A stretch of 64,000 bases of DNA. It comes from Candidatus Gastranaerophilales bacterium. Lineage in GTDB: Bacteria > Cyanobacteriota > Vampirovibrionia > Gastranaerophilales > Gastranaerophilaceae. The stretch covers positions 1 through 64,000 of the forward strand of contig CALUPH010000010.1 in NCBI GenBank assembly GCA_944322615.1. The letters are read 5' to 3'. The notes under the pieces are model-generated. The model saw only the letters and a list, made by a program, of their open reading frames with translations, was not told the origin of the DNA and made no database searches. The position numbers were made by a program, and so were the translations under genes. Below are positions 1 through 64,000 of the stretch, piece after piece (position 1 is the first letter of the stretch; every line of letters starts with the position of its first letter).

Positions 1-309
1 TGGAATTTGAGTCATATTACCGCAAGCATCAAGTGTCCATAGCTCTTTCCAATAGCCTTTGATATATTTATTATTTTTCTTTTTTACATCATATGGATAA
101 TGAAGAATTTGAGTATTTTTTATTTTAAAATCTGAGCAAGTTGGATTATAAGGGGATAATGTTGTATAAATTTTTTCAACAACATTGAATTGCAAAGCAT
201 CATTTGCAATAGATTCACCTTCAACAGGGGTACTCATATCATAATATGAATTTGCAAATGGTATAAAAGTTATTTGTATTAGAAATAATAGAATTATTTT
301 TTTTAGCAT
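1..309 (-). CDS. Secreted protein of unknown function, 3' part cut by window edge
   Basis: The frame is open from ATG at 309 to the window edge (103 codons). The start MLKKIILLFLIQITFIPFAN is a typical Sec signal peptide (two lysines, hydrophobic core, small residues), so the product is probably exported. A Shine-Dalgarno-like GAGG lies 6 nt upstream of the ATG. The visible mature part is hydrophilic with two cysteines (NPTC and DACG). I recognise no domain. The C-terminus lies outside the window. Confidence 0.7.
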   Translation of the reverse strand, partial: MLKKIILLFLIQITFIPFANSYYDMSTPVEGESIANDALQFNVVEKIYTTLSPYNPTCSDFKIKNTQILHYPYDVKKKNNKYIKGYWKELWTLDACGNMTQIP

Positions 310-380
310 TATTCCTCAAATCATTTATTTAATATAAATTATATAGATTATTAAATTATTTGCCAATATTTGTTTGTAAG

Positions 381-409
381 AAAAAAGACCTCTTTGTATG
401 AGGTCTTTT
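381..409 (-). terminator. Intrinsic terminator of the serpin-like lipoprotein gene
   Basis: Ten-base perfect stem AAAAGACCTC/GAGGTCTTTT with a 7-nt loop. Read leftward it ends in a run of six T. It sits about 20 nt past the lipoprotein stop codon and before the next minus-strand gene. Confidence 0.85.
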
Positions 410-428
410 GCTTTAAATTTTTATTATT

Positions 429-1469
429 TTATTTTTCTTTAACAAGATAATCTGTATTTTCTATTTTCATTGCATAGTATGGTTTTTCTTTCCCTTGTTC
501 TTTCAAGAACATAACAAAAGGTTTATCAAAAAGTAAGAACTTAGGAAAATCTTCTTCAGGTAATAAAGCTGTTTTCATGATTGCAAGAGCTGCTTCACTC
601 TTTAATGATCCGCCTTTATTATCCATTTTAAATTTAATTGTTTGTAGTGCTTGTGAAATAATGTAATTACTTCCAACAATTTTTTTACCACATAATGAAT
701 CGTATGATATAGTTTTATCTACTGCTATTTCAGGTATTATTAATACATCTTTCTTTGTGAAGTTTGTTGGATTTGTATTTTCTGTAATGTAAGTATAATA
801 TTCTTCAAAAGATTTATCCAAAATCGTTCTATACAAAATTACTTCTTCATTTTCTTTTGTTAATAATTTTACTGCATAATCCTCAGCCGAATTATAAAAT
901 AGAACTTCTAAATTTTTATATAAAGCTTGATTTGATTTATTCTCTATACCAAAGTATTTTACTTTTTCCTTAGAGTCATTAAATGGTGCAGGTTTTAACT
1001 TATCAAATGCAGCATAAAAGTTAAAATCTTTTTTTAGAATAGAGTAGAATAGATATGAATCTTTTGCACTCCAATCAACTAAATCAAGTATATCGCTTTT
1101 TTCTTTAAACTTTTCGTAAATTGCTTTTTCAATTTGTTTTTTTAGTTTTTTTGAAATTTTTCCACTTTCAATATAATAAGAATTTTCAGAAATATCATCT
1201 TTCGTATATGATTTTTTATTTAAATCATCTGCAATTTTCGGATTTCCGTCAACAAAGTTAATAGGTTCACCATTAAACATTTTGTCCATAAATTCATTCC
1301 AAACAAGTTGGAAGGTTACGCACCAAACATCATTCTTTTCTTCGTCATATTTCTGAATTGATTCTATTTCAGTTTTCTTTTTATCAAAAAAAGTAAAACC
1401 TGGTGTCATAAAACAACCTGATAGAAAACATAGAGCAATAAAAAATAATAATACTTTTTTAATTTTCAT
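429..1469 (-). CDS. Lipoprotein, divergent serpin-like fold
   Basis: The start is placed at the ATG giving MKIKKVLLFFIALCFLSGC, because AAGGAG lies just upstream and a lipobox (LSGC, Cys19) follows; an upstream in-frame ATG would hide the signal peptide. The mature protein of about 328 residues shows, in serpin order: FDKLKPAPF then KVKYFGI (compare the FDP...PF strand), LEVLFYNS..YAVKLL (compare VLELPY), DVLIIPEIAVD (compare the V-PKF strand), a hinge-like NKGGSLKSEAALA, then FDKPFVMFLKEQGK (compare DRPFLFFI). The match is by eye only. If real, it is a membrane-anchored, periplasmic or surface protease-inhibitor-like protein. It could also be an unrelated lipoprotein. It is a monocistronic unit ending at a strong terminator. 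Confidence 0.6.
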   Translation of the reverse strand: MKIKKVLLFFIALCFLSGCFMTPGFTFFDKKKTEIESIQKYDEEKNDVWCVTFQLVWNEFMDKMFNGEPINFVDGNPKIADDLNKKSYTKDDISENSYYIESGKISKKLKKQIEKAIYEKFKEKSDILDLVDWSAKDSYLFYSILKKDFNFYAAFDKLKPAPFNDSKEKVKYFGIENKSNQALYKNLEVLFYNSAEDYAVKLLTKENEEVILYRTILDKSFEEYYTYITENTNPTNFTKKDVLIIPEIAVDKTISYDSLCGKKIVGSNYIISQALQTIKFKMDNKGGSLKSEAALAIMKTALLPEEDFPKFLLFDKPFVMFLKEQGKEKPYYAMKIENTDYLVKEK

Positions 1470-1592
1470 AAACACTCCTTGTAAAATAAATATTTTATCT
1501 GTATACATAAACATTATATTAATTTTTAAGGTTAATAGCAAAGAAAAAAATTACAAGTTTTAAATAAATAAGTACTTAAAAAGAGAGCTAAT

Positions 1593-2195
1593 ATGAATAT
1601 TTCAAAATTAAATAATTATTGTTCTTTCGGAAAAGAACCGCTGTTAACATGCGAAATAAAACAAGAACCAAATAAAAATAAAGTTCAAGCAACATTGTAT
1701 AAAATGGAGCCGCATAATTTATCTGATATAGAAGATATTATGTATAGCAAGCAAACAAGGTGTATTCAAAGTGATTTTTTAAAATCAGTTCAGCAAAGAA
1801 ATCCAAATAAAGATTTCTACATTTTAAGAAATGATAGAACAAAAGAAGTAATTTCTTGTGCACAGACTTCACATCATTATAGAGCTGATCAAATATCACG
1901 TGGTTTTAATACTATAACTTTTGAAAATCCGGGTTTATCTACTTTAATTGAAGAAATGAATGTTAACCCTAATTATGTGAATGGGGCAGAACCTCTTTTA
2001 GCATACATAGTAAAAGCAGCACGAGAACGTTTTGATTCAACTGTTTATACTGCATTTGATCAAGATGTTGTTCCATCATTAAAAAGGGCTAAATTTACTC
2101 AAACAAAACTTGGTGAATTTTTTATCCCTGAAAAACGTTATTCCATCTTAATGGATCAAGCTGAAAGACGTTCACAAATAGAGTATCTTGTTTAG
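1593..2195 (+). CDS. Probable GNAT-like protein with N-terminal SFG motif
   Basis: 200 residues. The start is supported by AAGAGAG 6 nt upstream. The pattern LYKMEPHNLSDIEDI, a central beta pair (DFYILRND..KEVISCAQ), a helix (PLLAYIVKAARERF) and a late VPSLKRAKF..TKLGEFFIP resembles the order of a GNAT acetyltransferase (entry loop, beta4-5, helix, YxxxGF-like end). No clear Q/RxxGxG/A acetyl-CoA loop is visible, so activity is uncertain. The N-terminus MNISKLNNYCSFGK shares the M-x-I...SFG layout of several unrelated proteins here. It stands alone, divergent from the lipoprotein gene. Confidence 0.6.
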   Translation: MNISKLNNYCSFGKEPLLTCEIKQEPNKNKVQATLYKMEPHNLSDIEDIMYSKQTRCIQSDFLKSVQQRNPNKDFYILRNDRTKEVISCAQTSHHYRADQISRGFNTITFENPGLSTLIEEMNVNPNYVNGAEPLLAYIVKAARERFDSTVYTAFDQDVVPSLKRAKFTQTKLGEFFIPEKRYSILMDQAERRSQIEYLV

Positions 2196-2259
2196 AATTT
2201 TTTAATATTTTATAAAAAGTTGAATCATTTTTTTTATAATGATATTATTCTTGTGTAAT

Positions 2260-2280
2260 ACTGCATCCTTAAAAAGAAAT
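2260..2280 (+). promoter_or_regulatory. First copy of a repeated upstream box (TGCrTCCTTAAA)
   Basis: CTGCATCCTTAAAAAGAAAT recurs about 105 bp downstream as ATGCGTCCTTAAATAAAATA. Related boxes precede the two paralogous small proteins near 49.4 and 50.1 kb. It could be a regulator site or part of a promoter. Confidence 0.35.
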
Positions 2281-2366
2281 ATATTATTCTAATGTAACTT
2301 TTTGTAAATAAAAAAATTTTTTTTACAGAAAAGTAATAAGTTTTTTTTTCAGGAGTTTTAAGTTAA

Positions 2367-2386
2367 ATGCGTCCTTAAATAAAATA
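2367..2386 (+). promoter_or_regulatory. Second copy of the repeated upstream box
   Basis: ATGCGTCCTTAAATAAAATA lies about 45 bp before the nucleotidyltransferase ATG and matches the first box at its core (TGC-R-TCCTTAAA). The 235-bp leader is otherwise T-rich with no clear riboswitch. Confidence 0.35.
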
Positions 2387-2430
2387 TATGTGTTATTAGA
2401 TAGAGAGGGCATAGTGAAAGGAAAGCTCAA

Positions 2431-4275
2431 ATGATTAACAAAATTGATTCAGTAAACTCTAACTTTAAGCTTCAAAGTACTCCTAGAGTTAAATCAAATC
2501 TGCAACAAGAAAGTAGTGCTCCGGTAAAAACAAGTGAATTGCCTGGTGCTAGTTATGTTAACGCACTTCAAGCAATGAATGGTGTAAAAACAGCTCATAC
2601 TGTTAATTTTGGATCTGGGGTTAATGGTTTTACAGAACTTGAAGCATCTATTATCAATGATAAAGAAATTAGAATACCCAATCTTTTAGATGTCGATGAA
2701 ACAATTGATTTACCTCTAAAAGAAATGCCAAAAGGAAAAGAACATTTAAATGCTGCAGGTTTAAATGTTGTAAAAACTGTTGAAGATGGATTGGATGTTT
2801 ATAGAATATCAAATGATAAAGGTAATCCTATTTTTGTAGGTAGGGTTGATCGTTCAAAGGAAAATTTACCTGTTGTTACATACAAGCAGGGTAAATTCAT
2901 GCCTGAAATTACTGTAAAAGATCCTTCATTAAACGGCAAATCAATAAAAATGTTAGCTGGTAGCCGTGTTAAAGGTGATGGTTTCGATTTTAAGATGGTT
3001 GGTGATTATCAACCAACTCCTGATGGTGTAAAAAAGACAGTATCATTTAAAGGAAGAACTGTTATTACAACTTTAAATAAAGAACCAAGAACTTTAAATG
3101 CTGTTGATTCATATATGAAATCAGGATTGCAATCAGAAGCGGTACAAGGTGATTATGCTGATGTTGTAAGAGAAGATGATCCAACCGTTATTATTCCTGC
3201 AGGTGGCTTTGGTGAAAGATTCTTTAATATTACAAGAGAATTTGAAAATAAACCTTCAGGAAAATTACCAACTAATGATAATTATAGAATTATAGCAACA
3301 GCACTTAACTTAGCAGCATCTGCCGGTATTTTAAGTGGTAGTGCAGATGATTCTGTTAAATATTTAAGCCAAGCACATGATATTCCTAATGGTGGTGATA
3401 CTCGTTTTGTTGAAAAATATAAAACAGATGGTGGTGCTATAGCGGAAGGTTTAAAACGTGATATTATCAGAAATGATAAACCGGCTATAATATTAAATGC
3501 AGATATTTTTACAAATGCAGATATAAGCCGTACTTATAATGCATTGAAGACGCTTCCGAATGCTGCTTTAATTATTCCTTATTATCCTGTAAATCCTGAA
3601 AGAGCTAAATCATTTGGTTTATTAGGTGTTGAACAAGATGACAATGGTAATCTTCAAATTAAAGAATTTTTAGAAAAACCAAAATATACTTCAGATGCTC
3701 CAATGCCAAATGATTTTGTTGAACCAGGTTCTTATGATAAGGCAATGCAAGAATTCAGAAAAGTTCAAACAGCTCAAAATCCAAGTGATGAAAATTCATT
3801 TTTAGCGAATCCCGGATTCTATTTCTTAAGTCCTCAAGCATTAAAAGTGCTTACTGCAAAAGGTATATTAGACCCTGCAAAAACAGGTTTGGGTGCTCAC
3901 GTTATGCCTGAAATTGTAAGACTATCTAATGAAGGTAAGCTTCTTGATGAAGAAGGCAATAATATGAAAGTTTACACAGTACCATTAGAAACAAAAGGCG
4001 GTAAACCTGCTGTTTGGGATGATATTGGTACAGCTGAAGCTTATTTGAAATTGATAAAAGATGTGGCAAATGAAGTTAGACTTCATGGTAATACTGTAGA
4101 AAATAAATATTATGGTGTGCCGGAATTCTTAATGCAAGACTTTGCTAAAAATACAGATTTAGAAACAGGTATTGTTTATGATTCTCAAAAAGCAAGAGAT
4201 GGTTTCTCAGCATTCTGTGAAAAATATAACGTAGATTTTGCTGAAGGAAACATATTTGTTGCAAGCCCAAACTAA
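2431..4275 (+). CDS. N-terminally extended sugar nucleotidyltransferase-like protein
   Basis: 614 residues; AAAGGAAAG lies upstream of the ATG. The C-terminal two thirds is an NDP-sugar pyrophosphorylase fold: VIIPAGGFGERF at 253-264 stands for the GGxGTRL nucleotide loop, then ILNADIF (sugar-nucleotide Asp), FLEKPK, and PGFYFLSPQAL. The Thr of GTR is Glu here (GER), which is unusual. The first 250 residues are not part of the usual enzyme (family length about 290-430). They begin MINKIDSVNSNFK, contain HTVNFGSG at 57-63 and end with SFKGR at 205-209, a motif also found before the enzyme domain of the related protein at 61.2 kb. Expected chemistry is nucleotide transfer to a sugar 1-phosphate; the substrate is unknown. 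Confidence 0.8.
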   Translation: MINKIDSVNSNFKLQSTPRVKSNLQQESSAPVKTSELPGASYVNALQAMNGVKTAHTVNFGSGVNGFTELEASIINDKEIRIPNLLDVDETIDLPLKEMPKGKEHLNAAGLNVVKTVEDGLDVYRISNDKGNPIFVGRVDRSKENLPVVTYKQGKFMPEITVKDPSLNGKSIKMLAGSRVKGDGFDFKMVGDYQPTPDGVKKTVSFKGRTVITTLNKEPRTLNAVDSYMKSGLQSEAVQGDYADVVREDDPTVIIPAGGFGERFFNITREFENKPSGKLPTNDNYRIIATALNLAASAGILSGSADDSVKYLSQAHDIPNGGDTRFVEKYKTDGGAIAEGLKRDIIRNDKPAIILNADIFTNADISRTYNALKTLPNAALIIPYYPVNPERAKSFGLLGVEQDDNGNLQIKEFLEKPKYTSDAPMPNDFVEPGSYDKAMQEFRKVQTAQNPSDENSFLANPGFYFLSPQALKVLTAKGILDPAKTGLGAHVMPEIVRLSNEGKLLDEEGNNMKVYTVPLETKGGKPAVWDDIGTAEAYLKLIKDVANEVRLHGNTVENKYYGVPEFLMQDFAKNTDLETGIVYDSQKARDGFSAFCEKYNVDFAEGNIFVASPN

Positions 4276-4293
4276 TTCGGTAAAAGAAAGAGT

Positions 4294-4325
4294 AAAGACC
4301 GCTGGATATCAGCGGTCTTTTTATT
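4294..4325 (+). terminator. Intrinsic terminator after the nucleotidyltransferase gene
   Basis: Eleven-base stem AAAGACCGCTG/CAGCGGTCTTT with a 5-nt loop, followed by a T-rich tail. It lies between convergent genes and is AT-symmetric, so it may act in both directions. Confidence 0.9.
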
Positions 4326-4335
4326 TTTCCTTTAT

Positions 4336-5925
4336 TTATTTTGTATAGAAAACTATTGTATCCCCTTCTTTTATTTTTGTATCTCCATTTGGTACAAATG
4401 ATTCTGTATCTCGTTTAATAATTGCTATAAGAAAATTTGATGGAAATTCTATTTCTTTTATTTTTTTGTTTATCCATTCATTATTTTTATCTATTAATGT
4501 TTCAGAAAGACTTATATCGTAATTGGATTTTACTACTGTAGTACCTATTAATATTTCATCTCCTTCTTGTAAAATAGTGTCACCTTTTGGAAAAATTTTT
4601 TCATTTTTTCTTTTTATAACGAGAATAAGTGAGTTGTCACTTAATGCAATATCTTTTATTGAATTGTTAATCCAAGGATGAGAATTTTTAATTAATATTT
4701 TATTTAATGTTATAGCGGATTCTTGTTGATAATCATTAAATGTTTTTCTTACATCTTCTAAATTGTCAATCATAGAGGTTCTTTGGGCTATTATAGGTAA
4801 TAAAGAACCTTGTATAGTAACAGATATGAGTGAAACTACGAATACAATATGAAAAATGTCATATTTCAATGATGTACTTTCAGAAACTACTAGTATTGCA
4901 AAAACAATAGAAGCAGCACCTCTTAAACCCGCCCAAGAGATGAAGTTTATTTGGTTAAAAGTTGCTTTAAATGGTAGCATAACAATAGAAACGGCCAAAG
5001 GTCTTGCTACTAAGGATAGAAAAAGTGTAATAAGAACGGCTGGCAAGAGTATTTCGGGAATTTTATGCGGAAAAGAAAGAAAACCTATTAAGAAAAAAAT
5101 AACGACTTGTGATAATGCAGTAATTCCGTCAAAGAAGTATATTAGATTAATTTTGTTTCTTATGTCACTATTTCCAAGAATTATACCTGTAATATAAACA
5201 CTTAAATACCCGTTTCCACCAATTAAGTCAGGTAGTGAAAATGAAAGAAGAGCTACTGCAACAATAAATATGGTATCGGTACCTTCTGTTAAAATTTTAG
5301 TTTTTTTGAAAATCAAAATGGCACAAATTGCTATAATTATACCAAAGGTAACTCCAAAAAATATTTGTTTAATAAGCAATGGAGTAAGAGAAGAAAAACA
5401 TCCTCCTTTTAATAATATAATCCCCAACATTGTGAGAAGATAAGCAAAAGGGTCGTTGCTTCCGCTTTCCATTTCAAGTAGTGGTGCTGTATTATATTTT
5501 AAATTTAGACGCCTAGAACGTAATATAGAAAAGACTGATGCTGCATCTGTAGAACTAATTATTGCTCCTATTATAAAGCTTTCTGCAAATGGTATTTTTA
5601 AAATATAGAAACAAAATAATGCAGTAAAACCTGCTGTTAAAATGGTCCCAATTGAAGATAATAGTATTGCTTGTATTGTAATTTTGTTATCAGGTTTTTT
5701 TGTACAGAATCCACCGTAGAATATTATGAATAATAATCCAATAGAACAAAGTTTGGAAGTTAAATTGTAATCATCAAAAGAAAGTTTTAATATTCCATCA
5801 GAACCAAATAAAATCCCTAAGAACATAAAGAATACTAAGGCTGGCATTCCTAATTTATTTGAGAATTTATTTGTAATAATACAAGAAAAAATTACAATAG
5901 AACTAAATAATATAATTAAAGACAT
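4336..5925 (-). CDS. CPA1-type K+/H+ antiporter with two C-terminal TrkA-C domains
   Basis: 529 residues; GGAGG lies 5 nt before the ATG. About twelve membrane segments fill residues 1-385. They include ISSTDAASVF and the ion-site motif ESGSNDPFAYL typical of NhaP2/CvrA cation:proton antiporters, and SWAGLRGAASIVFA near the end of the membrane part. The cytosolic tail holds two similar repeats (PWINNSIKDI...PKGDTILQEGDEILI and EWINKKIKEI...PNGDTKIKEGDTIVF), each a TrkA-C/RCK-C fold that usually binds a regulatory ligand. The likely role is potassium or pH homeostasis in the inner membrane. One such domain is common; a tandem pair is less so. Confidence 0.9.
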   Translation of the reverse strand: MSLIILFSSIVIFSCIITNKFSNKLGMPALVFFMFLGILFGSDGILKLSFDDYNLTSKLCSIGLLFIIFYGGFCTKKPDNKITIQAILLSSIGTILTAGFTALFCFYILKIPFAESFIIGAIISSTDAASVFSILRSRRLNLKYNTAPLLEMESGSNDPFAYLLTMLGIILLKGGCFSSLTPLLIKQIFFGVTFGIIIAICAILIFKKTKILTEGTDTIFIVAVALLSFSLPDLIGGNGYLSVYITGIILGNSDIRNKINLIYFFDGITALSQVVIFFLIGFLSFPHKIPEILLPAVLITLFLSLVARPLAVSIVMLPFKATFNQINFISWAGLRGAASIVFAILVVSESTSLKYDIFHIVFVVSLISVTIQGSLLPIIAQRTSMIDNLEDVRKTFNDYQQESAITLNKILIKNSHPWINNSIKDIALSDNSLILVIKRKNEKIFPKGDTILQEGDEILIGTTVVKSNYDISLSETLIDKNNEWINKKIKEIEFPSNFLIAIIKRDTESFVPNGDTKIKEGDTIVFYTK

Positions 5926-6073
5926 TAAACCTCCAAGCTTGTTTTATATTATCAAATCTTATTTTAATTGACAATTTATCCTTGTATTTTATTTGCTTAG
6001 ATTATTCTAATTGAGTTTTAATACAATAAGAAATGGGAATATAAATAGAATTATTTATTTTTTGGAATGATTT

Positions 6074-7252
6074 ATGAACGATTTGAATAAAATGGATTTT
6101 GCAGAAGAACAAAAGAAAATGCTTGATTTTAAACTCTTTATTTATTTGTGTATTATTGTTTTAAAATTAAAAAATCTTTTTATAGAAAAAAGTAGTAATT
6201 TGATAAAACTAATAGAATATTACTGTTATATTTCTGATTATAGAAATGTTTTAATTACTTACGAAAAATTACTCAATCATACTGAATTCAATAAAATTAA
6301 AGAATATAATATTTTAGATTTAATTTGCATATCATATTATAACTTGAATGAATACAACAAGGCTATAGAAATAGCACAAAAAATACTATCAGACAAAAAT
6401 GATTTTAATAATTTTCAAACATATAGCATATATAGTCTTCTTTGCTATTCTATTCACAAAACAGGTGATAGCCAAAAAGCCAATGCAATGTTAAAAAATA
6501 TAATGAGTAATTCAAATTTATCCCGAAAGATAAAGTTTTTAGTTTATATTTTGATTGCCTATATAAATATTGATAATAAGAAGTTAATAGAGGCTTCTAA
6601 AAATATTAATATAGCTATGGATTATATTGCCGAAGAATATATACCGTTTCTATTTTCAATTCTATCTTTATTATATATAGAAAAAAATAATCATTATATT
6701 GCTAAAAAGTTTTTTAAAATAAAGCGAAATTTAAATAAGAAAATCAGTCATAAAAAAATTTTAAAAATTGCTAATGAAACGAAAAAAATTGCTTATGCAC
6801 TTAATGAAAAATATTTATATAAGTTGGCAATAAGGTTATATAAAAAATTGTTAAAAAAGAGAAGCAGGTTGTCTGTAGATTTCGAAGAAATTTTATATTC
6901 TCTTTCAATGTTATATTACAAAATAGAAAAATATTGCAATTCGAAAAGATATATAAGATTCCTTTTAAAACATTCAAAAAAATTAGATAAAATGCAGCTA
7001 AATAATTTATTAGCTTGCAATTACTACAAGTTAGGGTTATACGAACAAGCAATAGAACTTTTTGAAATGTTATTAAAAGATCAACGAATTTGTCTTGGGA
7101 GAATATATTATAACCTTGCATATTGTTATTTTGATTTTGGACAATATATGCAGGCTGAGCAAGCCATAAAAAAAGCAATTAATGAAAATGATTTAGAAGA
7201 AAAGGATATTAAAAACCTTAAAGAATTGCAAATTAGTATAGATAAAATTTAA
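6074..7252 (+). CDS. Tetratricopeptide-repeat protein
   Basis: 392 residues with no signal peptide; an early hydrophobic stretch (FIYLCIIVLKLKNLFI) could be a helix pair rather than a membrane span. Repeats fit TPR spacing: YYNLNEYNKAIEIAQKIL, LYKLAIRLYKKLLK, YKLGLYEQAIELFEMLL, YFDFGQYMQAEQAIKKAI. These scaffolds bind partner proteins; no catalytic domain is visible and the partner is unknown. The Shine-Dalgarno site is weak (GGAA 9 nt upstream). It is divergent from the antiporter and closed by a bidirectional terminator. Confidence 0.8.
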   Translation: MNDLNKMDFAEEQKKMLDFKLFIYLCIIVLKLKNLFIEKSSNLIKLIEYYCYISDYRNVLITYEKLLNHTEFNKIKEYNILDLICISYYNLNEYNKAIEIAQKILSDKNDFNNFQTYSIYSLLCYSIHKTGDSQKANAMLKNIMSNSNLSRKIKFLVYILIAYINIDNKKLIEASKNINIAMDYIAEEYIPFLFSILSLLYIEKNNHYIAKKFFKIKRNLNKKISHKKILKIANETKKIAYALNEKYLYKLAIRLYKKLLKKRSRLSVDFEEILYSLSMLYYKIEKYCNSKRYIRFLLKHSKKLDKMQLNNLLACNYYKLGLYEQAIELFEMLLKDQRICLGRIYYNLAYCYFDFGQYMQAEQAIKKAINENDLEEKDIKNLKELQISIDKI

Positions 7253-7271
7253 TATGGCTAAGTTCAAAGTT

Positions 7272-7310
7272 AAAAAAAAAGAGGAAAAAATTTATTTCCC
7301 TCTTTTTTTC
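7272..7310. terminator. Bidirectional intrinsic terminator
   Basis: AAAAAAAGAGGAAA pairs with TTTCCCTCTTTTTTT with one bulged base. A-run and T-run flank the stem, so it can end both the TPR gene and the convergent flavoprotein operon. Confidence 0.8.
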
Positions 7311-7325
7311 AGAAAATAATTGTAT

Positions 7326-7868
7326 TTAAACCGCTTTTCCCATTTCATATGCTTTAGAAAGATAGTTTTTAAAATTATTTACATCTTTTGCATTGCATAC
7401 ACCGACTGCTTTTATTATACCTTTCAAGTTTGTTTTGTCTAAGCATTCAATCCAGCCTTTTAAACCTGTTATGGTTCCGTTAATTGCTGTTTCGTCGGCT
7501 TCTGCAGCTGTTGCAATTAAGTATACATCTTTGAATTTATAGTTTGAAACAAATAATGGGTTTAACCTGTCTATTAATGTTTTCATTTGTCCTGACATAT
7601 TATAGTAGTATACTGGCGTTGCCCATACTACTACATTAACATCTTTTATTGTTTCAAAAATCTTAACCGCATCATCATTGATTACACATTTTTTAGTATG
7701 CTGGCATGCTAAACATCCTTTGCAGAATGCTATAGTTTTATCTTTCAGGTTGATTTTTTGAACTTCGTTGCCTGCTTCAATTGCTCCTTTTGTAAATTCA
7801 TCAGCTAAAATATCTGAATTTGAACCATTTCTTAAACTTGTTGATATTACTAAAATTTTTTTACTCAT
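7326..7868 (-). CDS. NAD(P)H-dependent flavodoxin-like oxidoreductase
   Basis: 180 residues; AAAGAGG lies upstream of the ATG. MSKKILVISTSLRNGSNS is the FMN phosphate loop of the NADPH-dependent FMN reductase/flavodoxin-like family. ATPVYYYNMSGQMKTLIDR is the second conserved FMN-contact segment. CKGCLACQHTKKC (residues 50-62) is the cysteine cluster of the iron-sulfur-flavoprotein-like branch, though the spacing may only give a structural or partial cluster. It is the last gene of the five-gene operon facing the LysR regulator, so it may supply reducing power to that pathway. Confidence 0.85.
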   Translation of the reverse strand: MSKKILVISTSLRNGSNSDILADEFTKGAIEAGNEVQKINLKDKTIAFCKGCLACQHTKKCVINDDAVKIFETIKDVNVVVWATPVYYYNMSGQMKTLIDRLNPLFVSNYKFKDVYLIATAAEADETAINGTITGLKGWIECLDKTNLKGIIKAVGVCNAKDVNNFKNYLSKAYEMGKAV

Positions 7869-7886
7869 ATTAATACCTCTTTTTTC

Positions 7887-8918
7887 TTATTCTAAATTAT
7901 TTTTATAAAATTCAGCAATAGTATCAAATGGAATTTTCTTTGCATTGTCGTATAAATCTACATGATTTGCATCTTTAATAATAAGTAATTGTTTATTGTC
8001 ACCTTTTAAATTTTTAAATGCATCTTCACTAAAGTATCTGCTGTGTGCTTTTTCTCCGTGAATCATCAATACAGGAGTTTTGATTTCGTTACTATAGGCA
8101 AGAATAGGTAAATTTATCAAAGAAAGAACCGAGGTTGTATTCCAATTACCATTTGAATTTATTGAGTTTTTGTGAAATCCTCTTGGAGTTTTATAGTATT
8201 CCCAATATTCTTTTACAAAAAGAGGTTCATTACCTGTAAGTTTTTCAGGTAATCCTATAGCTTTAGCATATGTTTTATTTTTAAAATCTTTTGTTCTTTG
8301 TTTATTTAATTCTTGTTTTAATTTATATCTTCCTGGTTCATCAATTGAATCATTGTATCCTTTTGCACTAACTCTTGTCATATCGTACATTGTAGAAGTT
8401 ACTGTAGCTTTTATTCTTGTATCAATTTGTGCAGCGTTTAGAGCAAAACCTCCAAACCCGCATATTCCAAGTACTCCTATTTTTTCAGCATCAACATTTT
8501 TCTGATTGCTTAAAAAATCAACTGCAGCATTAAAATCTTCCGTGTTTATGTCGGGTGATGCAATATTTCTTGGCTCTCCGCTACTTTCACCTGTGTATGA
8601 AGGATCAAAAGCTAAAGTAATAAAGCCTTTTTCTGCTAATGTTTGTGCATAATACCCTGAAGCTTGTTCTTTTACTGCGCCAAATGGACCTGATATAGCT
8701 ATTGCGGGATATTGTTCTCCTTTTTTTATTGTTTTCGGAATATACATATCTCCCGCAAGAGTAATTCCAAATCTGTTTTTGAAGTTTACTTTCTTTATTT
8801 CTACTTCGTTACTTTGTTTGAATATTTTATTCCATTCATTTGTTTTTGCTTTAGCCATATTATTTACTCCTATAAATAATAAAAATAGTAAAATTACTGC
8901 GAATAATTTTTTAATCAT
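7887..8918 (-). CDS. Exported dienelactone-hydrolase-like alpha/beta hydrolase
   Basis: 343 residues with a signal peptide (MIKKLFAVILLFLLFIGVNN, then AKA). The nucleophile elbow reads GICGFGG, so the nucleophile position is cysteine, as in dienelactone hydrolases, not the usual serine. Catalytic Asp and His candidates are in IHGEKAHSRYF (acid position unclear) and DANHVDLYD. It overlaps the next upstream gene by 8 nt and is clearly paralogous to it; the main difference is that this copy is exported. The substrate is unknown. Confidence 0.85.
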   Translation of the reverse strand: MIKKLFAVILLFLLFIGVNNMAKAKTNEWNKIFKQSNEVEIKKVNFKNRFGITLAGDMYIPKTIKKGEQYPAIAISGPFGAVKEQASGYYAQTLAEKGFITLAFDPSYTGESSGEPRNIASPDINTEDFNAAVDFLSNQKNVDAEKIGVLGICGFGGFALNAAQIDTRIKATVTSTMYDMTRVSAKGYNDSIDEPGRYKLKQELNKQRTKDFKNKTYAKAIGLPEKLTGNEPLFVKEYWEYYKTPRGFHKNSINSNGNWNTTSVLSLINLPILAYSNEIKTPVLMIHGEKAHSRYFSEDAFKNLKGDNKQLLIIKDANHVDLYDNAKKIPFDTIAEFYKNNLE

Positions 8919-9858
8919 TTTTTAATCCTTTATTAAAGAAATCAACTAACTTTCTGACTGCTTGGTTAACAAATTCAGGCTTGTCATATAAATCTACGTG
9001 CGTCGCCCCTTCAACTGTGTAAATTTCTTTTGGTTCTTTTGCTTTTTCGTATCCATCATTTGTAAAGTATAAGGTATCGGCTTTACTTCCAACTATAAAT
9101 AAAATAGGTCTTGGTGATACAGTATCAATATGTGAGAACGCATCCCAAGCTGCTAATTTATCATTGCTTGATACAAGATATTTATTTACTGATGTCGGAA
9201 AAGAACATCTTGATGTTCGATAATATTCATATGCTTCTTTTTGTATTGTTGATGTATTTTCATTAATTTCTTTTTCAGAGTTTGGTACGTATTGCCAGTA
9301 TAATGGTTTATCTCCTTTTGCTTCTTTTGTTCTTGCTTCTGCAACTTCTTTTAAAAGTTTTTGCATAAAATTATCAATATTTACTCCCGGGAAACCATTT
9401 TTTGCACTATCACCAACATCCCAAGTGCTTATTCCGGCTGCTGCTTTTATTCTATATTCTGTTTGAATTGCATTAATTGTATATCCGCCACCTGCACAAA
9501 TTCCCATTGCACCTATTTTATCTTCATTTACAAAAGAAAGTGTTACAAGATAGTCAACCGCGCTCCTGATATCTTCAACTCTTGATGTTGGATCTTCTAA
9601 GTATCTTGGTAAGCCTTCGCTTTCTCCTTGGTGACTTGCATCAAAAGCCAGAGATATAAATCCGTTTTGTGCCAGGTGCCAAGCATATAAAGAAGAACAT
9701 TGTTCTTTAACTCCACCACCGGGATGACAGATTACTATTGCAGGATATTTTTCATTTTCGTTAAAATTTTTAGGTAAAAATAAAAGTCCTGCAATTTTTG
9801 TATCAAATTTATTAAACCAAACTTTTTTACCTTCTTTGTAATGGGTTTCATATAACAT
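8911..9858 (-). CDS. Cytoplasmic dienelactone-hydrolase-like alpha/beta hydrolase
   Basis: 315 residues without a signal peptide. CHPGGGVKEQ is the oxyanion region, GICAGGGY the elbow with a Cys nucleophile, VGSKADTLYF the acid region and GATHVDLYD the catalytic His. It shares order and spacing with the exported paralogue just downstream, and the 8-nt overlap suggests translational coupling. The pair probably arose by tandem duplication, with one copy gaining export. Confidence 0.87.
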   Translation of the reverse strand: MLYETHYKEGKKVWFNKFDTKIAGLLFLPKNFNENEKYPAIVICHPGGGVKEQCSSLYAWHLAQNGFISLAFDASHQGESEGLPRYLEDPTSRVEDIRSAVDYLVTLSFVNEDKIGAMGICAGGGYTINAIQTEYRIKAAAGISTWDVGDSAKNGFPGVNIDNFMQKLLKEVAEARTKEAKGDKPLYWQYVPNSEKEINENTSTIQKEAYEYYRTSRCSFPTSVNKYLVSSNDKLAAWDAFSHIDTVSPRPILFIVGSKADTLYFTNDGYEKAKEPKEIYTVEGATHVDLYDKPEFVNQAVRKLVDFFNKGLKND

Positions 9859-9861
9859 AAG

Positions 9862-10431
9862 CTATACCTCAATTTCTTTTATAATTTTTGCAGGATTACC
9901 ACCTACAATAGTATTTTTCTTTACATCTTTAGTTACAACTGCTCCAGCTCCTATTATTGCACCATCTTCTATTGTGACTCCCGGAAGAATTGTTGAATTT
10001 GCACCAATCCAGACATCATTACCTATTTTTACTTTCTTTGGTATTATTGATGCTCTTAGTTTGGGAGTTTTGTCGTGGTTTAAAGTTGCTATTACTACAT
10101 TGTGCCCGATTAATACATTGTTTCCTATTTCAATTCCGCCTTGATCTTGAAAATGACAGCAAGAATTAATGAAAACATTCTTTCCAATTTTTATATTTTT
10201 CCCGCAATCAGTATAAAAAGGCGGAAACAAACGAAAAGTTTTATCAAGTGGTCTGTTAATTAAGTTAAAAAATAATTCTTGTACTTTTTCCGGAGGATTA
10301 TATTTATTGTTTAATTCATATGAGAGCTTCCTTGCTTCTTCGGCTAAATATGTCATATAGATATGTATATCAGACTTTGCGGTTACTTCTTTCCCGCTGT
10401 TTAAATAAGTTAGAAATTCATTTAAATCCAT
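9862..10431 (-). CDS. Maltose/galactoside O-acetyltransferase-type hexapeptide protein
   Basis: 189 residues; GAGGTAAAT precedes the ATG. The N-terminal helical cap is followed by left-handed beta-helix hexapeptides (IKIGKNVFINSCCHF, IEIGNNVLIGHNVVIAT, VKIGNDVWIGANSTIL, AIIGAGAVVTKDV) and the family end VGGNPAKIIKEI. NHD at the loop carries the catalytic His expected in LacA/Maa enzymes. It uses acetyl-CoA to acetylate a sugar or similar acceptor. It lies 3 nt from the hydrolase gene in the LysR-linked operon. Confidence 0.9.
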   Translation of the reverse strand: MDLNEFLTYLNSGKEVTAKSDIHIYMTYLAEEARKLSYELNNKYNPPEKVQELFFNLINRPLDKTFRLFPPFYTDCGKNIKIGKNVFINSCCHFQDQGGIEIGNNVLIGHNVVIATLNHDKTPKLRASIIPKKVKIGNDVWIGANSTILPGVTIEDGAIIGAGAVVTKDVKKNTIVGGNPAKIIKEIEV

Positions 10432-10439
10432 ATTTACCT

Positions 10440-11681
10440 CTATTTATATTCATTATCTTTTACAGGTTCAAGCCAAGTTGTTTGATTGTTTGGAATGTTT
10501 GTTTCAATTGAAATATGTGCGAAATCACTGTTTGGTGCAGCTCCGTGCCAATGAACTACATTTATTGGAATTTTTACAACATCACCTTGCTTTAGTATTT
10601 GGATTGGTTTCCCTTTTTCTTGATATCTGCCTTCCCCTGCTGTTACCAGAAGTATTTGCCCTCCTGAGTGCTTATGCCAATTAGTTCGACTTCCTTTGTT
10701 GAAAGTTACGTTTCCAATTGATGAATTCCATATTTCATCCTTCTCTACAAGCATATTAAGATGTGTTGTACCTGTAAAAAATTGATTGTAGGGATTTAGT
10801 TCTCCTTTTTTGAATGGTTGATTTAATTCTTCTTTTTCATTATCTTGTAAAAGTTTAAGTGCTTTTATTGCATTTGGAAAACCGGTGTATGGCATACATT
10901 GAATTATGACGGCAACTTGTTTTTCTTTTGAATTTCCTATTTTCAAATTTCCTTTAATATGACTTTTTAAAGTATCTGTATTGCCTGTTGTTGTTAATAT
11001 AGCAAGAACCATTAATTCTCTTGTTTTAATATCAAGTCCTTTTCTTGTGTAAAAATCTCCGAAGCAGACTTCTGTAAGTAAATTACTGACTTCTTTCCCC
11101 ATTTCGTTAGGAACAGAACTAAGTGCTTGTTCTATTTCATCTCCATATATTGGATTTTGTATATTTTTCCCTAATTTGTATCTATTTGCTTCATTTGCCG
11201 TTGTTGCACTTTCAAGGGGTAAATTAATTCCCTTTTCAATAAATACTTGGTTCATAATCTCAATAGCATTAAGAGTTTTGGGAAACCCAATAAATGGTGC
11301 ACATTGATAAATTATTTCTCTTACTTCAAGTGGTGTTGCTCCTGTATTTAAAAGTGCATTTATGTGTGCTTTTAATTGTGGTAGTGTTTGTTGTACTGCA
11401 AGAGATGTTACCGTTACCATTTCTCTTGTTTTATTATCTAAGTTCCCTATTGTGAAAATGTCACCAAAAATATATTTCTGTAAAATACTCATCATTTCAG
11501 GGTCTGAACCGTAATTTGGATTCCAATTTGTTTGAAATAAACTTTCGAAATTATTTTTGCAAACTTCTTCTCTTGTTCTTTCTCTCATAGTTATAGGTTT
11601 CCTTTCTATTGAAAGTGCTTCTTGATAGTTTAGTTGAAATAAAAATAAAAAAATAAATATTGATAAGATTTTTTTAAGCAT
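10440..11681 (-). CDS. Exported CMD-CMD-cupin fusion protein
   Basis: 413 residues with a signal peptide (MLKKILSIFIFLFLFQLNYQ). Two carboxymuconolactone decarboxylase-like domains follow: residues about 50-140 (NLDNKTREMVTVTSLA, LNTGATPLEVREIIYQCAPFIGFP) and about 180-275 (GLDIKTRELMVLAIL, KQVAVIIQCMPYTGFP). A C-terminal cupin has the metal-type motif WHKHSGGQILLV...G.G, then GDVVKIPINVVHWHGA. CMD domains are helical and often redox-active or structural; the first here lacks the AhpD CxxC. It is the first gene of the operon, with GAGGATAA before the ATG. The fusion occurs in other bacteria, often beside hydrolases and flavoproteins. Confidence 0.87.
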   Translation of the reverse strand: MLKKILSIFIFLFLFQLNYQEALSIERKPITMRERTREEVCKNNFESLFQTNWNPNYGSDPEMMSILQKYIFGDIFTIGNLDNKTREMVTVTSLAVQQTLPQLKAHINALLNTGATPLEVREIIYQCAPFIGFPKTLNAIEIMNQVFIEKGINLPLESATTANEANRYKLGKNIQNPIYGDEIEQALSSVPNEMGKEVSNLLTEVCFGDFYTRKGLDIKTRELMVLAILTTTGNTDTLKSHIKGNLKIGNSKEKQVAVIIQCMPYTGFPNAIKALKLLQDNEKEELNQPFKKGELNPYNQFFTGTTHLNMLVEKDEIWNSSIGNVTFNKGSRTNWHKHSGGQILLVTAGEGRYQEKGKPIQILKQGDVVKIPINVVHWHGAAPNSDFAHISIETNIPNNQTTWLEPVKDNEYK

Positions 11682-11727
11682 TCAATTATCCTCATTTTAT
11701 TTTCATTATTTATTCTTTTTTTATAAA

Positions 11728-11740
11728 TAGCAAATGCTTA
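11728..11740. promoter_or_regulatory. Candidate LysR operator (T-N11-A)
   Basis: TAGCAAATGCTTA fits the T-N11-A LysR box and contains the interrupted dyad AGCA-AA-TGCT. It lies between the divergent regulator and the operon it probably controls, about 50-60 bp from either start. Confidence 0.5.
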
Positions 11741-11760
11741 TATTGTATAGTTATATATAC

Positions 11761-11789
11761 TTGACGGGCATATAATAAAAAGTTAAAAT
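11761..11789 (+). promoter_or_regulatory. Leaderless promoter of the LysR gene
   Basis: TTGACG and TAAAAT are 17 bp apart, and the -10 ends 6 nt before the ATG with no Shine-Dalgarno. Transcription would start at or next to the A of ATG. A TATAAT at 11771-11776 is an alternative -10 that would give a short leader. Confidence 0.55.
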
Positions 11790-11795
11790 TAATGT

Positions 11796-12680
11796 ATGGA
11801 AATAAGAGTTTTAAAATATTTTCTTGCTGTAGCACAAGAAGAAAGCATTTCAAAAGCAGCTGAGGTTTTGAATATAACTCAGCCAACATTGTCAAGACAG
11901 TTAATGGATCTTGAAAACGAATTAAAAACAAAGCTGTTGGTTAGAGGTAAAAGAAATAAGAAAGTTACACTTACAGATGATGGAAAACTTCTAAAAGCAA
12001 GAGCACAAGAAATCGTTGAATTGGCAAATAAAACAGAGTCTGAATTTTTATTTGATGAAAAGAATTTGACAGGGGATATATACATTGGCGGCGGCGAAAC
12101 TGAAGCAATGCGTATAATCGCAAGAACAGTTAAAAAATTATACGAAATATATCCGAATATTAAATATCATCTTTATAGCGGAAATGGAGAAGATGTAAGA
12201 GAAAAACTTGATAAGGGACTTTTAGATTTTGGGCTATTTATTGAGCCGATTGATAAAAAAGAGTATGGTTTTATTCAATTGAATGAAAAAGACCGATGGG
12301 GACTTTTAATGCGAAAGGACTCTTTTTTGTCAAGTAAAGAATATATTGAACCACAAGATATGAAAGATATACCAATATTCACATCCAGACAATATTTAGT
12401 AAAAAATTTAATTTCAGGTTGGCTTGGATTCGACTTTGAAAAATTAAATATTATTGGTTCATATAACTTATTGTTTAATGCTTCTATTATGGTGGAAGAA
12501 GGTTTAGGTTATGCTTTATGTATTGATAGATTGATTAATTTAACCGGAAATTCTAAACTTTGTTTTAAACCATTAAAACCATCACTTGAAGCTGGTATTC
12601 TTATTGCCTGGAAGAAAAATCAACCACTTTCAAAATGTGCAAAGTTGTTTTTAAACGAATTGCAAAATATTTTTTTATAA
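11796..12680 (+). CDS. LysR-family transcriptional regulator
   Basis: 294 residues. Residues 1-60 are the winged helix (MEIRVLKYFLAVAQEESISK, AAEVLNITQPTLSRQL), then a linker helix and a two-lobe effector domain from about residue 90 (GDIYIGGGETEAMR, LDFGLFIEP). It is divergent from the hydrolase/CMD-cupin operon with a T-N11-A site between them, the standard layout for a LysR protein that controls the opposite operon. The effector is unknown. Confidence 0.92.
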   Translation: MEIRVLKYFLAVAQEESISKAAEVLNITQPTLSRQLMDLENELKTKLLVRGKRNKKVTLTDDGKLLKARAQEIVELANKTESEFLFDEKNLTGDIYIGGGETEAMRIIARTVKKLYEIYPNIKYHLYSGNGEDVREKLDKGLLDFGLFIEPIDKKEYGFIQLNEKDRWGLLMRKDSFLSSKEYIEPQDMKDIPIFTSRQYLVKNLISGWLGFDFEKLNIIGSYNLLFNASIMVEEGLGYALCIDRLINLTGNSKLCFKPLKPSLEAGILIAWKKNQPLSKCAKLFLNELQNIFL

Positions 12681-12685
12681 ATGTA

Positions 12686-14131
12686 TTATTGATATTTTTC
12701 TTCTACATATTTTGAAATTTCTGTAATATCCCAATATCTATTTTTTAAACTTAGCGGGCAATCAAGTATCTTTAGTTTATTCATTTCCTTATCATAATAT
12801 GTTCCGTAATTTTCATTCCCTGTGTAATCTCTATGTAATGGATCAGGAATTAAAGTAGATTTTATTTTATATTCGTCTGATAAAATAAACCCTCTAAACA
12901 TATAGCATATATTTGTATCATATGTATAACCTTTTTCTTCTTCATCAAAATGAACAATTATTAATCCTTTTGAACTATTTAATTGATTTTTTATTTTATT
13001 TGTATATTCATAACAGAGTATTGAACTTTTTGTTTGCCATATAAACTGAAGCATACCAATTATTAGGCCTACTGTTAATATATTTTTCCAATAGTAATTG
13101 TCTATTTTTATTTCAAAATAATCTATAATCCATAGTCCTATAAAAATGATGGTTGGTACGAAAAGAAATAATATAAATAAATTCGATTCTTTATTGGGAT
13201 CCGCAATAAAATTTGTATTTATATATACTAAAATTAAAGAAAATAATACAAGCGGAATTTCCCATAGTAAATCTTTTTTATTTAGTTCTCTTTTTATGAA
13301 AAATAATAAAATGCAAGTTATAATGCCTATTATAGAGAAAATCATACAAGTTGTTAAAAGCGCTTCTGGAAGCATTTGGATATTATGAATCCATCTTGGA
13401 ATAGAATTTTCAAATGTCATAATTTGATCATTTTGATTGTTTAAAATAGTTTTTGTAAGCGTATAAGTAGCAAAAATAATTGATACTATTCCCATATAAA
13501 GAGATTTCTTATTATTAATTTTATTTTTTTTGAAGCTGAGTAATCCTAGTATAAATAGCAAAGAACCAAGAATTACAATATTTTCTCCAGATTCAAATAG
13601 AAATATTGATAAAAGAAAAATGATAAAAAAGTCAAACTTTTTTAGTTTTTCTTTAGTAAAGTAGTATGAAAAAAATAAAAATAGTAACATTGTAGTAATA
13701 TGATATTCTCTTGTTAAGTGAGATATATATGGAATTTCAAATAAGCAGTAATATAAAAAAGCTAGGACAGTTATATCAAATCTTTTTGTTCTTTTGGCTA
13801 TGTAATAATTGCTTATCAATAATATAAATGGTGTTACAATTAATGAAAAAGAATATAAAATGGAAAGTTGTTTTATTGTTGAAAAAAAAGGAAAAAAGAT
13901 ATAGAAAAAAATTCTATGAAGTTTAAAACTCCAAAATCTTACTACGTTATCATTATAGTTTAATATTATATCAAACGGATTATTATTGTATAAAATCATT
14001 TCTTTAAAAAATTCGCAAGGACCGTCTCCTAATGCAATTCTACAAGATAAAAGCGCAGAAACTAAAAATATTATGAAAGAAATAAAAAATAGTAAAAGTA
14101 GTAATTTTTTACTTTTGAAATAATTTTCCAT
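12686..14131 (-). CDS. Polytopic membrane protein, last gene of the radical SAM operon
   Basis: 481 residues, about ten to twelve hydrophobic spans, with a soluble C-terminal stretch of about 90 residues (DEEEKGYTYDTNICYMFRGF onward). The first periplasmic loop holds charged residues (ALGDGPCEFF), as in GT-C-like glycosyltransferases, but I see no DxD/DxE site I would trust. Its start shares a single base with the stop of the radical SAM gene before it, so the two are translated together. It may move or use what the radical SAM enzymes make, or be an unrelated surface-sugar enzyme. Confidence 0.75.
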   Translation of the reverse strand: MENYFKSKKLLLLLFFISFIIFLVSALLSCRIALGDGPCEFFKEMILYNNNPFDIILNYNDNVVRFWSFKLHRIFFYIFFPFFSTIKQLSILYSFSLIVTPFILLISNYYIAKRTKRFDITVLAFLYYCLFEIPYISHLTREYHITTMLLFLFFSYYFTKEKLKKFDFFIIFLLSIFLFESGENIVILGSLLFILGLLSFKKNKINNKKSLYMGIVSIIFATYTLTKTILNNQNDQIMTFENSIPRWIHNIQMLPEALLTTCMIFSIIGIITCILLFFIKRELNKKDLLWEIPLVLFSLILVYINTNFIADPNKESNLFILFLFVPTIIFIGLWIIDYFEIKIDNYYWKNILTVGLIIGMLQFIWQTKSSILCYEYTNKIKNQLNSSKGLIIVHFDEEEKGYTYDTNICYMFRGFILSDEYKIKSTLIPDPLHRDYTGNENYGTYYDKEMNKLKILDCPLSLKNRYWDITEISKYVEEKYQ

Positions 14132-15141
14132 TATTTAGAAGTACCTTCCTTTTCTTTTCTTATTTTGTAGAACCAATTTTTTGTTTGCGGCTCGAAAGAA
14201 ATTTCAATATGATTATTTCTATTTATATAATTATCAAATATATAATGAACTAAATTTTTTAAATCGTTATTTACATCTTCATTTTTTTCTAGCCAATTAA
14301 AATCAATAGAAAACACAATATTCTTACAATTAATATTCTCGCATTTTTTGATAAAATAATTTATATTGTCTATTGTGTCGTTAATTTGGGGAATAATTAT
14401 ATATTTTATATTAATTGATGCGTTTGGATTATTCTTAGAATCTTTAATATATTTCTCTATGTTTCGCCAAACTTTGTCAAAAGCATTTATTTGTTTTATT
14501 TTTTTGTATAATTCTTTTGTTCCTGCATCTGGAGATATTAGGATTTTAATATTATTTGAATAATTTTTTAATATTTTACCAAGTGGTTTAGAATAATTTA
14601 TACCAGAAGATAGAACTTCAATTTTACAATTGTTGCTAACCGCAAAATTTAATAGCCATTCGAATTCTTTATTTGGATATTCTGTTGGTTCACCACCTGC
14701 TATTTGAAAATTACAATTTTTCTCAATATATCTATTTTCATCTAGTACTTTTAATATTGGTTTTATGTCATAACTTTTTCTCTCGTTAAGTTCTTTTTTC
14801 TTTTTTCCAGAGAGATCACCTTCTAATAATGAACAATAAATGCAATTACAAGAACATTTGGTTCTATTTGCAATTATTATATTATTATATTTAACATTTT
14901 CATCCCATTCTTTCTCAATGATAAAAGGACAATTTTGACAACCTTTTGGTATTATATTATTTTTAAATTGCGAAATATAAAAATTACGAATATTTTTATA
15001 TTCTTCAATATTAAAAATTGCATTATCTTCTTGTTTGTAGAATTTTATAAAATCGTGATTTTTTGCACAACAACAAGCCATAACATCTGACTGTGCAAAA
15101 ACTAAGTGATGCATTAGATTTTCACAACATTTAAATTTCAT
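14131..15141 (-). CDS. Radical SAM protein with N-terminal auxiliary cysteines (operon copy 5)
   Basis: 336 residues. The [4Fe-4S]-SAM motif CX3CX2C is Cys96, Cys100, Cys103 (CSCNCIYC), followed by the SAM-contact IAGGEPTEYP. Before the core, Cys5-6, Cys23-25 and CQNC at 68-71 form a pattern repeated in the six paralogues and suited to an auxiliary cluster. No C-terminal SPASM domain exists. It overlaps both neighbours (1 and 4 nt). The substrate is unknown and no peptide precursor gene is visible. Confidence 0.85.
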   Translation of the reverse strand: MKFKCCENLMHHLVFAQSDVMACCCAKNHDFIKFYKQEDNAIFNIEEYKNIRNFYISQFKNNIIPKGCQNCPFIIEKEWDENVKYNNIIIANRTKCSCNCIYCSLLEGDLSGKKKKELNERKSYDIKPILKVLDENRYIEKNCNFQIAGGEPTEYPNKEFEWLLNFAVSNNCKIEVLSSGINYSKPLGKILKNYSNNIKILISPDAGTKELYKKIKQINAFDKVWRNIEKYIKDSKNNPNASINIKYIIIPQINDTIDNINYFIKKCENINCKNIVFSIDFNWLEKNEDVNNDLKNLVHYIFDNYINRNNHIEISFEPQTKNWFYKIRKEKEGTSK

Positions 15142-16226
15142 AAATTTATTCTTTCTAATAATTTGTTTATTAAAGAATTTTGATTATTTTCTATATTCTT
15201 TTTAATACATTCTTTTATTTTATGTTGGGTTATATCTTTAAAGAAATAATATTCTGAAAGAAAATTATTTCTTTCACTTAGCATTTGACTTGCGTGATCA
15301 AAAATTAAAAAATATAGACCATATTCTTTTGCTTTTTCTTTTGTATATTCAAATAAATCGAATATTGAATCTGGAATTGCATTTCTATGTTTAATATAGT
15401 AAAAAGTTTCAGTATCCAATATTACACTTGAAACACCACTTGCTTTTGTTTTCTCTAGCCATAAATTAATTTCTTCTTTTGTATCATTTACGTTTGGAAT
15501 TATAATAAATTTAGAACGGACACAATATGGAATTTTTTGAATCTTTGCATATTTTTTCATATTATTCCAAACTACTTCATAATAGTTTGTTCGTTTTATT
15601 TTTTTGAACGTTTCTTCTTTTGCCGAATCTACGGAAATTCTAACTTCAACCATTCCGTCTTTTAAAAGTTCTGATAGAGCTGGTATATAATGTGTTGCGG
15701 AAGTAGCAATATTAAAACTGTAGTTATATTTTTTAAATAGCCTTACAATATCTCTAAATTCTGGTAAAAATGCAATATCTCCGCCCCCAAACATTACCAT
15801 TCCTTGTTTTTCTATAAGTTTTAGTTTATGTAAGTTCTCTAATGTTTTATATATTTTGGGAATTTTAGTTTTTCCTGGGTCTTCTTTTACTCCGCAGTAT
15901 ATACAGTTTGTATCGCAATCTTTCCAATGGTTAAAGTTAAAATATGATAATTTTTGATTATCATTTGTCCAATCTAAATCCATTAAATATAAACAACCTC
16001 TACATTCTTGACAAGGTTTATCGGTTTTATTTTGCGATCTTATAATATTTTTTTCTTTAAAATATTTCGCCCAATCAATTGAAATTTCTCTTTCATCATC
16101 TTTATATGTCAAAAAGGGATTTTTGTCAAAACCGCCCCCTTCGTGTGAACAATTACAGCAGAAGGAAACATAATTATGCATAAATGCAATACCCTGTTCT
16201 ATAGCTTCACAACTTTTATATCTCAT
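15138..16226 (-). CDS. Radical SAM protein with N-terminal auxiliary cysteines (operon copy 4)
   Basis: 362 residues. The SAM cluster motif is Cys104, Cys108, Cys111 (CDTNCIYC), with GGGDIAFLP in place of the usual GGE. N-terminal cysteines sit at 6, 23, 24, 26, 72, 75 and 78. VEVRISVDSAKEETFKKIKR is the conserved strand and helix after the core shared by all paralogues. The ATG overlaps the previous stop by 4 nt, and AAGGATAAT precedes it. Confidence 0.85.
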   Translation of the reverse strand: MRYKSCEAIEQGIAFMHNYVSFCCNCSHEGGGFDKNPFLTYKDDEREISIDWAKYFKEKNIIRSQNKTDKPCQECRGCLYLMDLDWTNDNQKLSYFNFNHWKDCDTNCIYCGVKEDPGKTKIPKIYKTLENLHKLKLIEKQGMVMFGGGDIAFLPEFRDIVRLFKKYNYSFNIATSATHYIPALSELLKDGMVEVRISVDSAKEETFKKIKRTNYYEVVWNNMKKYAKIQKIPYCVRSKFIIIPNVNDTKEEINLWLEKTKASGVSSVILDTETFYYIKHRNAIPDSIFDLFEYTKEKAKEYGLYFLIFDHASQMLSERNNFLSEYYFFKDITQHKIKECIKKNIENNQNSLINKLLERINL

Positions 16227-17275
16227 ATTATCCTTTTGATTACCTTTTTTATTTTTTCTATAATGTTTTCTTTTTTTATATTTTCTTTTCTTAAATTTAT
16301 AATATTAGCAGAGATATAACAATTAGGATCGTCAAAGATAGGGTCTGATATTATTTTTATAAATTTTTTATAATATTTATTTTGTGGTAACCATACCGCT
16401 GTTTTATTATAGTTTTTGCTAAATTCACCTTCTTCTTTTCGATATTCAAAAAATTTGAATTCTAAATCTAAAGCTTTTGCTTTCTTTGCAAAAATCTTCA
16501 TTTCTTTAAAATTTAGGTGCGTAATTGTAAAGACAAGTTCTAAGTTTTCAATTTTATTCTGTTTTTTTAATGATGCTAGCCAATTAATATTTTCCCATAG
16601 CCTTTTATAATTTCCTTGTCTTATTAGTTTATTATATGTCTTTTCTGTTCCGGCATGAACGGATATTGTAACTCTAGCTAATTTGTCTAATATTCCAAGT
16701 TCTTTGCAATTTTTTTCATCAAACAAAATGCCATTTGATACAATATCAAATTTGATATTTGGAAATTCTTCTGTTATTCTTTTTGCTAATTTTCTGCCAT
16801 GTGTGCTTGCAAATAATTCGCCTGAAGCTAGCATTTTTACATTTTTTGCATCTTTTAACATTGGTAGAAAATGCGAATCTATTAAGCTATTAAGTTTGTT
16901 AACTTCTTCATTTGTATTCATCCAATTGTGATCTCTACAAAATATACAAAGTAAATTACAGCATCTATCGTGTCCGAAACTAAATGTTTCAGGAAATTTC
17001 AATGCTGTTCCGTCTTCTTTACATATATTTTTTAGTTCTATTTCTGAAATTGCGTGCTTCCCAACACACCGTTCAGTGTTGCAGAATTCATAAGTTTTAT
17101 TTATTATACTTTTTCTGAATTTCTTTGCTTTATCAGAATTCATTATATTTTCAATGTTACTTTCAAAAACGTTACCAAAACTATAAAAATTAGTCCATAC
17201 AGGGCAACAAGGGGTTATATCTCCATTTTCTTTTAGTTCTACTACCTTAAAACCCTGACCACAAATAAAATCCAT
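16223..17275 (-). CDS. Radical SAM protein with SPASM-like domain placed first (operon copy 3)
   Basis: 350 residues. The N-terminus reads like a SPASM domain: ENGDITPCCPVWTNFYSFGN, then SNIENIMNSDKAKKFRKS and CNTERC (Cys5, 23, 24, 65, 70). In classical enzymes this segment follows the radical SAM core; here it precedes it. The core motif is Cys106, Cys110, Cys113 (CNLLCIFC). The second motif is ASGELFAS rather than GGE. It is closely paralogous to the next upstream gene; the two form a subgroup. It is an operon member with 4- and 1-nt overlaps. Confidence 0.85.
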   Translation of the reverse strand: MDFICGQGFKVVELKENGDITPCCPVWTNFYSFGNVFESNIENIMNSDKAKKFRKSIINKTYEFCNTERCVGKHAISEIELKNICKEDGTALKFPETFSFGHDRCCNLLCIFCRDHNWMNTNEEVNKLNSLIDSHFLPMLKDAKNVKMLASGELFASTHGRKLAKRITEEFPNIKFDIVSNGILFDEKNCKELGILDKLARVTISVHAGTEKTYNKLIRQGNYKRLWENINWLASLKKQNKIENLELVFTITHLNFKEMKIFAKKAKALDLEFKFFEYRKEEGEFSKNYNKTAVWLPQNKYYKKFIKIISDPIFDDPNCYISANIINLRKENIKKENIIEKIKKVIKRII

Positions 17276-18372
17276 TATCTAAATATCCTTTTTTTTATTA
17301 TTTTACTTATTAATTTATTTAATATTTTGTTTTCTCTATCTTCTTTTTTTAATCTTAGAAAAATTTCAGGTAGGAAAATATTTTCTGCGTTAAAAATTTT
17401 ATTGTTTATTATTTTACAAAAGTCTTTATAGTTTTCATTATCTTCTTTCCATACAGCCATTTTATCATATTCTTTTGATAAGTCACTTGAACTCCAAGGT
17501 CTGTACTCCCAAAAATATATTCTTATTTTATTTCTATATATTATTGGTTTTTTTGCAAATTTTATCATTTCTTTGTAATTATAATAATTAACTACAAAAA
17601 TTATAGATAATTCATTTATTATTTTTCTTTTCTTTAAATCTATTAAATATTTTAAATTTTTATAAAGTTGTGAATAATTTTTGCTGCCAGTTGAACCTGT
17701 AATTTTATTATATGTTCTATTTGTAGCTGCTGGAATTGAAATTCCTACATTATTTATTCTTTGTTCTATATTTAATTTTTTACAATTTTCTTCATTAAAC
17801 AATATACCATTTGAAGTAATATCAAATTTAATATTCGGATAGTTTTCAATTATTTTATAGATTAGTTTTTTACAATGTGAGCTTGCAAAAACTTCTCCAT
17901 TTGTATTTAGATGAACAATCTTTGCTCCTTTTAGCATTGGTATAAAATGAGAATCAATTAAAGAATTCAATTTTTCTGTTTTATCTGCTGTATTTATGTA
18001 ATCATTTCTACATGTTATACATTTTATATTGCAAGTTTTATCATGTGCGAATCTTACAATATCTATTATTCCATTAGATACACCATCCTCATTACATTTT
18101 TCAAAATATTTGTCTTTTCTTATTGATGTAGCCATACAAATGTCAGGATTGCAGTATTTATATGAACCATCCAATAAACTTTTTCTAAAATCTTTTGCTT
18201 TGTTTGAATTAATAATAGATTCAAAACTTTGTTGATAAATATTTCCAAATTTATAGTGATTATGCCAATCTGGACAACAAGGTAGTATATCCCCTTCTGA
18301 ATTTATCTCAATGTTCGAAAAGCCATCATAACATATATATTCTTTATTTTTAAAATGTTCTTGTTTATTCAT
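17275..18372 (-). CDS. Radical SAM protein with SPASM-like domain placed first (operon copy 2)
   Basis: 365 residues. The SPASM-like start has INSEGDILPCCPDW, KFGN, then INSNKAKDFRKS and CNPDIC (Cys14, 32, 33, 74, 79). The core motif is Cys114, Cys118, Cys121 (CNIKCITC). The GGE position is NTNGEVFASSH, which is degenerate but keeps the Glu. It overlaps the first operon gene by 8 nt and shares one base with the next. Confidence 0.85.
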   Translation of the reverse strand: MNKQEHFKNKEYICYDGFSNIEINSEGDILPCCPDWHNHYKFGNIYQQSFESIINSNKAKDFRKSLLDGSYKYCNPDICMATSIRKDKYFEKCNEDGVSNGIIDIVRFAHDKTCNIKCITCRNDYINTADKTEKLNSLIDSHFIPMLKGAKIVHLNTNGEVFASSHCKKLIYKIIENYPNIKFDITSNGILFNEENCKKLNIEQRINNVGISIPAATNRTYNKITGSTGSKNYSQLYKNLKYLIDLKKRKIINELSIIFVVNYYNYKEMIKFAKKPIIYRNKIRIYFWEYRPWSSSDLSKEYDKMAVWKEDNENYKDFCKIINNKIFNAENIFLPEIFLRLKKEDRENKILNKLISKIIKKRIFR

Positions 18373-19348
18373 TGATTTTACTCATTACCCAAGGTCGCCC
18401 AACACCTTCTGTCATTAATTTTAAATTTTTTTCTTTTACTATTTGGAAAAAATATTTAAATACTTCTTTACAACTCTCAGGCATTTTATTATTATAGTTC
18501 TCTTTCATGTAAAAATGCTCAATTTCTGTTTTTATGTATTTACAATTGATTTCTATACATTTTTCAATAAATTTTTTAGCTTCGTCGATTGAATCGTTAA
18601 CTCCCGGAATAACAATATATTTTAATTCGACGTTAGCGTTTGGATTATTTTTTGCATCAATTATGTATTGCTTTATATTATTCCAAGTCTGTTCATATGC
18701 ATCAACTCTTTTGATTCTTTTATAAGTTTTTTCTGTTCCGCTATCAACAGATATAGTCATAAATGCATTGTGTGTTCTCAGTATATCTCCAATTTCTTCA
18801 GAATATCTGATACCTGAAGATAATAGTAATAAGGAACCGTTTATCTCCCTTGAAAGATTAAAAATATATTGAAGTTCTTTTTTGGGATATTCTGCAACTT
18901 CTCCACCACTTATTACAAATTTGCAGTTTTTTGCAATTAATTTTTGTTCTTTTAATTCTTCTAATATTGGAATGATATCATAAGGTTTGAATTTATTAAT
19001 TTCTTCTCGACTACTATTATGCGTTTGTTCACAATAGATACAATCACAATTGCAATATGTTCTGTTTGAAATAGTTATGTAATTAAATGGTATATTATTT
19101 GTTGATTTGATTGTCCCATAAAACGGTTCATATAATGTGCAGTTCTTATAGCAAAAAGGTGCATTTTCTTTAAATTCTTTTATATATCTTTCTCTTAAAT
19201 CAAAGAACATATTTAGATTAAAAGAAAGACTGTTTTTTCTGTCAGTTTTTGGTCTTAATGGAGTGTTTTCAATTGTTGTTGAACAACAAGGACATATTTC
19301 ATCCGGAAAAAAACAAATTTGATTTAAAAGAAAATCACAACAATTCAT
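18365..19348 (-). CDS. Radical SAM protein with N-terminal auxiliary cysteines (operon copy 1)
   Basis: 327 residues and the first gene of the operon; AAAGG lies 10 nt before the ATG. The core motif is Cys99, Cys103, Cys106 (CNCDCIYC), then ISGGEVAEYP. N-terminal cysteines are at 3, 4, 12, 19, 21, 22, 66 and 70. SVDSGTEKTYKRIKRVDAYE matches the same region in the paralogues at 14.1, 19.4 and 40.5 kb. The promoter must lie in the 89-bp gap shared with the divergent sixth copy. Confidence 0.87.
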   Translation of the reverse strand: MNCCDFLLNQICFFPDEICPCCSTTIENTPLRPKTDRKNSLSFNLNMFFDLRERYIKEFKENAPFCYKNCTLYEPFYGTIKSTNNIPFNYITISNRTYCNCDCIYCEQTHNSSREEINKFKPYDIIPILEELKEQKLIAKNCKFVISGGEVAEYPKKELQYIFNLSREINGSLLLLSSGIRYSEEIGDILRTHNAFMTISVDSGTEKTYKRIKRVDAYEQTWNNIKQYIIDAKNNPNANVELKYIVIPGVNDSIDEAKKFIEKCIEINCKYIKTEIEHFYMKENYNNKMPESCKEVFKYFFQIVKEKNLKLMTEGVGRPWVMSKINE

Positions 19349-19437
19349 ATATAAAGTACCTTTTATTTAATTCTTATTTTATTGTATATTAATAAAAAGA
19401 TAAAATAAATATGTATATATAATAGGATAAAGAATAA

Positions 19438-20433
19438 ATGAAAAATATGTTTTGTTCACAATTGAATAATGTCATTTCATTTTTTCCAGAGCGAATAATG
19501 TCATGTTGCACTTCTATAGTAGGACCTGTATATTTTGAAAATATAGAATCTAATAAAGATATTGATTATAAGATTTTTAAAGAATTAAAGAAAGTAGCGT
19601 TTAATCAATTAAATTCATCTGATAGTTTATGTAAAAATTGTTTCTTTTTAAAAGAAAAAACAGAAAATGATGTGTATACGGATTTGTATAACGAATTAAA
19701 TATAAGTCATTGGATGCATTGTAATTGTAATTGTATCTATTGCCTGAGGGAAAGAAAAAAAGCAGACAATGTAAGATTTTTTAAAAAGAATAGTAGACAT
19801 TATAATTTGTTACCAATAATAAAAGGTCTATATGATAATAATTTGTTAGATGTAGATAATCTATTAGTTAGATTTCAAGGTGGGGATATTTCTGTATTAA
19901 AAGAATTTGAACCGTTAGTTAGAGAATTCGATAAAAGAGGAGTATCTGAGTTTATATTTTTATCTAATAATATAATTTATCAGCCTATAATTTCCGAAAT
20001 GTTTAAAAAAAGGAAATCTTTATTACTGACTTCTCTTGATTGTGGCTCTAGAGAGACATATAAAAAAATAAAAAGAGTTGATAAATTTGAAAATATGATA
20101 AATAATTTAAAGCGTTATAAAAAAGAATGTGGTGATAAGGCTAGATTAAATGTAAAATATATTGTAATTCCTGAGTATAATGACAATGAAAAAGAAGTAA
20201 AACTCTTTTTACAATTAATGAACAAACTTGAAATTCCAATCATTAATTTTGAGATTGATTATCGATATATAAATTCTGGTTTAACCCACTATTATAAAAT
20301 CCCCAAACATTTTTATGATTTATTTGATTTGTTTCAGGATTATTCGACTAAGAATAATGTCGAATTAGATATATGTGAATATACAAGAAATATCTTAAAA
20401 AAAGGATATTATGAATTTAATTGTTCAAAATAA
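19438..20433 (+). CDS. Radical SAM protein with N-terminal auxiliary cysteines (divergent copy)
   Basis: 331 residues. The core motif is Cys95, Cys99, Cys102 (CNCNCIYC); the second motif is QGGDISVLKEF. N-terminal cysteines are Cys6, Cys23-24 and CKNC at 65-68. TSLDCGSRETYKKIKRVDKFE is nearly the same as in the 40.5-kb copy. TATAAT lies 20 bp upstream with AGGATAAAG before the ATG, so this member has a normal short leader. It is divergent from the five-gene operon. Confidence 0.87.
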   Translation: MKNMFCSQLNNVISFFPERIMSCCTSIVGPVYFENIESNKDIDYKIFKELKKVAFNQLNSSDSLCKNCFFLKEKTENDVYTDLYNELNISHWMHCNCNCIYCLRERKKADNVRFFKKNSRHYNLLPIIKGLYDNNLLDVDNLLVRFQGGDISVLKEFEPLVREFDKRGVSEFIFLSNNIIYQPIISEMFKKRKSLLLTSLDCGSRETYKKIKRVDKFENMINNLKRYKKECGDKARLNVKYIVIPEYNDNEKEVKLFLQLMNKLEIPIINFEIDYRYINSGLTHYYKIPKHFYDLFDLFQDYSTKNNVELDICEYTRNILKKGYYEFNCSK

Positions 20434-20518
20434 GTTATTAAATTTAAAATTATTTTTTATAAACTGTTTCATTTTATAAAAATTTATATATAGGCTTTTA
20501 ATTTTATTAAAATATTGC

Positions 20519-20524
20519 TAATAT
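20519..20524 (+). promoter_or_regulatory. Possible leaderless -10 of the CgeB-like gene
   Basis: TAATAT lies exactly 6 nt before the ATG with no clear Shine-Dalgarno; the -35 region is weak. Confidence 0.4.
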
Positions 20525-20530
20525 GTCGGT

Positions 20531-21478
20531 ATGGATAAAGTTTTGGTTATATTGTCTGATAATAATAAAGGTAAATTTATTTCAAAGGGCTTTTCTTCTG
20601 CGTTTAAAGATTTATCTTATTTTGTATATGAAAAAAAAATATATGATTTAAATGTAGATGAAATAAAAAAAATTAGTCCTAAAATAATATTCATTTTTTG
20701 GACTGATGTTACACAAGTCGATGCATTATGTAATTTCCTTCAAAATTACAATTCTTCTGATTCGATTTTTATACATTGTGCTGAACTATTAAAAGATATT
20801 GCTTTCGATTGTATAAATAAAAAAAATCATTATTTATTTTATTCTGATTCAAAATCGAAAAAAAATAAGTATATTCCTGCAATTGATTCAAAAGAATATA
20901 AGGCAAAATTTAGAGGTTTTAATTATGACATTACATTTGCCGGTAATCCCGCATTTAAGGATAGAGAATATCTTTTAGCTAAGTTAATATACAATTTTGG
21001 TCCAATTAATATATTTTGCAGGTCTTTTGATTTTTATAAAAGTGTTGATGAAATATATAAGCAAAATTTATTAGATGAATATTTCCTTGAACTATATAGA
21101 CATTCATATAGAGGGTATGTTGAAACACCAAAAGAACTCTCAAAAATATATTCTTCTTCCAAAATAAATATTGATATGGTAAAAGATTGTGATAAAAGTA
21201 TAAGTTACAGATGTCTTGAAATAATGGCATCAGGCGGTTTCTTGATATCTTCAAAGTGCAAAGACCTTATTACTAAATTTGAAGAAGGAAAAGATCTTGA
21301 AACATATGTAAGTTCTGATGAGCTTGTTGATAAAATAAAGTTTTATCTTTCTAATCTAAATATTGCTCAATATATTGCAATAAATGGGAAAAAGAATACA
21401 GTTAGTAATCATTCTTTTTATGATAGACTAAAGAAGATGTTAAAGGTGATTTATGGCAAAAATTTTAGTAATAGATGA
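20531..21478 (+). CDS. CgeB-like glycosyltransferase family protein
   Basis: 315 residues. It opens with a Rossmann-like strand (MDKVLVILSDNNKGKFISKG). The C-terminal lobe holds the family signature: SKIYSSSKINIDMVKDC...SYRCLEIMASGGFLISSKCKDL, then EEGKDLETYVSSDELVDKI. This is the GT-B nucleotide-sugar lobe (Glyco_trans_1_2/CgeB). It probably transfers a sugar to a cytosolic or surface acceptor; donor and acceptor are unknown. It lies beside the radical SAM group and overlaps the response regulator by 26 nt, an unusually long overlap. Confidence 0.82.
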   Translation: MDKVLVILSDNNKGKFISKGFSSAFKDLSYFVYEKKIYDLNVDEIKKISPKIIFIFWTDVTQVDALCNFLQNYNSSDSIFIHCAELLKDIAFDCINKKNHYLFYSDSKSKKNKYIPAIDSKEYKAKFRGFNYDITFAGNPAFKDREYLLAKLIYNFGPINIFCRSFDFYKSVDEIYKQNLLDEYFLELYRHSYRGYVETPKELSKIYSSSKINIDMVKDCDKSISYRCLEIMASGGFLISSKCKDLITKFEEGKDLETYVSSDELVDKIKFYLSNLNIAQYIAINGKKNTVSNHSFYDRLKKMLKVIYGKNFSNR

Positions 21479-22166
21479 TGATGAAGCAATTAATGAGCTT
21501 ATAAAAGTAAATTTAGAATTAGCTTTTTATAAAGTAATTACAGCTCTTGACGGTAATAAAGGTTATGCTTTAGCGAAACAAGAATTACCAGATTTGATAA
21601 TATTAGACGTAATGATGCCAGAAGTAGACGGGTATACAGTTGCAAAAAGAATAAGAGAAAATGAAGAAACAAAGGATATACCAATTATAATGCTTACTGC
21701 ATTAAATATGCTTCAAAATAAAGTTCAAGGGTTTAATATAGGTGTTGACGACTATTTATGTAAGCCGTTTGAAATGGAAGAACTTTTAGTACGTATAAAG
21801 GCTTTATTAAAGAGAACAAATAATATCCCAAAATCTTTTGCCGTAAAGGAGGTTTTAACTCAAGGCGATATTACGTTGATTCCAGAGACATATTCTATTG
21901 AAATTAATGGTCAACAAGTTAAAGTTACTCCAATAGAGTTTGATATTGTAAATTTGCTAATGCAAAATTATGGCAATATGGTATCAAGTGCAAAAATATT
22001 GAATGATGTTTGGGGCTATTCTGCCGATGATGCTGTAGAAACAATAAGAGTCCATATGCGTCATATTAGAACAAAAATTGATAAAATTTCTAACGGTAAA
22101 AAATACATAGAAACAATTTATGGCGGTGGATATAGGTTAGTTCCCGACGGCTCGGCAAAAAAATAA
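21453..22166 (+). CDS. OmpR/PhoB-type response regulator, RpaB-like
   Basis: 237 residues. The receiver domain has acidic Asp8-10, phospho-acceptor Asp52 (ILDVMMPEVDG), Thr82 and Lys104 (DDYLCKPF). The C-terminal winged helix ends ETIRVHMRHIRTKIDKISNG...ETIYGGGYRLVP. No histidine kinase gene is adjacent. In Cyanobacteria the related RpaB is also an orphan by location and regulates stress and growth genes, so this could be its counterpart; that is inference. The start codon lies inside the preceding glycosyltransferase gene, with AAAGGTG upstream. Confidence 0.93.
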   Translation: MAKILVIDDDEAINELIKVNLELAFYKVITALDGNKGYALAKQELPDLIILDVMMPEVDGYTVAKRIRENEETKDIPIIMLTALNMLQNKVQGFNIGVDDYLCKPFEMEELLVRIKALLKRTNNIPKSFAVKEVLTQGDITLIPETYSIEINGQQVKVTPIEFDIVNLLMQNYGNMVSSAKILNDVWGYSADDAVETIRVHMRHIRTKIDKISNGKKYIETIYGGGYRLVPDGSAKK

Positions 22167-22213
22167 TTGCCATTAATTGCGCAAAAAAAAATATTTTTAT
22201 ATTTTAGCTGAGT

Positions 22214-22585
22214 ATGAGAATTTCTAATGTAGAAAAATATTTATTTCATTTTGGTTCGAAAAAGACATTTAAAAAAATGTTTGATAAGTGTGCATATTCA
22301 GGAGAGGGTTTTGCACCATATGATACCAGAACAATAGAACATATTATTCCTGTTGTTAAAGGTGGAGAAAATGAATTTTCTAATTATTTGGTAGTTAGAA
22401 GAAGTTGGAATATGGACAGAAGTGATAAACCATTAGATGAATTTATAAAAGAAAATCCTGAAGTTCAAGAAAACATAATTACTGCAGTTAATTCAAAAGA
22501 AGGGCAAATTATAGAAGGAATTAATTGGTCTGAAGAAGTGAAAAAAACTTTATTAAAAGCAATTGGTTATAATATTTTTGATTAA
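22214..22585 (+). CDS. Small HNH-nuclease-like protein
   Basis: 123 residues. CAYSGEGF, then TIEHIIPVVKGGENEFSNYLVV, is the core of an HNH beta-beta-alpha metal fold (H of EH, then N of SN). The later Cys pair common in zinc-stabilised HNH proteins is missing. The C-terminus NWSEEVKKTLLKAIGYNIF is helical. Few HNH proteins this small stand alone outside phage, so the role could be repair, a relic or a binding function. A TATATT/TATTTT hexamer lies 8-10 nt before the ATG and no Shine-Dalgarno is seen. Confidence 0.7.
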   Translation: MRISNVEKYLFHFGSKKTFKKMFDKCAYSGEGFAPYDTRTIEHIIPVVKGGENEFSNYLVVRRSWNMDRSDKPLDEFIKENPEVQENIITAVNSKEGQIIEGINWSEEVKKTLLKAIGYNIFD

Positions 22586-22682
22586 TACCGCTAATTTTGT
22601 GTTTAAAAATCTTAAATAGTGGTTATTTTTTTAATAATAATATATAATTAAATCTTGTATTTGGTAGTAAAAGGAGAGTACA

Positions 22683-25103
22683 ATGACATTTTTTGAAAAA
22701 TGCCAAAACTCTGTTAAAAAGTTATTTGCTGCTTTTGCATTAGCTATTTTTATTGGAGTACCGGCATTTGCCGGAGAGGCGAATCTTGTAGTTCCTAAAA
22801 TTCAAGGCGATAATTTTAATCTGCTGGTTGCAGGTATTATTGTATCTGTTCTTGGTCTTATATGGGGACTTATTGCTTATGGGCAAATTAAATCTGTTAA
22901 GGCTCATAAAGCTATGATTGAAATAGGTAATACTATTTTTGAAACTTGCAAGACATATCTTGTTCAACAAGGTAAATTTTTGATTGTATTAGAAATATTA
23001 ATTGCAATTTGTATTGCATTCTATTTTGGTTTCTTGCAAGAAATGTCTGTTAAGAATGTTCTAATAATATTAGCAGCTTCCGTTGTTGGTATTTTAGGTT
23101 CTTACGGTGTTGCTTGGTTTGGTATTAGAATGAATACTTTGGCTAATGCTAGAACTTCATTTACAGCACTTAAAAATAAACCTTTAGATATATTGAATAT
23201 TCCATTGAAAGCAGGCATGAGTATTGGTGTATTATTGGTAAGTGTTGAACTTATTGTTATGCTTACAATATTATTGTTTGTTCCGGGGCATTTGGCAGGT
23301 GCTTGTTTTATTGGATTTGCTATTGGTGAATCATTAGGAGCATCAGCACTTCGTGTAGCAGGTGGTATCTTTACAAAGATTGCCGATATTGGTTCTGATT
23401 TGATGAAAATTCAATTTGGAATAAAAGAAGATGATCCGAGAAACCCTGGTGTAATTGCTGATTGTACAGGTGATAATGCAGGAGATTCAATAGGACCTAC
23501 TGCTGACGGATTTGAAACATATGGAGTTACTGGTGTTGCGCTTGTTAGTTTTATACTATTAGGTGTATTCCCAGATTATCAAATCCAATTGTTAACTTGG
23601 ATTTTTGTAATGAGATATTTAATGATTATTACTTCTGTTGTTGCATATGGAGTAAATAATTTGTTAAATAAAGTTCTTTTTGGTAAAAAACCAGATTTTG
23701 ACTTTGAAGCTCCTTTAACAAATTTAGTTTGGTTAACATCTATATTATCAATTGCAATGACTTTTGCTGTAAGCCGTTATTTACTTGGAACAATGCCAAA
23801 TAACTTATGGCTAACTCTTTCAATAATAATCAGCTGTGGTACATTAGGTGCTGCTTTAATTCCTGAATTCACAAAAGTATTTACTTCTCCAAAAGCAAAA
23901 CATACATCAGAAGTTGTTACTGCCTCAAAAGAAGGTGGTGCTTCATTGACTATATTATCAGGTATTGTATCCGGTAATTTTTCAGGTTTTTGGATTGGTC
24001 TTGTAATAGTAGCATTAATGACTATGTCATATTTTGCAAGTTTACATATACCATCAGAAATAATGATATATTCATCAGTCTTTGCATTTGGTTTGGTTGC
24101 ATTTGGTTTCTTAGGAATGGGACCAGTTACTATTGCAGTTGATAGTTATGGTCCTGTAACTGATAATGCTCAATCAGTTTATGAACTATCATTGATTGAA
24201 GAAATTCCAAATGTTGCAGATGAAATAAAAAATGAATTTGGATTTGAGCCGAATTTCGATAATGCAAAGAAATTCTTAGAACAAAATGACGGTGCCGGAA
24301 ATACATTTAAGGCTACTTCAAAACCTGTATTAATCGGTACTGCTGTAGTGGGTGCTACTACAATGATTTTCTCTTTGATTCTTGTTATAAAAGAAACATT
24401 AGATATAGCACCAGAAGCAATTCTAAATTTATTAAATCCATATACAATTTTAGGTTTGTTAATGGGTGGAGCTGTAATATATTGGTTCTCTGGCGCTTCA
24501 ATGCAAGCAGTTACGACAGGTGCATATAGAGCTGTTGAGTACATTTCTAAGAATATAAAGCTTGGTGAGTGTGATGATAAGAAAGCAAATGTAGATAATT
24601 CTAAAGAAGTTGTAAGAATTTGTACTGAATATGCTCAAAAAGGCATGCTTAATATTTTTATAGCGTTATTTGCTTTTGCACTTGCATTTGCATGTTTATC
24701 CGCTCCAATGGCAGAAAATGTAAATCCTGTATCATTCTTTGTAAGTTATTTAATAGGTATAGCAGTATTCGGTTTGTTCCAAGCAGTATTTATGGCAAAT
24801 GCCGGTGGATGTTGGGACAATGCTAAAAAAATTGTAGAAGTTGATTTATGTGAGAAAGGAACACCATTACATGATGCTACAGTAGTTGGTGATACTGTTG
24901 GTGATCCATTCAAAGATACTTCATCTGTTGCAATGAATCCTATTATAAAATTTACGACATTGTTTGGTTTACTTGCTATGGAAATTGCGATTGCCCCTTC
25001 TTTTAAGGAAGCTGCTCCTGTCGCAGGTGTTGTTTTATTTATAGTAGCGATTATTTTTGTTATACGTTCTTTCTATGCAATGCGCATTCCAACTGATAAG
25101 TAA
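22683..25103 (+). CDS. hppA: Membrane-bound proton-pumping pyrophosphatase
   Basis: 806 residues, about 16 membrane spans. It hydrolyses pyrophosphate and pumps H+ (or Na+) across the inner membrane. The catalytic loop EDDPRNPGVIADCTGDNAGD near residues 250-270 carries the metal and PPi-binding Asp residues. Later loops (GPVTDNA and VVGDTVGDPFKDT) complete the site. In AGNTFKAT the residue at the cation-selecting position is Lys, which in this family marks K+-independent enzymes. The N-terminus (LFAAFALAIFIGVPAFAG) looks like a signal-like first span. AAAGGAGAG precedes the ATG and TATAAT lies about 30 bp upstream. Confidence 0.95.
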   Translation: MTFFEKCQNSVKKLFAAFALAIFIGVPAFAGEANLVVPKIQGDNFNLLVAGIIVSVLGLIWGLIAYGQIKSVKAHKAMIEIGNTIFETCKTYLVQQGKFLIVLEILIAICIAFYFGFLQEMSVKNVLIILAASVVGILGSYGVAWFGIRMNTLANARTSFTALKNKPLDILNIPLKAGMSIGVLLVSVELIVMLTILLFVPGHLAGACFIGFAIGESLGASALRVAGGIFTKIADIGSDLMKIQFGIKEDDPRNPGVIADCTGDNAGDSIGPTADGFETYGVTGVALVSFILLGVFPDYQIQLLTWIFVMRYLMIITSVVAYGVNNLLNKVLFGKKPDFDFEAPLTNLVWLTSILSIAMTFAVSRYLLGTMPNNLWLTLSIIISCGTLGAALIPEFTKVFTSPKAKHTSEVVTASKEGGASLTILSGIVSGNFSGFWIGLVIVALMTMSYFASLHIPSEIMIYSSVFAFGLVAFGFLGMGPVTIAVDSYGPVTDNAQSVYELSLIEEIPNVADEIKNEFGFEPNFDNAKKFLEQNDGAGNTFKATSKPVLIGTAVVGATTMIFSLILVIKETLDIAPEAILNLLNPYTILGLLMGGAVIYWFSGASMQAVTTGAYRAVEYISKNIKLGECDDKKANVDNSKEVVRICTEYAQKGMLNIFIALFAFALAFACLSAPMAENVNPVSFFVSYLIGIAVFGLFQAVFMANAGGCWDNAKKIVEVDLCEKGTPLHDATVVGDTVGDPFKDTSSVAMNPIIKFTTLFGLLAMEIAIAPSFKEAAPVAGVVLFIVAIIFVIRSFYAMRIPTDK

Positions 25104-25125
25104 TATAAATTTTAAATTATTAAAG

Positions 25126-25153
25126 AAAAACCCGTCGATTTGACGGGTTTTTT
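25126..25153 (+). terminator. Intrinsic terminator after hppA
   Basis: Perfect 11-bp stem AAAAACCCGTC/GACGGGTTTTT with a 5-nt loop and a T-run. Confidence 0.93.
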
Positions 25154-25197
25154 ATAGTATTATATTCTTGTTACTTATTTGGAGGTGATGTGGTTGT

Positions 25198-27774
25198 ATG
25201 CAATTTCTTAAAAAGAATACTTTTTTAATATTGAATATTTTTGTTTTTTTATTAGTTGTATTTCTTTTAATAAATTATACGAGCCATGATATTTTATTGC
25301 TGCACGATAGGTGGTGTGCCCAAAAGGATGCTTTTGAATTCCTTTATTTGGGACGATTTCCTGGTAAATTGTTAAATTTATTTTTATATCAATTTATTCC
25401 ATATCTTTTCCCATTTATAAATTTAAATGATCTACAATGTACTCTATTTGCATTTGTAAAGCTGTCTATAATATTAATAATAGTTTATTTCTATACAAAA
25501 ATATTTTTTATGTTTAGAGACGATAATATGCCTGTTTTTAAATATAAGTTATTTTTTGTAGTTTTTTTATTAAATTTCTTTATAATTTTTAATAATTATT
25601 ATGCTCCTGTATATCTTTTGGCTGAAATAACCGATTCAACAACTTTTTTTGAGTGGGGGCTTCCTCTTGCTTTTTATTCAATTTTTATATATTTCTTTAT
25701 TTCTAATTTTATTAAAAATACTCAATTAAAACGTAAAGATTTAATATTAATTACATTAGTTTGTATACTTTGTTCAATATCAAATGAAATGTATGCTACA
25801 TCTGCTTTCTTTTTCCTTTTATATTTGTCTTTGTTTCAATTGTTTAAGTATTTAAATAAAAAAATTGATTTTGATTTTAGGTTTTGGGAAAAATATAGGC
25901 AATTATCATTTTGTTTTTATAATACTGAAAATAATGCGAAAAAAGTAAAAGAAATTTTTTCTAAATTAAAGTTTTTTCTATTTTCTCTGTCTGTAATGTT
26001 ATTTTCTTTAATTCTTTATATTTCGGTTTCAAACTATAGAGAAGGAAAATTTGTTGGCGGCGGTCACTCTGTAGATTTTATATCGGCATTGAATTCTTTA
26101 AGTGACAATCTTTTACCTTTCATTAATCAATATCAACAAAATTATTTAATTCCGTATTTATCTATTCACTTTTTAATAATTTTGGCAATTGTTTATATTT
26201 TAAGTATGAAAGAAAAAAATTACAAAAAAGTTGTTGTAATTTCTATTGTGATGTTTTTAGGTCTAATGACATTTATAAGTCTTATTATTTTTGGTGGCCT
26301 ATCCTATAAGGGTCAGTTTTTCTTAATGCATTCGTCAATTATGTATACATACGTAAAAATATTGTTATTAATATTAATTATGCTTTTAGGTTATATTTTT
26401 TCTACAGTTAAATTTAATAGAAAAATTATAAAATCTGATATTGCGCTTTGCTTTATAGTGGTATATTTCCTTTGTAATATCTTATATAGCCATTTTAATA
26501 ATTGGTTACTTTATTACACCAAATATATTGAATATGCCAGAAAATTGCGTATAGTTTCTTATGCTTCTGATAAAACTGCTTTAACATTCTCAAAATATGA
26601 TGGTTCTGTTTATCTGCCGTCTTCTTTTTATAGAGAATATTTTAGTGAAGACTTATTTCAACTTAAATTTGCTTGTTATGATTGTCAAAATTCTATTGAA
26701 ACTATGTATAAAATTAAGGATAAAGAAATACAAAATGAAAAATCAAGGTTATATTCCTTTGATGATTTTGTTGGGTTAGAGAATAGTACAGATAATTATT
26801 ATTTCTTATATTTGAAGTATATCTATGGTGTAAATATTGAAAGTATGCAATTTGATTCTGTAGGAAAAGTTGAGCACGAACTTAAGAAAAGAGGTTCTGA
26901 TGTTATATCTACAGGTTCAAAAAACTTTATTTGGTTTACTGATTTAAATTCAATAACTAACAAAAAAATTGATTACGAGCTTTTAGTTAATGATTATCCG
27001 AATGAGGCTTGGGCTTTGGCTTCAAGAGGAAGATATTATGAAAGAAATAAGCAATGGGATAAAGCGCTTAATGATTATACAAATGCAATAAAAATTGATA
27101 ATGATAATGTAAATTATTACTACTTGAGAAGTTTATTGTATAAGTATTTAAATAAACATAAAGAAGCAGCGAGTGATTTACAAGTGGTTTCTAATTCTAA
27201 TCCGTTTGGTCTGTTTGCTAATTATTTGTTAATTAAAGAATATGAATTAAGTGGTGATTACAAAAAAGCTATAAAAACTTGCGATAAATTAATAAATATA
27301 TTTCCATTTGGTCATGCTGATCATGAACCTGATTTATACTATGAAAGAGCTCTATTAAAAGAAAAAATTGGCGATTATAAAGGCGCAATATCTGATTTTA
27401 TCAAGTCTTCTGAAATTTCAGAATATAGTTATATGTTTGATTTGTATAAGAAATTAGGAGAGAACTTCCTAAAGATAAAAGAATATAATGATGCTATTGA
27501 TTATTTCTCAGAACAGATATTATATACTCCGGAAAACTATAAATTATATTTCTACAGAGGAAAAGCATTCTTTGATCTTAGTAAGCATGATAATGCTTTA
27601 GATGATTATATGTCTTTTATGGATAAAATTGACGTGGATGATATATCTGTAGATGATAAAATCAAGATTAATGAGATTAAGAAATCTATGAAAACAATAA
27701 GAAAAAATGTAAAAAATTCGCCAGATGTAAAATATCTTGATGGAATTATAAAACAATATGAATCTATTTTATGA
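25198..27774 (+). CDS. Polytopic membrane protein fused to a TPR domain
   Basis: 858 residues. Residues 1-440 hold about ten membrane spans with an early charged periplasmic loop (HDILLLHDRWCAQKDAFEF), a layout like GT-C glycosyltransferases. Residues 440-600 are soluble, and 600-830 contain TPRs (NEAWALASRGRYYERNKQWD, KALNDYTNAIKIDNDN, DYKGAISDFIKSSEIS, EYNDAIDYFSEQILYTPENY). TPR tails on GT-C enzymes are known, for example in O-mannosyltransferase-like proteins. I see no decisive catalytic motif. GGAGG lies 12 nt before the ATG, a long spacing. Codon use is like its neighbours. Confidence 0.8.
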   Translation: MQFLKKNTFLILNIFVFLLVVFLLINYTSHDILLLHDRWCAQKDAFEFLYLGRFPGKLLNLFLYQFIPYLFPFINLNDLQCTLFAFVKLSIILIIVYFYTKIFFMFRDDNMPVFKYKLFFVVFLLNFFIIFNNYYAPVYLLAEITDSTTFFEWGLPLAFYSIFIYFFISNFIKNTQLKRKDLILITLVCILCSISNEMYATSAFFFLLYLSLFQLFKYLNKKIDFDFRFWEKYRQLSFCFYNTENNAKKVKEIFSKLKFFLFSLSVMLFSLILYISVSNYREGKFVGGGHSVDFISALNSLSDNLLPFINQYQQNYLIPYLSIHFLIILAIVYILSMKEKNYKKVVVISIVMFLGLMTFISLIIFGGLSYKGQFFLMHSSIMYTYVKILLLILIMLLGYIFSTVKFNRKIIKSDIALCFIVVYFLCNILYSHFNNWLLYYTKYIEYARKLRIVSYASDKTALTFSKYDGSVYLPSSFYREYFSEDLFQLKFACYDCQNSIETMYKIKDKEIQNEKSRLYSFDDFVGLENSTDNYYFLYLKYIYGVNIESMQFDSVGKVEHELKKRGSDVISTGSKNFIWFTDLNSITNKKIDYELLVNDYPNEAWALASRGRYYERNKQWDKALNDYTNAIKIDNDNVNYYYLRSLLYKYLNKHKEAASDLQVVSNSNPFGLFANYLLIKEYELSGDYKKAIKTCDKLINIFPFGHADHEPDLYYERALLKEKIGDYKGAISDFIKSSEISEYSYMFDLYKKLGENFLKIKEYNDAIDYFSEQILYTPENYKLYFYRGKAFFDLSKHDNALDDYMSFMDKIDVDDISVDDKIKINEIKKSMKTIRKNVKNSPDVKYLDGIIKQYESIL

Positions 27775-27829
27775 TATAAATTAATGTTTTATATAAAATT
27801 ATTACTTTTTTGAACCCTTAATTTGTATA

Positions 27830-27867
27830 AAAAAAGGAAATAACAGAAAATTGTTATTTCCTTTTTT
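27830..27867. terminator. Bidirectional intrinsic terminator
   Basis: Perfect 15-bp stem AAAAAGGAAATAACA/TGTTATTTCCTTTTT with a 6-nt loop; A and T runs allow use by both convergent genes. Confidence 0.92.
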
Positions 27868-27883
27868 ATATTTATAAATTACT

Positions 27884-28399
27884 TTAATATTCTGAAGAAA
27901 TTTGTTCTTCATCCTCTGAGTCTTCTTTATTATAATTTGTATCAAAGTCATCAGGCAGTAAGTCATTATCAGGCCAGATTGTTGTTTCGTCTGCACGTGT
28001 TGCTGCTAAGTTATTACTTGCTGAAAAATCAGAATCAGTTAAATCTGCTTCTTTAACAATGCACCCAGCCATATCTGCGTCTGTAAAATTGCAATAATTT
28101 ACTGTTGCATAACTATAGTCTGTTCCATTTAATATTGCTTCAGAAAAGTCACATTCAACTATGTTTGCTCTTGTAAAATCAGCTGCATTTAAATCAGCGG
28201 CTGTGAAATTGCAATTTGAAAGATGTGTATCGGTAAAAGAAGTACCTGCCAATTCTGTATTTGAAAAGTCTATTTCTTCTAATGTTATATTAGAAAAATC
28301 TAATTCTGTTAGATCCAGTTCATCGACTGACTTCTTATATGAATTATACTCTTCAGGATTTTTAATGATTAATTCTGCGAGTTCTTCTTTTGAATACAT
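27884..28399 (-). CDS. Pentapeptide-repeat protein with acidic tail
   Basis: 171 residues; AAGGAG lies upstream of the ATG. Residues about 28-135 are A(D/N)LXX-type pentapeptides (LDFSN, IDFSN, TSFTD, CNFTA, ADFTR, CDFSE, CNFTD, SDFSA), which fold as a right-handed beta-helix. The last 35 residues are strongly acidic (DNDLLPDDFDTNYNKEDSED). Such proteins can mimic DNA and bind gyrase, or serve as scaffolds; the acidic tail would fit DNA mimicry but this is not shown. Pentapeptide proteins are very common in Cyanobacteria. Confidence 0.9.
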   Translation of the reverse strand: MYSKEELAELIIKNPEEYNSYKKSVDELDLTELDFSNITLEEIDFSNTELAGTSFTDTHLSNCNFTAADLNAADFTRANIVECDFSEAILNGTDYSYATVNYCNFTDADMAGCIVKEADLTDSDFSASNNLAATRADETTIWPDNDLLPDDFDTNYNKEDSEDEEQISSEY

Positions 28400-28443
28400 T
28401 AATATTCTCCTTTTTTTCTCTACCTAATAATATATACTAACCA

Positions 28444-28468
28444 TATTCTTATTCCACAAATGAATAAG
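28444..28468. promoter_or_regulatory. Intergenic motif shared with the 50.96-kb region
   Basis: On the minus strand ATTTGTGGAATAAGAATA is identical over 18 bp to plus-strand 50960-50977. Here TTGTGG is 17 bp before TATATT, so it may be the pentapeptide gene promoter. A 7-bp inverted repeat (CTTATTC/GAATAAG) overlaps it. Confidence 0.4.
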
Positions 28469-28592
28469 TTTATAACATTATTATATTTTCTTATTTATTT
28501 TTTTATTGTCAAGATTTTTATATATTTAGGCAATTTCTTATTTCTAAATGTTTTTATATAAACATAGGGTGGTTTTATAAGGTCTTGTTATT

Positions 28593-29396
28593 TTGAATAT
28601 TGGTAATAAGGTAGGTCAATTTAATATTTCGCATGCTTCAAATGTGCTTAACTCCTCTTTGGATAAAAGAACATTAAGCTATAATCCTGATTCTTTCCAG
28701 AAGGATTTATATGTAAAAGCCCCTCAAAAAGGTAAAATATCAAATAATACTACTTTACCAATAACAAGTTTTTATGCTCCAAAACAACTATTAAATGCAT
28801 ATTTAAATCCGTCATATTTGAAGTTTTTGGTGAATACAAATCCAAATATAAAAAATGTTTTAAATGAAAACGGAATAAATCCAAATGTTTATCCTGAAAA
28901 TGTAAGAAATATTATAAATTCTCATATAACTACTACTACAGCATTTGCACTTCAAATAGCTAATAATATGGGAATATCTCAAGTGGATAAAAAAATATTA
29001 GAACAAGCATGTGTTTTCCATGATTTCGGAAAAGTTTTAATTCCTAAAGAAATAATTGAGAAACCTGAAGTACTGACTGATAGTGAAAAACAGATAATGG
29101 ACTTACATTCTGAGTTGGGTGCGGAATTATTATCTTCAACAGGAATGAATGATAGAGTTATTGATTTAGTAAAAAACCACCATAATGCAGGTAACAATAC
29201 AGATATATTAGGTCAAATACTGTCTGTCGCTGATATCTATTCGGCGCTAAGAGAAACCAGAAGCTATAAGCAAGCTTTAACTGAAAGTGAAGCATTAAAA
29301 ATCTTAGACCAAAAAGCCCAAAATGGCGAAGTAAGTACAGAAGTAGTGAATGCTTTAAAAGCATCTTTAAATACAAAATCTGTAAATGCTGCATAA
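28593..29396 (+). CDS. HD-domain phosphohydrolase, HD-GYP-like without the GYP motif
   Basis: 267 residues from a TTG codon, chosen because it gives MNIGNKVGQFN and no ATG lies near; TAAGG is 10 nt upstream. The HD domain covers residues about 110-235: a helix starting near FALQIANNMG, CVFHDFGKVLIPKEI (metal-binding HD), LHSELGAELL, VKNHHNAGNN (second His pair), and SVADIYSALRETRSYKQAL. This follows the HD-GYP layout, but HHNAGNN replaces the HHExxDGxGYP signature, so c-di-GMP cleavage is doubtful. The N-terminal 100 residues have no known domain. Confidence 0.85.
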   Translation: MNIGNKVGQFNISHASNVLNSSLDKRTLSYNPDSFQKDLYVKAPQKGKISNNTTLPITSFYAPKQLLNAYLNPSYLKFLVNTNPNIKNVLNENGINPNVYPENVRNIINSHITTTTAFALQIANNMGISQVDKKILEQACVFHDFGKVLIPKEIIEKPEVLTDSEKQIMDLHSELGAELLSSTGMNDRVIDLVKNHHNAGNNTDILGQILSVADIYSALRETRSYKQALTESEALKILDQKAQNGEVSTEVVNALKASLNTKSVNAA

Positions 29397-29424
29397 AAAA
29401 GAACCCTATACAGGGTTCTTTTTT
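29395..29424. terminator. Bidirectional intrinsic terminator overlapping the HD-gene stop
   Basis: Perfect 13-bp stem AAAAAAGAACCCT/AGGGTTCTTTTTT with a 4-nt loop, between the convergent HD gene and rpmB. Its first bases belong to the TAA stop codon. Confidence 0.92.
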
Positions 29425-29440
29425 CTAATTTTTTTTTTTA

Positions 29441-29632
29441 CTATATAGCTCTTTGAACTTTACCAGCTCTTAAACAAGAAGTACAAACTTTAACTCTTTT
29501 AACAGTACCATTTTCAATAACCTTAACTGATTGTAAGTTAGGGCTTTGTCTATATACATGGTGTTTATGAGAGAATGAAAGTTTAGCTGCTTTCAAAGGT
29601 TTTTTTCCACAAACTGCGCATTCAACTGACAT
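29441..29632 (-). CDS. rpmB: 50S ribosomal protein L28
   Basis: 63 residues, usual for bL28. CAVCGKKP near the start and CTSCLRAGKV near the end form the CxxC...CxxC zinc form of the protein; HKHHVYRQSPNLQSVKV is the conserved rRNA-binding core. GGAAAT precedes the ATG. It is encoded alone, without rpmG. Confidence 0.97.
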   Translation of the reverse strand: MSVECAVCGKKPLKAAKLSFSHKHHVYRQSPNLQSVKVIENGTVKRVKVCTSCLRAGKVQRAI

Positions 29633-29796
29633 TTTATATTTCCTTTCAAATAATTTCGTATAGCTTGATGATATAAGAAAAAAAACTAATAATCAAGCCT
29701 TTTTTCAATCTAATATTAAATAATCTAAACAAAACTAGTGAACAAGCTGTTATTAGGGTATTTTTTGTAATAAAATATCATTGAGGGATATCAGCT

Positions 29797-30840
29797 ATGA
29801 AGATTGATGGATTAACAGTTAGGGAGAGAATAGAGAAAAAGGAGCAAATGTATTTGTCTCCGCTTGCTCAAAAGAGTTCCGAAACAAAAGGTCGAAGCAG
29901 ATTTGAAATTCCTTGTGAACTTAGAACTGATTTCCAAAGAGACAGAGACAGAATATTACATTCAAAAGCTTTCAGAAGATTGAAACATAAAACACAGGTT
30001 TTCTTTTCTCCATATGATGATCATTTTAGAACCAGAATGACACATACTCTTGAAGTTTCACAAATTGCAAGGACAATATCCAGAGCACTTGATTTAAATG
30101 AAGATTTGACAGAGGCGATATCATTAGGTCATGATTTAGGACATACTCCTTTTGGACATAGTGGTGAAAGAGTTCTTAATGAATTGATGCCTAATGGTTA
30201 TAAGCACAATGAACAAAGTGTAAGAGTTGTTACTTTTATTGAAGATTTGAATTTGACACAAGAAACATTAGACGGTATTTTAAACCATTCGTATGATTGT
30301 TTACCATCAACATTGGAAGGTCAGGTTGTAAGATTATCTGATAAAATTGCTTATATTAACCATGATATACAAGATGCAATAAGAGCAAAAATAATTTCTA
30401 ATGACGATATTCCTAAAGAAAGCGTAGAATATTTCTCTACAACAAACAGAATAAGATTAACTAAAATAATTAATGATATTGTTGAAAATAGTTATGGCAA
30501 AGATAAAATATTAATGTCTGATGAATGTTTTAAGCAGTTTATTAATTTGCGTACTTGGATGTTTAATCATGTTTATAATAATTCTCCGGCAAAGCAAGCA
30601 GAAGACAAAGCACAAAATGTAATACGCAGACTATTTGAATATTATTGTGAAGAATTAAAACGAATTTATCCGTCATCAAGTGATGAGAATATAATGCAAA
30701 CAGCTTGTGATTATGTTTCAGGTATGACAGACAGATATGTTCTAATAAAATTTGAGCAGTATTTTTTGCCTGCTCCATTAAAACAACAAAATAATGATGA
30801 ATTTCTATTTAAACTGGCTCGAATGAACGGATTAAGTTAA
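29797..30840 (+). CDS. dgt: Deoxyguanosinetriphosphate triphosphohydrolase-like protein
   Basis: 347 residues. HD metal site: RMTHTLEVSQIARTI (His), SLGHDLGHTPFGHSGE (HD plus His), and DKIAYINHDIQDAIRA (Asp). The start RSRFEIPCELRTDFQRDRDR and FRRLKHKTQVF are characteristic of the short dGTPase-like family that removes triphosphate from dNTPs. GAGGGATAT precedes the ATG. It is the first gene of dgt-dnaG-rpoD, with a 3-nt gap to dnaG, a gene order also seen in other bacteria. Confidence 0.93.
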   Translation: MKIDGLTVRERIEKKEQMYLSPLAQKSSETKGRSRFEIPCELRTDFQRDRDRILHSKAFRRLKHKTQVFFSPYDDHFRTRMTHTLEVSQIARTISRALDLNEDLTEAISLGHDLGHTPFGHSGERVLNELMPNGYKHNEQSVRVVTFIEDLNLTQETLDGILNHSYDCLPSTLEGQVVRLSDKIAYINHDIQDAIRAKIISNDDIPKESVEYFSTTNRIRLTKIINDIVENSYGKDKILMSDECFKQFINLRTWMFNHVYNNSPAKQAEDKAQNVIRRLFEYYCEELKRIYPSSSDENIMQTACDYVSGMTDRYVLIKFEQYFLPAPLKQQNNDEFLFKLARMNGLS

Positions 30841-30843
30841 TAA

Positions 30844-32727
30844 ATGACCACAAACAAAACATATAGTGAAGTAATTGACGAAATAAGAAGTCGTTTGGAT
30901 ATACTTGATGTAGTCCAATCAAGAGTTGTACTTAAGAAAAAAGGTGCAAATTATTGGGGATGTTGTCCTTTCCATAATGAGAAAACGCCGTCTTTTTGTG
31001 TAAATGTTCAAAAAGGAATATTTAAGTGTTTTGGCTGTGGTGAAGGTGGCGATGCTATTAGTTTTCTTATGAAAATTAATAATCAGTCTTTTTCGGATGT
31101 CATAAAAGATTTAGCGACGCAGTTTGGAATAGAACTTCCAAGTACTTCCGGTGGTTCTAAACAATATAATGAAGAAAAGCAGCAGGTTAAGTCTTTATTA
31201 GAAAAAACTTGTGAATATTATCATGAAAATCTTTTGACATTACCCGAAGCGAAACAAGCTCTTGATTACCTCTTAAATAGAGGTATTACTATGGAAATAA
31301 TAAAAGAATATAAAATAGGGTATTCTAAAAAGGAATATACTGATTTACAAAAGCAATTTAAATCAGAATATACTCCAATAGTTATGGAAAAGGCCGGTTT
31401 AGTTGTTAAAACCGAAAAAGGAGATATTGTTGACAGATTCCGCCATAGAATAATGATTCCTATAAAAGATGAGTCTGATTGTGTTATAGCTTTTGGTGCA
31501 AGGGCTATTGATGCTAATCAAAATCCAAAGTATTTAAATTCTCCCGATACTATTCTTTATAACAAGAGTAGAACATTATACGGAATTAATATTGCCAAAA
31601 ATAAGATGATGGAAGATGATTACGTTGTTATAATGGAAGGGTATTTTGATGTAATATCAGCTCAGGCAGCAGGATTAAAAAATGCGGTTGCATCTTGCGG
31701 AACTGCTTTAACCGTTGAGCATGTTAGGTTAATAGCAAAATATTCTAAATCAAGAAAAATATATCTTGCGTTCGACACAGACAGTGCCGGATTAAAAGCT
31801 ACTCAAAGAAGTACAGATGTTATAAAAGAAGCATTTGCAGGGTTAGGAAATCTTAAGATTTTTGATCAGGCATATTCTTCATTATCTGATGATAAATATA
31901 CTTGTGAAATCAGGGTTATTGCTCCATTTGACAGTAAAGATCCTGATGAATACATAAGAGAATACGGGATTGAACAGTATAAAAAATACATAAAAAAAGC
32001 CCCTTTATTAATTGATTTTGAACTTGAACAAATATTAAAAGACTATAAAAATGATTTTTCTCCGACGGATAAGTTAAATTTAGTAAAAAAAATCATGCCT
32101 TTAATCGAGGAAATTCCTAACAATATAGTTCAAAATGAATATATAAGGCTGATATCCGATAGAATTAACATAGATGAAAAGGCTTTGATTAGGGAAATTA
32201 ACCGGAGTAAATTTGTGCGAAGTAATATTAGCAAGGATTATTCACCAATTGTAACAAAAACTTCAAATATTTGTGAAAAAGCACAAAAAAATTTATTAAG
32301 CTTGTTTCTAGTTGGTGGTAATGATGTAGACATAAATTATCTAACGGAAAATATAAAAAATGTTAAATTTATAAATAAAAACTTAATTATTATTCGAGAA
32401 GCAATTGACAAATTATCATGTCAGATAAATAATGATGTGGATAAACTTATACAGTCCCTGTATACACAATTTGCTGAGGATAACGGATTAAAGGATATAA
32501 TAACAGATTTAATATATATAGCTGATAGCTTTAAAGGACTTTCAGATAAGGATTTTAAGGCTGTTGTGCAGGAGAACAAGTCAAAAATTCTACAGTATCA
32601 AGTAGATTGCGAGAAAAAAGAACTTGCTTCAAAGTATAAAAACTTAAATGATGATGATGTAGAGTCTATGCAGTTTCAAATGCAGTTAAGAGAAAAGATT
32701 AGAAATAAGCAAAAAATTGGAGAATAA
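30844..32727 (+). CDS. dnaG: DNA primase
   Basis: 627 residues. The CHC2 zinc finger is Cys41, His44, Cys62, Cys65 ([22 protein letters not shown]). The Toprim core has [17 protein letters not shown] and [15 protein letters not shown] (catalytic Glu and DxD). The C-terminal domain beyond residue 430 is helical, for helicase binding. It makes RNA primers at the fork. It lies between dgt and rpoD and is probably co-transcribed with both. Confidence 0.97.
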
Positions 32728-32732
32728 TTTCA

Positions 32733-33842
32733 ATGAGCAAAAAGAAAATTTCAGATTTATCAATAGTCGGAATTATGGACGAAGAAGAAACATTAGAAAA
32801 TGAAACAAATGAATCATCAGGTATTATTTTAATGACAGAACCAGATTCTATCAGTCGTGATGGAATGGATGTTCTAATGAATTCAGAAAGAAATAAAATT
32901 ATTGATACAATGGAGAATGAAGATTTATTCTCTGGTGATATTACAGAAGAAGATGAGGAAGAAGATGTTTCATTAACTGATGCGTTGCTTCCTAAAGGTG
33001 TTTCTTTTGATGATCCTGTAAGAATGTACTTAAGAGAGATAGGTCGTATTAAATTATTGACAGCTGAACAAGAAATTGATCTTGCAAAGAAAATTATTCA
33101 AGGCGGAAATGCCGGTGTAATTGCTAAAAGAAAGTTAGTACAAGCAAACTTAAGATTAGTTGTTAGTATTGCTAAAAAATATGTTGGTCGAGGAATGTTA
33201 TTTTTAGACCTTATCCAAGAAGGTAATCTTGGTCTAATCAGAGCAGCTGAAAAATTTGACCACGAAAGAGGTTATAAATTTTCTACATATGCAACTTGGT
33301 GGATTCGTCAAGCAATTACTAGAGCAATAGCTGACCAAGCAAGAACAATTCGTATTCCTGTTCATATGGTTGAAACTATTAATAAGTTGAAAAAAGTAAC
33401 AAGAAAACTTGCTCAGGAACTTTCAAGAAAACCAACGGAAGAAGAATTGGCAGTTGAAATGAATATTTCAGTTCCAAAATTAAGAGAAATTATAAAAGTT
33501 GCTCAAGAACCTTTATCTTTAGAAACTCCAATAGGAAAAGAAGAAGATTCAAGATTGGGTGATTTTATTGAAGATAAAGATGCTGATGCGCCTGTTAAGA
33601 CAGTTGCTCAAGAACTATTAAGAGAAGATTTAGCAGAAGTACTAAGCGGTTTATCTCCAAGAGAAAGAGATGTTCTTCGTTTAAGATTCGGTATGGATGA
33701 TGGCAGACAAAGAACTTTGGAAGAAGTTGGTCAATTGTTTGGTGTTACAAGAGAACGTATCAGACAAATTGAAGCAAAAGCACTAAGAAAGCTTAGACAT
33801 CCAAATAGAAGTAAACGTTTAAAAGAATATATTGAAGTATAG
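32733..33842 (+). CDS. rpoD: Primary RNA polymerase sigma factor
   Basis: 369 residues. An acidic N-terminal part of 85 residues replaces a full region 1.1. Region 1.2 follows ([20 protein letters not shown]), then 2.3-2.4 ([19 protein letters not shown]), region 3 ([20 protein letters not shown]), and 4.2 with the helix-turn-helix ([20 protein letters not shown]). The short form matches cyanobacterial SigA-type factors. A 5-nt gap to dnaG points to one operon. Confidence 0.97.
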
Positions 33843-33846
33843 TAAT

Positions 33847-33871
33847 AAAGGGGATTTTTAAATCCCCTTTA
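33847..33871 (+). terminator. Intrinsic terminator after rpoD
   Basis: Stem AAAGGGGATTT/AAATCCCCTTT just past the stop codon; the T-tail is short (TTTATT). Confidence 0.8.
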
Positions 33872-33905
33872 TTCGTAATATTATATATTTGAGTACTTAA
33901 TATTT

Positions 33906-33911
33906 TATATA
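33906..33911 (+). promoter_or_regulatory. Possible leaderless -10 of the AsmA-like gene
   Basis: TATATA lies 6 nt before the ATG. The nearby AAAAAGA is a poor Shine-Dalgarno, so either reading is possible. Confidence 0.3.
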
Positions 33912-33917
33912 AAAAGA

Positions 33918-36554
33918 ATGATTAAAAATAATAATTTAATATTTAAAATCTTTATATTTTCATTGTTAACAATAGTCTTTTTGTATTCTATTTTTCTTTT
34001 TGTATTGCCTTTTGTTTTAAGTTCGAAATTTTTTGTAAATAATATTAATACAATAATTTCCCATACAATTGGTATAAATGTTAAATCAGAGAAGTTTGAT
34101 TTTGTTTCACATCCTAATTTAGATTTTGATTTGAATTTTGATGAATTGAAAGTGTATGTTAAAAATACTGAAGTTTTGAAATTAAAAAACGGCTATTTAA
34201 AATATGATATAAAAAAATTATCTTTTGAAAAAATAGGTATAGATTATCTATATATTGATGAAAAAGCAATAAAAAAAGTTTTTAATAAAAATTCTTCTTC
34301 GAAATCTTTTAATTTTAATTTAGATAAATTACCAATAACAAATATTAAAAAAGCTGAAATTTGGATTGATAATGATGGTATAAATAGTATTTTTATATCG
34401 CTTTCTGATATTAACTTAGTAAAAAAGCAGAATGCTATAGTTTGTACTTTTGAAGGTGAAATAATATCTGATTTATTTCGCAATCTTGTCAATATTGGAA
34501 AACAAGGTTATATATTTATAAAAGATAATTCTGTATATGCCAAAAATATACAAATATTAATAGGAGTTTCAAAATTATATATTGACGGTAAAATTATTGA
34601 TTCTGACAAAAACAATGATTTTTCAGTAAAAGGAAAAGATATTCCAATTTGCGATATTAAAACTTCTTTGCTGTATTTTCAAAAATTAAAAGATTCTTCA
34701 AAAAAGTTTATAGAGAATTTCTATGATTTTTCCGGTTATATGGATGTAGATATAAAGGTAAAAGAAAAAGGTATTTTTGGTAAATGTATTGCTAAAAAAC
34801 TTGCAGCTAAAACAGTTCTGTTTGATGTACCCATATTTTTTAAAAAAGTTGATTTTATATTTGACAAAGATAGTTTACAGGCAGCAGAAGCAGGTATTTT
34901 AGGCGGCGAAAAAGTATATATATCTTTTAAACTGAGTAATATTGCTAAAAAAAATCAAGAGGTTATTGGTAATGTATATGCAAATTTGACTAATAAATCA
35001 GTTTCAAAGTATATTCCTTATTTATCGCTTCAGGGTTATGCTGCAACCAGTGTTGATTATAGTGTTAAAAATAAAAAAATTAATGTTAATTATCTCTTAA
35101 AATTGAAAAAAGATTCAGATTTACATTATAAGAATGCGTATTTAGGATTAATAGATAAAAATCGCAGGTTGTTTGTAAAAACATTAAAAGAAAATAACAC
35201 TTTGAAAATATTACATTATGATTATTCTTTGCAAGAAGGCAGTGATATTTCTAATATTATTTTGGGGGATGGTTTATTCATTAAACGCAACGGGCATCTG
35301 GTTCCATCGTATCTTACTTGTAAAACAAACGGTTTTGCCCCTGTTTCGGTAACAGGTTCTTTTGGTCGTTATATTAGTGGTGGTTTTTTTAACGGTAATT
35401 TGAAATACGATTTTGAAAAAGATATTTTAACTGGTATTTTTATACTTAAAGATTCACTATATAAAGATTTTTATATTGAAAAGGCAAATGTTATTGCTGA
35501 ATCTGCAAAGATGAAAATTGTTGCAAATGGTGAATATTTAAATTCTGTCTTTGAAGCTAATTTAGAGGCGGAAAATAACTTTATCAATAAAATTCATGTT
35601 TATAATATGGAACTTTTTTTGGATAAATATATTTTTAAAAGTGGAGATAAACACGGAAAAATAAATAAAAATCATAACTCTATAAAAATACCAACACCCC
35701 CAGAAAAACTTGATTTGGATATTGATAATTGGGTTATTAGACTTAATAAAATAAAAAGAAAAAAATTGGAACTAAATAACATAATTATTGAAGGTAGTTT
35801 AAAAGACAATATATTTTCTTTTGCCATATCTCAAATAAATTTTGCAAAAGGAATTATTAATGCAAATGGCATATATAATGTGAAAGAAAAAACTTCTGAT
35901 GTAATTTTTACTGCTAAAAATATTGATTCTAATACCGTTGCAGATGTTATTTTTGATTTGCCTAATCAGATAGAAGGTACAGCTAATGCTACTTTACATG
36001 CTGAAACTAAAGATTCTTTTGATAAAGTTAAAGCATATGCCACATTCTCTTTAAAAGAGGGTTATCTTCCTAAAATTGGAAGTACTGAATTTATTATAAA
36101 AAAATCAAATAAGTTCAGACGTCCTTTAAAGTTTAGATTATCAGATATTATTAACATTGATATGAAAAATATGAAAGCTTTAAGCTCAAACTTAGAAGGA
36201 AGTTTTTGTTTCGATAATGATTCTATTTATAATGCCAAAATTACATCATCTCAAAAATATTTATCCTTGTTAGTAGAGGGGAATTATAATTTTGACTCTC
36301 AAAAAGCTGATTTAAGATTATTAGGTAAATATAATAACCGTGAAATGGGACGAGTTAAAATTTTGTTTATACCATTACCCTGGATTTTTAAGTTTGTATT
36401 TAAGCCCGAAAATACTTTATCACAATATAAAAATAAACTAAAAGAAGTTCCTCCTATAGAAGGAGCCCCAAACGAACAAAGTGCTTTTAGAGTTAAGATG
36501 GGTGGAAATTTAAATAAGAATGATGTAAAAGTAGAACTTAAAAGTATTATTTGA
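33918..36554 (+). CDS. AsmA/DUF3971-like envelope protein (first of two)
   Basis: 878 residues. One N-terminal membrane anchor (residues about 9-35) is followed by a long periplasmic part rich in alternating beta strands. The order fits AsmA-family proteins: early INVKSEKFDFVSHPNLDFDL, then many short strands, and a C-terminal AsmA-like segment (TANATLHAETKDSFDKVKAY...GYLPKIGSTEFI, then SLLVEGNYNFDSQKADLRLL). AsmA-like proteins bridge inner and outer membranes and help lipid transport or outer-membrane assembly, consistent with waaA in this window. It is paralogous in design to the protein at 37.4 kb. Its 3' end overlaps the convergent WG-repeat gene by 8 nt. Confidence 0.78.
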   Translation: MIKNNNLIFKIFIFSLLTIVFLYSIFLFVLPFVLSSKFFVNNINTIISHTIGINVKSEKFDFVSHPNLDFDLNFDELKVYVKNTEVLKLKNGYLKYDIKKLSFEKIGIDYLYIDEKAIKKVFNKNSSSKSFNFNLDKLPITNIKKAEIWIDNDGINSIFISLSDINLVKKQNAIVCTFEGEIISDLFRNLVNIGKQGYIFIKDNSVYAKNIQILIGVSKLYIDGKIIDSDKNNDFSVKGKDIPICDIKTSLLYFQKLKDSSKKFIENFYDFSGYMDVDIKVKEKGIFGKCIAKKLAAKTVLFDVPIFFKKVDFIFDKDSLQAAEAGILGGEKVYISFKLSNIAKKNQEVIGNVYANLTNKSVSKYIPYLSLQGYAATSVDYSVKNKKINVNYLLKLKKDSDLHYKNAYLGLIDKNRRLFVKTLKENNTLKILHYDYSLQEGSDISNIILGDGLFIKRNGHLVPSYLTCKTNGFAPVSVTGSFGRYISGGFFNGNLKYDFEKDILTGIFILKDSLYKDFYIEKANVIAESAKMKIVANGEYLNSVFEANLEAENNFINKIHVYNMELFLDKYIFKSGDKHGKINKNHNSIKIPTPPEKLDLDIDNWVIRLNKIKRKKLELNNIIIEGSLKDNIFSFAISQINFAKGIINANGIYNVKEKTSDVIFTAKNIDSNTVADVIFDLPNQIEGTANATLHAETKDSFDKVKAYATFSLKEGYLPKIGSTEFIIKKSNKFRRPLKFRLSDIINIDMKNMKALSSNLEGSFCFDNDSIYNAKITSSQKYLSLLVEGNYNFDSQKADLRLLGKYNNREMGRVKILFIPLPWIFKFVFKPENTLSQYKNKLKEVPPIEGAPNEQSAFRVKMGGNLNKNDVKVELKSII

Positions 36555-37416
36555 TTTTTGATTTTAGTTTTTTCTTTACATCAAAAAGAGGTCCGTTATT
36601 AGGATTTCTTACATATTTGTAATAATTTCTGGCATAATAAAATGGATATTTTGGCAGCCAAGAAAATTTAATAAAAATTGAAACTGTCTCTGCACCTTGT
36701 GATAGCATTAATTGATCTATTGTATCTTCATGAGCCGGCGATATTGATGAGAATACTTTAATTAAATAGTCGGTAAATGTAACAACCGAGTAACCGGATG
36801 CAATACCTGTATTTACAACAATATTACTAACTTTAAAGTCAGGATTATCTTTTACAGTTTTAACATCTTCAGGCAACTTAAGAGTGTCTGATGTAACTTG
36901 TTCTATCTCATACCAATTACCTTCATATTGAAGTCTCATTATATTGGGTTTAGGCATATATATATCATCGAACATATTGTCTAATATTATTCTGCCTTCT
37001 AAATCTGCTACGCCATATTTAAAATTATCATACGTTAATAGCATTCCGCCAAAAAGCAAATCTATAGAGTCATAAACCGGTGGGATAATTGCAAAACCTG
37101 TTTCATCATATAGTCCAAAGTCCCCATAATTACCAAGTTTTGCATATTTGCCCAAGACTCTTTCAACATGTCTGTATTTGACTGGTACAAGAATCTCTCC
37201 ATTTGAATTTATAATTCCGAATTTACTTTTCTTCTGAACGATAAATCCATTTTCGCCAAGTCTTATAATTTTGTTATATTTTGGTTTGACAACAATATTA
37301 TCAGCTTGGTCTTTTATTCCAAATTTACCTTCTTCACTATATATTTTGACACTTGCAAATGATAAATTTTGCAAAGTAAAAAATATTAAAACTGTTAATA
37401 ATAATAACTTTTTCAT
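36547..37416 (-). CDS. Exported WG-repeat protein
   Basis: 289 residues with a signal peptide (MKKLLLLTVLIFFTLQNLSF, then AS). WG-type repeats follow: YSEEGKFGIKDQADNIVVKP, KSKFGIINSNGEILVPVKY, YGDFGLYDETGFAIIPPVYD, FKYGVADLEGRIILD. Each about 35-residue unit is a beta-rich repeat of unknown function. The C-terminal 120 residues are unlike the repeats. It lies between two AsmA-like genes on the opposite strand, so a link to envelope work is possible but unproven. Confidence 0.85.
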   Translation of the reverse strand: MKKLLLLTVLIFFTLQNLSFASVKIYSEEGKFGIKDQADNIVVKPKYNKIIRLGENGFIVQKKSKFGIINSNGEILVPVKYRHVERVLGKYAKLGNYGDFGLYDETGFAIIPPVYDSIDLLFGGMLLTYDNFKYGVADLEGRIILDNMFDDIYMPKPNIMRLQYEGNWYEIEQVTSDTLKLPEDVKTVKDNPDFKVSNIVVNTGIASGYSVVTFTDYLIKVFSSISPAHEDTIDQLMLSQGAETVSIFIKFSWLPKYPFYYARNYYKYVRNPNNGPLFDVKKKLKSKIK

Positions 37417-37422
37417 AATTTT

Positions 37423-37432
37423 ATTATATCAT
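37423..37432. promoter_or_regulatory. Overlapping divergent leaderless -10 boxes
   Basis: On the minus strand TATAAT (37423-37428) ends 6 nt before the WG-gene ATG. On the plus strand TATCAT (37427-37432) ends 6 nt before the AsmA-like ATG. The hexamers share two bases in a gap of only 22 bp. Confidence 0.5.
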
Positions 37433-37438
37433 GATGAT

Positions 37439-40189
37439 ATGAAAAGATTCTTTTTAAAATTATTTATATTAATTTTGATTTTGTTTTTTGCAGCTATATT
37501 TGCATATACAAAGGTTTTGCCTTTTTTGGTATCAAATAGTCATGTTATATCCATTGTTGAAAAAACTGCAAAGAAGTGTGCGGATGTTGATATTATTATA
37601 AAAACTCCTGAGTTAAAAACAGGCTTAAATCCAATAATAGAATTTAAGACTGATAAAATTTTTGTTTCAAAAAATAAAGAAAAATTATTTGCTGTTAGTG
37701 ATTTTGATTTATCTGTATCTTTTGATGAAATTTTGAAAAAAAAGATTAAAATAAATAGATTTGGGGCAGATAAGTTCTTTATTGATGTAGATAACTTGTT
37801 GCGTGCTTTTAAAATTGATAGCACCAATACTTCGTCTAATAAATCTGATTTCTATTTTGATTTCTATGACTCTGTTCTATTTTTAAATGAATGTTATGTA
37901 TCTTATGTTTTAGATAATGGTACAAAAGTCAGATTAAAAGCAACAAATTTAAATGTTGATAATACTCAAAAAATTGAAAGATTTGTTCATATTAATTTTG
38001 ACGGTGAAATTATAAAAAATAAAAGGACTGTAACTTTTTCTTTTAAAGATGAAGATAAAATTGTAATTAAAAATAAACATATATATGTAAATGATTGTCC
38101 ATTGACGATTAATCAGTCCAAAATGTTTTTTAATGCAGAAGCATCCAGAGAAAAAGGATATAGATTAACGGTATATGCCAAAAGGTTTTTTATTCCGGAT
38201 GTAATAAAACTTTTAAAAACCAATGTTGTTGAAAATAATATTGATGACGTATTAGTCTTTTTAAAAAGAATTAATGGTGATTTTGATTTCAGTGTAACTT
38301 TAACGAAAAATGATATAACTGGGAATATTAAGCTAAATAAACTTTCTTCAAAGCTTACTGCACTTGCAAATATGCCGTTTACTCTATCTCAAGGCAATAT
38401 TCAAATAACGAAAAATAATCTTATTTTAAAAGATTTTAAAGGATTCTATGATAATAAACCTTCAAATGAATTTAGTTTTAACGGTACTGTCGCTGATTAT
38501 ATGAAAACGGTTGATACCAATATTGATATGACTGCACTTTTAACAAATGATTTTGTAGGAAAGTATTTGTCTGAAACAGCAATGATGCCTTTGACTTTAC
38601 TTGGAAAAGATAAAGCAAAGATACTAATTCATTCTCTTGGACCAAATACAGATGTAATATTAATGGGAAAAATATCCAAGGGTAATGATATTTTGGTTGA
38701 TGGTGCATCTTTAAGTCCTGTTAATTATGATAGAGCATTAAAAGCAGATGTTCATATAAAAGGTGATATTGTAAATATTGAAACAATTAATTACTATATT
38801 GCAAAAGAAATAAATAAAGAGTCAAAAGGAATAAAACCAATTTTGACTTTAAACGGTAATATGCGAATTTCAGATGCAAAGATATTAGATTTGGGGTTTG
38901 ATATTCCAAATCCTTTACCGAGTGAATTTTTGAATGTATTAATTGGTCAACGATTGTTTAAAGGCGGTAAATTTTCAGGAAATATGCAATATATTGATAA
39001 AGGCGATTATCCTGTTATAAATGCTGATTTAGTTGCTGAAAAAATTAGAATTCCATCACAGCGTTTAGTTCTTAAAAACGGTAAAATTAGTACAGATAAA
39101 AATTTAATAAAAATCAACGCAGAAGGTAAGTTCAGAAGATGTTCTTATTTGTTTAACGGTGAAATTGTAAATGCGATTAAATATCCAATAATTATAAAAC
39201 ATACTGATTTAACTATAGATAATTTAGATATAGCAAGAGTAATGAAAGCATTCTCTCAACCGGTTCAAACGCCTAATGTAACAGAAGAAGTTATTGAAGA
39301 TGAAAATAATGATGATGTTCCAATGACTTTTGATGTTAAAAATTTGATTGTTGAAGAATCGCTTGTTCATATTATTAAAGGAAAATATAAAGAAATTAAC
39401 TTCTCTGATGTAAAAGCTAAAATGTCATTAGATAAAGAAAGCGTATTTAAATTAAAGTCAAATCGTTTTGAAATTGCAGAAGGACATTCATCTGCAGATG
39501 TAAATTGTGATTTAAAAAACCAAAAATATAATATAAGACTTGGTATCAAAGATGTTAACTCTGATTTGATGTCAACGGCAATTTTGAACTTAAAGCGAGA
39601 AATATCAGGTAAGGCAAGTGGTTTAATTGATTTGAATACTGATGAATCATTAAAATTAAATGGTTCTATTAAATTTATTGTTAAAGATGGTACTATTCAA
39701 AAAATTGGATTGATAGAGTATGTACTAAAATTTGCAGCATTATTTAGAAATCCACTTGCAATGATAAGTCCGTCAATTTTTTCTGATTTGGTTAATATTC
39801 CTGAGGGTAATTTTGATAAAATTACGGGTGATTTAAAATTAAAAGATAATAAAGTGGAATTAATGAGAATAAAATCACAATCTCCGCAATTAAGTGCATA
39901 TATTGTCGGCTGTTATAATCTTGAAAATAATGATGCTATTCTACGTATATATACAAAATTTAGTAATAAGAATAAGGGATTTGCCGGTTTTCTAAGAAAT
40001 ATTTCCTTAAATAGTTTAGCTAATAGAATTCCGTTAAATAGCAGAAATGATTCTAATTATTATTCTGCAGAACTTTCACAATTACCACCGATTGATGCTG
40101 AAGAGAAAGATTGTCAAATATTTCTTACTAAAGTTGATGGAGATGTACAAACGAATAATTTTATATCTTCATTGAAAAAAATTAAATGA
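37439..40189 (+). CDS. AsmA-like envelope protein (second of two)
   Basis: 916 residues from the ATG giving MKRFFLKLFILILILFF. The frame stays open 56 codons upstream, but that stretch lies inside the WG gene and lacks a site. The N-terminal anchor is followed by a beta-rich periplasmic body. The C-terminal AsmA-like domain is clear: SGKASGLIDLNTDESLKLNG, IKFIVKDGTIQKIGLIEYVL, IPEGNFDKITGDLKLKDNKV. The probable role is envelope lipid transport or assembly. The stretch of acidic residues EEVIEDENNDDV near 620 looks like a linker. Confidence 0.82.
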   Translation: MKRFFLKLFILILILFFAAIFAYTKVLPFLVSNSHVISIVEKTAKKCADVDIIIKTPELKTGLNPIIEFKTDKIFVSKNKEKLFAVSDFDLSVSFDEILKKKIKINRFGADKFFIDVDNLLRAFKIDSTNTSSNKSDFYFDFYDSVLFLNECYVSYVLDNGTKVRLKATNLNVDNTQKIERFVHINFDGEIIKNKRTVTFSFKDEDKIVIKNKHIYVNDCPLTINQSKMFFNAEASREKGYRLTVYAKRFFIPDVIKLLKTNVVENNIDDVLVFLKRINGDFDFSVTLTKNDITGNIKLNKLSSKLTALANMPFTLSQGNIQITKNNLILKDFKGFYDNKPSNEFSFNGTVADYMKTVDTNIDMTALLTNDFVGKYLSETAMMPLTLLGKDKAKILIHSLGPNTDVILMGKISKGNDILVDGASLSPVNYDRALKADVHIKGDIVNIETINYYIAKEINKESKGIKPILTLNGNMRISDAKILDLGFDIPNPLPSEFLNVLIGQRLFKGGKFSGNMQYIDKGDYPVINADLVAEKIRIPSQRLVLKNGKISTDKNLIKINAEGKFRRCSYLFNGEIVNAIKYPIIIKHTDLTIDNLDIARVMKAFSQPVQTPNVTEEVIEDENNDDVPMTFDVKNLIVEESLVHIIKGKYKEINFSDVKAKMSLDKESVFKLKSNRFEIAEGHSSADVNCDLKNQKYNIRLGIKDVNSDLMSTAILNLKREISGKASGLIDLNTDESLKLNGSIKFIVKDGTIQKIGLIEYVLKFAALFRNPLAMISPSIFSDLVNIPEGNFDKITGDLKLKDNKVELMRIKSQSPQLSAYIVGCYNLENNDAILRIYTKFSNKNKGFAGFLRNISLNSLANRIPLNSRNDSNYYSAELSQLPPIDAEEKDCQIFLTKVDGDVQTNNFISSLKKIK

Positions 40190-40228
40190 TTAAACAAAAA
40201 ATATATTTGTATTAAAATATAAATGTAA

Positions 40229-40299
40229 TCCCGTTTCGTCTAATGGTAGGACGCAAAACTCTGGATTTTGCTATTGAGGTTCGAATCCTTAAACGGGAG
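40229..40299 (+). tRNA. tRNA-Gln (anticodon CTG)
   Basis: 71 nt fold: acceptor TCCCGTT/AACGGGA, D arm GTC/GAC, anticodon stem CAAAA/TTTTG with loop CTCTGGA, variable CTAT, T arm TGAGG/CCTTA with TTCGAAT loop, discriminator G. The loop places C-T-G at 34-36, giving Gln(CTG). The 3' CCA is not encoded. Confidence 0.92.
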
Positions 40300-40321
40300 T
40301 TCTATATAAAAGGAGTAAGTT

Positions 40322-40525
40322 ATGTTTCACGTAATTACAGAAAGAGATTATTCTGAATTTTCAAGAAAACAAATTGGTGAATATACTAGTTTTGAAAAGG
40401 CACTGGAAGTAGCTCAAAATGCTATTAAAGGTAAAGAAGGCTTAAGATATATAATTGAAAAAACAGATGGTCATATTGATAGTTACGGAAATCAAATTGT
40501 AACTGTTGTTGCAGAAAGTGAATAG
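40322..40525 (+). CDS. Small protein of unknown function
   Basis: 67 residues; AAAGGAG is placed well before the ATG, so it is probably real. The sequence is mixed alpha/beta (MFHVITERDYSEFS, SFEKALEVAQNAIKG, RYIIEKTDGHID) with no cysteines and no signal peptide. It follows the tRNA by 22 nt and may share its transcript. I do not recognise a family. Confidence 0.7.
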   Translation: MFHVITERDYSEFSRKQIGEYTSFEKALEVAQNAIKGKEGLRYIIEKTDGHIDSYGNQIVTVVAESE

Positions 40526-40532
40526 TTAGATT

Positions 40533-41609
40533 TTAGTATTCAATTCTTTTTGCACCGTATTTATGATTTTTGTATAATTTCTTTATATTATTGTCAAAAT
40601 ATTTAAAATATATTTTCTTTTTTAATTTGCTTAAGAAGCTTTCTTTTTTAGTTTGTTTATCGTTAGTATTTTGAAAATAAAAAGAATAAAACTCTGTTAT
40701 AAAATTCTGTTTTAGTGCAATTTCATTCATTTCTTGAGCTAAGTTTATAAAATAATCATCAATTCTATAATTTGTAACTCGAGAATATCTGGCATCAATA
40801 TCTATAATTAGATTTCTAATACCAAGTTTTTTTGCAATTTTCAAGAACTTTTTGAATTCTGTGATATTGTCATTATATGTAGGTATAATAATATATTTTA
40901 ATCTTATAGCTTCTCTTGATTTCTCTGTTGAAGCGTATTTCTTTAAACTGTCAATAACTTTGTTAAACGCATCAACTCTTTTTATCTTATGGTAAGTTCT
41001 TTTGCAACCGCAATCGAGGGATACAATAATATATGTTGTAGCTTTATCCATTGCTTGGAAAAGTTTATCTGAATATTTTATAGCATTTGTAGGAACGAAT
41101 ACTCTTGCATAGTTATTAATTGCAAACAGATCAAGAAGTTCATCACATTCATGATATATAGTAAACTCGCCCCCGCCAATATGAAGTTCACATCCTTTTT
41201 TTATAATTCCTTGATCTTTAAAATTTTTTAAAACAGGAATAATTTTATATGTATTATTTGTTCTTTCATATTTTTCATTGTTGTTGGAACAATAAATGCA
41301 ATCTGCATTACATATACTAAAATGGGTAATTGTTATATAGTCTATGTAATTGTCTTCATCCCAATCTTTTTCTTCAATATGGTAACAGTCTTTACATTCT
41401 TTAGGGCAGCCACCTTTTCTAAATATTTCAACATGGTTGTTTATTCTTTCAAATAAATCATCTTTTGACGGAATTTGTCCTTTATATTTATCATACAACA
41501 CAGGTGGAACTTGCCCGTCTATTTGATCAACCGGAGAAAAACAACATGAAGCTAACATATTATCAAAAAAACACAAACCGTGCTTTAATATTTTACAGCA
41601 TTTGTACAT
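40533..41609 (-). CDS. Radical SAM protein with N-terminal auxiliary cysteines (distant copy)
   Basis: 358 residues. The core motif is Cys100, Cys104, Cys107 (CNADCIYC); the second motif is LHIGGGEFTIYH. N-terminal cysteines are at 4, 5, 22, 23, 68, 72 and 75, the same pattern as the 14-20-kb group. IVSLDCGCKRTYHKIKRVDAFN matches the 19.4-kb copy closely. TATAAT, placed 6 nt before the ATG and inside the last codons of ribH, suggests its own leaderless transcript. The C-terminal 50 residues are basic and helical. Confidence 0.87.
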   Translation of the reverse strand: MYKCCKILKHGLCFFDNMLASCCFSPVDQIDGQVPPVLYDKYKGQIPSKDDLFERINNHVEIFRKGGCPKECKDCYHIEEKDWDEDNYIDYITITHFSICNADCIYCSNNNEKYERTNNTYKIIPVLKNFKDQGIIKKGCELHIGGGEFTIYHECDELLDLFAINNYARVFVPTNAIKYSDKLFQAMDKATTYIIVSLDCGCKRTYHKIKRVDAFNKVIDSLKKYASTEKSREAIRLKYIIIPTYNDNITEFKKFLKIAKKLGIRNLIIDIDARYSRVTNYRIDDYFINLAQEMNEIALKQNFITEFYSFYFQNTNDKQTKKESFLSKLKKKIYFKYFDNNIKKLYKNHKYGAKRIEY

Positions 41610-41615
41610 ATTTTA

Positions 41616-41621
41616 ATTATA
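41616..41621 (-). promoter_or_regulatory. Leaderless -10 of the radical SAM gene, overlapping ribH end
   Basis: TATAAT on the minus strand, then six bases, then ATG; no Shine-Dalgarno. It overlaps the final codons and stop of ribH. Confidence 0.5.
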
Positions 41622-42081
41622 TCTTAGATATTAAACTTGACATTTCAATTGCGGATTTAGCAGCATCTGCCCCTTTATTTCCTGCTTTTGTTCCTGCTCG
41701 TTCTATAGCTTGTTCAATATTATCACAAGTAAGTACTCCAAATATAACAGGAATTTCAGTTTCAAGTCCAACAGATGCGACACCTTTAGAAACTTCGGCA
41801 CACACGTAATCATAATGAGATGTTGAACCTTTTATAACAGCACCTAGTGTTATTATTGCATTATATTTCTTTGTTTTTGCAGCTTTTTTTGCAATAAGAG
41901 GAATTTCAAATGCACCCGGAACCCATAATATATCTATATTTTCTTCTTTGACACCATGTCGAACTAGTTCATCAATAGCCCCAGATAATAATTTTGAACT
42001 TATAAATTCATTAAATCTTGCTACTATAATGCAGAATTTTTCATTATTTACTGTTAACATTCCCTCTATAATATTTGGCAT
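41617..42081 (-). CDS. ribH: 6,7-dimethyl-8-ribityllumazine synthase
   Basis: 154 residues from the ATG giving [15 protein letters not shown] lies upstream, while the in-frame start 15 codons earlier has no support. It joins the diaminouracil and dihydroxybutanone phosphate to make lumazine, the step before riboflavin. Seen: [55 protein letters not shown], all conserved in the family. The adjacent upstream ribF uses the vitamin product. Confidence 0.96.
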
Positions 42082-42167
42082 AATATCTCCTTGGTGTTTC
42101 TTATAACTTGATTTTACAATATTCAAAAAAAATATAAAAGTTAAAAAAATAAATGTTTACATGTTTT

Positions 42168-43115
42168 TTAAAAACTTTTGTGTGAAAATTCAAAATGGCC
42201 TTCTAAAAAATGTTTATAAATATCAATGAACGCAATGTCTCTATTTATTTGTGCTTTTAATTTTTCAATATTTTCAAATTTCATTTGATTTCGAATTTTT
42301 GTTATGAATTCAATTTTTATTCTTTCTCCATATATATTTTTATCAAAATTAAGAATATGAACTTCTGTTTTTTCATTTGTAGAGTTGTTAACAGTCGGAG
42401 CAAAACCGTAATTTAAAATAGCGTTATATTTTTTGTTTGAAACAGTTACTTCTACAAAATATACACCGTGTGGTACTTTTATTTTTTCTTCAGGATAGAT
42501 TATATTTGCGCTTGGATATCCTAACTTTCTTGCTAATTGTTCTCCTTTTATTACTCTTCCGTCAATAAAAAATTTATACCCTAATAATTTATTTGCATTT
42601 GGGAAATCACCAAGTTGTAATAAATTTCTTATTACAGAACAGCTTACAATTTTATCTTGAACTACAAAAGGTGGAACTTCAAAATATTTGTAATTATATT
42701 TTGTTTTATTTTTTCGTAAAAAATCACTATCACCTTCTTTATTAAATCCAAAATGGTGATTAAACCCTGTAGTTATTGCTATTGGTGAAAAATAATTAAT
42801 TAGAATCTTTTCTAGATAGTCATTAGCTTTCATTGAAGCTATTTTTTCAAAATCTAAAAGAACTATATTATCAATACCTATTTTTTCCATAATATTAAGT
42901 TTGTCTTCTATCGATAATATTTGTTCTATTTTTTGATTTGTTAAAATATTCAAAGGATGTGTTTTAAATGTAATAACCGTAGACTCTGTATTATGTTCTT
43001 TTGCTACATTTATTGCATTCTTAAGAACAACTCTATGTCCAAGATGTATACCATCGAAAAAACCTAAAGCCAATGATGATTTATGAATATATGTTAATTC
43101 ATTCCAAATGCGCAT
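42168..43115 (-). CDS. ribF: Bifunctional riboflavin kinase/FAD synthetase
   Basis: 315 residues. The N-terminal nucleotidyltransferase has LALGFFDGIHLGHRVVL (HxGH-type site) and TGFNHHFGFNKEGD. The C-terminal kinase has LGYPSANIIYPEEKIKVPHGVYFV and IEFITKIRNQMKF. It turns riboflavin into FMN and FAD. TATAAT ends 6 nt before the ATG, which points to a leaderless transcript. It lies upstream of ribH on the same strand. Confidence 0.95.
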   Translation of the reverse strand: MRIWNELTYIHKSSLALGFFDGIHLGHRVVLKNAINVAKEHNTESTVITFKTHPLNILTNQKIEQILSIEDKLNIMEKIGIDNIVLLDFEKIASMKANDYLEKILINYFSPIAITTGFNHHFGFNKEGDSDFLRKNKTKYNYKYFEVPPFVVQDKIVSCSVIRNLLQLGDFPNANKLLGYKFFIDGRVIKGEQLARKLGYPSANIIYPEEKIKVPHGVYFVEVTVSNKKYNAILNYGFAPTVNNSTNEKTEVHILNFDKNIYGERIKIEFITKIRNQMKFENIEKLKAQINRDIAFIDIYKHFLEGHFEFSHKSF

Positions 43116-43121
43116 AATGTA

Positions 43122-43127
43122 ATTATA
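43122..43127 (-). promoter_or_regulatory. Leaderless -10 of ribF
   Basis: TATAAT, then TACATT, then ATG on the minus strand; no Shine-Dalgarno. Confidence 0.5.
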
Positions 43128-43178
43128 GACAAAAATAAAATAATGTTGAATACTTAAATAGGAGAGAAATAATAATTA

Positions 43179-45296
43179 ATGCATAAAGTAAACAGAATAA
43201 GAAATATAAATAGGTTAAAAACACCGTGTGTATTTGATACATGGAATAATCATTTTGGTGCTTATTTTCTTGATAATGGAGATTCATTCTTTAGGTTATT
43301 CACATTTTCTGATGTAAAAAAGGTTGAACTTGAAGTTAAACCTTTTAATAAGTCGATTCAAAAATATGATATGAATTATACAGGTGGGGGCATATGGCAG
43401 TTAGAACTCCCTGCAGGAACAGTTCAACACTCTGATAGATATCGTTTTATTATTTATTATAAAGATGAGGTTCTACCTGTTAAAGATCCTTGTTCAATGT
43501 GGCAAGATTCTTATTTTAAATGGTCAAGAATATATGATCATGCTTTATATAATTGGACTGACAAAGAATGGATGTGCTGTGAAGATGAAAGAAGAGTAAG
43601 TAGATTATCAAATGAAACAAATAGATTAACTCCGGTTAGTGCATTAAAAATATATGAATTACATATTGGTACATTTACAGATAAAGGTACATTTATTTCT
43701 GCAAAAGAAAAGTTAGAAAAGCTTTCAGAAGAACTAAATTTTAATGCAATAGAAATCATGCCCGTAGAAAATACATATTCATTTAACTGGGGTTATGATG
43801 GTGTTGATAAATATGCGCCAAATCATACGTACGGTACGCCTGATGATTTAAAAGAATTAATTGATTATGCTCATAAATGCGGACTCAATGTAATAATGGA
43901 TATAGTTCCAAATCATTTAGGTCCTGATATTGCTGAGTTGCAAAAAACAGGCCCATATACTGATGGTGAAAATTGTTTTGGTTATAAGTTTAATTTTGAG
44001 AAAGATTCAAATAGTATACAGGTTAGAGATTTTATTATAGGAGCTGCATTAAATTGGATAGTAAATTATCATTGTGACGGTTTGCGCGTTGATATGACAA
44101 AATTTATGTGCAGCGATTATACAATGAAGCAAATGGCAGCAGAAATTAATTTCCACACACCTGATGCCTTTTTGATAGCAGAAGATGGAAGAGATAATGA
44201 TTCAAGGGTTATTCAGCCTTTTCCATATTCTGAAAAAGAAGAAAATGAGCTAAACCATGAAGCATATATTGCAAAAATAAGAAATAATAATATTTCTCTC
44301 TCTTCTTTAGGCTTTGATTCAGAGTGGGATTTTCCTTTTCATAAAGAAATTGCTTCTATGATATTAGGCGCCTGGGATTGTAGAAGAAGAAATTTATGTT
44401 CTTTTGACTATTCATTGAGAGCAGCACAAACAAGAGTAAAATATGCAATGAGTCATGATGAGATAGGAAATATTGATGGTACTCGTTTAATTTCAAAAAT
44501 AGTAGTAAATGAGTTAAATTTGTGCGAAAAAATGAATACTTGTTGTGAAAGTGAAAAATGTAAGTTAATGGCGCATGCATCACATAATATATTAGTTGCG
44601 CTAGTTACAGGTGCACTTGAAAAAATGTCTGATAATGAACGAATTGCTTTTTATAATGAAAACAACATCGCAGTCGATATTCCTGTTGAAAAAGTCAAAA
44701 ATGCATATTATAACGCTATACAAATGCATATGCTTGCAATCGGAAAAGTTTATTCAATTCCCGGACCTAAGATGGTTTTTCAAGGTGATGAATCTGCTAA
44801 TTTGTCTTATTTTAAGTTCTTTAGAAAATTTTCAATAGGACCTGAAACTTATCTAAAAGATAAAGGTTATGAACCAGGCTTACCTGCTTTTCTTGATTCC
44901 AAACTTTCTGCTGTTAAAGTTTCGGATAGTTATGCCTATATAAATAAATGCGTTGAAGAATTTGTGAGAGATTTAAATTTATTATGTGAACATAATATTG
45001 CTCTTTCTTCAGGTCATATTGAAAAATCTTATGTATTTGAACAATCTGATACACATGCGATTCACTGTAAGAAGATATATAATGAAATCTTTTCAATTTC
45101 AAATTTTTCGTCAAAGTCCTATTATAAAAACTATGGAATAATGTTCCCAAAAGGGAAATGGAGAGAAATATTTAATTCTGACAGGCTTGAATATTTTGGT
45201 GAAAATAAATATCTAAACGAAGGTAGTATTAAAGAACAATTCTCATACGTATCTTTACCTGCATATGGCATAATTTTCTTTGAAAAAGTCGTATAA
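43179..45296 (+). CDS. GH13 alpha-glucan enzyme, branching-enzyme/TreZ-like
   Basis: 705 residues; GGAGAG precedes the ATG. An N-terminal beta-sandwich (about 1-125) is followed by a (beta/alpha)8 barrel: IYELHIGTFTDKGTF at 158-172, WGYDGVDKYAPNHTYG, nucleophile Asp305 in GLRVDMTKF, acid Glu335 in LIAEDGRD, and SHDEIGN at 425-431. The C-terminal beta domain completes the fold. The pattern fits the TreZ/GlgB branch (trehalose release or glucan branching). The catalytic triad is complete. No glgA, glgC or treY lies nearby, so the exact substrate is open. Confidence 0.87.
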   Translation: MHKVNRIRNINRLKTPCVFDTWNNHFGAYFLDNGDSFFRLFTFSDVKKVELEVKPFNKSIQKYDMNYTGGGIWQLELPAGTVQHSDRYRFIIYYKDEVLPVKDPCSMWQDSYFKWSRIYDHALYNWTDKEWMCCEDERRVSRLSNETNRLTPVSALKIYELHIGTFTDKGTFISAKEKLEKLSEELNFNAIEIMPVENTYSFNWGYDGVDKYAPNHTYGTPDDLKELIDYAHKCGLNVIMDIVPNHLGPDIAELQKTGPYTDGENCFGYKFNFEKDSNSIQVRDFIIGAALNWIVNYHCDGLRVDMTKFMCSDYTMKQMAAEINFHTPDAFLIAEDGRDNDSRVIQPFPYSEKEENELNHEAYIAKIRNNNISLSSLGFDSEWDFPFHKEIASMILGAWDCRRRNLCSFDYSLRAAQTRVKYAMSHDEIGNIDGTRLISKIVVNELNLCEKMNTCCESEKCKLMAHASHNILVALVTGALEKMSDNERIAFYNENNIAVDIPVEKVKNAYYNAIQMHMLAIGKVYSIPGPKMVFQGDESANLSYFKFFRKFSIGPETYLKDKGYEPGLPAFLDSKLSAVKVSDSYAYINKCVEEFVRDLNLLCEHNIALSSGHIEKSYVFEQSDTHAIHCKKIYNEIFSISNFSSKSYYKNYGIMFPKGKWREIFNSDRLEYFGENKYLNEGSIKEQFSYVSLPAYGIIFFEKVV

Positions 45297-45300
45297 TGCC

Positions 45301-46554
45301 TTATATTCTTTCTAATACGTAATTTATAGCACCTTTATTTTCATCAAAAACTGATTTTGCATTTTTGCAAAATTCATTATATTCATTTTTATTACTATAT
45401 AAATTTATCAAACTCTTAATAAGTTCTGTCTCATCATTTACAATTTTTGCACATTTCTTATCTGTAAGAATTTTATATACATCTTTGAAATTAAATGTAG
45501 ATGGACCTGAAATAACAGGTTTATTCCATATTGTTGCTTCAAGCGGGTTGTGACCGCCTGTTCCTGAAAAACTTCCGCCGATATATGCAGCATAGCAAAT
45601 AGAAAATAATTTTGATAACTCGCCCATTGTATCAAGCAGAATTATATCATTATCAATAAAATTATCATTTTGGGAACGCTTACCCCATTTTAGTCCTGAT
45701 TCATTCAAAAGCTTAATTACTTCTTCATATCTTTGAGGGTGTCTTGGCGCAATTAATAATTTTGAATTTGTATATTCTTTTTTTAGTTTTGAAAAAGCAT
45801 TTAATACAATTGTATCTTCTGGATTATGTGTGCTTGCAGCAATAAAAATTCTATAATTTTTAGTTTTTAAATCTTCTTCAAATTTCATAATTTCGTTAGG
45901 AGATAAATTTGGTGTTATATCAAATTTTAAATTTCCCATAACTTCTACTTTGTCATCTTTTGCACCGATATCTATAATTCTTTTTGCATCATCATTTGAT
46001 TGCATAAAGATTTTTGTATATCTGTTTAAAATTGGAGATAAAAATAATTTGATTTTTTTATAACCATCATATGAATGTGGTGAAATTCTGCCGTTTACAC
46101 AATAAACTTTTATTCCTTTTAATTTAGCAATAGATATAAAACAAGGCCAAATTTCTGTTTCTGCAATAATTATTTTTTTAGGTTTAAAAGTATTGAAAAA
46201 TGATAATACGCTAAAAAAGAAATCATAAGGAAAATAAGTTATTTTATCAGCAATATTTTTAAATACTTTTTGCGCAATTTCTTGACCTGTTTTTGTAGTT
46301 GTTGTTATTACAATAATTTCTTCAGGATGTTTTTTTCTGTATTCTGTTACTAAATCTTTTATTGCATTTGTTTCACCCACAGATACTGCGTGGAAAATTG
46401 TTGTATTATCCTTTTTATTTGTTTTAAAAGAATAAAATCCAATTTTCTCAAAAAAACCGGCTCTAAACTTAGGCTGTATTATGAATGCCAATAATATGAA
46501 TGGAATAAATATTATTGTTAGAACTATCAAAACAATATTATATAGAATTATCAT
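45301..46554 (-). CDS. waaA: Kdo transferase (3-deoxy-D-manno-octulosonic-acid transferase)
   Basis: 417 residues. An N-terminal membrane anchor is followed by a GT-B fold: FHAVSVGETNAIKDLV (conserved acceptor-side Glu), AETEIWPCFI, CVNGRISPHSY, and the donor lobe ASTHNPEDTIV, APRHPQRYEEV, YIGGSFSGTGGHNPLEA. It adds Kdo to lipid A precursor at the inner membrane, so the organism makes lipopolysaccharide. It starts 1 nt after the secA stop and is probably coupled to it. Confidence 0.95.
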   Translation of the reverse strand: MIILYNIVLIVLTIIFIPFILLAFIIQPKFRAGFFEKIGFYSFKTNKKDNTTIFHAVSVGETNAIKDLVTEYRKKHPEEIIVITTTTKTGQEIAQKVFKNIADKITYFPYDFFFSVLSFFNTFKPKKIIIAETEIWPCFISIAKLKGIKVYCVNGRISPHSYDGYKKIKLFLSPILNRYTKIFMQSNDDAKRIIDIGAKDDKVEVMGNLKFDITPNLSPNEIMKFEEDLKTKNYRIFIAASTHNPEDTIVLNAFSKLKKEYTNSKLLIAPRHPQRYEEVIKLLNESGLKWGKRSQNDNFIDNDIILLDTMGELSKLFSICYAAYIGGSFSGTGGHNPLEATIWNKPVISGPSTFNFKDVYKILTDKKCAKIVNDETELIKSLINLYSNKNEYNEFCKNAKSVFDENKGAINYVLERI

Positions 46555-46555
46555 T

Positions 46556-49252
46556 TTATTTATTTTCGTCCTTGTTATCCATTATTATTGTTTGTTCTGG
46601 ATTTTCAAATCCTTCCGGCATGCCATATTGCTCCGGAGTAACAATTTGTATCCCAAATTTGGTTCTGAATAAGTGTTTTACCGTTTCACTTTGAATGTCA
46701 TACATCATATTGTTAAATAAATCATATGCTTCTTTTTTGTATTCAAGTAATGGATTTTTCTGTCCGTAAGCTCTTAAACCAATACCATCTCGAAGCATAT
46801 CAATATTATGTAAATGATCAATCCATCTGTTGTCAACAACTCTTAATAATAAATCTTTTTCAAGTTGTCTCATTACATTGTCAGATGAAAATGGTTCTTC
46901 TTTTTTATGATTTAGATTATACTGTTCTGCTACCGAATTATAAAATTCAACAGTTTTTGTTTCATGTTCTTTATATGCTTCAAGTGCAAAATCTCTAATT
47001 TTAGCATATACGTTTTCAAATTTAAGTCCTTGAATGTCCTTAACTTCAATATAAGATAGTTGCGGAATTTCAGAGTGGATTTCTTTTATAAGAGAAACTA
47101 AATCTTCATAAATATATTCATCAGGATTCATACCCGGTGCAATATAAGTTTTAAGAAGTCTATCCACTTCTCTTTCTATCATATAAATAATATCTTCTCT
47201 TAAATCTGTTACTTCAAGAACTCTATTTCTTTGAGCGTAGAATTTTTCACGCTGTAAATTCATAACATCATCATATTCAAGTACACTTTTTCTTGCATCA
47301 AAGTGGAAAGTTTCAACTTTCTTTTGATTGCTTTCAATTTGTCTTGTAATAAGCCTGTTTTCAATAGCCATATCTTCTTCGATGTTAAGAGTATTCATAA
47401 GTGCCATTATTTGTTGACCGCCAAAAATTCTCATTAAGCTATCTTCCAGCGATAAGAAAAATCTTGTAGAACCCGGGTCACCTTGTCTTGCTGCACGACC
47501 TCTTAATTGGTTATCAATACGTCTTGATTCGTGTCTTTCTGTACCTATAACATGCAAACCGCCTGCTTCAACAACTTTTGCGTGTTCTTCTTCAGTTATT
47601 TTTCTTGTTCTTTCAAGAACTTCATTTTTTATTTCTTCATAATTAGGAGTATTTTCAGGTGTAATACCTCTTTTTACAAGTTCTTCTTTTGCAAGATATT
47701 CAGGGTTACCTCCAAGTAATATGTCAGTACCTCTACCTGCCATATTTGTTGCTATTGTGACAGCACCATAACGACCTGCTTGCGCTATAATATAGGCTTC
47801 TTTCTCGTGGTGCTTAGCGTTTAATATGTTGTGTTTTATACCTCGTTTTTTCAATAAATCCGAAACAAGTTCCGATTTTTCAATACTGATTGTACCGACT
47901 AAAACAGGTCTTCCTGTTTTGTTCATTTTTATTATTTCATCAACAACTGCAAGATATTTTATTTTTTCTGTTTTATATATGATATCAGGTAAATTTATTC
48001 TAATATCAGGCTTATTTGTTGGGATTTGAGTAACCTCAAGGTTGTATATCTTACCAAATTCAGCTTCTTCCGTCATTGCAGTACCGGTCATACCTGCAAG
48101 TTTTGGATATAGTCTGAATAAATTTTGGAAGGTAATACTTGCAAGAGTTTGTGTTTCATCTTGAATTTTTACACCTTCTTTTGCTTCAACAGCTTGATGT
48201 AAGCCGTCAGACCAGCGTCTGCCATCCATTAAACGACCGGTAAATTCATCAACAATAATTACTTCACCATTTTTAATTACATAGTCAGTATTTAAGTGGA
48301 AAAGTTCTTTTGCTTTTAATGCTTGCAAAAGATGATGTGCGTATTGGTTGTTAATGTCAAATAAATCTTTTATTTCAAGTATTTCTTGAGCTTTATCAAT
48401 ACCATCTTCTGTCAAAATAACATTTTTATTTTTTTCATCGACTTCGTAGTGTTTACCTTTTGATAATTGTGGTGCAACAGCTGCCATAGTTCTGTATAAT
48501 TCTGCTGATTTATCAAGTCTTCCGCTGATTATTAAAGGTGTTCTTGCTTCATCGATAAGTATACTGTCAACCTCATCTATTATTGCGTAGTTATATGGTC
48601 TTTGAACCCTCTGTTCAACTGAAGTTGCCATATTATCTCTTAGATAGTCAAACCCGAATTCATTATTTGTTCCGTAGGTTATATCACATTCATAAGCTTT
48701 TTTCTTTAAATGAAAACTTTCGTAGTCATTCATTCCTGATAAAATAACACCTACACTTAAACCAAGAAACTTGAATATTTTTCCCATCCATTCACTGTCT
48801 CTTTGTGCTAAGTAATCGTTAACAGTAACAATATGAACACCTTTACCTGTTAAAGCATTTAAATAAGCAGGAAGTGTCGCAACAAGAGTTTTTCCTTCCC
48901 CTGTTCTCATTTCTGCAATTTGCCCTTCGTGTAAAAAGATACCGCCTAAAAGCTGAACATCAAAGTGTCTCATATTAAGAACACGTTTTCCCGCTTCTCT
49001 TACGGTTGCAAATGCTTCCGGTAAAATAGTATCTAAAACTTGTTTTTCAAGTTCTCTATCTTTTTTTATGTCATTAGATTTTTGTCTGTTTGCTAATAAA
49101 TTTTTAAATTCTATTGTTTTATTTCTTAATTCTTCATCAGAAAGTTTTGCAAATTCAGGTTCCAAAGCATTTATATGTTCAACAACCGGCATCATTTTTT
49201 TTATTTTTTTATTATTAGGATCCCCCAATAACTTTAGAAGTAGATCAATCAT
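46556..49252 (-). CDS. secA: Preprotein translocase ATPase SecA
   Basis: 898 residues if started at MIDLLLKLLGDP, which matches the family N-terminus; an ATG nine codons upstream (at 49279, 8 nt after TAAAAT) is the alternative. Walker A is MRTGEGKT at 115-122; IIDEVDSILIDEARTPLIIS is the DEAD-motor segment; IGTERHESRRIDNQLRGRAARQGDPG is motif VI, and the scaffold and wing follow. It drives protein export through SecYEG. The C-terminal Cys/His zinc motif that binds SecB is absent; the protein ends with an acidic tail. Confidence 0.96.
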   Translation of the reverse strand: MIDLLLKLLGDPNNKKIKKMMPVVEHINALEPEFAKLSDEELRNKTIEFKNLLANRQKSNDIKKDRELEKQVLDTILPEAFATVREAGKRVLNMRHFDVQLLGGIFLHEGQIAEMRTGEGKTLVATLPAYLNALTGKGVHIVTVNDYLAQRDSEWMGKIFKFLGLSVGVILSGMNDYESFHLKKKAYECDITYGTNNEFGFDYLRDNMATSVEQRVQRPYNYAIIDEVDSILIDEARTPLIISGRLDKSAELYRTMAAVAPQLSKGKHYEVDEKNKNVILTEDGIDKAQEILEIKDLFDINNQYAHHLLQALKAKELFHLNTDYVIKNGEVIIVDEFTGRLMDGRRWSDGLHQAVEAKEGVKIQDETQTLASITFQNLFRLYPKLAGMTGTAMTEEAEFGKIYNLEVTQIPTNKPDIRINLPDIIYKTEKIKYLAVVDEIIKMNKTGRPVLVGTISIEKSELVSDLLKKRGIKHNILNAKHHEKEAYIIAQAGRYGAVTIATNMAGRGTDILLGGNPEYLAKEELVKRGITPENTPNYEEIKNEVLERTRKITEEEHAKVVEAGGLHVIGTERHESRRIDNQLRGRAARQGDPGSTRFFLSLEDSLMRIFGGQQIMALMNTLNIEEDMAIENRLITRQIESNQKKVETFHFDARKSVLEYDDVMNLQREKFYAQRNRVLEVTDLREDIIYMIEREVDRLLKTYIAPGMNPDEYIYEDLVSLIKEIHSEIPQLSYIEVKDIQGLKFENVYAKIRDFALEAYKEHETKTVEFYNSVAEQYNLNHKKEEPFSSDNVMRQLEKDLLLRVVDNRWIDHLHNIDMLRDGIGLRAYGQKNPLLEYKKEAYDLFNNMMYDIQSETVKHLFRTKFGIQIVTPEQYGMPEGFENPEQTIIMDNKDENK

Positions 49253-49360
49253 TCTCCCTAATCTCCGATAATCTTGCATTTAAGAGAATTTTATCATATA
49301 AACTTTTTTTTTAAATAAAGATTAATAATAATTTAATTTTTTATTTTTTTATTGTAAAAT

Positions 49361-49395
49361 TTTCTTAATAAACTCGCTTAAAAAGGCAAAATTTA
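49361..49395 (+). promoter_or_regulatory. Conserved upstream box of the first small paralogue
   Basis: TTTCTTAATAA, then CTCGCTTAAAAAGGCAAAAT, aligns with the same region before the second paralogue (TTTCTTAATAA, then TACGTCTAAAATAGGCAAAA). The distance to the ATG is similar in both. Confidence 0.45.
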
Positions 49396-49450
49396 ACATT
49401 TACTTATTTAAATATTGTAGAATAATTCTATATGTAAGAAAGGTAAAGTC

Positions 49451-50071
49451 ATGAGTATTTCTGCAATTAATTGTACACCAATAAAACCTCAAGCATCATT
49501 TGGTTCAGCACAAGGTGTTGATGAGGCGCAAAAAGTTTTAGAATTATCAAGACAATTAAATGATTCATTTACTTGCAATAAGTGTAGCGATGGGGATTGT
49601 GATTCTGAAAAAGTTACAAATAAAAATCCTCTTCAAACTGCTATTTCTGTTTTAGGTGCTTGTGCAACGATGTTTGCATTAGGTAAAGGTGCAGGTAAAG
49701 GTGTAGTTGCTTTAGCAAAGAAAGTTCCTGCTTCTGCAAAAGAAAATATATTAAATACTGGTAAAAAAGCTGCAGCTGCAATTTCTGAACAAGCTGCTAA
49801 ATTACCAAAGAATGAAAAAGTATCAACAATTTTATCAAACACTGTTGGTAAAGCATTTAACAGAGCAAAAGATGTTGTAATGAAAAATCCTGAAAAATCA
49901 TTTACAACTGCAGCAGGTGTTTTAGCCGCAACAACTTTAGTACCTTCTATTGCAACTGTTGATGGTAATAAAGATGGTGTTGCCGATATTGCTCAAAATA
50001 ATATTAATGCATATGCAAGTGCATTTAAAAAAGCTGAAATATTTTCAGATATGATTGATGCATTATCTTAA
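49451..50071 (+). CDS. Small SFG-leader protein with hydrophobic core and DxNxDGxxD loop (copy 1)
   Basis: 206 residues; AGAAAGG precedes the ATG. It starts MSISAINCTPIKPQASFGSA with no signal peptide. Then come RQLNDSF, a Cys-rich CNKCSDGDCD, a hydrophobic helix (QTAISVLGACATMFALGKGA), basic helices, and a C-terminus VDGNKDGVADIAQNNINAYA. DGNKDGVAD matches the calcium-loop pattern DxNxDGxxD of dockerin or thrombospondin type 3 repeats. The same start and end occur in the next gene, so these are paralogues. The function is unknown. Confidence 0.78.
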   Translation: MSISAINCTPIKPQASFGSAQGVDEAQKVLELSRQLNDSFTCNKCSDGDCDSEKVTNKNPLQTAISVLGACATMFALGKGAGKGVVALAKKVPASAKENILNTGKKAAAAISEQAAKLPKNEKVSTILSNTVGKAFNRAKDVVMKNPEKSFTTAAGVLAATTLVPSIATVDGNKDGVADIAQNNINAYASAFKKAEIFSDMIDALS

Positions 50072-50090
50072 TATTTCCAGAAATAATGTA

Positions 50091-50122
50091 AAAAAAGAGA
50101 ACTTTTTAAGTTCTCTTTTTAT
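50091..50122 (+). terminator. Intrinsic terminator between the two paralogues
   Basis: Stem AAAAAGAGAACTT/AAGTTCTCTTTTT with a 3-nt loop and T-tail, so the two paralogues are transcribed separately. Confidence 0.88.
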
Positions 50123-50131
50123 TTGTTAATT

Positions 50132-50168
50132 TTTCTTAATAATACGTCTAAAATAGGCAAAATTAAAT
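50132..50168 (+). promoter_or_regulatory. Conserved upstream box of the second small paralogue
   Basis: TTTCTTAATAA and AGGCAAAATT match the box before copy 1, here with CGTC as in the boxes before the 2.4-kb gene. Confidence 0.45.
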
Positions 50169-50218
50169 ATTGATTGCATTATATGAATTATAAAAGTCTC
50201 TTTTAGAAAGGTAAGAAT

Positions 50219-50833
50219 ATGAATATTTCTGCATCACAATCAATACCTGTTAAAGAACGTACTTCATTTGGTAAAGAATATCAAGTAGAAGATGTTGAAC
50301 ACGTTATGCAACTCACAAGGCAATTGAATGATAGTTTTCAAAAAACAGAAGAGCCTGAGCATAAATCAGTCGCTGGTATTTTTGCTTCAGTTGCAGGTGC
50401 AATATTAACAATGTTTATTTTAGGAAAGTGTGCTGCTTCAAAAGTTATGACAGCTTTCCCAGGTATATTTTCAAAGTTAGGTAATGGTATTAAAAAAGGT
50501 GCAAATGTTGTAAGAGATTTTTCTGATGATGTGGCAAAAGGTGTAAAATTGCAAAAAGGTGGAAAATATACAAAATTTGCAGGTGAGAAAGTTGCGCAAG
50601 CTGAGAATTTCTTAAGAAAAAATTATATAAGATTAAGAGATAAAGCAGGTGCTGAAAATTTAATTACTAATGCAGCAGGTTTAACTGCAGTTGCGGCAGT
50701 AGCCCCTGAAGTTATTTTTGTAGACGGAAATAATGATGGTGTTTCAGATATTGCACAAAAAAATGTAAATGCTTATAAAAATGCATTGAAGAATGTAGGT
50801 ATTGTATCTGAAATTGTAGAAGCACTTGCTTAG
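50219..50833 (+). CDS. Small SFG-leader protein with hydrophobic core and DxNxDGxxD loop (copy 2)
   Basis: 204 residues; AGAAAGG precedes the ATG. It shares with copy 1 the start (MNISASQSIPVKERTSFGKE), RQLNDSF, the central hydrophobic helix (VAGAILTMFILGKCAASKV) and the end VDGNNDGVSDIAQKNVNAYK. It lacks the Cys cluster. The middle is basic and diverged. The conserved ends with a variable middle suggest the ends do the shared job (targeting, calcium or partner binding). Confidence 0.78.
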   Translation: MNISASQSIPVKERTSFGKEYQVEDVEHVMQLTRQLNDSFQKTEEPEHKSVAGIFASVAGAILTMFILGKCAASKVMTAFPGIFSKLGNGIKKGANVVRDFSDDVAKGVKLQKGGKYTKFAGEKVAQAENFLRKNYIRLRDKAGAENLITNAAGLTAVAAVAPEVIFVDGNNDGVSDIAQKNVNAYKNALKNVGIVSEIVEALA

Positions 50834-50848
50834 ATGTAATTCATTAAT

Positions 50849-50880
50849 AAAAACTGACTACTTTTGTAGTCAGTTTTTTT
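50849..50880 (+). terminator. Intrinsic terminator after copy 2
   Basis: Perfect 13-bp stem AAAAACTGACTAC/GTAGTCAGTTTTT with a TTTT loop and further T. Confidence 0.92.
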
Positions 50881-51035
50881 GTTTATTTATTATAAGTATA
50901 AAAATTTAATAGAAAAACTCTTTTTTGTAAAAATGTGTATAAAACGTAAATATATAACGATTTGTGGAATAAGAATAAGGCTAAAATTATTGAATTAAAG
51001 TAAAATCTTTTTATTGTTTTCTATATTCATATTTT

Positions 51036-51103
51036 GTTGGGTTATGGGAAACCAGACATTTTTCACAAAATCAAAGATTTTGGAAAAAGCAGCCAAACCC
51101 AAC
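51036..51103 (+). repeat. 68-bp palindromic repeat, copy R1
   Basis: Ends are GTTGGGTT and AACCCAAC. The inner AAAATC-AAA-GATTTT and the pairs between fold into a long imperfect hairpin. The copy is open in two coding frames: plus ..GLWETRHFSQNQRFWKKQPN and minus RLGLAAFSKIFDFVKNVWFP. The 13 bp after it (CTACAGACTCCTA) also match the inverted copy R3. Confidence 0.85.
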
Positions 51104-51320
51104 CTACAGACTCCTAGAATGGTTTCAATTGTTAATATATGTAAATGTTATAATTTTTTGTAGTCTTTAAGTTTAACATTAGGTTGTTTTCAATAAATGT
51201 AATGATTTGAGGCTTTTTAAGCTAATTTTTAAATAAAAAAACAAAACAGGTATCATTATGTCTTAAAAGGAATATAGGCAAGTTATACAGCCGAATACTC
51301 AACAAATACGTGCTTAGCCA

Positions 51321-51506
51321 CTTGGCTATATTTACAAGATAGAGTAAAAAATAGTAAAATGGGTTATTAAAATTATAAAAAAGTTGAAAAATCATTTGAG
51401 AAAAAATAAAAGAAATAGGGAAGTGTACACACATTTCAATACAAACAAAGCAACATAGGTCATTCTATGCTGTTTTTGTTGCTGTATGGATGAAGAAGAA
51501 ATAGGT
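51321..51506 (+). ncRNA. 186-bp conserved leader, copy L1
   Basis: Ungapped match to 53071-53256 with 8 mismatches (178/186). It contains a hairpin at 51446-51478: CAAAGCA-A-CATAG pairs with CTATG-C-TGTTTTTG. One of the mismatches to L2 turns a G-C pair into G-U, keeping the stem. The T-run after the stem resembles an attenuator. It ends 13 bp before the ATG of the first paralogue. Confidence 0.5.
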
Positions 51507-51519
51507 AGAAAATTTAGTA

Positions 51520-52401
51520 ATGAGAAATATAAATAATGCATTGAAAACACCTCTTGGAAAGATTATAATAATCATTATAATTCTATTTTATCCCTATGGC
51601 GCAAATCTAATTGAAGGATTTAATAAATTTAGTTTTCAAGTTGCAAATTATTATATAATTGACCAATGTTTAAATATTTCAAATTATTATTCAAGAATAA
51701 CAAATAAGAATAATGATATTTCATATTATTTTAGAAATATATTAATAAATCAATATATTAATATCAAAAAATCACATGAAATGAATTTTTATAATTCAGT
51801 AGGTATTTTTTATTCTGTAACTAATGATTTTAAATTTCTATATAAATTAAATGAAGATAATGATAAATTAACATTAAAAGAAAAAGAACAATATTTTAAA
51901 TATAAAACACAGTTTTTATCAGAACTGTATGACTTATTAATGGAATATAAATTTAGATATCATTCTGTTAATGATTTTATGCATGCACGAAGTTGGCGAA
52001 ATAGTTGTGGATATAGAATACCAAGCAGAATATCTTTTTATCCAGAACTTGCTAGCATATATATTGAATTAAAAGCAAAAGATTTTCCGCAAGATAATAA
52101 AACGCTAAATGACTTAAAAAATATATATGAAACATATGATATAGTTTTTAATCAAGAACAAAAAGCATTTACAAGAAGTTATATATCTTTAGATACTGAT
52201 AGTTTAAACAAGAAACAATTTAACTATTGGTATCCATACTTTATACTGAATTATACTAGAAATATTATAATATTAAATCATATTTTGCACCCAGAAATAG
52301 ATATATGCAAAGAGTCTGATATTTGTAAAAATTATAAACAAATAGCTATAAAAATGAATAAAATAGATCCTAAAATAATAGCTATTATTGAAAGTATGTA
52401 G
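51520..52401 (+). CDS. Membrane-anchored protein of unknown function, island paralogue A
   Basis: 293 residues. One N-terminal span (GKIIIIIIILFYPYGANLI) anchors a helical, Tyr-rich, likely extracytoplasmic domain. Conserved with paralogue B: YYFRNILINQYI, FYNSVGIFYS, YKTQFLSELYDLLMEY, YRIPSRISFYPELA, and the end HPEIDICKESDIC with two cysteines. I do not recognise the family. AGGT lies 13 nt before the ATG. The TAG stop abuts a short GTTGGG palindrome. Confidence 0.75.
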   Translation: MRNINNALKTPLGKIIIIIIILFYPYGANLIEGFNKFSFQVANYYIIDQCLNISNYYSRITNKNNDISYYFRNILINQYINIKKSHEMNFYNSVGIFYSVTNDFKFLYKLNEDNDKLTLKEKEQYFKYKTQFLSELYDLLMEYKFRYHSVNDFMHARSWRNSCGYRIPSRISFYPELASIYIELKAKDFPQDNKTLNDLKNIYETYDIVFNQEQKAFTRSYISLDTDSLNKKQFNYWYPYFILNYTRNIIILNHILHPEIDICKESDICKNYKQIAIKMNKIDPKIIAIIESM

Positions 52402-52419
52402 GTTGGGTTTTAACCCAAC
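52402..52419. repeat. Mini-palindrome, ends of the 68-bp repeat fused
   Basis: GTTGGGTTTTAACCCAAC: the two 8-bp ends of the repeat with the interior missing. It begins at the last base of paralogue A's stop codon (preceded by GTAG, as in R3 and inverted R1). Confidence 0.65.
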
Positions 52420-52914
52420 AGTAAAACAGTAAAATAGCAAAATGAAAATCATAAAATAAAAATTGTTAAATAAAAACTAGGTAATGTTGAAGATTGAAAA
52501 ATTAATACTTATGAATTAATTCATGAATAAAAAATGTTACAGAATATTATGGTCTTAGAGTGAACAAAAATATGGTTTAAAAACTACTATAAATCTGCGT
52601 TTGAGGTTGTGTGTACTATTCGAAAAATCAAATTGTAACATAACTTTAGAATGAGTCTAAAAGTAATATAGATATAGCCAAAAGGGTTAAATTTATAAAG
52701 TTTATAAATCCAGTTAGTTATATACAATAATGAAAAAAAATTGTAATATGGAGTATAACAAAAATTTTAAGAATTAAGATGAAAAAGATTTTAATTTTTA
52801 AAATAAGAGAGGGAAGTTGAAGAGATATTTTGCTTTCTAAAAAAGAAGATAGAGCTGATGTGGTAAAGACCATATCAGCGTTTTGCGTTTTAAGACATTT
52901 AAAAGGATTATACG
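52420..52914. other. Gene-free stretch inside the island
   Basis: About 500 bp, very AT-rich, no supported gene. It contains a terminator-like hairpin near its end. It may be the remains of decayed sequence. Confidence 0.6.
52854..52888 (+). terminator. Terminator or attenuator before the 50-residue ORF
   Basis: 11-bp stem GCTGATGTGGT/ACCATATCAGC (one G-U) with an AAAG loop, followed by GTTTTGCGTTTT. It lies 25 bp before a small ORF with a Shine-Dalgarno. Confidence 0.6.
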
Positions 52915-53067
52915 ATGAGTGACGAAAATAAGAATAAAAATAATCAAGATGAAAATCAAAATAGACAAGAATGCAATAAAATCTGGTGGAAAAATGTTGT
53001 GTTATGGGAAACCAGACATTTTTCACAAAATCAAAGATTTTGGAAAAAGCAGCCAAACCCAACATAA
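52915..53067 (+). CDS. 50-residue ORF whose second half is the palindromic repeat
   Basis: AAAGGA lies 9 nt before the ATG. The first 27 residues (MSDENKNKNNQDENQNRQEC, then NKIWWKN) are hydrophilic. Residues 28-50 are encoded by repeat R2 and read VVLWETRHFSQNQRFWKKQP. A decayed relative with the same MSDENKN start lies inverted next to R3. It could be a real small protein carried with the repeat, or a gene fragment truncated by it. Confidence 0.4.
   Translation: MSDENKNKNNQDENQNRQECNKIWWKNVVLWETRHFSQNQRFWKKQPNPT
52996..53063 (+). repeat. 68-bp palindromic repeat, copy R2
   Basis: Differs from R1 at the fifth base (GTTGT instead of GTTGG) and is otherwise the same across the element. It supplies the C-terminal half of the 50-residue ORF. 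Confidence 0.85.
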
Positions 53068-53070
53068 AGG

Positions 53071-53256
53071 CTTGGCTATGTTTACAAGATAGAGTAAAAA
53101 ATAGTAAAATAGGTTATTAAAATTATAAAAAAGTTGAAAAATCATTTGAGTACAAATAAAAGAAATAGGGAAGTGTACACACATTTCAATACAAACAAAG
53201 CAACATAGGTCAATCTATGCTGCTTTTGTTGTTGTATGGATTAAGAAGAAATAGGT
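53071..53256 (+). ncRNA. 186-bp conserved leader, copy L2
   Basis: 178/186 identical to L1 with no gaps. The hairpin at 53196-53228 pairs CAAAGCA-A-CATAG with CTATG-C-TGCTTTTG. It ends directly at the first possible ATG of paralogue B. Confidence 0.5.
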
Positions 53257-54273
53257 ATGAAAATTATAATGAACAATAGGAATAATAAAAGTTTGTGGAA
53301 AAAAATTAGAAAATTAATAAAAGACAAGATAAAACAACATAAAGAGCAAGTAGAAATTGAAAAGCATCTTCCACTTGATTTGAAATTAAAAATTGGACTT
53401 ACCAGACCATCCGGAATAATGATAATTATATTTGCTTTTATCTTTTATCAGTATATTAGTGATTATACAACAGAGTTTAGTAATCTTAGATTTAATTCTT
53501 ATGTCGCAAAATATCATATGTTGGACGAATGTTTAGATATTTCAAATAAATATTCTAAAATCATAAGAAGAAATTCTGTTATTTCATATTTTTTTAGGAA
53601 TATATTAATGAATAATTACATAATTGCAAAAGAAACTTTTGAAAAAGATTTTTATAATTCAAGTGGTTTGTTTTTTTCAATATGTCGTGATTATAAACTT
53701 GCACAATCTATACACACAAAAAACAAAGAAAATCTTACAGAACATGAAATTGAACAATTTTTAAATTATAAACAACAATTTTTAACAGAATTATATTCAT
53801 TGCTTATGGAATATCGAGATAGAAAACATTCTATTTCTAATTTTATTCGTCTTGGATATTGGAGAGAAAATGTAAAGTATAGAATTCCTAACCGAATTAC
53901 ATTCTATCCAGAATTAGCAGTTTTATATCTTGCTACAAAAGAACATTTTAAAATTAATGATGAAACTCTCAATGATTTTAAATACATATATGATACTTTA
54001 AATATTGTTTATAATCAAGAAAAAGAAGCTAATACAAGAAGTTACAGAACTTTTGTTAATAATTATTCAGGAGTTGATCAAAACCAGTTTAAAACTTTTT
54101 ATCCGATTTTTATTCGTGAATATGCACGTTTAATTATTCTTTTAAACAATGATTTACATCCTGAAACAGATATATGCAAAGAATCTGATATCTGTGAAGA
54201 ATATATTAGTGCAGCTGAAAAATATAAATTTGAAGCAGATTCTAAAGTACTTAGTATTATAAACAAGAAATAA
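53257..54273 (+). CDS. Membrane-anchored protein of unknown function, island paralogue B
   Basis: 338 residues, or 334 from the second ATG (MNNRNNKS), which aligns with the start of paralogue A. A basic cytosolic segment of about 45 residues precedes the single span (SGIMIIIFAFIFYQYI); paralogue A lacks it. The outer domain keeps FRNILMNNYI, FYNSSGLFFS, YKQQFLTELYSLLMEY, YRIPNRITFYPELA and HPETDICKESDIC. It is probably co-transcribed with the next gene, 12 nt away. Confidence 0.77.
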   Translation: MKIIMNNRNNKSLWKKIRKLIKDKIKQHKEQVEIEKHLPLDLKLKIGLTRPSGIMIIIFAFIFYQYISDYTTEFSNLRFNSYVAKYHMLDECLDISNKYSKIIRRNSVISYFFRNILMNNYIIAKETFEKDFYNSSGLFFSICRDYKLAQSIHTKNKENLTEHEIEQFLNYKQQFLTELYSLLMEYRDRKHSISNFIRLGYWRENVKYRIPNRITFYPELAVLYLATKEHFKINDETLNDFKYIYDTLNIVYNQEKEANTRSYRTFVNNYSGVDQNQFKTFYPIFIREYARLIILLNNDLHPETDICKESDICEEYISAAEKYKFEADSKVLSIINKK

Positions 54274-54285
54274 TAAAGGAGTTTT

Positions 54286-55059
54286 ATGGCAAATACAACA
54301 TTATGTGGATATGTTTCCTATGGAACAAATGTAGAAAAAAATGAGGATGATTCTGAACTATATCTTGATTGTCAAATAAATCTTGACAATAATGGTACAG
54401 AAAAGAACACTAATTCATTCCCAACAAAAGACGCTGTATTAAATGGAATAGAATTAATATTAGATGATAGTTTTCATAAGGATTTAGAAGACTTTCTTGA
54501 CCTTACACCACAGGAAAAAGATTATCTTTTGAAAGAAGCAGAATCATTTTTTAAAGATTCAAAAAATAGAAAACTTTACAAAAATCTTCCAGATGTAAAA
54601 AATGAAAAAGAAGCAATAGAACTTGGTAAAAAAGCTGTATATAACATGTTTCTAAAAGAACTTACAAGTAGAAAAGTTCAAAGAATAATGAAAAAATCTG
54701 GTAAGTGCGTTGACGATGTAAATAAATTGCTAAATTCTGATAACATTAATGATAAAACTGTTAGAAGACTTCTTTCTACAATAAAAAATTATGATTCTTA
54801 TACTGGTCTTAAAATAGATAAGGAAATTATAAAACTAAATGATAGTAAAATTTTCAAACATCAAGTTAATGATTCGCTAAAATTAGATACAGATATCAAA
54901 AAAATATTTGGAAAAGATATATCACAAATAAATTTTACTAAAAACATAAAAATAAATTTAAAAGCTGTAAAACCAATTTTAAATAGTTGTAAATCAAAGG
55001 GGAATCTCATAAGTTTAGCAATAGGAGTCTGTAGGTTGGGTTTGGCTGCTTTTTCCTAA
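54286..55059 (+). CDS. Protein of unknown function with repeat-derived C-terminus
   Basis: 257 residues; AAAGGAG precedes the ATG. The body is hydrophilic and helical (DAVLNGIELILDDSFHKDLE, then EKDYLLKEAESFF, GKKAVYNMFLKEL) with no known domain and no signal peptide. The last residues IGVCRLGLAAFS are encoded by palindromic repeat R3 and its flank. In R1 and R2 this frame continues KIFDFVKNVWFP; here AAA has become TAA. The native C-terminus was probably replaced by the insertion. Confidence 0.7.
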   Translation: MANTTLCGYVSYGTNVEKNEDDSELYLDCQINLDNNGTEKNTNSFPTKDAVLNGIELILDDSFHKDLEDFLDLTPQEKDYLLKEAESFFKDSKNRKLYKNLPDVKNEKEAIELGKKAVYNMFLKELTSRKVQRIMKKSGKCVDDVNKLLNSDNINDKTVRRLLSTIKNYDSYTGLKIDKEIIKLNDSKIFKHQVNDSLKLDTDIKKIFGKDISQINFTKNIKINLKAVKPILNSCKSKGNLISLAIGVCRLGLAAFS

Positions 55060-55102
55060 ATCTTTGATTTTGTGAAAAATGTATGGTTTCCCATAACCCA
55101 AC
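55035..55102 (-). repeat. 68-bp palindromic repeat, inverted copy R3
   Basis: Reverse complement of R1 with two differences over 68 bp; the match to R1 extends 13 bp further into the preceding gene (55022-55034). With R1 it brackets a 4-kb segment as inverted repeats. Confidence 0.85.
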
Positions 55103-55154
55103 AAACTTACACAAATTTTTATTGTATTCAGGTATATTATGATTTTCTTCTTTA

Positions 55155-55187
55155 TTATTTTCTAATATTCTTGTTCTCGTCACTCAT
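55155..55187 (-). pseudogene. Decayed, inverted relative of the 50-residue ORF
   Basis: On the minus strand AGGAAAATTTT precedes ATG and the frame reads MSDENKNIRK then stop. Downstream bases up to R3 still resemble the region between the ORF start and R2 (for example GAATACAATAAAA against GAATGCAATAAAA). So a block of about 150 bp, ORF start plus palindrome, exists twice in opposite orientations. Confidence 0.5.
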
Positions 55188-55324
55188 AAAATTTTCCTAT
55201 TTTTAAAAAAATAATATTTTATTTATATCCCCTTTTTCTAGTTTGTTGAAACATACAGATTGAAAAGCTTACATCAATAATTAATGATTTTATAAATAAG
55301 CTACACAAAGCAAAGAGTTTTTTC

Positions 55325-55330
55325 TATAAT
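55325..55330 (+). promoter_or_regulatory. Leaderless -10 of folP
   Basis: TATAAT, then GGTTTT, then ATG. TACACA 17 bp upstream is a fair -35. No Shine-Dalgarno. Confidence 0.5.
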
Positions 55331-55336
55331 GGTTTT

Positions 55337-56506
55337 ATGAGTGATATCTTTGTAAAAAAAGCAAATAATAATGTATTAAAAGAATTGAAGTCCATAGGGT
55401 TTGATTCTTCTTATATTGCCGAAGCTTCATTAAAATATGAAGGGCAATTGTATAAAATATTTCACTTAAAGCCTCATGAAGCAAATATTTTAAAGCAACT
55501 TTGTCTTTCTTTAGGCTTTGATTGTGCTGTTAACAGAGATACTATAATGTGTAAATGCGAATATACTGATGCAATTATTTTTGCAACGACTTCTCAGTTA
55601 AAAAAACTTATCAAAAAATTATATATTCAGCCTTTTCGTTTAAAAAAATTAGCACAAGAACTAAATTATGAATTAAATCGAAAATTAGAGCCAATTGAAA
55701 TTAGAAATAGAATCTTTGATTGGTCAAGACCATACATAATGGGTATTTTAAATGTCACACCTGATTCTTTTTCAGACGGAGGTGATTATAATTCTGTTGA
55801 ATCGGCGTTAATACATTGTGATGAATTGATTAAAAATGGTGCAGATATTATAGATATTGGCGGTGAATCAACAAGACCAGGTGCAGAGCCTGTTACAGTA
55901 GAGGAAGAAATAAAAAGAGTAATTCCTGTAATAAAAGAAATCAGAAAAAAGTATTTTGATATTCCAATTAGTATTGATACAAGAAATTATCAAACCGCAA
56001 AACAAGCCTTGGAATTTGGTGCCGATATTATTAATGATGTTTCGGGATTGGATTTTGATAGAAATTTATTTGATTTTGTCGTCAAAAATAATGTACCTGT
56101 TATTATCATGCATTCAGACAAAGTTCCTGCAGTTTCCTCTGATTTTGTTAGTGTTGATATTGTTGAAGAAATTTATTTATCATTAAAAAATAAAATTGAT
56201 TTATTAACAAATTCCGGACTTGATAGAAAAAATATAATAATCGATGTTGGAATTGGTTTTGGAAAAGCTTTAGAATCTAATTTTGACCTTTTAAAAAGGT
56301 CAGATGAATTTCAAACCTTAAATTGTCCTATGTTATTAGGTATTTCGAGAAAATCTTTTATCAGAAAAACTTTTGATATTACCTGTGAAGATGCAGATTT
56401 ACATACTGCTTTATATTCAGCAATGCTCTCTAATGTTAATATTCACAGAGTTCATAACGTAGAATTAACTAAAAAGTTTTTAGATATTGCTCAAAAATTA
56501 TATTAG
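55337..56506 (+). CDS. folP: Dihydropteroate synthase with N-terminal extension
   Basis: 389 residues. The enzyme domain starts near residue 135: YIMGILNVTPDSFSDGGDYN, DIIDIGGESTRPGAEPV, ISIDTRNYQTAKQALEFGAD, IINDVSGL, PVIIMHS, IDVGIGFGKALESNFDLL, GISRKSFI. It condenses p-aminobenzoate with the pterin pyrophosphate and is the sulfonamide target. Usual length is about 270-280. The extra 130 residues have no clear domain but occur in some other lineages' DHPS. It overlaps the convergent YkgJ-like gene by 4 nt. Confidence 0.95.
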   Translation: MSDIFVKKANNNVLKELKSIGFDSSYIAEASLKYEGQLYKIFHLKPHEANILKQLCLSLGFDCAVNRDTIMCKCEYTDAIIFATTSQLKKLIKKLYIQPFRLKKLAQELNYELNRKLEPIEIRNRIFDWSRPYIMGILNVTPDSFSDGGDYNSVESALIHCDELIKNGADIIDIGGESTRPGAEPVTVEEEIKRVIPVIKEIRKKYFDIPISIDTRNYQTAKQALEFGADIINDVSGLDFDRNLFDFVVKNNVPVIIMHSDKVPAVSSDFVSVDIVEEIYLSLKNKIDLLTNSGLDRKNIIIDVGIGFGKALESNFDLLKRSDEFQTLNCPMLLGISRKSFIRKTFDITCEDADLHTALYSAMLSNVNIHRVHNVELTKKFLDIAQKLY

Positions 56507-56916
56507 AAATTATTTGTTTTCTTTTGTTCTTTTTTCAAAATATCTTTAAAACTGTCAATTGGTTTAAAATAAAATCCGCACTTTTCGGACATTACGCCAT
56601 TCATCTTTAAAATAATTTCAGATGGATATCTTCTGCAAATACCCGGTCTGAATTTATGTATTGTACAAATATGTTTTTCTTTATCAAATTTATTACACTT
56701 AAAAACAAGACCATTATTATCTTTATCAACTACTTCCAAAAATGTGTAAAAAGGGTGTAGGTTCTTTAGTTTTTCAAATTCTTCAATAGTTTTAATTGTA
56801 TCTTTTTTATGATTTACATAGATTTTACTGCAACAATCACCGCATCTGTTACATTTCCCATATCTGTAATATTTTCTTCTTAGAATATATTTATAAAAAA
56901 TTTTCTTTAAAAACAT
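56503..56916 (-). CDS. YkgJ-family cysteine-cluster protein
   Basis: 137 residues. CNRCGDCCSKIYV near 22-34, CNKFDKEKHICTIHKFRPGI and CRRYP, then CGFYF: the eight-cysteine YkgJ/Fe-S or zinc-binding pattern. The N-terminus is basic. The biochemical role is unknown in general; proposed roles are metal or cluster carrier. TATAAT lies 6 nt before the ATG. Confidence 0.88.
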   Translation of the reverse strand: MFLKKIFYKYILRRKYYRYGKCNRCGDCCSKIYVNHKKDTIKTIEEFEKLKNLHPFYTFLEVVDKDNNGLVFKCNKFDKEKHICTIHKFRPGICRRYPSEIILKMNGVMSEKCGFYFKPIDSFKDILKKEQKKTNNF

Positions 56917-56922
56917 AGCTTT

Positions 56923-56955
56923 ATTATATCAGTAATATTGAAAGTATTGTAAAAT
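56923..56955. promoter_or_regulatory. Back-to-back leaderless promoters of ykgJ-like gene and uvrC
   Basis: Minus-strand TATAAT (56923-56928), then AAAGCT, then ATG. Plus-strand TAAAAT (56950-56955), then AGAGTT, then ATG. Neither gene has a Shine-Dalgarno; the gap is 45 bp. Confidence 0.5.
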
Positions 56956-56961
56956 AGAGTT

Positions 56962-58809
56962 ATGGATATAAAAGAACAATTACGTTTATTACCTGAATCA
57001 AGCGGATCTTATCAGTTTTATGATAAGACAGGCACTATTATTTATGTAGGTAAAGCAAAAAATTTAAAAAGGCGTGTTTCGAGTTATTTCAATAAAAAAC
57101 ATGACTCTGTAAAGTTAAAGGTAATGGTGCCTCAAATTGTAAAAATTGAATTTATTATAACTAATTCAGAAATTGAAGCATTAATTTTAGAATCTCATTT
57201 AATAAAAAAATATAAACCAAAGTATAATGTCTTACTTAAAGATGATAAGAAGTTCCCATATTTTTTAATTACAAAAGAAGATTATCCTCGTATTTTAGTT
57301 ACAAGAAAAGCAAATAAAAATCCTATTGAGGGTAAATACTTTGGACCATATACAAACGGTAAGTCAATGTATACTACGCTTGATTTATTAAAAAAACTTT
57401 TCCCTTTAAAACAATGTAAAACTCCTAAATTTAAAGATAGACCCTGCATATATTATCAGATTGGCAGATGTATGGCTCCTTGCCAAAAACTTATTTCATC
57501 TGAAGAATATAAAAAGCTTATAAAAAATGTTGAACTGTTTTTATCGGGTAAGCAAATGCAATTGGTTGACGAATTAAAAGCTTTAATGGAAAAATGCTCG
57601 GAAAATCAGGAATATGAAAAAGCTGCACGATATAGGGACAGTTATTTTGATGTTTTAAAAACTATTGAAAAGCAAAAAGTTGTTTATGAAAATACAAATA
57701 TTAATCAAGATATCATATCTGTCAGTACTGATGAATTTATTGGCGGCATTTCATTGCTTCAAATTAGAGACGGAAGATTAACTAACAAAAAAGATTTTGA
57801 AATTTCTAAATCTGATTATGATAGTGACGAAGAAATAATTTCTTATTTCATTAAAGAATATTATCAATTAACAAGTGATAATGATATTCCGTCAGAGATA
57901 ATATTCTCTAGTGAATTAAATGAAGAAGATAAGCTTATCTATGAACAATGGTTAAGTTCGAAAAAAGGTTCAAAGGTTACAATTAATCCGGGTTGGACAA
58001 AGAAAAATGATGATATTTTAGAGCTTGCATTAAAAAATTCAAACTACCATCTTCAAGAGATGAAAGTTAAATCATTACAAGAAATTCAATCAAATTACAA
58101 TGAAACAGGTTCATATATTCAAGAAAAATTAGGTTTAAAAAACTTTCCACACAGAGTTGAATGTTTTGATATATCTCATGTACAAGGTACAAATACTGTT
58201 GCTTCAATGGTTTCTTTTTACAATGGTATGCCAAAGAAAAGCGAATATAAAAAATTTAAAATAAAAACTGTGGAAAAAGGTAAACCCGATGATTTTAAAT
58301 CTATGAGAGAAGTTATAACCAGAAGATATTCAAGACTTTTAAAAGAAAATTTGGAATTCCCGGATTTAATTATTATAGATGGCGGAAAAGGTCAACTTTC
58401 CAGTGCTGTTGAAATATTGAATGAATTAGGCGTTAAAAATCAAGATATTGTATCTCTTGCAAAAAGGATTGAAGAAGTATTTATTCCTAATAAACAGCGT
58501 CCTGTATTATTTCCGTCAAATTCTCAAGCTTTATTTTTCTTCCAAAGAATAAGAGATGAAGCACACCGTTTTGCAATTACTTTTCATAGACAATTAAGAG
58601 AAAAAGAAGCTATTCATTCAGAATGGGATGATATTAAAGGGTTGTACAAAAAAAATAAAAAAATTCTTATTGAAAAATATGTTAATATTTCCAAAATATC
58701 TAAGCTTACAAAAGAAGAATTGATGTTATTATTATCTAAGAGTCAGGCTCAACTTGTTTATGATTATTTTAATCTTCAAAAAAGTAAGCAAGAAAAAAAT
58801 GTTGATTAG
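56962..58809 (+). CDS. uvrC: Excinuclease ABC subunit C
   Basis: 615 residues, normal length. The GIY-YIG nuclease starts GSYQFYDKTGTIIYVGKAKN (about 15-34). The UVR motif is near 205-235 (LMEKCSENQEYEKAARYRD). The C-terminal RNase H-like nuclease has FDISHVQGTNTVASMV and IIDGGKGQLSSA. The HhH tail ends ISKISKLTKEELMLL. It makes both cuts in nucleotide excision repair with UvrAB. It is followed after 23 nt by a radical SAM gene. Confidence 0.97.
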   Translation: MDIKEQLRLLPESSGSYQFYDKTGTIIYVGKAKNLKRRVSSYFNKKHDSVKLKVMVPQIVKIEFIITNSEIEALILESHLIKKYKPKYNVLLKDDKKFPYFLITKEDYPRILVTRKANKNPIEGKYFGPYTNGKSMYTTLDLLKKLFPLKQCKTPKFKDRPCIYYQIGRCMAPCQKLISSEEYKKLIKNVELFLSGKQMQLVDELKALMEKCSENQEYEKAARYRDSYFDVLKTIEKQKVVYENTNINQDIISVSTDEFIGGISLLQIRDGRLTNKKDFEISKSDYDSDEEIISYFIKEYYQLTSDNDIPSEIIFSSELNEEDKLIYEQWLSSKKGSKVTINPGWTKKNDDILELALKNSNYHLQEMKVKSLQEIQSNYNETGSYIQEKLGLKNFPHRVECFDISHVQGTNTVASMVSFYNGMPKKSEYKKFKIKTVEKGKPDDFKSMREVITRRYSRLLKENLEFPDLIIIDGGKGQLSSAVEILNELGVKNQDIVSLAKRIEEVFIPNKQRPVLFPSNSQALFFFQRIRDEAHRFAITFHRQLREKEAIHSEWDDIKGLYKKNKKILIEKYVNISKISKLTKEELMLLLSKSQAQLVYDYFNLQKSKQEKNVD

Positions 58810-58832
58810 TTATAAATAAAAAGGAATTCATA

Positions 58833-59924
58833 GTGAAACAGCAACTTGAAAAACCACAGCAAATTACTTTTGATGTAACAGATAGATGCCAAATGCAATG
58901 TGTTACTTGTTCAAAATGGAAAACGGTAGCTTCTGATGTTATGTCTAAAGAACTTACAACAGAAGAGTGGAAAAAAGCTCTTTCAGAACTTCGTAATTGG
59001 CTTGGCGAAGGTTTTTGGTTCTGTTTTTCCGGTGGAGAACCTTTCTTAAGACAAGATATTTTCGAAATTGCTGAATATGCAAAATCTTTGGGAATTAAAG
59101 TTGCTTCTATGACTAATGCTTTTAGTATTCAAAATTTATATGAAAAAATTGTTGATTCTCCAATAGAATCTTTGAACTTATCTTTAAATGCTATTAATAA
59201 TCCTATAATTCATGATGAATCAAGAGGAAGACAAGGTTCATATGAAAAAACAATTGACGCTATTTTTGAACTAAAAAGAATAAGAGATGAAAAACATGCT
59301 TCTTTAGGTATTAATATTGCAACAATTTTGTTCCCTGAAAATATAGAAGAAGCTATTCCGTTGGTTGAATTCGTTACTAAAAATAGAATTAACGGTATTA
59401 TGTTCCAGCTTTTAGATGATAAAGAGTCTTTCCATGGATACAATTATCAAAAAGGTTGCGATACTCAAAACTATAAAATGCCTAAAGAACTTAGAATAAA
59501 ATATAAAAATATGTCAAAACGCGCTATTGAAGTTGTTGATAAATTAGTTGAAATGAAACGGGCAGGTCATTCTATATATAATTCTTATGAACAGTTAGAA
59601 GCAATGAAAGTTTTCTTTAATAATCCTGATGACATTTTAAAAGATATAAAATGTGATGTAGGTTCTACTAATTTTGCAATAGATCCTTATGGTGATGTAA
59701 GACTCTGTTTTAATATGCATCCTGTTGGTAATATTAAAGAAAATTCACCTGAAGAAATTTGGAATAATGCTAATTCTCAAAAATGCAGAGCTTTAACTAA
59801 AACTTGTAAAATGTATTGTAGAATGCTTAATTGTAATTTTAAACATAATTTTGCAAACTTTAATAAAAGTTTTATACATAAATGTAAAAATAAAATTATA
59901 AAAATATTGTGCGGAAAGAACTAG
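58833..59924 (+). CDS. Radical SAM/SPASM protein, classical order
   Basis: 363 residues from GTG, chosen because AAAAAGGAA lies 6 nt upstream. The core motif is Cys19, Cys23, Cys26 (CQMQCVTC) with FSGGEPFLRQDI. The C-terminal SPASM domain reads FAIDPYGDVRLCFNMHPVGN, then SPEEIWNNANSQKCRAL, and a Cys-rich end. This is the normal layout, unlike the seven proteins with N-terminal cysteines. It is followed 1 nt later by an ATPase gene. The substrate is unknown; no precursor peptide gene is evident. Confidence 0.9.
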   Translation: MKQQLEKPQQITFDVTDRCQMQCVTCSKWKTVASDVMSKELTTEEWKKALSELRNWLGEGFWFCFSGGEPFLRQDIFEIAEYAKSLGIKVASMTNAFSIQNLYEKIVDSPIESLNLSLNAINNPIIHDESRGRQGSYEKTIDAIFELKRIRDEKHASLGINIATILFPENIEEAIPLVEFVTKNRINGIMFQLLDDKESFHGYNYQKGCDTQNYKMPKELRIKYKNMSKRAIEVVDKLVEMKRAGHSIYNSYEQLEAMKVFFNNPDDILKDIKCDVGSTNFAIDPYGDVRLCFNMHPVGNIKENSPEEIWNNANSQKCRALTKTCKMYCRMLNCNFKHNFANFNKSFIHKCKNKIIKILCGKN

Positions 59925-59925
59925 T

Positions 59926-61137
59926 ATGAGTAAACTTACAACATCTTTATTGTTAATATCAATATTCAGAAATATATTAAAAGACTCAATAATATCTTCT
60001 TTTATAGAACTTTTAAATAATATAAAGTCTAATGCGGATATAAATGTAATATTAAGAACATATTCAGAGTTCATTTCTTTGTTATATGAAAAAGAACCAA
60101 ATCAGAATTTGTATAATCATCTTAAAAATTTAATTTATACAGATGAAAATCTATTGTCAAAAGGTTGTAGTGACTGTATTAGTAAAAATAATCAAATTTT
60201 AGAAACAGCAAGGTATGAATTATCATTATTTGATAATTTGCTTTCTTATGATTATTTAAAAATAAAAACTTTGCTTGAAGAAAATTTCCCGGAACAGAAA
60301 GATATAATTTCTCATTTGCCATCTTTTTCTTTTGCAAATAAACAAGACTTTAATTTGGATTCTATATTAGCATCATACAAAAATTATGGATATGGTGTTT
60401 TTTCTTGTTATTCTGCATTTTCGTATACTGAAAATAAAGAGATTAAACCTGTAAAATACTTTGATGCTCTGACTTTTGGCGATTTAAAAAATTATGAATA
60501 TCAAAAAAGTGTAATAAAACAAAATACAAAAGCTTTCTTAGATGGAAAAGAAGCGAATAATATCTTGCTTTATGGAGATAGAGGATGCGGTAAATCATCT
60601 ACAGTTAAAGCTTTAATAAATGAATTTTCTGATTATAACTTAAAAATCATTCAAGTTTACAAAGAAAGCTTTATTTATCTTTCTGATTTATATGAACAAA
60701 TAAGAAATCTTCCATTGAAATTTATAATTTTTGCTGATGATATCTCTTTTGAAGAAGATGACAAGAATTTTTCATCAATTAAAGCTGTTTTAGAGGGTTC
60801 TTTATCAAATAGACCATCTAACACAATAATATATGCAACAACAAACAGAATGCATCTTGTAAAAGAAAGCTTTACGGCTAGAGAAGGCAATGAAATTCAT
60901 TATAATGATACAATTGATGAAATGGTATCTCTTTCTGATAGATTTGGCATTATGTTGACATTTTCAATGTTAACTAAAAATGAGTATCTGAATATTGTTG
61001 AAAAGATTGCAAATGATTGTTGTATTCCTGTAAATCAAGATTTATTTAAAAAAGCTGAAGAATTTGCTGCTTTGAAATCAATAAGAACGCCAAGAGTTGC
61101 AAGACAGTTTATTACTGATTACCTTACAAATATATAA
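59926..61137 (+). CDS. DUF815-type AAA+ ATPase
   Basis: 403 residues; GGAAAG precedes the ATG. Walker A GDRGCGKSS at 217-225; Walker B FIIFADDISFE near 261-271; sensor-1-like IIYATTNRMHLV; then SLSDRFGIMLTFSML typical of DUF815. The N-terminal 200 residues are helical and variable. Family members are widespread but poorly characterised; the adjacent radical SAM gene may be a partner, as the genes are 1 nt apart. Confidence 0.88.
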   Translation: MSKLTTSLLLISIFRNILKDSIISSFIELLNNIKSNADINVILRTYSEFISLLYEKEPNQNLYNHLKNLIYTDENLLSKGCSDCISKNNQILETARYELSLFDNLLSYDYLKIKTLLEENFPEQKDIISHLPSFSFANKQDFNLDSILASYKNYGYGVFSCYSAFSYTENKEIKPVKYFDALTFGDLKNYEYQKSVIKQNTKAFLDGKEANNILLYGDRGCGKSSTVKALINEFSDYNLKIIQVYKESFIYLSDLYEQIRNLPLKFIIFADDISFEEDDKNFSSIKAVLEGSLSNRPSNTIIYATTNRMHLVKESFTAREGNEIHYNDTIDEMVSLSDRFGIMLTFSMLTKNEYLNIVEKIANDCCIPVNQDLFKKAEEFAALKSIRTPRVARQFITDYLTNI

Positions 61138-61242
61138 TTGTAAATCTTTCTTAAATATACATATTATATGACTATTAAAGTCGTAGTATTTGTGCTAACT
61201 TGACTACATAAGTAATTTATTTTTGCAAGATGGGGTGTGTTT

Positions 61243-62685
61243 ATGAAAATTCAAAGTGTCTCTTCCTATTATAATATCGGAAAATATAATAACGATATTC
61301 GAAAAAATGATAAAATACAAAGTTTTTCTGCTTATAAAATACCTGTTTCAACAAAAGGTATGGATGGTGACAGATTCGTAATGAAGGGAAAAGCTTCTGA
61401 GTATTTTGAATTATATAAAAATCTTTCAAATCCTAAAGTTGGTTCAAAGTTTTTAATTAAATCTAATTTACCTGAGTATAAAGATTTAACATTATTAATA
61501 ACTCCTGATACTGTTATAAAATCTGACGATTTGTATATTGCAATAGCAAAAAAGGGTGAAAGAACTCCTAGTTTTAAAGGTCGTTTGTATGGCAGTATAA
61601 GAGAAGAAAATGGTCAACGTGATTACAAAATGGAAGATCAATATATTCGTTTTTGGCAAGAAGGTATGCATGATGAGGTATCTCAAAAATATTTAGATAA
61701 AACATATGCTCCACAGCTAAAAGATGACTATAACTTTTTTATTCCAAGTGATGGAGATGGAACAAGATATAAAGATATAACGACACTCCAAGGTGGTATT
61801 ACAAAGCCTGCTTCATATATTCCGGCAACTTTAAACGGTAAAAATATGTCTTTAGTTCAAACTGTAATCACTAATTATACAAAAACAGGTAAACTTGATA
61901 AATGGTTTGATTTTGTTAGGGTTAAACCGGCACAGGGTAGTGCTTATGCATTTCTTGAAGGCTTAGCTGATGGAAAAATATCGACGAAAAAACCATTGGT
62001 TTTTGGATGGGGAGATAATTTTTCTGATGTTAATGTTTCAAAAATAATGCAAGAACATGAAAAATCCGGTGCTGCTTTTACTATTACGACAATTCCTGTT
62101 GATAAACAAAAAACAAAAAGTTTGAGTATAGTTAAACTGGATTCTTTAGATTCTAAAACTATTAATCAATTTGTTGAAAAACCCCAAGATGAAGCATTTA
62201 TAGATTCTTGTGTTATTCCTGAATTGGGTGATAATACTTGTTTGGCTGCAGTAGGACCTTATATTATTTCTCCTCAAGCTTTAGAATGGATTAAATCAAG
62301 ATATATTCAAAATCCTGAAAATTTTAAAAATCCTGATAAAGGTTATGATTTTTCTTCAATGATAATTGCTCCAATACTTGAAGCTATAAAATCAGGAGAA
62401 ATAGTTGATTCTGATTATCAACCTATGGAAATGAAGCTTGCAATTATTCCTGAGGATAATACCTGGTCAGATCTCGGTTCTCAAAAAGATTTCTCATCTG
62501 CTATGAAATCTATAAAAAATGGTAAATATATTGGGATGCCGTTAGAAGTTTTGAATTCAATTAAGAAGAATGTCGATGAACAAGGAAATATAACTTTTAA
62601 CTCGAAATCAAGAACTTTATTTGATTCAATGCTTAAACAATTAAATCTGGAAGCTAAAAATGTTATTGCTTATTGCAATGAATAA
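61243..62685 (+). CDS. N-terminally extended nucleotidyltransferase-like protein, second copy
   Basis: 480 residues from the ATG giving MKIQSVSSYYNIGK; a GTG two codons upstream is less likely, since GGGGTG fits as the Shine-Dalgarno. The enzyme-like part starts at about 165: FFIPSDGDGTRYKDIT, then GGITKPASYIP, a variant of GGxGTRL...KP. Later VFGWGDNFSDVN and FVEKPQDE follow. The N-terminal 160 residues include IQSFSAYK and a SFKGR motif at 110-114 shared with the 2.4-kb protein. It is a distant paralogue of that protein; SDGDGTR in place of AGGxGTR makes its activity uncertain. Confidence 0.78.
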   Translation: MKIQSVSSYYNIGKYNNDIRKNDKIQSFSAYKIPVSTKGMDGDRFVMKGKASEYFELYKNLSNPKVGSKFLIKSNLPEYKDLTLLITPDTVIKSDDLYIAIAKKGERTPSFKGRLYGSIREENGQRDYKMEDQYIRFWQEGMHDEVSQKYLDKTYAPQLKDDYNFFIPSDGDGTRYKDITTLQGGITKPASYIPATLNGKNMSLVQTVITNYTKTGKLDKWFDFVRVKPAQGSAYAFLEGLADGKISTKKPLVFGWGDNFSDVNVSKIMQEHEKSGAAFTITTIPVDKQKTKSLSIVKLDSLDSKTINQFVEKPQDEAFIDSCVIPELGDNTCLAAVGPYIISPQALEWIKSRYIQNPENFKNPDKGYDFSSMIIAPILEAIKSGEIVDSDYQPMEMKLAIIPEDNTWSDLGSQKDFSSAMKSIKNGKYIGMPLEVLNSIKKNVDEQGNITFNSKSRTLFDSMLKQLNLEAKNVIAYCNE

Positions 62686-62700
62686 GGTTTAAGCTATAAT
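62673..62700 (+). promoter_or_regulatory. Leaderless promoter of proB
   Basis: TTGCAA and TATAAT 16 bp apart; the -10 ends 6 nt before the ATG. The -35 lies in the final codons of the preceding gene. Confidence 0.55.
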
Positions 62701-62706
62701 AATCAT

Positions 62707-63828
62707 ATGAATATCAATGATGCTAAAAGAATTGTTTTTAAGTTTGGAACTAATGTTCTGAGAAATGATGATAAAGAAATTTCTTTATCACGAGTATATT
62801 CTTTTATTGAAGAAATTTCTAAATTACATAGACAAGGAAAAGAAATAATTGTTGTTACATCCGGCGCTGTTGGTTTAGGCTCAAAAAAACTAAATGTTGA
62901 TTCAAGTGAAAGTTTGTCAATAAAACAGGCATGCGCGGCTGTAGGTCAATGTCAGTTAATGTCTATTTATGAAGATGGTTTTGGAAAGTATTCAATTAAT
63001 ACTGCTCAAGTTTTATTAACTGAAGATGACTTTACTAACAGAATAAAATATTTAAGTTTGAGTAATGTTTTAAATACTTTGCTTGAACTTAAAGTTATAC
63101 CTATAATTAATCAAAATGATACTGTATCTACATCTGAATTAGAGCCAATTTATGGTGTAAGTTTCTCTGATAATGATAAATTGTCAGCTCTCGTAGCTAG
63201 TAAGTTAGATGCGGATTTATTAGTAATATTGTCAGATATAAATGGTTTGTATGATGATAATCCGAAGGAAAATCCCAATGCAAATTTAATAAGTGATGTA
63301 AAAGAAATCACAGAAGAAATAGAAAGTTATGCACAATCTGCTTCAAAAGGCGGACGTGGAGGTATGAAAACTAAACTCCAAGCTGCAAAAGTTGTAACCC
63401 ACTCAGGAGGTTGTGTAATAATAGCAAATGGCAAAACACCTCAAGTTATAACAAAGTTATTTTCAGGAGAAAAAATGGGAACTACATTCTATCCCGTTGA
63501 ACAGCTTTCTCAAAAACGTAGATGGATTGCTTATGCAACTAATATTAACGGTCAGATTGTTATTAATGACGGTGCTAAAAAGGCAATTACAGAAAAGAAC
63601 AAAAGCTTACTTGCTATTGGTGTTTTGAAAATTAATGGTTCTTTTGATTGCGGTGATGTTGTTTCTATTGTTGATGAAAATAAAGTCGAATTTGCAAGAG
63701 GAATTGCCAATTATAATTCTGAAGACTGTAAAAAAATTATTGGTGAACATTCTGATAATATTTATCAAATTTTAGGTCATAAAAATTATGATGCTGTTAT
63801 AACAAAGGATAACATCGCATTATTGTAG
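62707..63828 (+). CDS. proB: Glutamate 5-kinase
   Basis: 373 residues. The amino-acid kinase domain has RIVFKFGTNVLRNDD, VVTSGAVGLGSKKL, IINQNDTVS, FSDNDKLSALVASKLDADLL, LSDINGLYDDNP and KGGRGGMKTKLQAAKVV. The C-terminal PUA domain starts near 280 (RRWIAYATNINGQIVINDGA). It makes gamma-glutamyl phosphate, the first step of proline synthesis. proA follows after 9 nt. Confidence 0.97.
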   Translation: MNINDAKRIVFKFGTNVLRNDDKEISLSRVYSFIEEISKLHRQGKEIIVVTSGAVGLGSKKLNVDSSESLSIKQACAAVGQCQLMSIYEDGFGKYSINTAQVLLTEDDFTNRIKYLSLSNVLNTLLELKVIPIINQNDTVSTSELEPIYGVSFSDNDKLSALVASKLDADLLVILSDINGLYDDNPKENPNANLISDVKEITEEIESYAQSASKGGRGGMKTKLQAAKVVTHSGGCVIIANGKTPQVITKLFSGEKMGTTFYPVEQLSQKRRWIAYATNINGQIVINDGAKKAITEKNKSLLAIGVLKINGSFDCGDVVSIVDENKVEFARGIANYNSEDCKKIIGEHSDNIYQILGHKNYDAVITKDNIALL

Positions 63829-63837
63829 GAGATATCT

Positions 63838-64000
63838 ATGTCTAATGTAATAGAAATTGCGAAAAAAGCAAAAGAAGCATCAATTTTTGCATTGCAAATG
63901 TCTACAAAAATAAAAAACGATGCTTTATATAAAATTGCAGATGAAATAAATATAAATAAAAATGAAATAATTTCCGCTAATAATCTTGATTTAGAAAATG
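63838..64000 (+). CDS. proA: Gamma-glutamyl phosphate reductase, 5' part
   Basis: 54 codons to the window edge. AGGAGAT precedes the ATG. AKKAKEASIFALQMSTKIKN, then ALYKIADEI and NEIISANNLDLEN, matches the ProA N-terminus. It reduces the ProB product. Its position directly after proB supports the call. Confidence 0.93.
   Translation, partial: MSNVIEIAKKAKEASIFALQMSTKIKNDALYKIADEININKNEIISANNLDLEN

Follow-up and report, generated by a model that had tools for sequence, protein, structure and literature searches.

GTAG-headed REPs and a nested loop module among the one-gene units of a Candidatus Gastranaerophilales genome

The DNA analysed here (the window: 64,000 nucleotides, positions 1 to 64,000 of contig CALUPH010000010.1) comes from a Candidatus Gastranaerophilales genus and carries a repeat that we identify as a GTAG-headed REP, with the consensus GTAGGTTGGGTT...AACCCAACA. 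Three long copies, R1, R2 and R3, and one short copy lie among genes of a paralogous membrane-protein family, as follows.

50879-50998, plus strand: 3' remnant of a glycosyltransferase gene, which is full-length beside the R1 counterparts in genomes G006 and G059.
51035-51107, minus strand: R1, long GTAG-REP, 73 nt; GTAG head at 51107-51104, AGTCT flank at 51112-51108.
51045-51094, minus strand: R1 loop module, 50 nt, two hairpins, with limits taken from filled/empty comparisons.
51520-52401, plus strand: membrane-protein paralog of 293 aa that runs up to the short REP; its stop is the TAG of GTAG.
52398-52420, plus strand: short GTAG-REP with an empty loop, GTAGGTTGGGTTTTAACCCAACA.
52915-53067, plus strand: small ORF that starts as the N-terminal leader of MSDENKN...WWKN proteins, enters R2 and stops; a truncated gene, whose leader and REP tail are homologous to intact paralogs.
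52995-53067, minus strand: R2, long GTAG-REP; head decayed to TTAT, one outer-arm mismatch, module at 53005-53054.
53257-54273, plus strand: second paralog like the 51520 gene, 338 aa, within the stretch that the REPs bound.
54286-55059, plus strand: gene that takes codons 249-257 and its stop (CRLGLAAFS, then stop) from R3.
55031-55103, plus strand: R3, long GTAG-REP, inverted relative to R1 and R2; AGTCT flank at 55026-55030, module at 55044-55093.
55104-55187, minus strand: decayed MSDENKN leader, directly beside the R3 tail (82% identity, tblastn fragments).

An earlier sequence-only reading had recognized three long copies, and these are real (95-98% identical), each measuring 73 nt rather than the 68 bp it gave, the GTAG head outside the arms and a terminal A making up the difference. 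What it took at 52402 for a collapsed copy is a plain 23-nt REP with nothing in its loop. It had missed the GTAG head and the AG junction, as well as the 50-nt module nested in the loop, all described below.

The plain REP consists of GTAG, an 8-bp stem and a 2-nt loop; the long form is this same REP with an exact 50-nt module, two adjacent hairpins, set into the loop (GGGTTT, then the 50 nt, then TAACCC), with loop bases neither lost nor duplicated. GTAG is the majority base at every position of the head, in 58-65 of 66 copies. R1, R3 and the short copy fold better than shuffled sequence (z about -3.1 to -3.3), and R2 does so less clearly (z only -1.5). The covariation score of the proposed structure, which was set by hand, was equalled by only 1 of 500 shuffles; an RNAalifold consensus did not recover that structure. 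A count across the genome and its relatives, which the earlier reading had proposed, shows that the repeat is not confined to this locus: the genome (1.96 Mb) holds 13 long copies and has the exact short-loop palindrome at six loci (a reversed control pattern gave zero matches), several sister species hold 7-16 long copies each, R3 has its counterpart, the same copy, in G001, and several species of the genus have relatives of the long form that are 75-90% identical.

How does such a repeat come to sit where it does? Its heads are joined to their neighbours at a fixed place, 3' of AG, in 56 of 66 long copies and 27 of 31 short ones, against a background of 4.4%. The junction has the form AG|NNN-GTAG, with the foreign DNA on the AG side; among long copies there is A at -5 in 65 of 66 and G at -4 in 57 of 66, while positions -12 to -6 have background base composition. 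In seven REP-free counterparts, the break falls after AG. A joined-flank search for a two-sided, REP-only empty site at G011_C17_15073 returned none, since the right flank that matches in G001 carries a decayed REP too, with a different left side.

The same genome encodes a matching RAYT (NF047646, 164.7 bits against a cut-off of 80; the IS200 model falls below its cut-off), whose sole PDB match, E. coli TnpA-REP (4ER8), spans both the HUH and the DYI-NPVKHG stretches, so that the HUH motif and the conserved Tyr region are both covered by the alignment. The gene is split across two contig ends, with a short REP upstream of its start on one (C2) and a decayed inverted REP, matching at 18 of 23 positions, downstream on the other (C7). 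RAYTs of G037 and G043 (other genera of the order) and of G032 (this genus) are likewise flanked by their own inverted GTAGGTTGGG hairpins, and the arrangement of one REP upstream and an inverted one downstream is clear in G037 and G043.

In all this, the repeat resembles the GTAG-tagged REPs of Di Nocera et al. 2013 (PMC3733652) and Nunvar et al. 2010 (PMC2817692): an unpaired GTAG head, a perfect short stem, a place behind genes, some copies inside ORFs (N- and C-termini included), and a RAYT preceded by one REP and followed by an inverted one. In Coxiella the REP (PMC2817692) even starts with the same GTAGGTTGGG. The plain form, with its 8-bp stem and 23 nt, lies within the family's ranges of 6-13 bp and 20-40 bp, and the long form exceeds the size range because of its loop module. 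The present family differs in its consistent AG three bases outside GTAG, in the two-hairpin module carried by most copies, in separating one-gene units of a paralogous membrane-protein family, and in copy number, which exceeds 100 in many genomes with such REPs; the table in PMC2817692 also lists low-copy REPs, and high copy number is therefore usual rather than strictly defining. The shortfall (13 long copies against more than 100 for classical REPs) was counted against the RAYT explanation.

What is new here is the nested module and the AG junction rule; the REP itself is of a known kind. We infer that the RAYT, a single-strand Y1/HUH transposase, is the cause of the spread of the REPs and of their AG junctions: cutting and joining at the REP head would create these junctions, and homologous recombination between 73-nt copies would then reshuffle the neighbours, the 50-nt module having been gained by REP loops in what would be a separate event. 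Taken together—AG joining at the head by the RAYT of the same genome, recombination between copies, separate gain of the module—this is the account that we consider probable. TnpA-REP shares the protein family, the conserved motifs and a GTAG hairpin as presumed substrate (NF047646; 4ER8; PMC8266576), and its published cut sites beside such hairpins are CT or CA (PMC8266576), whereas the junction here follows AG, 3 nt before GTAG, a difference that counts against the RAYT account. The spread of REPs has been described as poorly understood (PMC8266576), and a fixed AG at natural junctions gives one RAYT-linked family an insertion rule that is concrete and can be tested.

Might recombination alone suffice? 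One could hold that the REPs are fossils and that all rearrangement is RecA-type recombination between the 73-nt repeats and the conserved 5' regions of the paralogous array, with no current transposition. From one sister species to another, the REP-bounded gene units, most of them 1.4-1.6 kb for a single gene, differ in their place in the array and in their locus; the sequence of most regions comes from MAG contigs, which often end near REPs. Among ten pairs with orthologous left flanks, four have a REP whose left half is identical and whose right half differs, and within-REP recombination therefore explains part of the shuffling without a transposase. Left-orthologous pairs that differ only in the right half, mosaic REPs with the crossover inside the element (G018_C15_28590), the 100-200 nt held in common on the tail side, and the failure to find a RAYT in the draft assemblies of the REP-rich G001, G006 and G018 all favour the fossil view. 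Against it stand the heads joined, with a break after AG, to sequence whose counterpart in a sister genome has no REP, and the comparison of G001_C53_6092 with G011_C169_2715, in which the two REPs agree as far as GTAG and the left neighbour is unrelated. To judge from the sequences, the mosaic REPs show that homologous recombination contributes; that it did everything strikes us as unlikely. REP-bounded units of high identity between species suggest that such repeats can organise the exchange of membrane-protein genes in gut bacteria. The array genes themselves have no Pfam or NCBIfam match beyond Kelch repeats and weak sub-cut-off matches.

The module has a second host. When the AG check was extended to other genomes with a scan for the exact core of the 50-nt module, it met CCTGAA REPs instead, and so this host was uncovered: nearly all newly found copies lie not in GTAG REPs but in an unrelated REP of sister genera, of TGTC/CCTGAA type, whose loop they occupy. 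AG occurs at the corresponding position in 0 of 30 copies in this context, and the AG rule is therefore limited to the GTAG family. The second host has the TGTC end and ATCCTGAA-type stem of the CGTC-tagged REPs (PMC3733652), with the (C/T)GTC end and AT at the stem start of that class, many of its copies having AC in place of AT; it differs in a loop that holds the module shared with the GTAG-REP. Its TGTCATCCTGAACTTGTTTCAGGATCT-type copies occur both with and without the module.

Is the long form, then, no more than a REP family whose long, structured loop was passed down vertically, the plain REP being its deletion product? GTAG families are known to include variants in loop length (PMC3733652), and the long-form relatives in several species of the genus favour this view. 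But the same module sits within a REP of unrelated stem in many other genera, the form flanking RAYTs in other genera is the plain REP, and the filled/empty boundaries of the module are identical in three sequence contexts, with 90-95% identity around them, all of which leaves vertical inheritance doubtful. The inner hairpin also lies in the loop of an unrelated repeat, and therefore selfish DNA here seems to carry smaller selfish DNA; the same module would also have entered the second, CGTC-class REP. Tentatively, and with less than even confidence, we go further and propose that the module is a mobile element in its own right and one of the smallest known, which enters REP loops without target duplication and has settled in two or more unrelated REP classes (GTAG and CGTC) across Gastranaerophilales. 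It would be a parasite living on selfish DNA, and its host REP in this genus would be a boundary for the exchange of one-gene units. The common loop module ties together the two large REP superfamilies, GTAG and CGTC, for which the literature read mentions no common part, and it shows that REP loops are a niche for still smaller elements; the literature searched gave no description of REPs in this lineage. Two known kinds of element come close: the insertion sequences that target REPs (IS1397, ISKpn1, IS621; PMC1525189) also insert into REP sequences and are full IS with transposase genes, whereas the module is 50 nt, non-coding and without target duplication; REPINs (PMC3116915) are likewise RAYT-linked miniature elements that form long hairpins, and consist of two inverted REPs around a spacer in one hairpin, whereas the window copies are single REPs, each with an unrelated hairpin pair in its loop.

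The earlier reading had proposed something else, a mobile palindrome akin to the Rickettsia palindromic elements; on this model, selection would keep the repeat readable as protein and as a source of gene C-termini. Its statements on C-termini are correct for the window: R3 does give the last residues of the 54286 gene, R2 does lie within the small ORF, and the short copy does abut a stop. The long form has four of its six frames open (shuffle P = 0.009) where that reading had counted two, and REP-encoded GLKPNLRT occurs within two intact ORFs (481 and 488 aa), as isolated in-frame cases. A small repeated palindrome, present genome-wide and in sister species and placed beside gene 3' ends, also stands: of 71 independent copies, 42 have the head just behind a gene end, against 7.7% of random positions, so that most are intergenic and close behind genes as in GTAG-REPs. 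A stop lies inside or at the head in only 3 of the 71, against 2.9% of random positions, which is not clearly above random; a C-terminus role is thus unsupported as a rule, the 71-copy count rules out a coding palindrome of this kind as the general case, and in-frame placement shows no clear tendency. The small ORF at 52915 is truncated rather than fused. Rickettsia elements are also small palindromes found in ORFs, but RPE-4 and RPE-6 are of the CGTC class (PMC3733652), whereas this repeat has a GTAG head and a matching RAYT. We regard the proposal as very improbable. A head landing in a gene truncates it, and the REP then happens to give the stop or the last residues; in G006, the counterpart of the 54286 gene is cut 357 bp earlier, its stop being the TAG of GTAG.

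Other identities fared no better. A search of Rfam 15 at E<=1 gave nothing over any of the REP copies, and a known RNA or riboswitch was set aside; a phage or plasmid origin was dropped, as the REP has no match in phage or plasmid records, nor the exact module core in viral contigs. That these are integron attC sites with a cassette array is scarcely credible: the 7-bp core motifs of attC can be matched at the ends and the units between REPs hold one gene each, but the motifs, by inspection, stand in reverse order (GTTRRRY first and RYYYAAC last, here GTTGGGT...ACCCAAC, where attC has RYYYAAC...GTTRRRY), and the GTAG head and RAYT association fit a REP.

Four copies of a palindrome, three long and one short, lie within 51035-55103 of the window:

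51035-51107, R1, long copy
52398-52420, short copy
52995-53067, R2, long copy
55031-55103, inverted, R3, long copy

Read on the strand that bears the GTAG head, the long form (73 nt) is GTAGGTTGGGTTTGGCTGCTTTTTCCAAAATCTTTGATTTTGTGAAAAATGTCTGGTTTCCCATAACCCAACA and the short form (23 nt) is GTAGGTTGGGTTTTAACCCAACA. What kind of element is this? GTAG-tagged REPs are defined by a GTAG head and a perfect stem immediately after it (PMC3733652), and on those two features the palindrome is one of them. R1, R3 and the short copy have folding energies below those of shuffled sequences (z about -3.1 to -3.3), and R2 folds more weakly against shuffles (z -1.5). The sequence-only reading, which had taken the palindrome for a small mobile element, proposed counting its copies across the genome and in relatives, and they are not confined to this locus: with the set selected by similarity to R1, there are 13 long copies in the window genome (1.96 Mb, 29 contigs) and 7 to 16 in each of the sister species G001, G006, G011, G018, G030 and G059, all of these numbers being minima because the genomes are drafts, mostly MAGs, whose contigs often end near REPs. 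At least one long-form match (E<=0.001) occurs in 17 of 41 genomes of the genus, and exact copies of the inner core come mostly from records named Candidatus Gastranaerophilales. The palindrome GTTGGGTT-(0 to 30 nt)-AACCCAAC is found at six loci of the window genome, and the reversed control pattern at none.

The window genome also encodes one intact RAYT (REP-associated tyrosine transposase), which scores 164.7 bits with the family model NF047646 (cut-off 80) and whose sole relative of solved structure is E. coli TnpA-REP (4ER8). Its gene sits at contig ends, on C2 and C7. On C2 (stretch L050, 4578-4819) an internally deleted RAYT gene lies between two short (plain) REPs in inverted orientation, one of them upstream; on C7 the gene is intact, its 5' flank is the same, REP tail included, and downstream of it is an inverted REP decayed to 18 of 23 bases; C6 holds a second, decayed copy of the gene. 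RAYT genes are reported to lie between inverted REP hairpins (PMC2817692), and those of G037 and G043 (other genera of the order) and of G032 (this genus) match that layout, being flanked by inverted GTAGGTTGGG hairpins with stems of their own. Another inverted repeat, GTAGGGTGCAATTTTTTGCACC, encloses a RAYT in G030 (C8; stretch L100, around 1110-1745).

Where does such an element join its surroundings? Among 66 independent long copies (independence of flanks being judged by sequence), A stands at -5 from GTAG in 65 and G at -4 in 57, followed by T, then C or A, then T, up to GTAG; positions -12 to -6 show no base preference. The dinucleotide AG precedes the head of 56/66 long copies and of 27/31 short ones; its local background is 4.4%. 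A comparison of loci with element-free relatives, also proposed by that reading, could be made at seven junctions for which related REP-free sequence is available.

REP copies (genome_contig_position) compared with REP-free sequence
G006_C4_137770, against window gene 54286
G006_C4_135243, against G011
G006_C29_402
G001_C26_21687
G001_C26_20111
G018_C7_98187, a short match (22 nt)
G006_C15_29581, against G058

In all seven the common sequence ends in AG (AGT where the T is also native), and the REP side goes on TMT-GTAG. In an eighth case, G059_C8_41971 (83% match), AGTCT itself is present, and two weaker matches lack AG at their end (G000_C2_16981, 27 nt; G000_C4_128773, which diverges earlier). 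None of the comparisons gave an empty site of the REP itself that was complete on both sides, and its right-hand end is therefore placed by comparing copies alone. In vitro, the cuts of TnpA-REP enzymes fall on CT or CA close to the GTAG hairpin (PMC8266576), a place similar to the AG junction but not the same, and we infer that the RAYT of the window genome makes this junction.

Of 71 independent copies, 42 have an ORF of 90 codons or more that points at the head and stops within the REP or no more than 150 nt short of the head, as against 7.7% of random positions; for only three of them does the stop fall within the REP or coincide with its TAG (control, 2.9%). The preference for gene 3' ends, as first proposed, is therefore real, and the supply of C-termini, proposed with it, is not supported as a rule and is incidental. 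Window gene 54286 does read into R3; its G006 version is cut 357 bp earlier, with the TAG of GTAG as its stop. Two intact ORFs, of 488 and 481 aa, read through a plain REP in frame, and it gives them the peptide GLKPNLRT between a charged leader and a membrane helix; many of their paralogs carry partial REP traces or none. In G011 (C17 15073; stretch L153, 2414-2546) a gene is cut after about 41 codons by a long REP identical to R1; by eye, we take this gene to resemble D-Tyr-tRNA deacylase.

Short and long copies with common downstream sequence differ by a single clean change, GTAGGTTGGGTTT / 50 nt present or absent / TAACCCAACA, in three contexts whose surroundings are 90-95% identical:

downstream region of the window copy at 52398
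RAYT 5' flank
leader of a membrane-protein family

Two hairpins make up this loop module, one long (GAC...GTC) and one small (YGG-TTTY-CCR), a structure that rests on inspection because RNAalifold alone proposed a different, weak one. In it 89.8% of cells pair, against 34-55% in slid versions, and its covariation score was equalled by 1 of 500 shuffles; changes on both sides occur in three pairs only, a number that shuffles also reach. An IS-like end (TGAAGTGTACCCCAAAAAGCGGAC...) lies in or beside the loop of the same REP in four stretches (L180 2706-2746, L181 3878, L104 around 1939, and L136), as if an insertion sequence also targeted these loops.

A scan for the exact inner core, with one genome per species, returned 55 stretches, among them 30 new copies in nine further assemblies, all without the GTTGGGTT stem. 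In nearly all of them the module is preceded by TGTCAYCCTGAACTTGTTT or a close variant and followed by CAGGRTCT, and the module-free form, GTCAYCCTGAACTTGTTTCAGGRTCT, occurs in several of these assemblies. The TGTC end and the stem place this second host REP in the CGTC class (PMC3733652). Across 89 genomes of the order, the composite query of this REP with the module has matches in 17 of the 32 genera, some of them to the outer REP alone. In genus g30 (L290, L291, L293, L294), the module's long hairpin lies in a third surrounding sequence, TCTAATCTAGTGTCG...TCACCTTTGNCTT...

Adjacent long REPs of the same orientation define 16 segments, most with a single ORF that starts 165-180 nt after GTAG, often with MTDENKN, and entire units reappear beside different neighbours in sister genomes. 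One unit is shared by G000 (the window genome; C2_15504), G018 (C8_96211) and G001 (C31_2531) at 97-98%, and most of another (G000 C4_130297) matches a G011 segment at a different chromosomal locus (98%). In the unit G006 C15_28093, the body, which is an array gene segment of 1.2 kb (L133), is 99.3% identical to a G058 segment (C10, L203) despite the 84% FolP identity of G058 to the window genome (G006, 98%), which suggests recent transfer. Where both flanks are orthologous (13 pairs), the REPs are the same or almost so; where only one flank is, there are mosaic REPs and also REPs identical up to GTAG, so that recombination inside the REPs and joining at the head both have to be considered. 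Arrays of one-gene units (L046 4774-7752; L047 5433-8495; L141 1040-7320; L123) vary in order and content among sister species, and their products are mostly membrane proteins with the common MTDENKN leader, one with Kelch repeats.

Elsewhere in the window, two adjacent paralogous ORFs (49451-50833; 206 and 204 aa) have no Pfam match. A 196-nt repeat (51321-51516 and 53071-53266, 94% identical) with a small hairpin (CATAGGTCA-TCTATG) lies directly upstream of paralogs 51520 and 53257, and is possibly their shared regulatory region.
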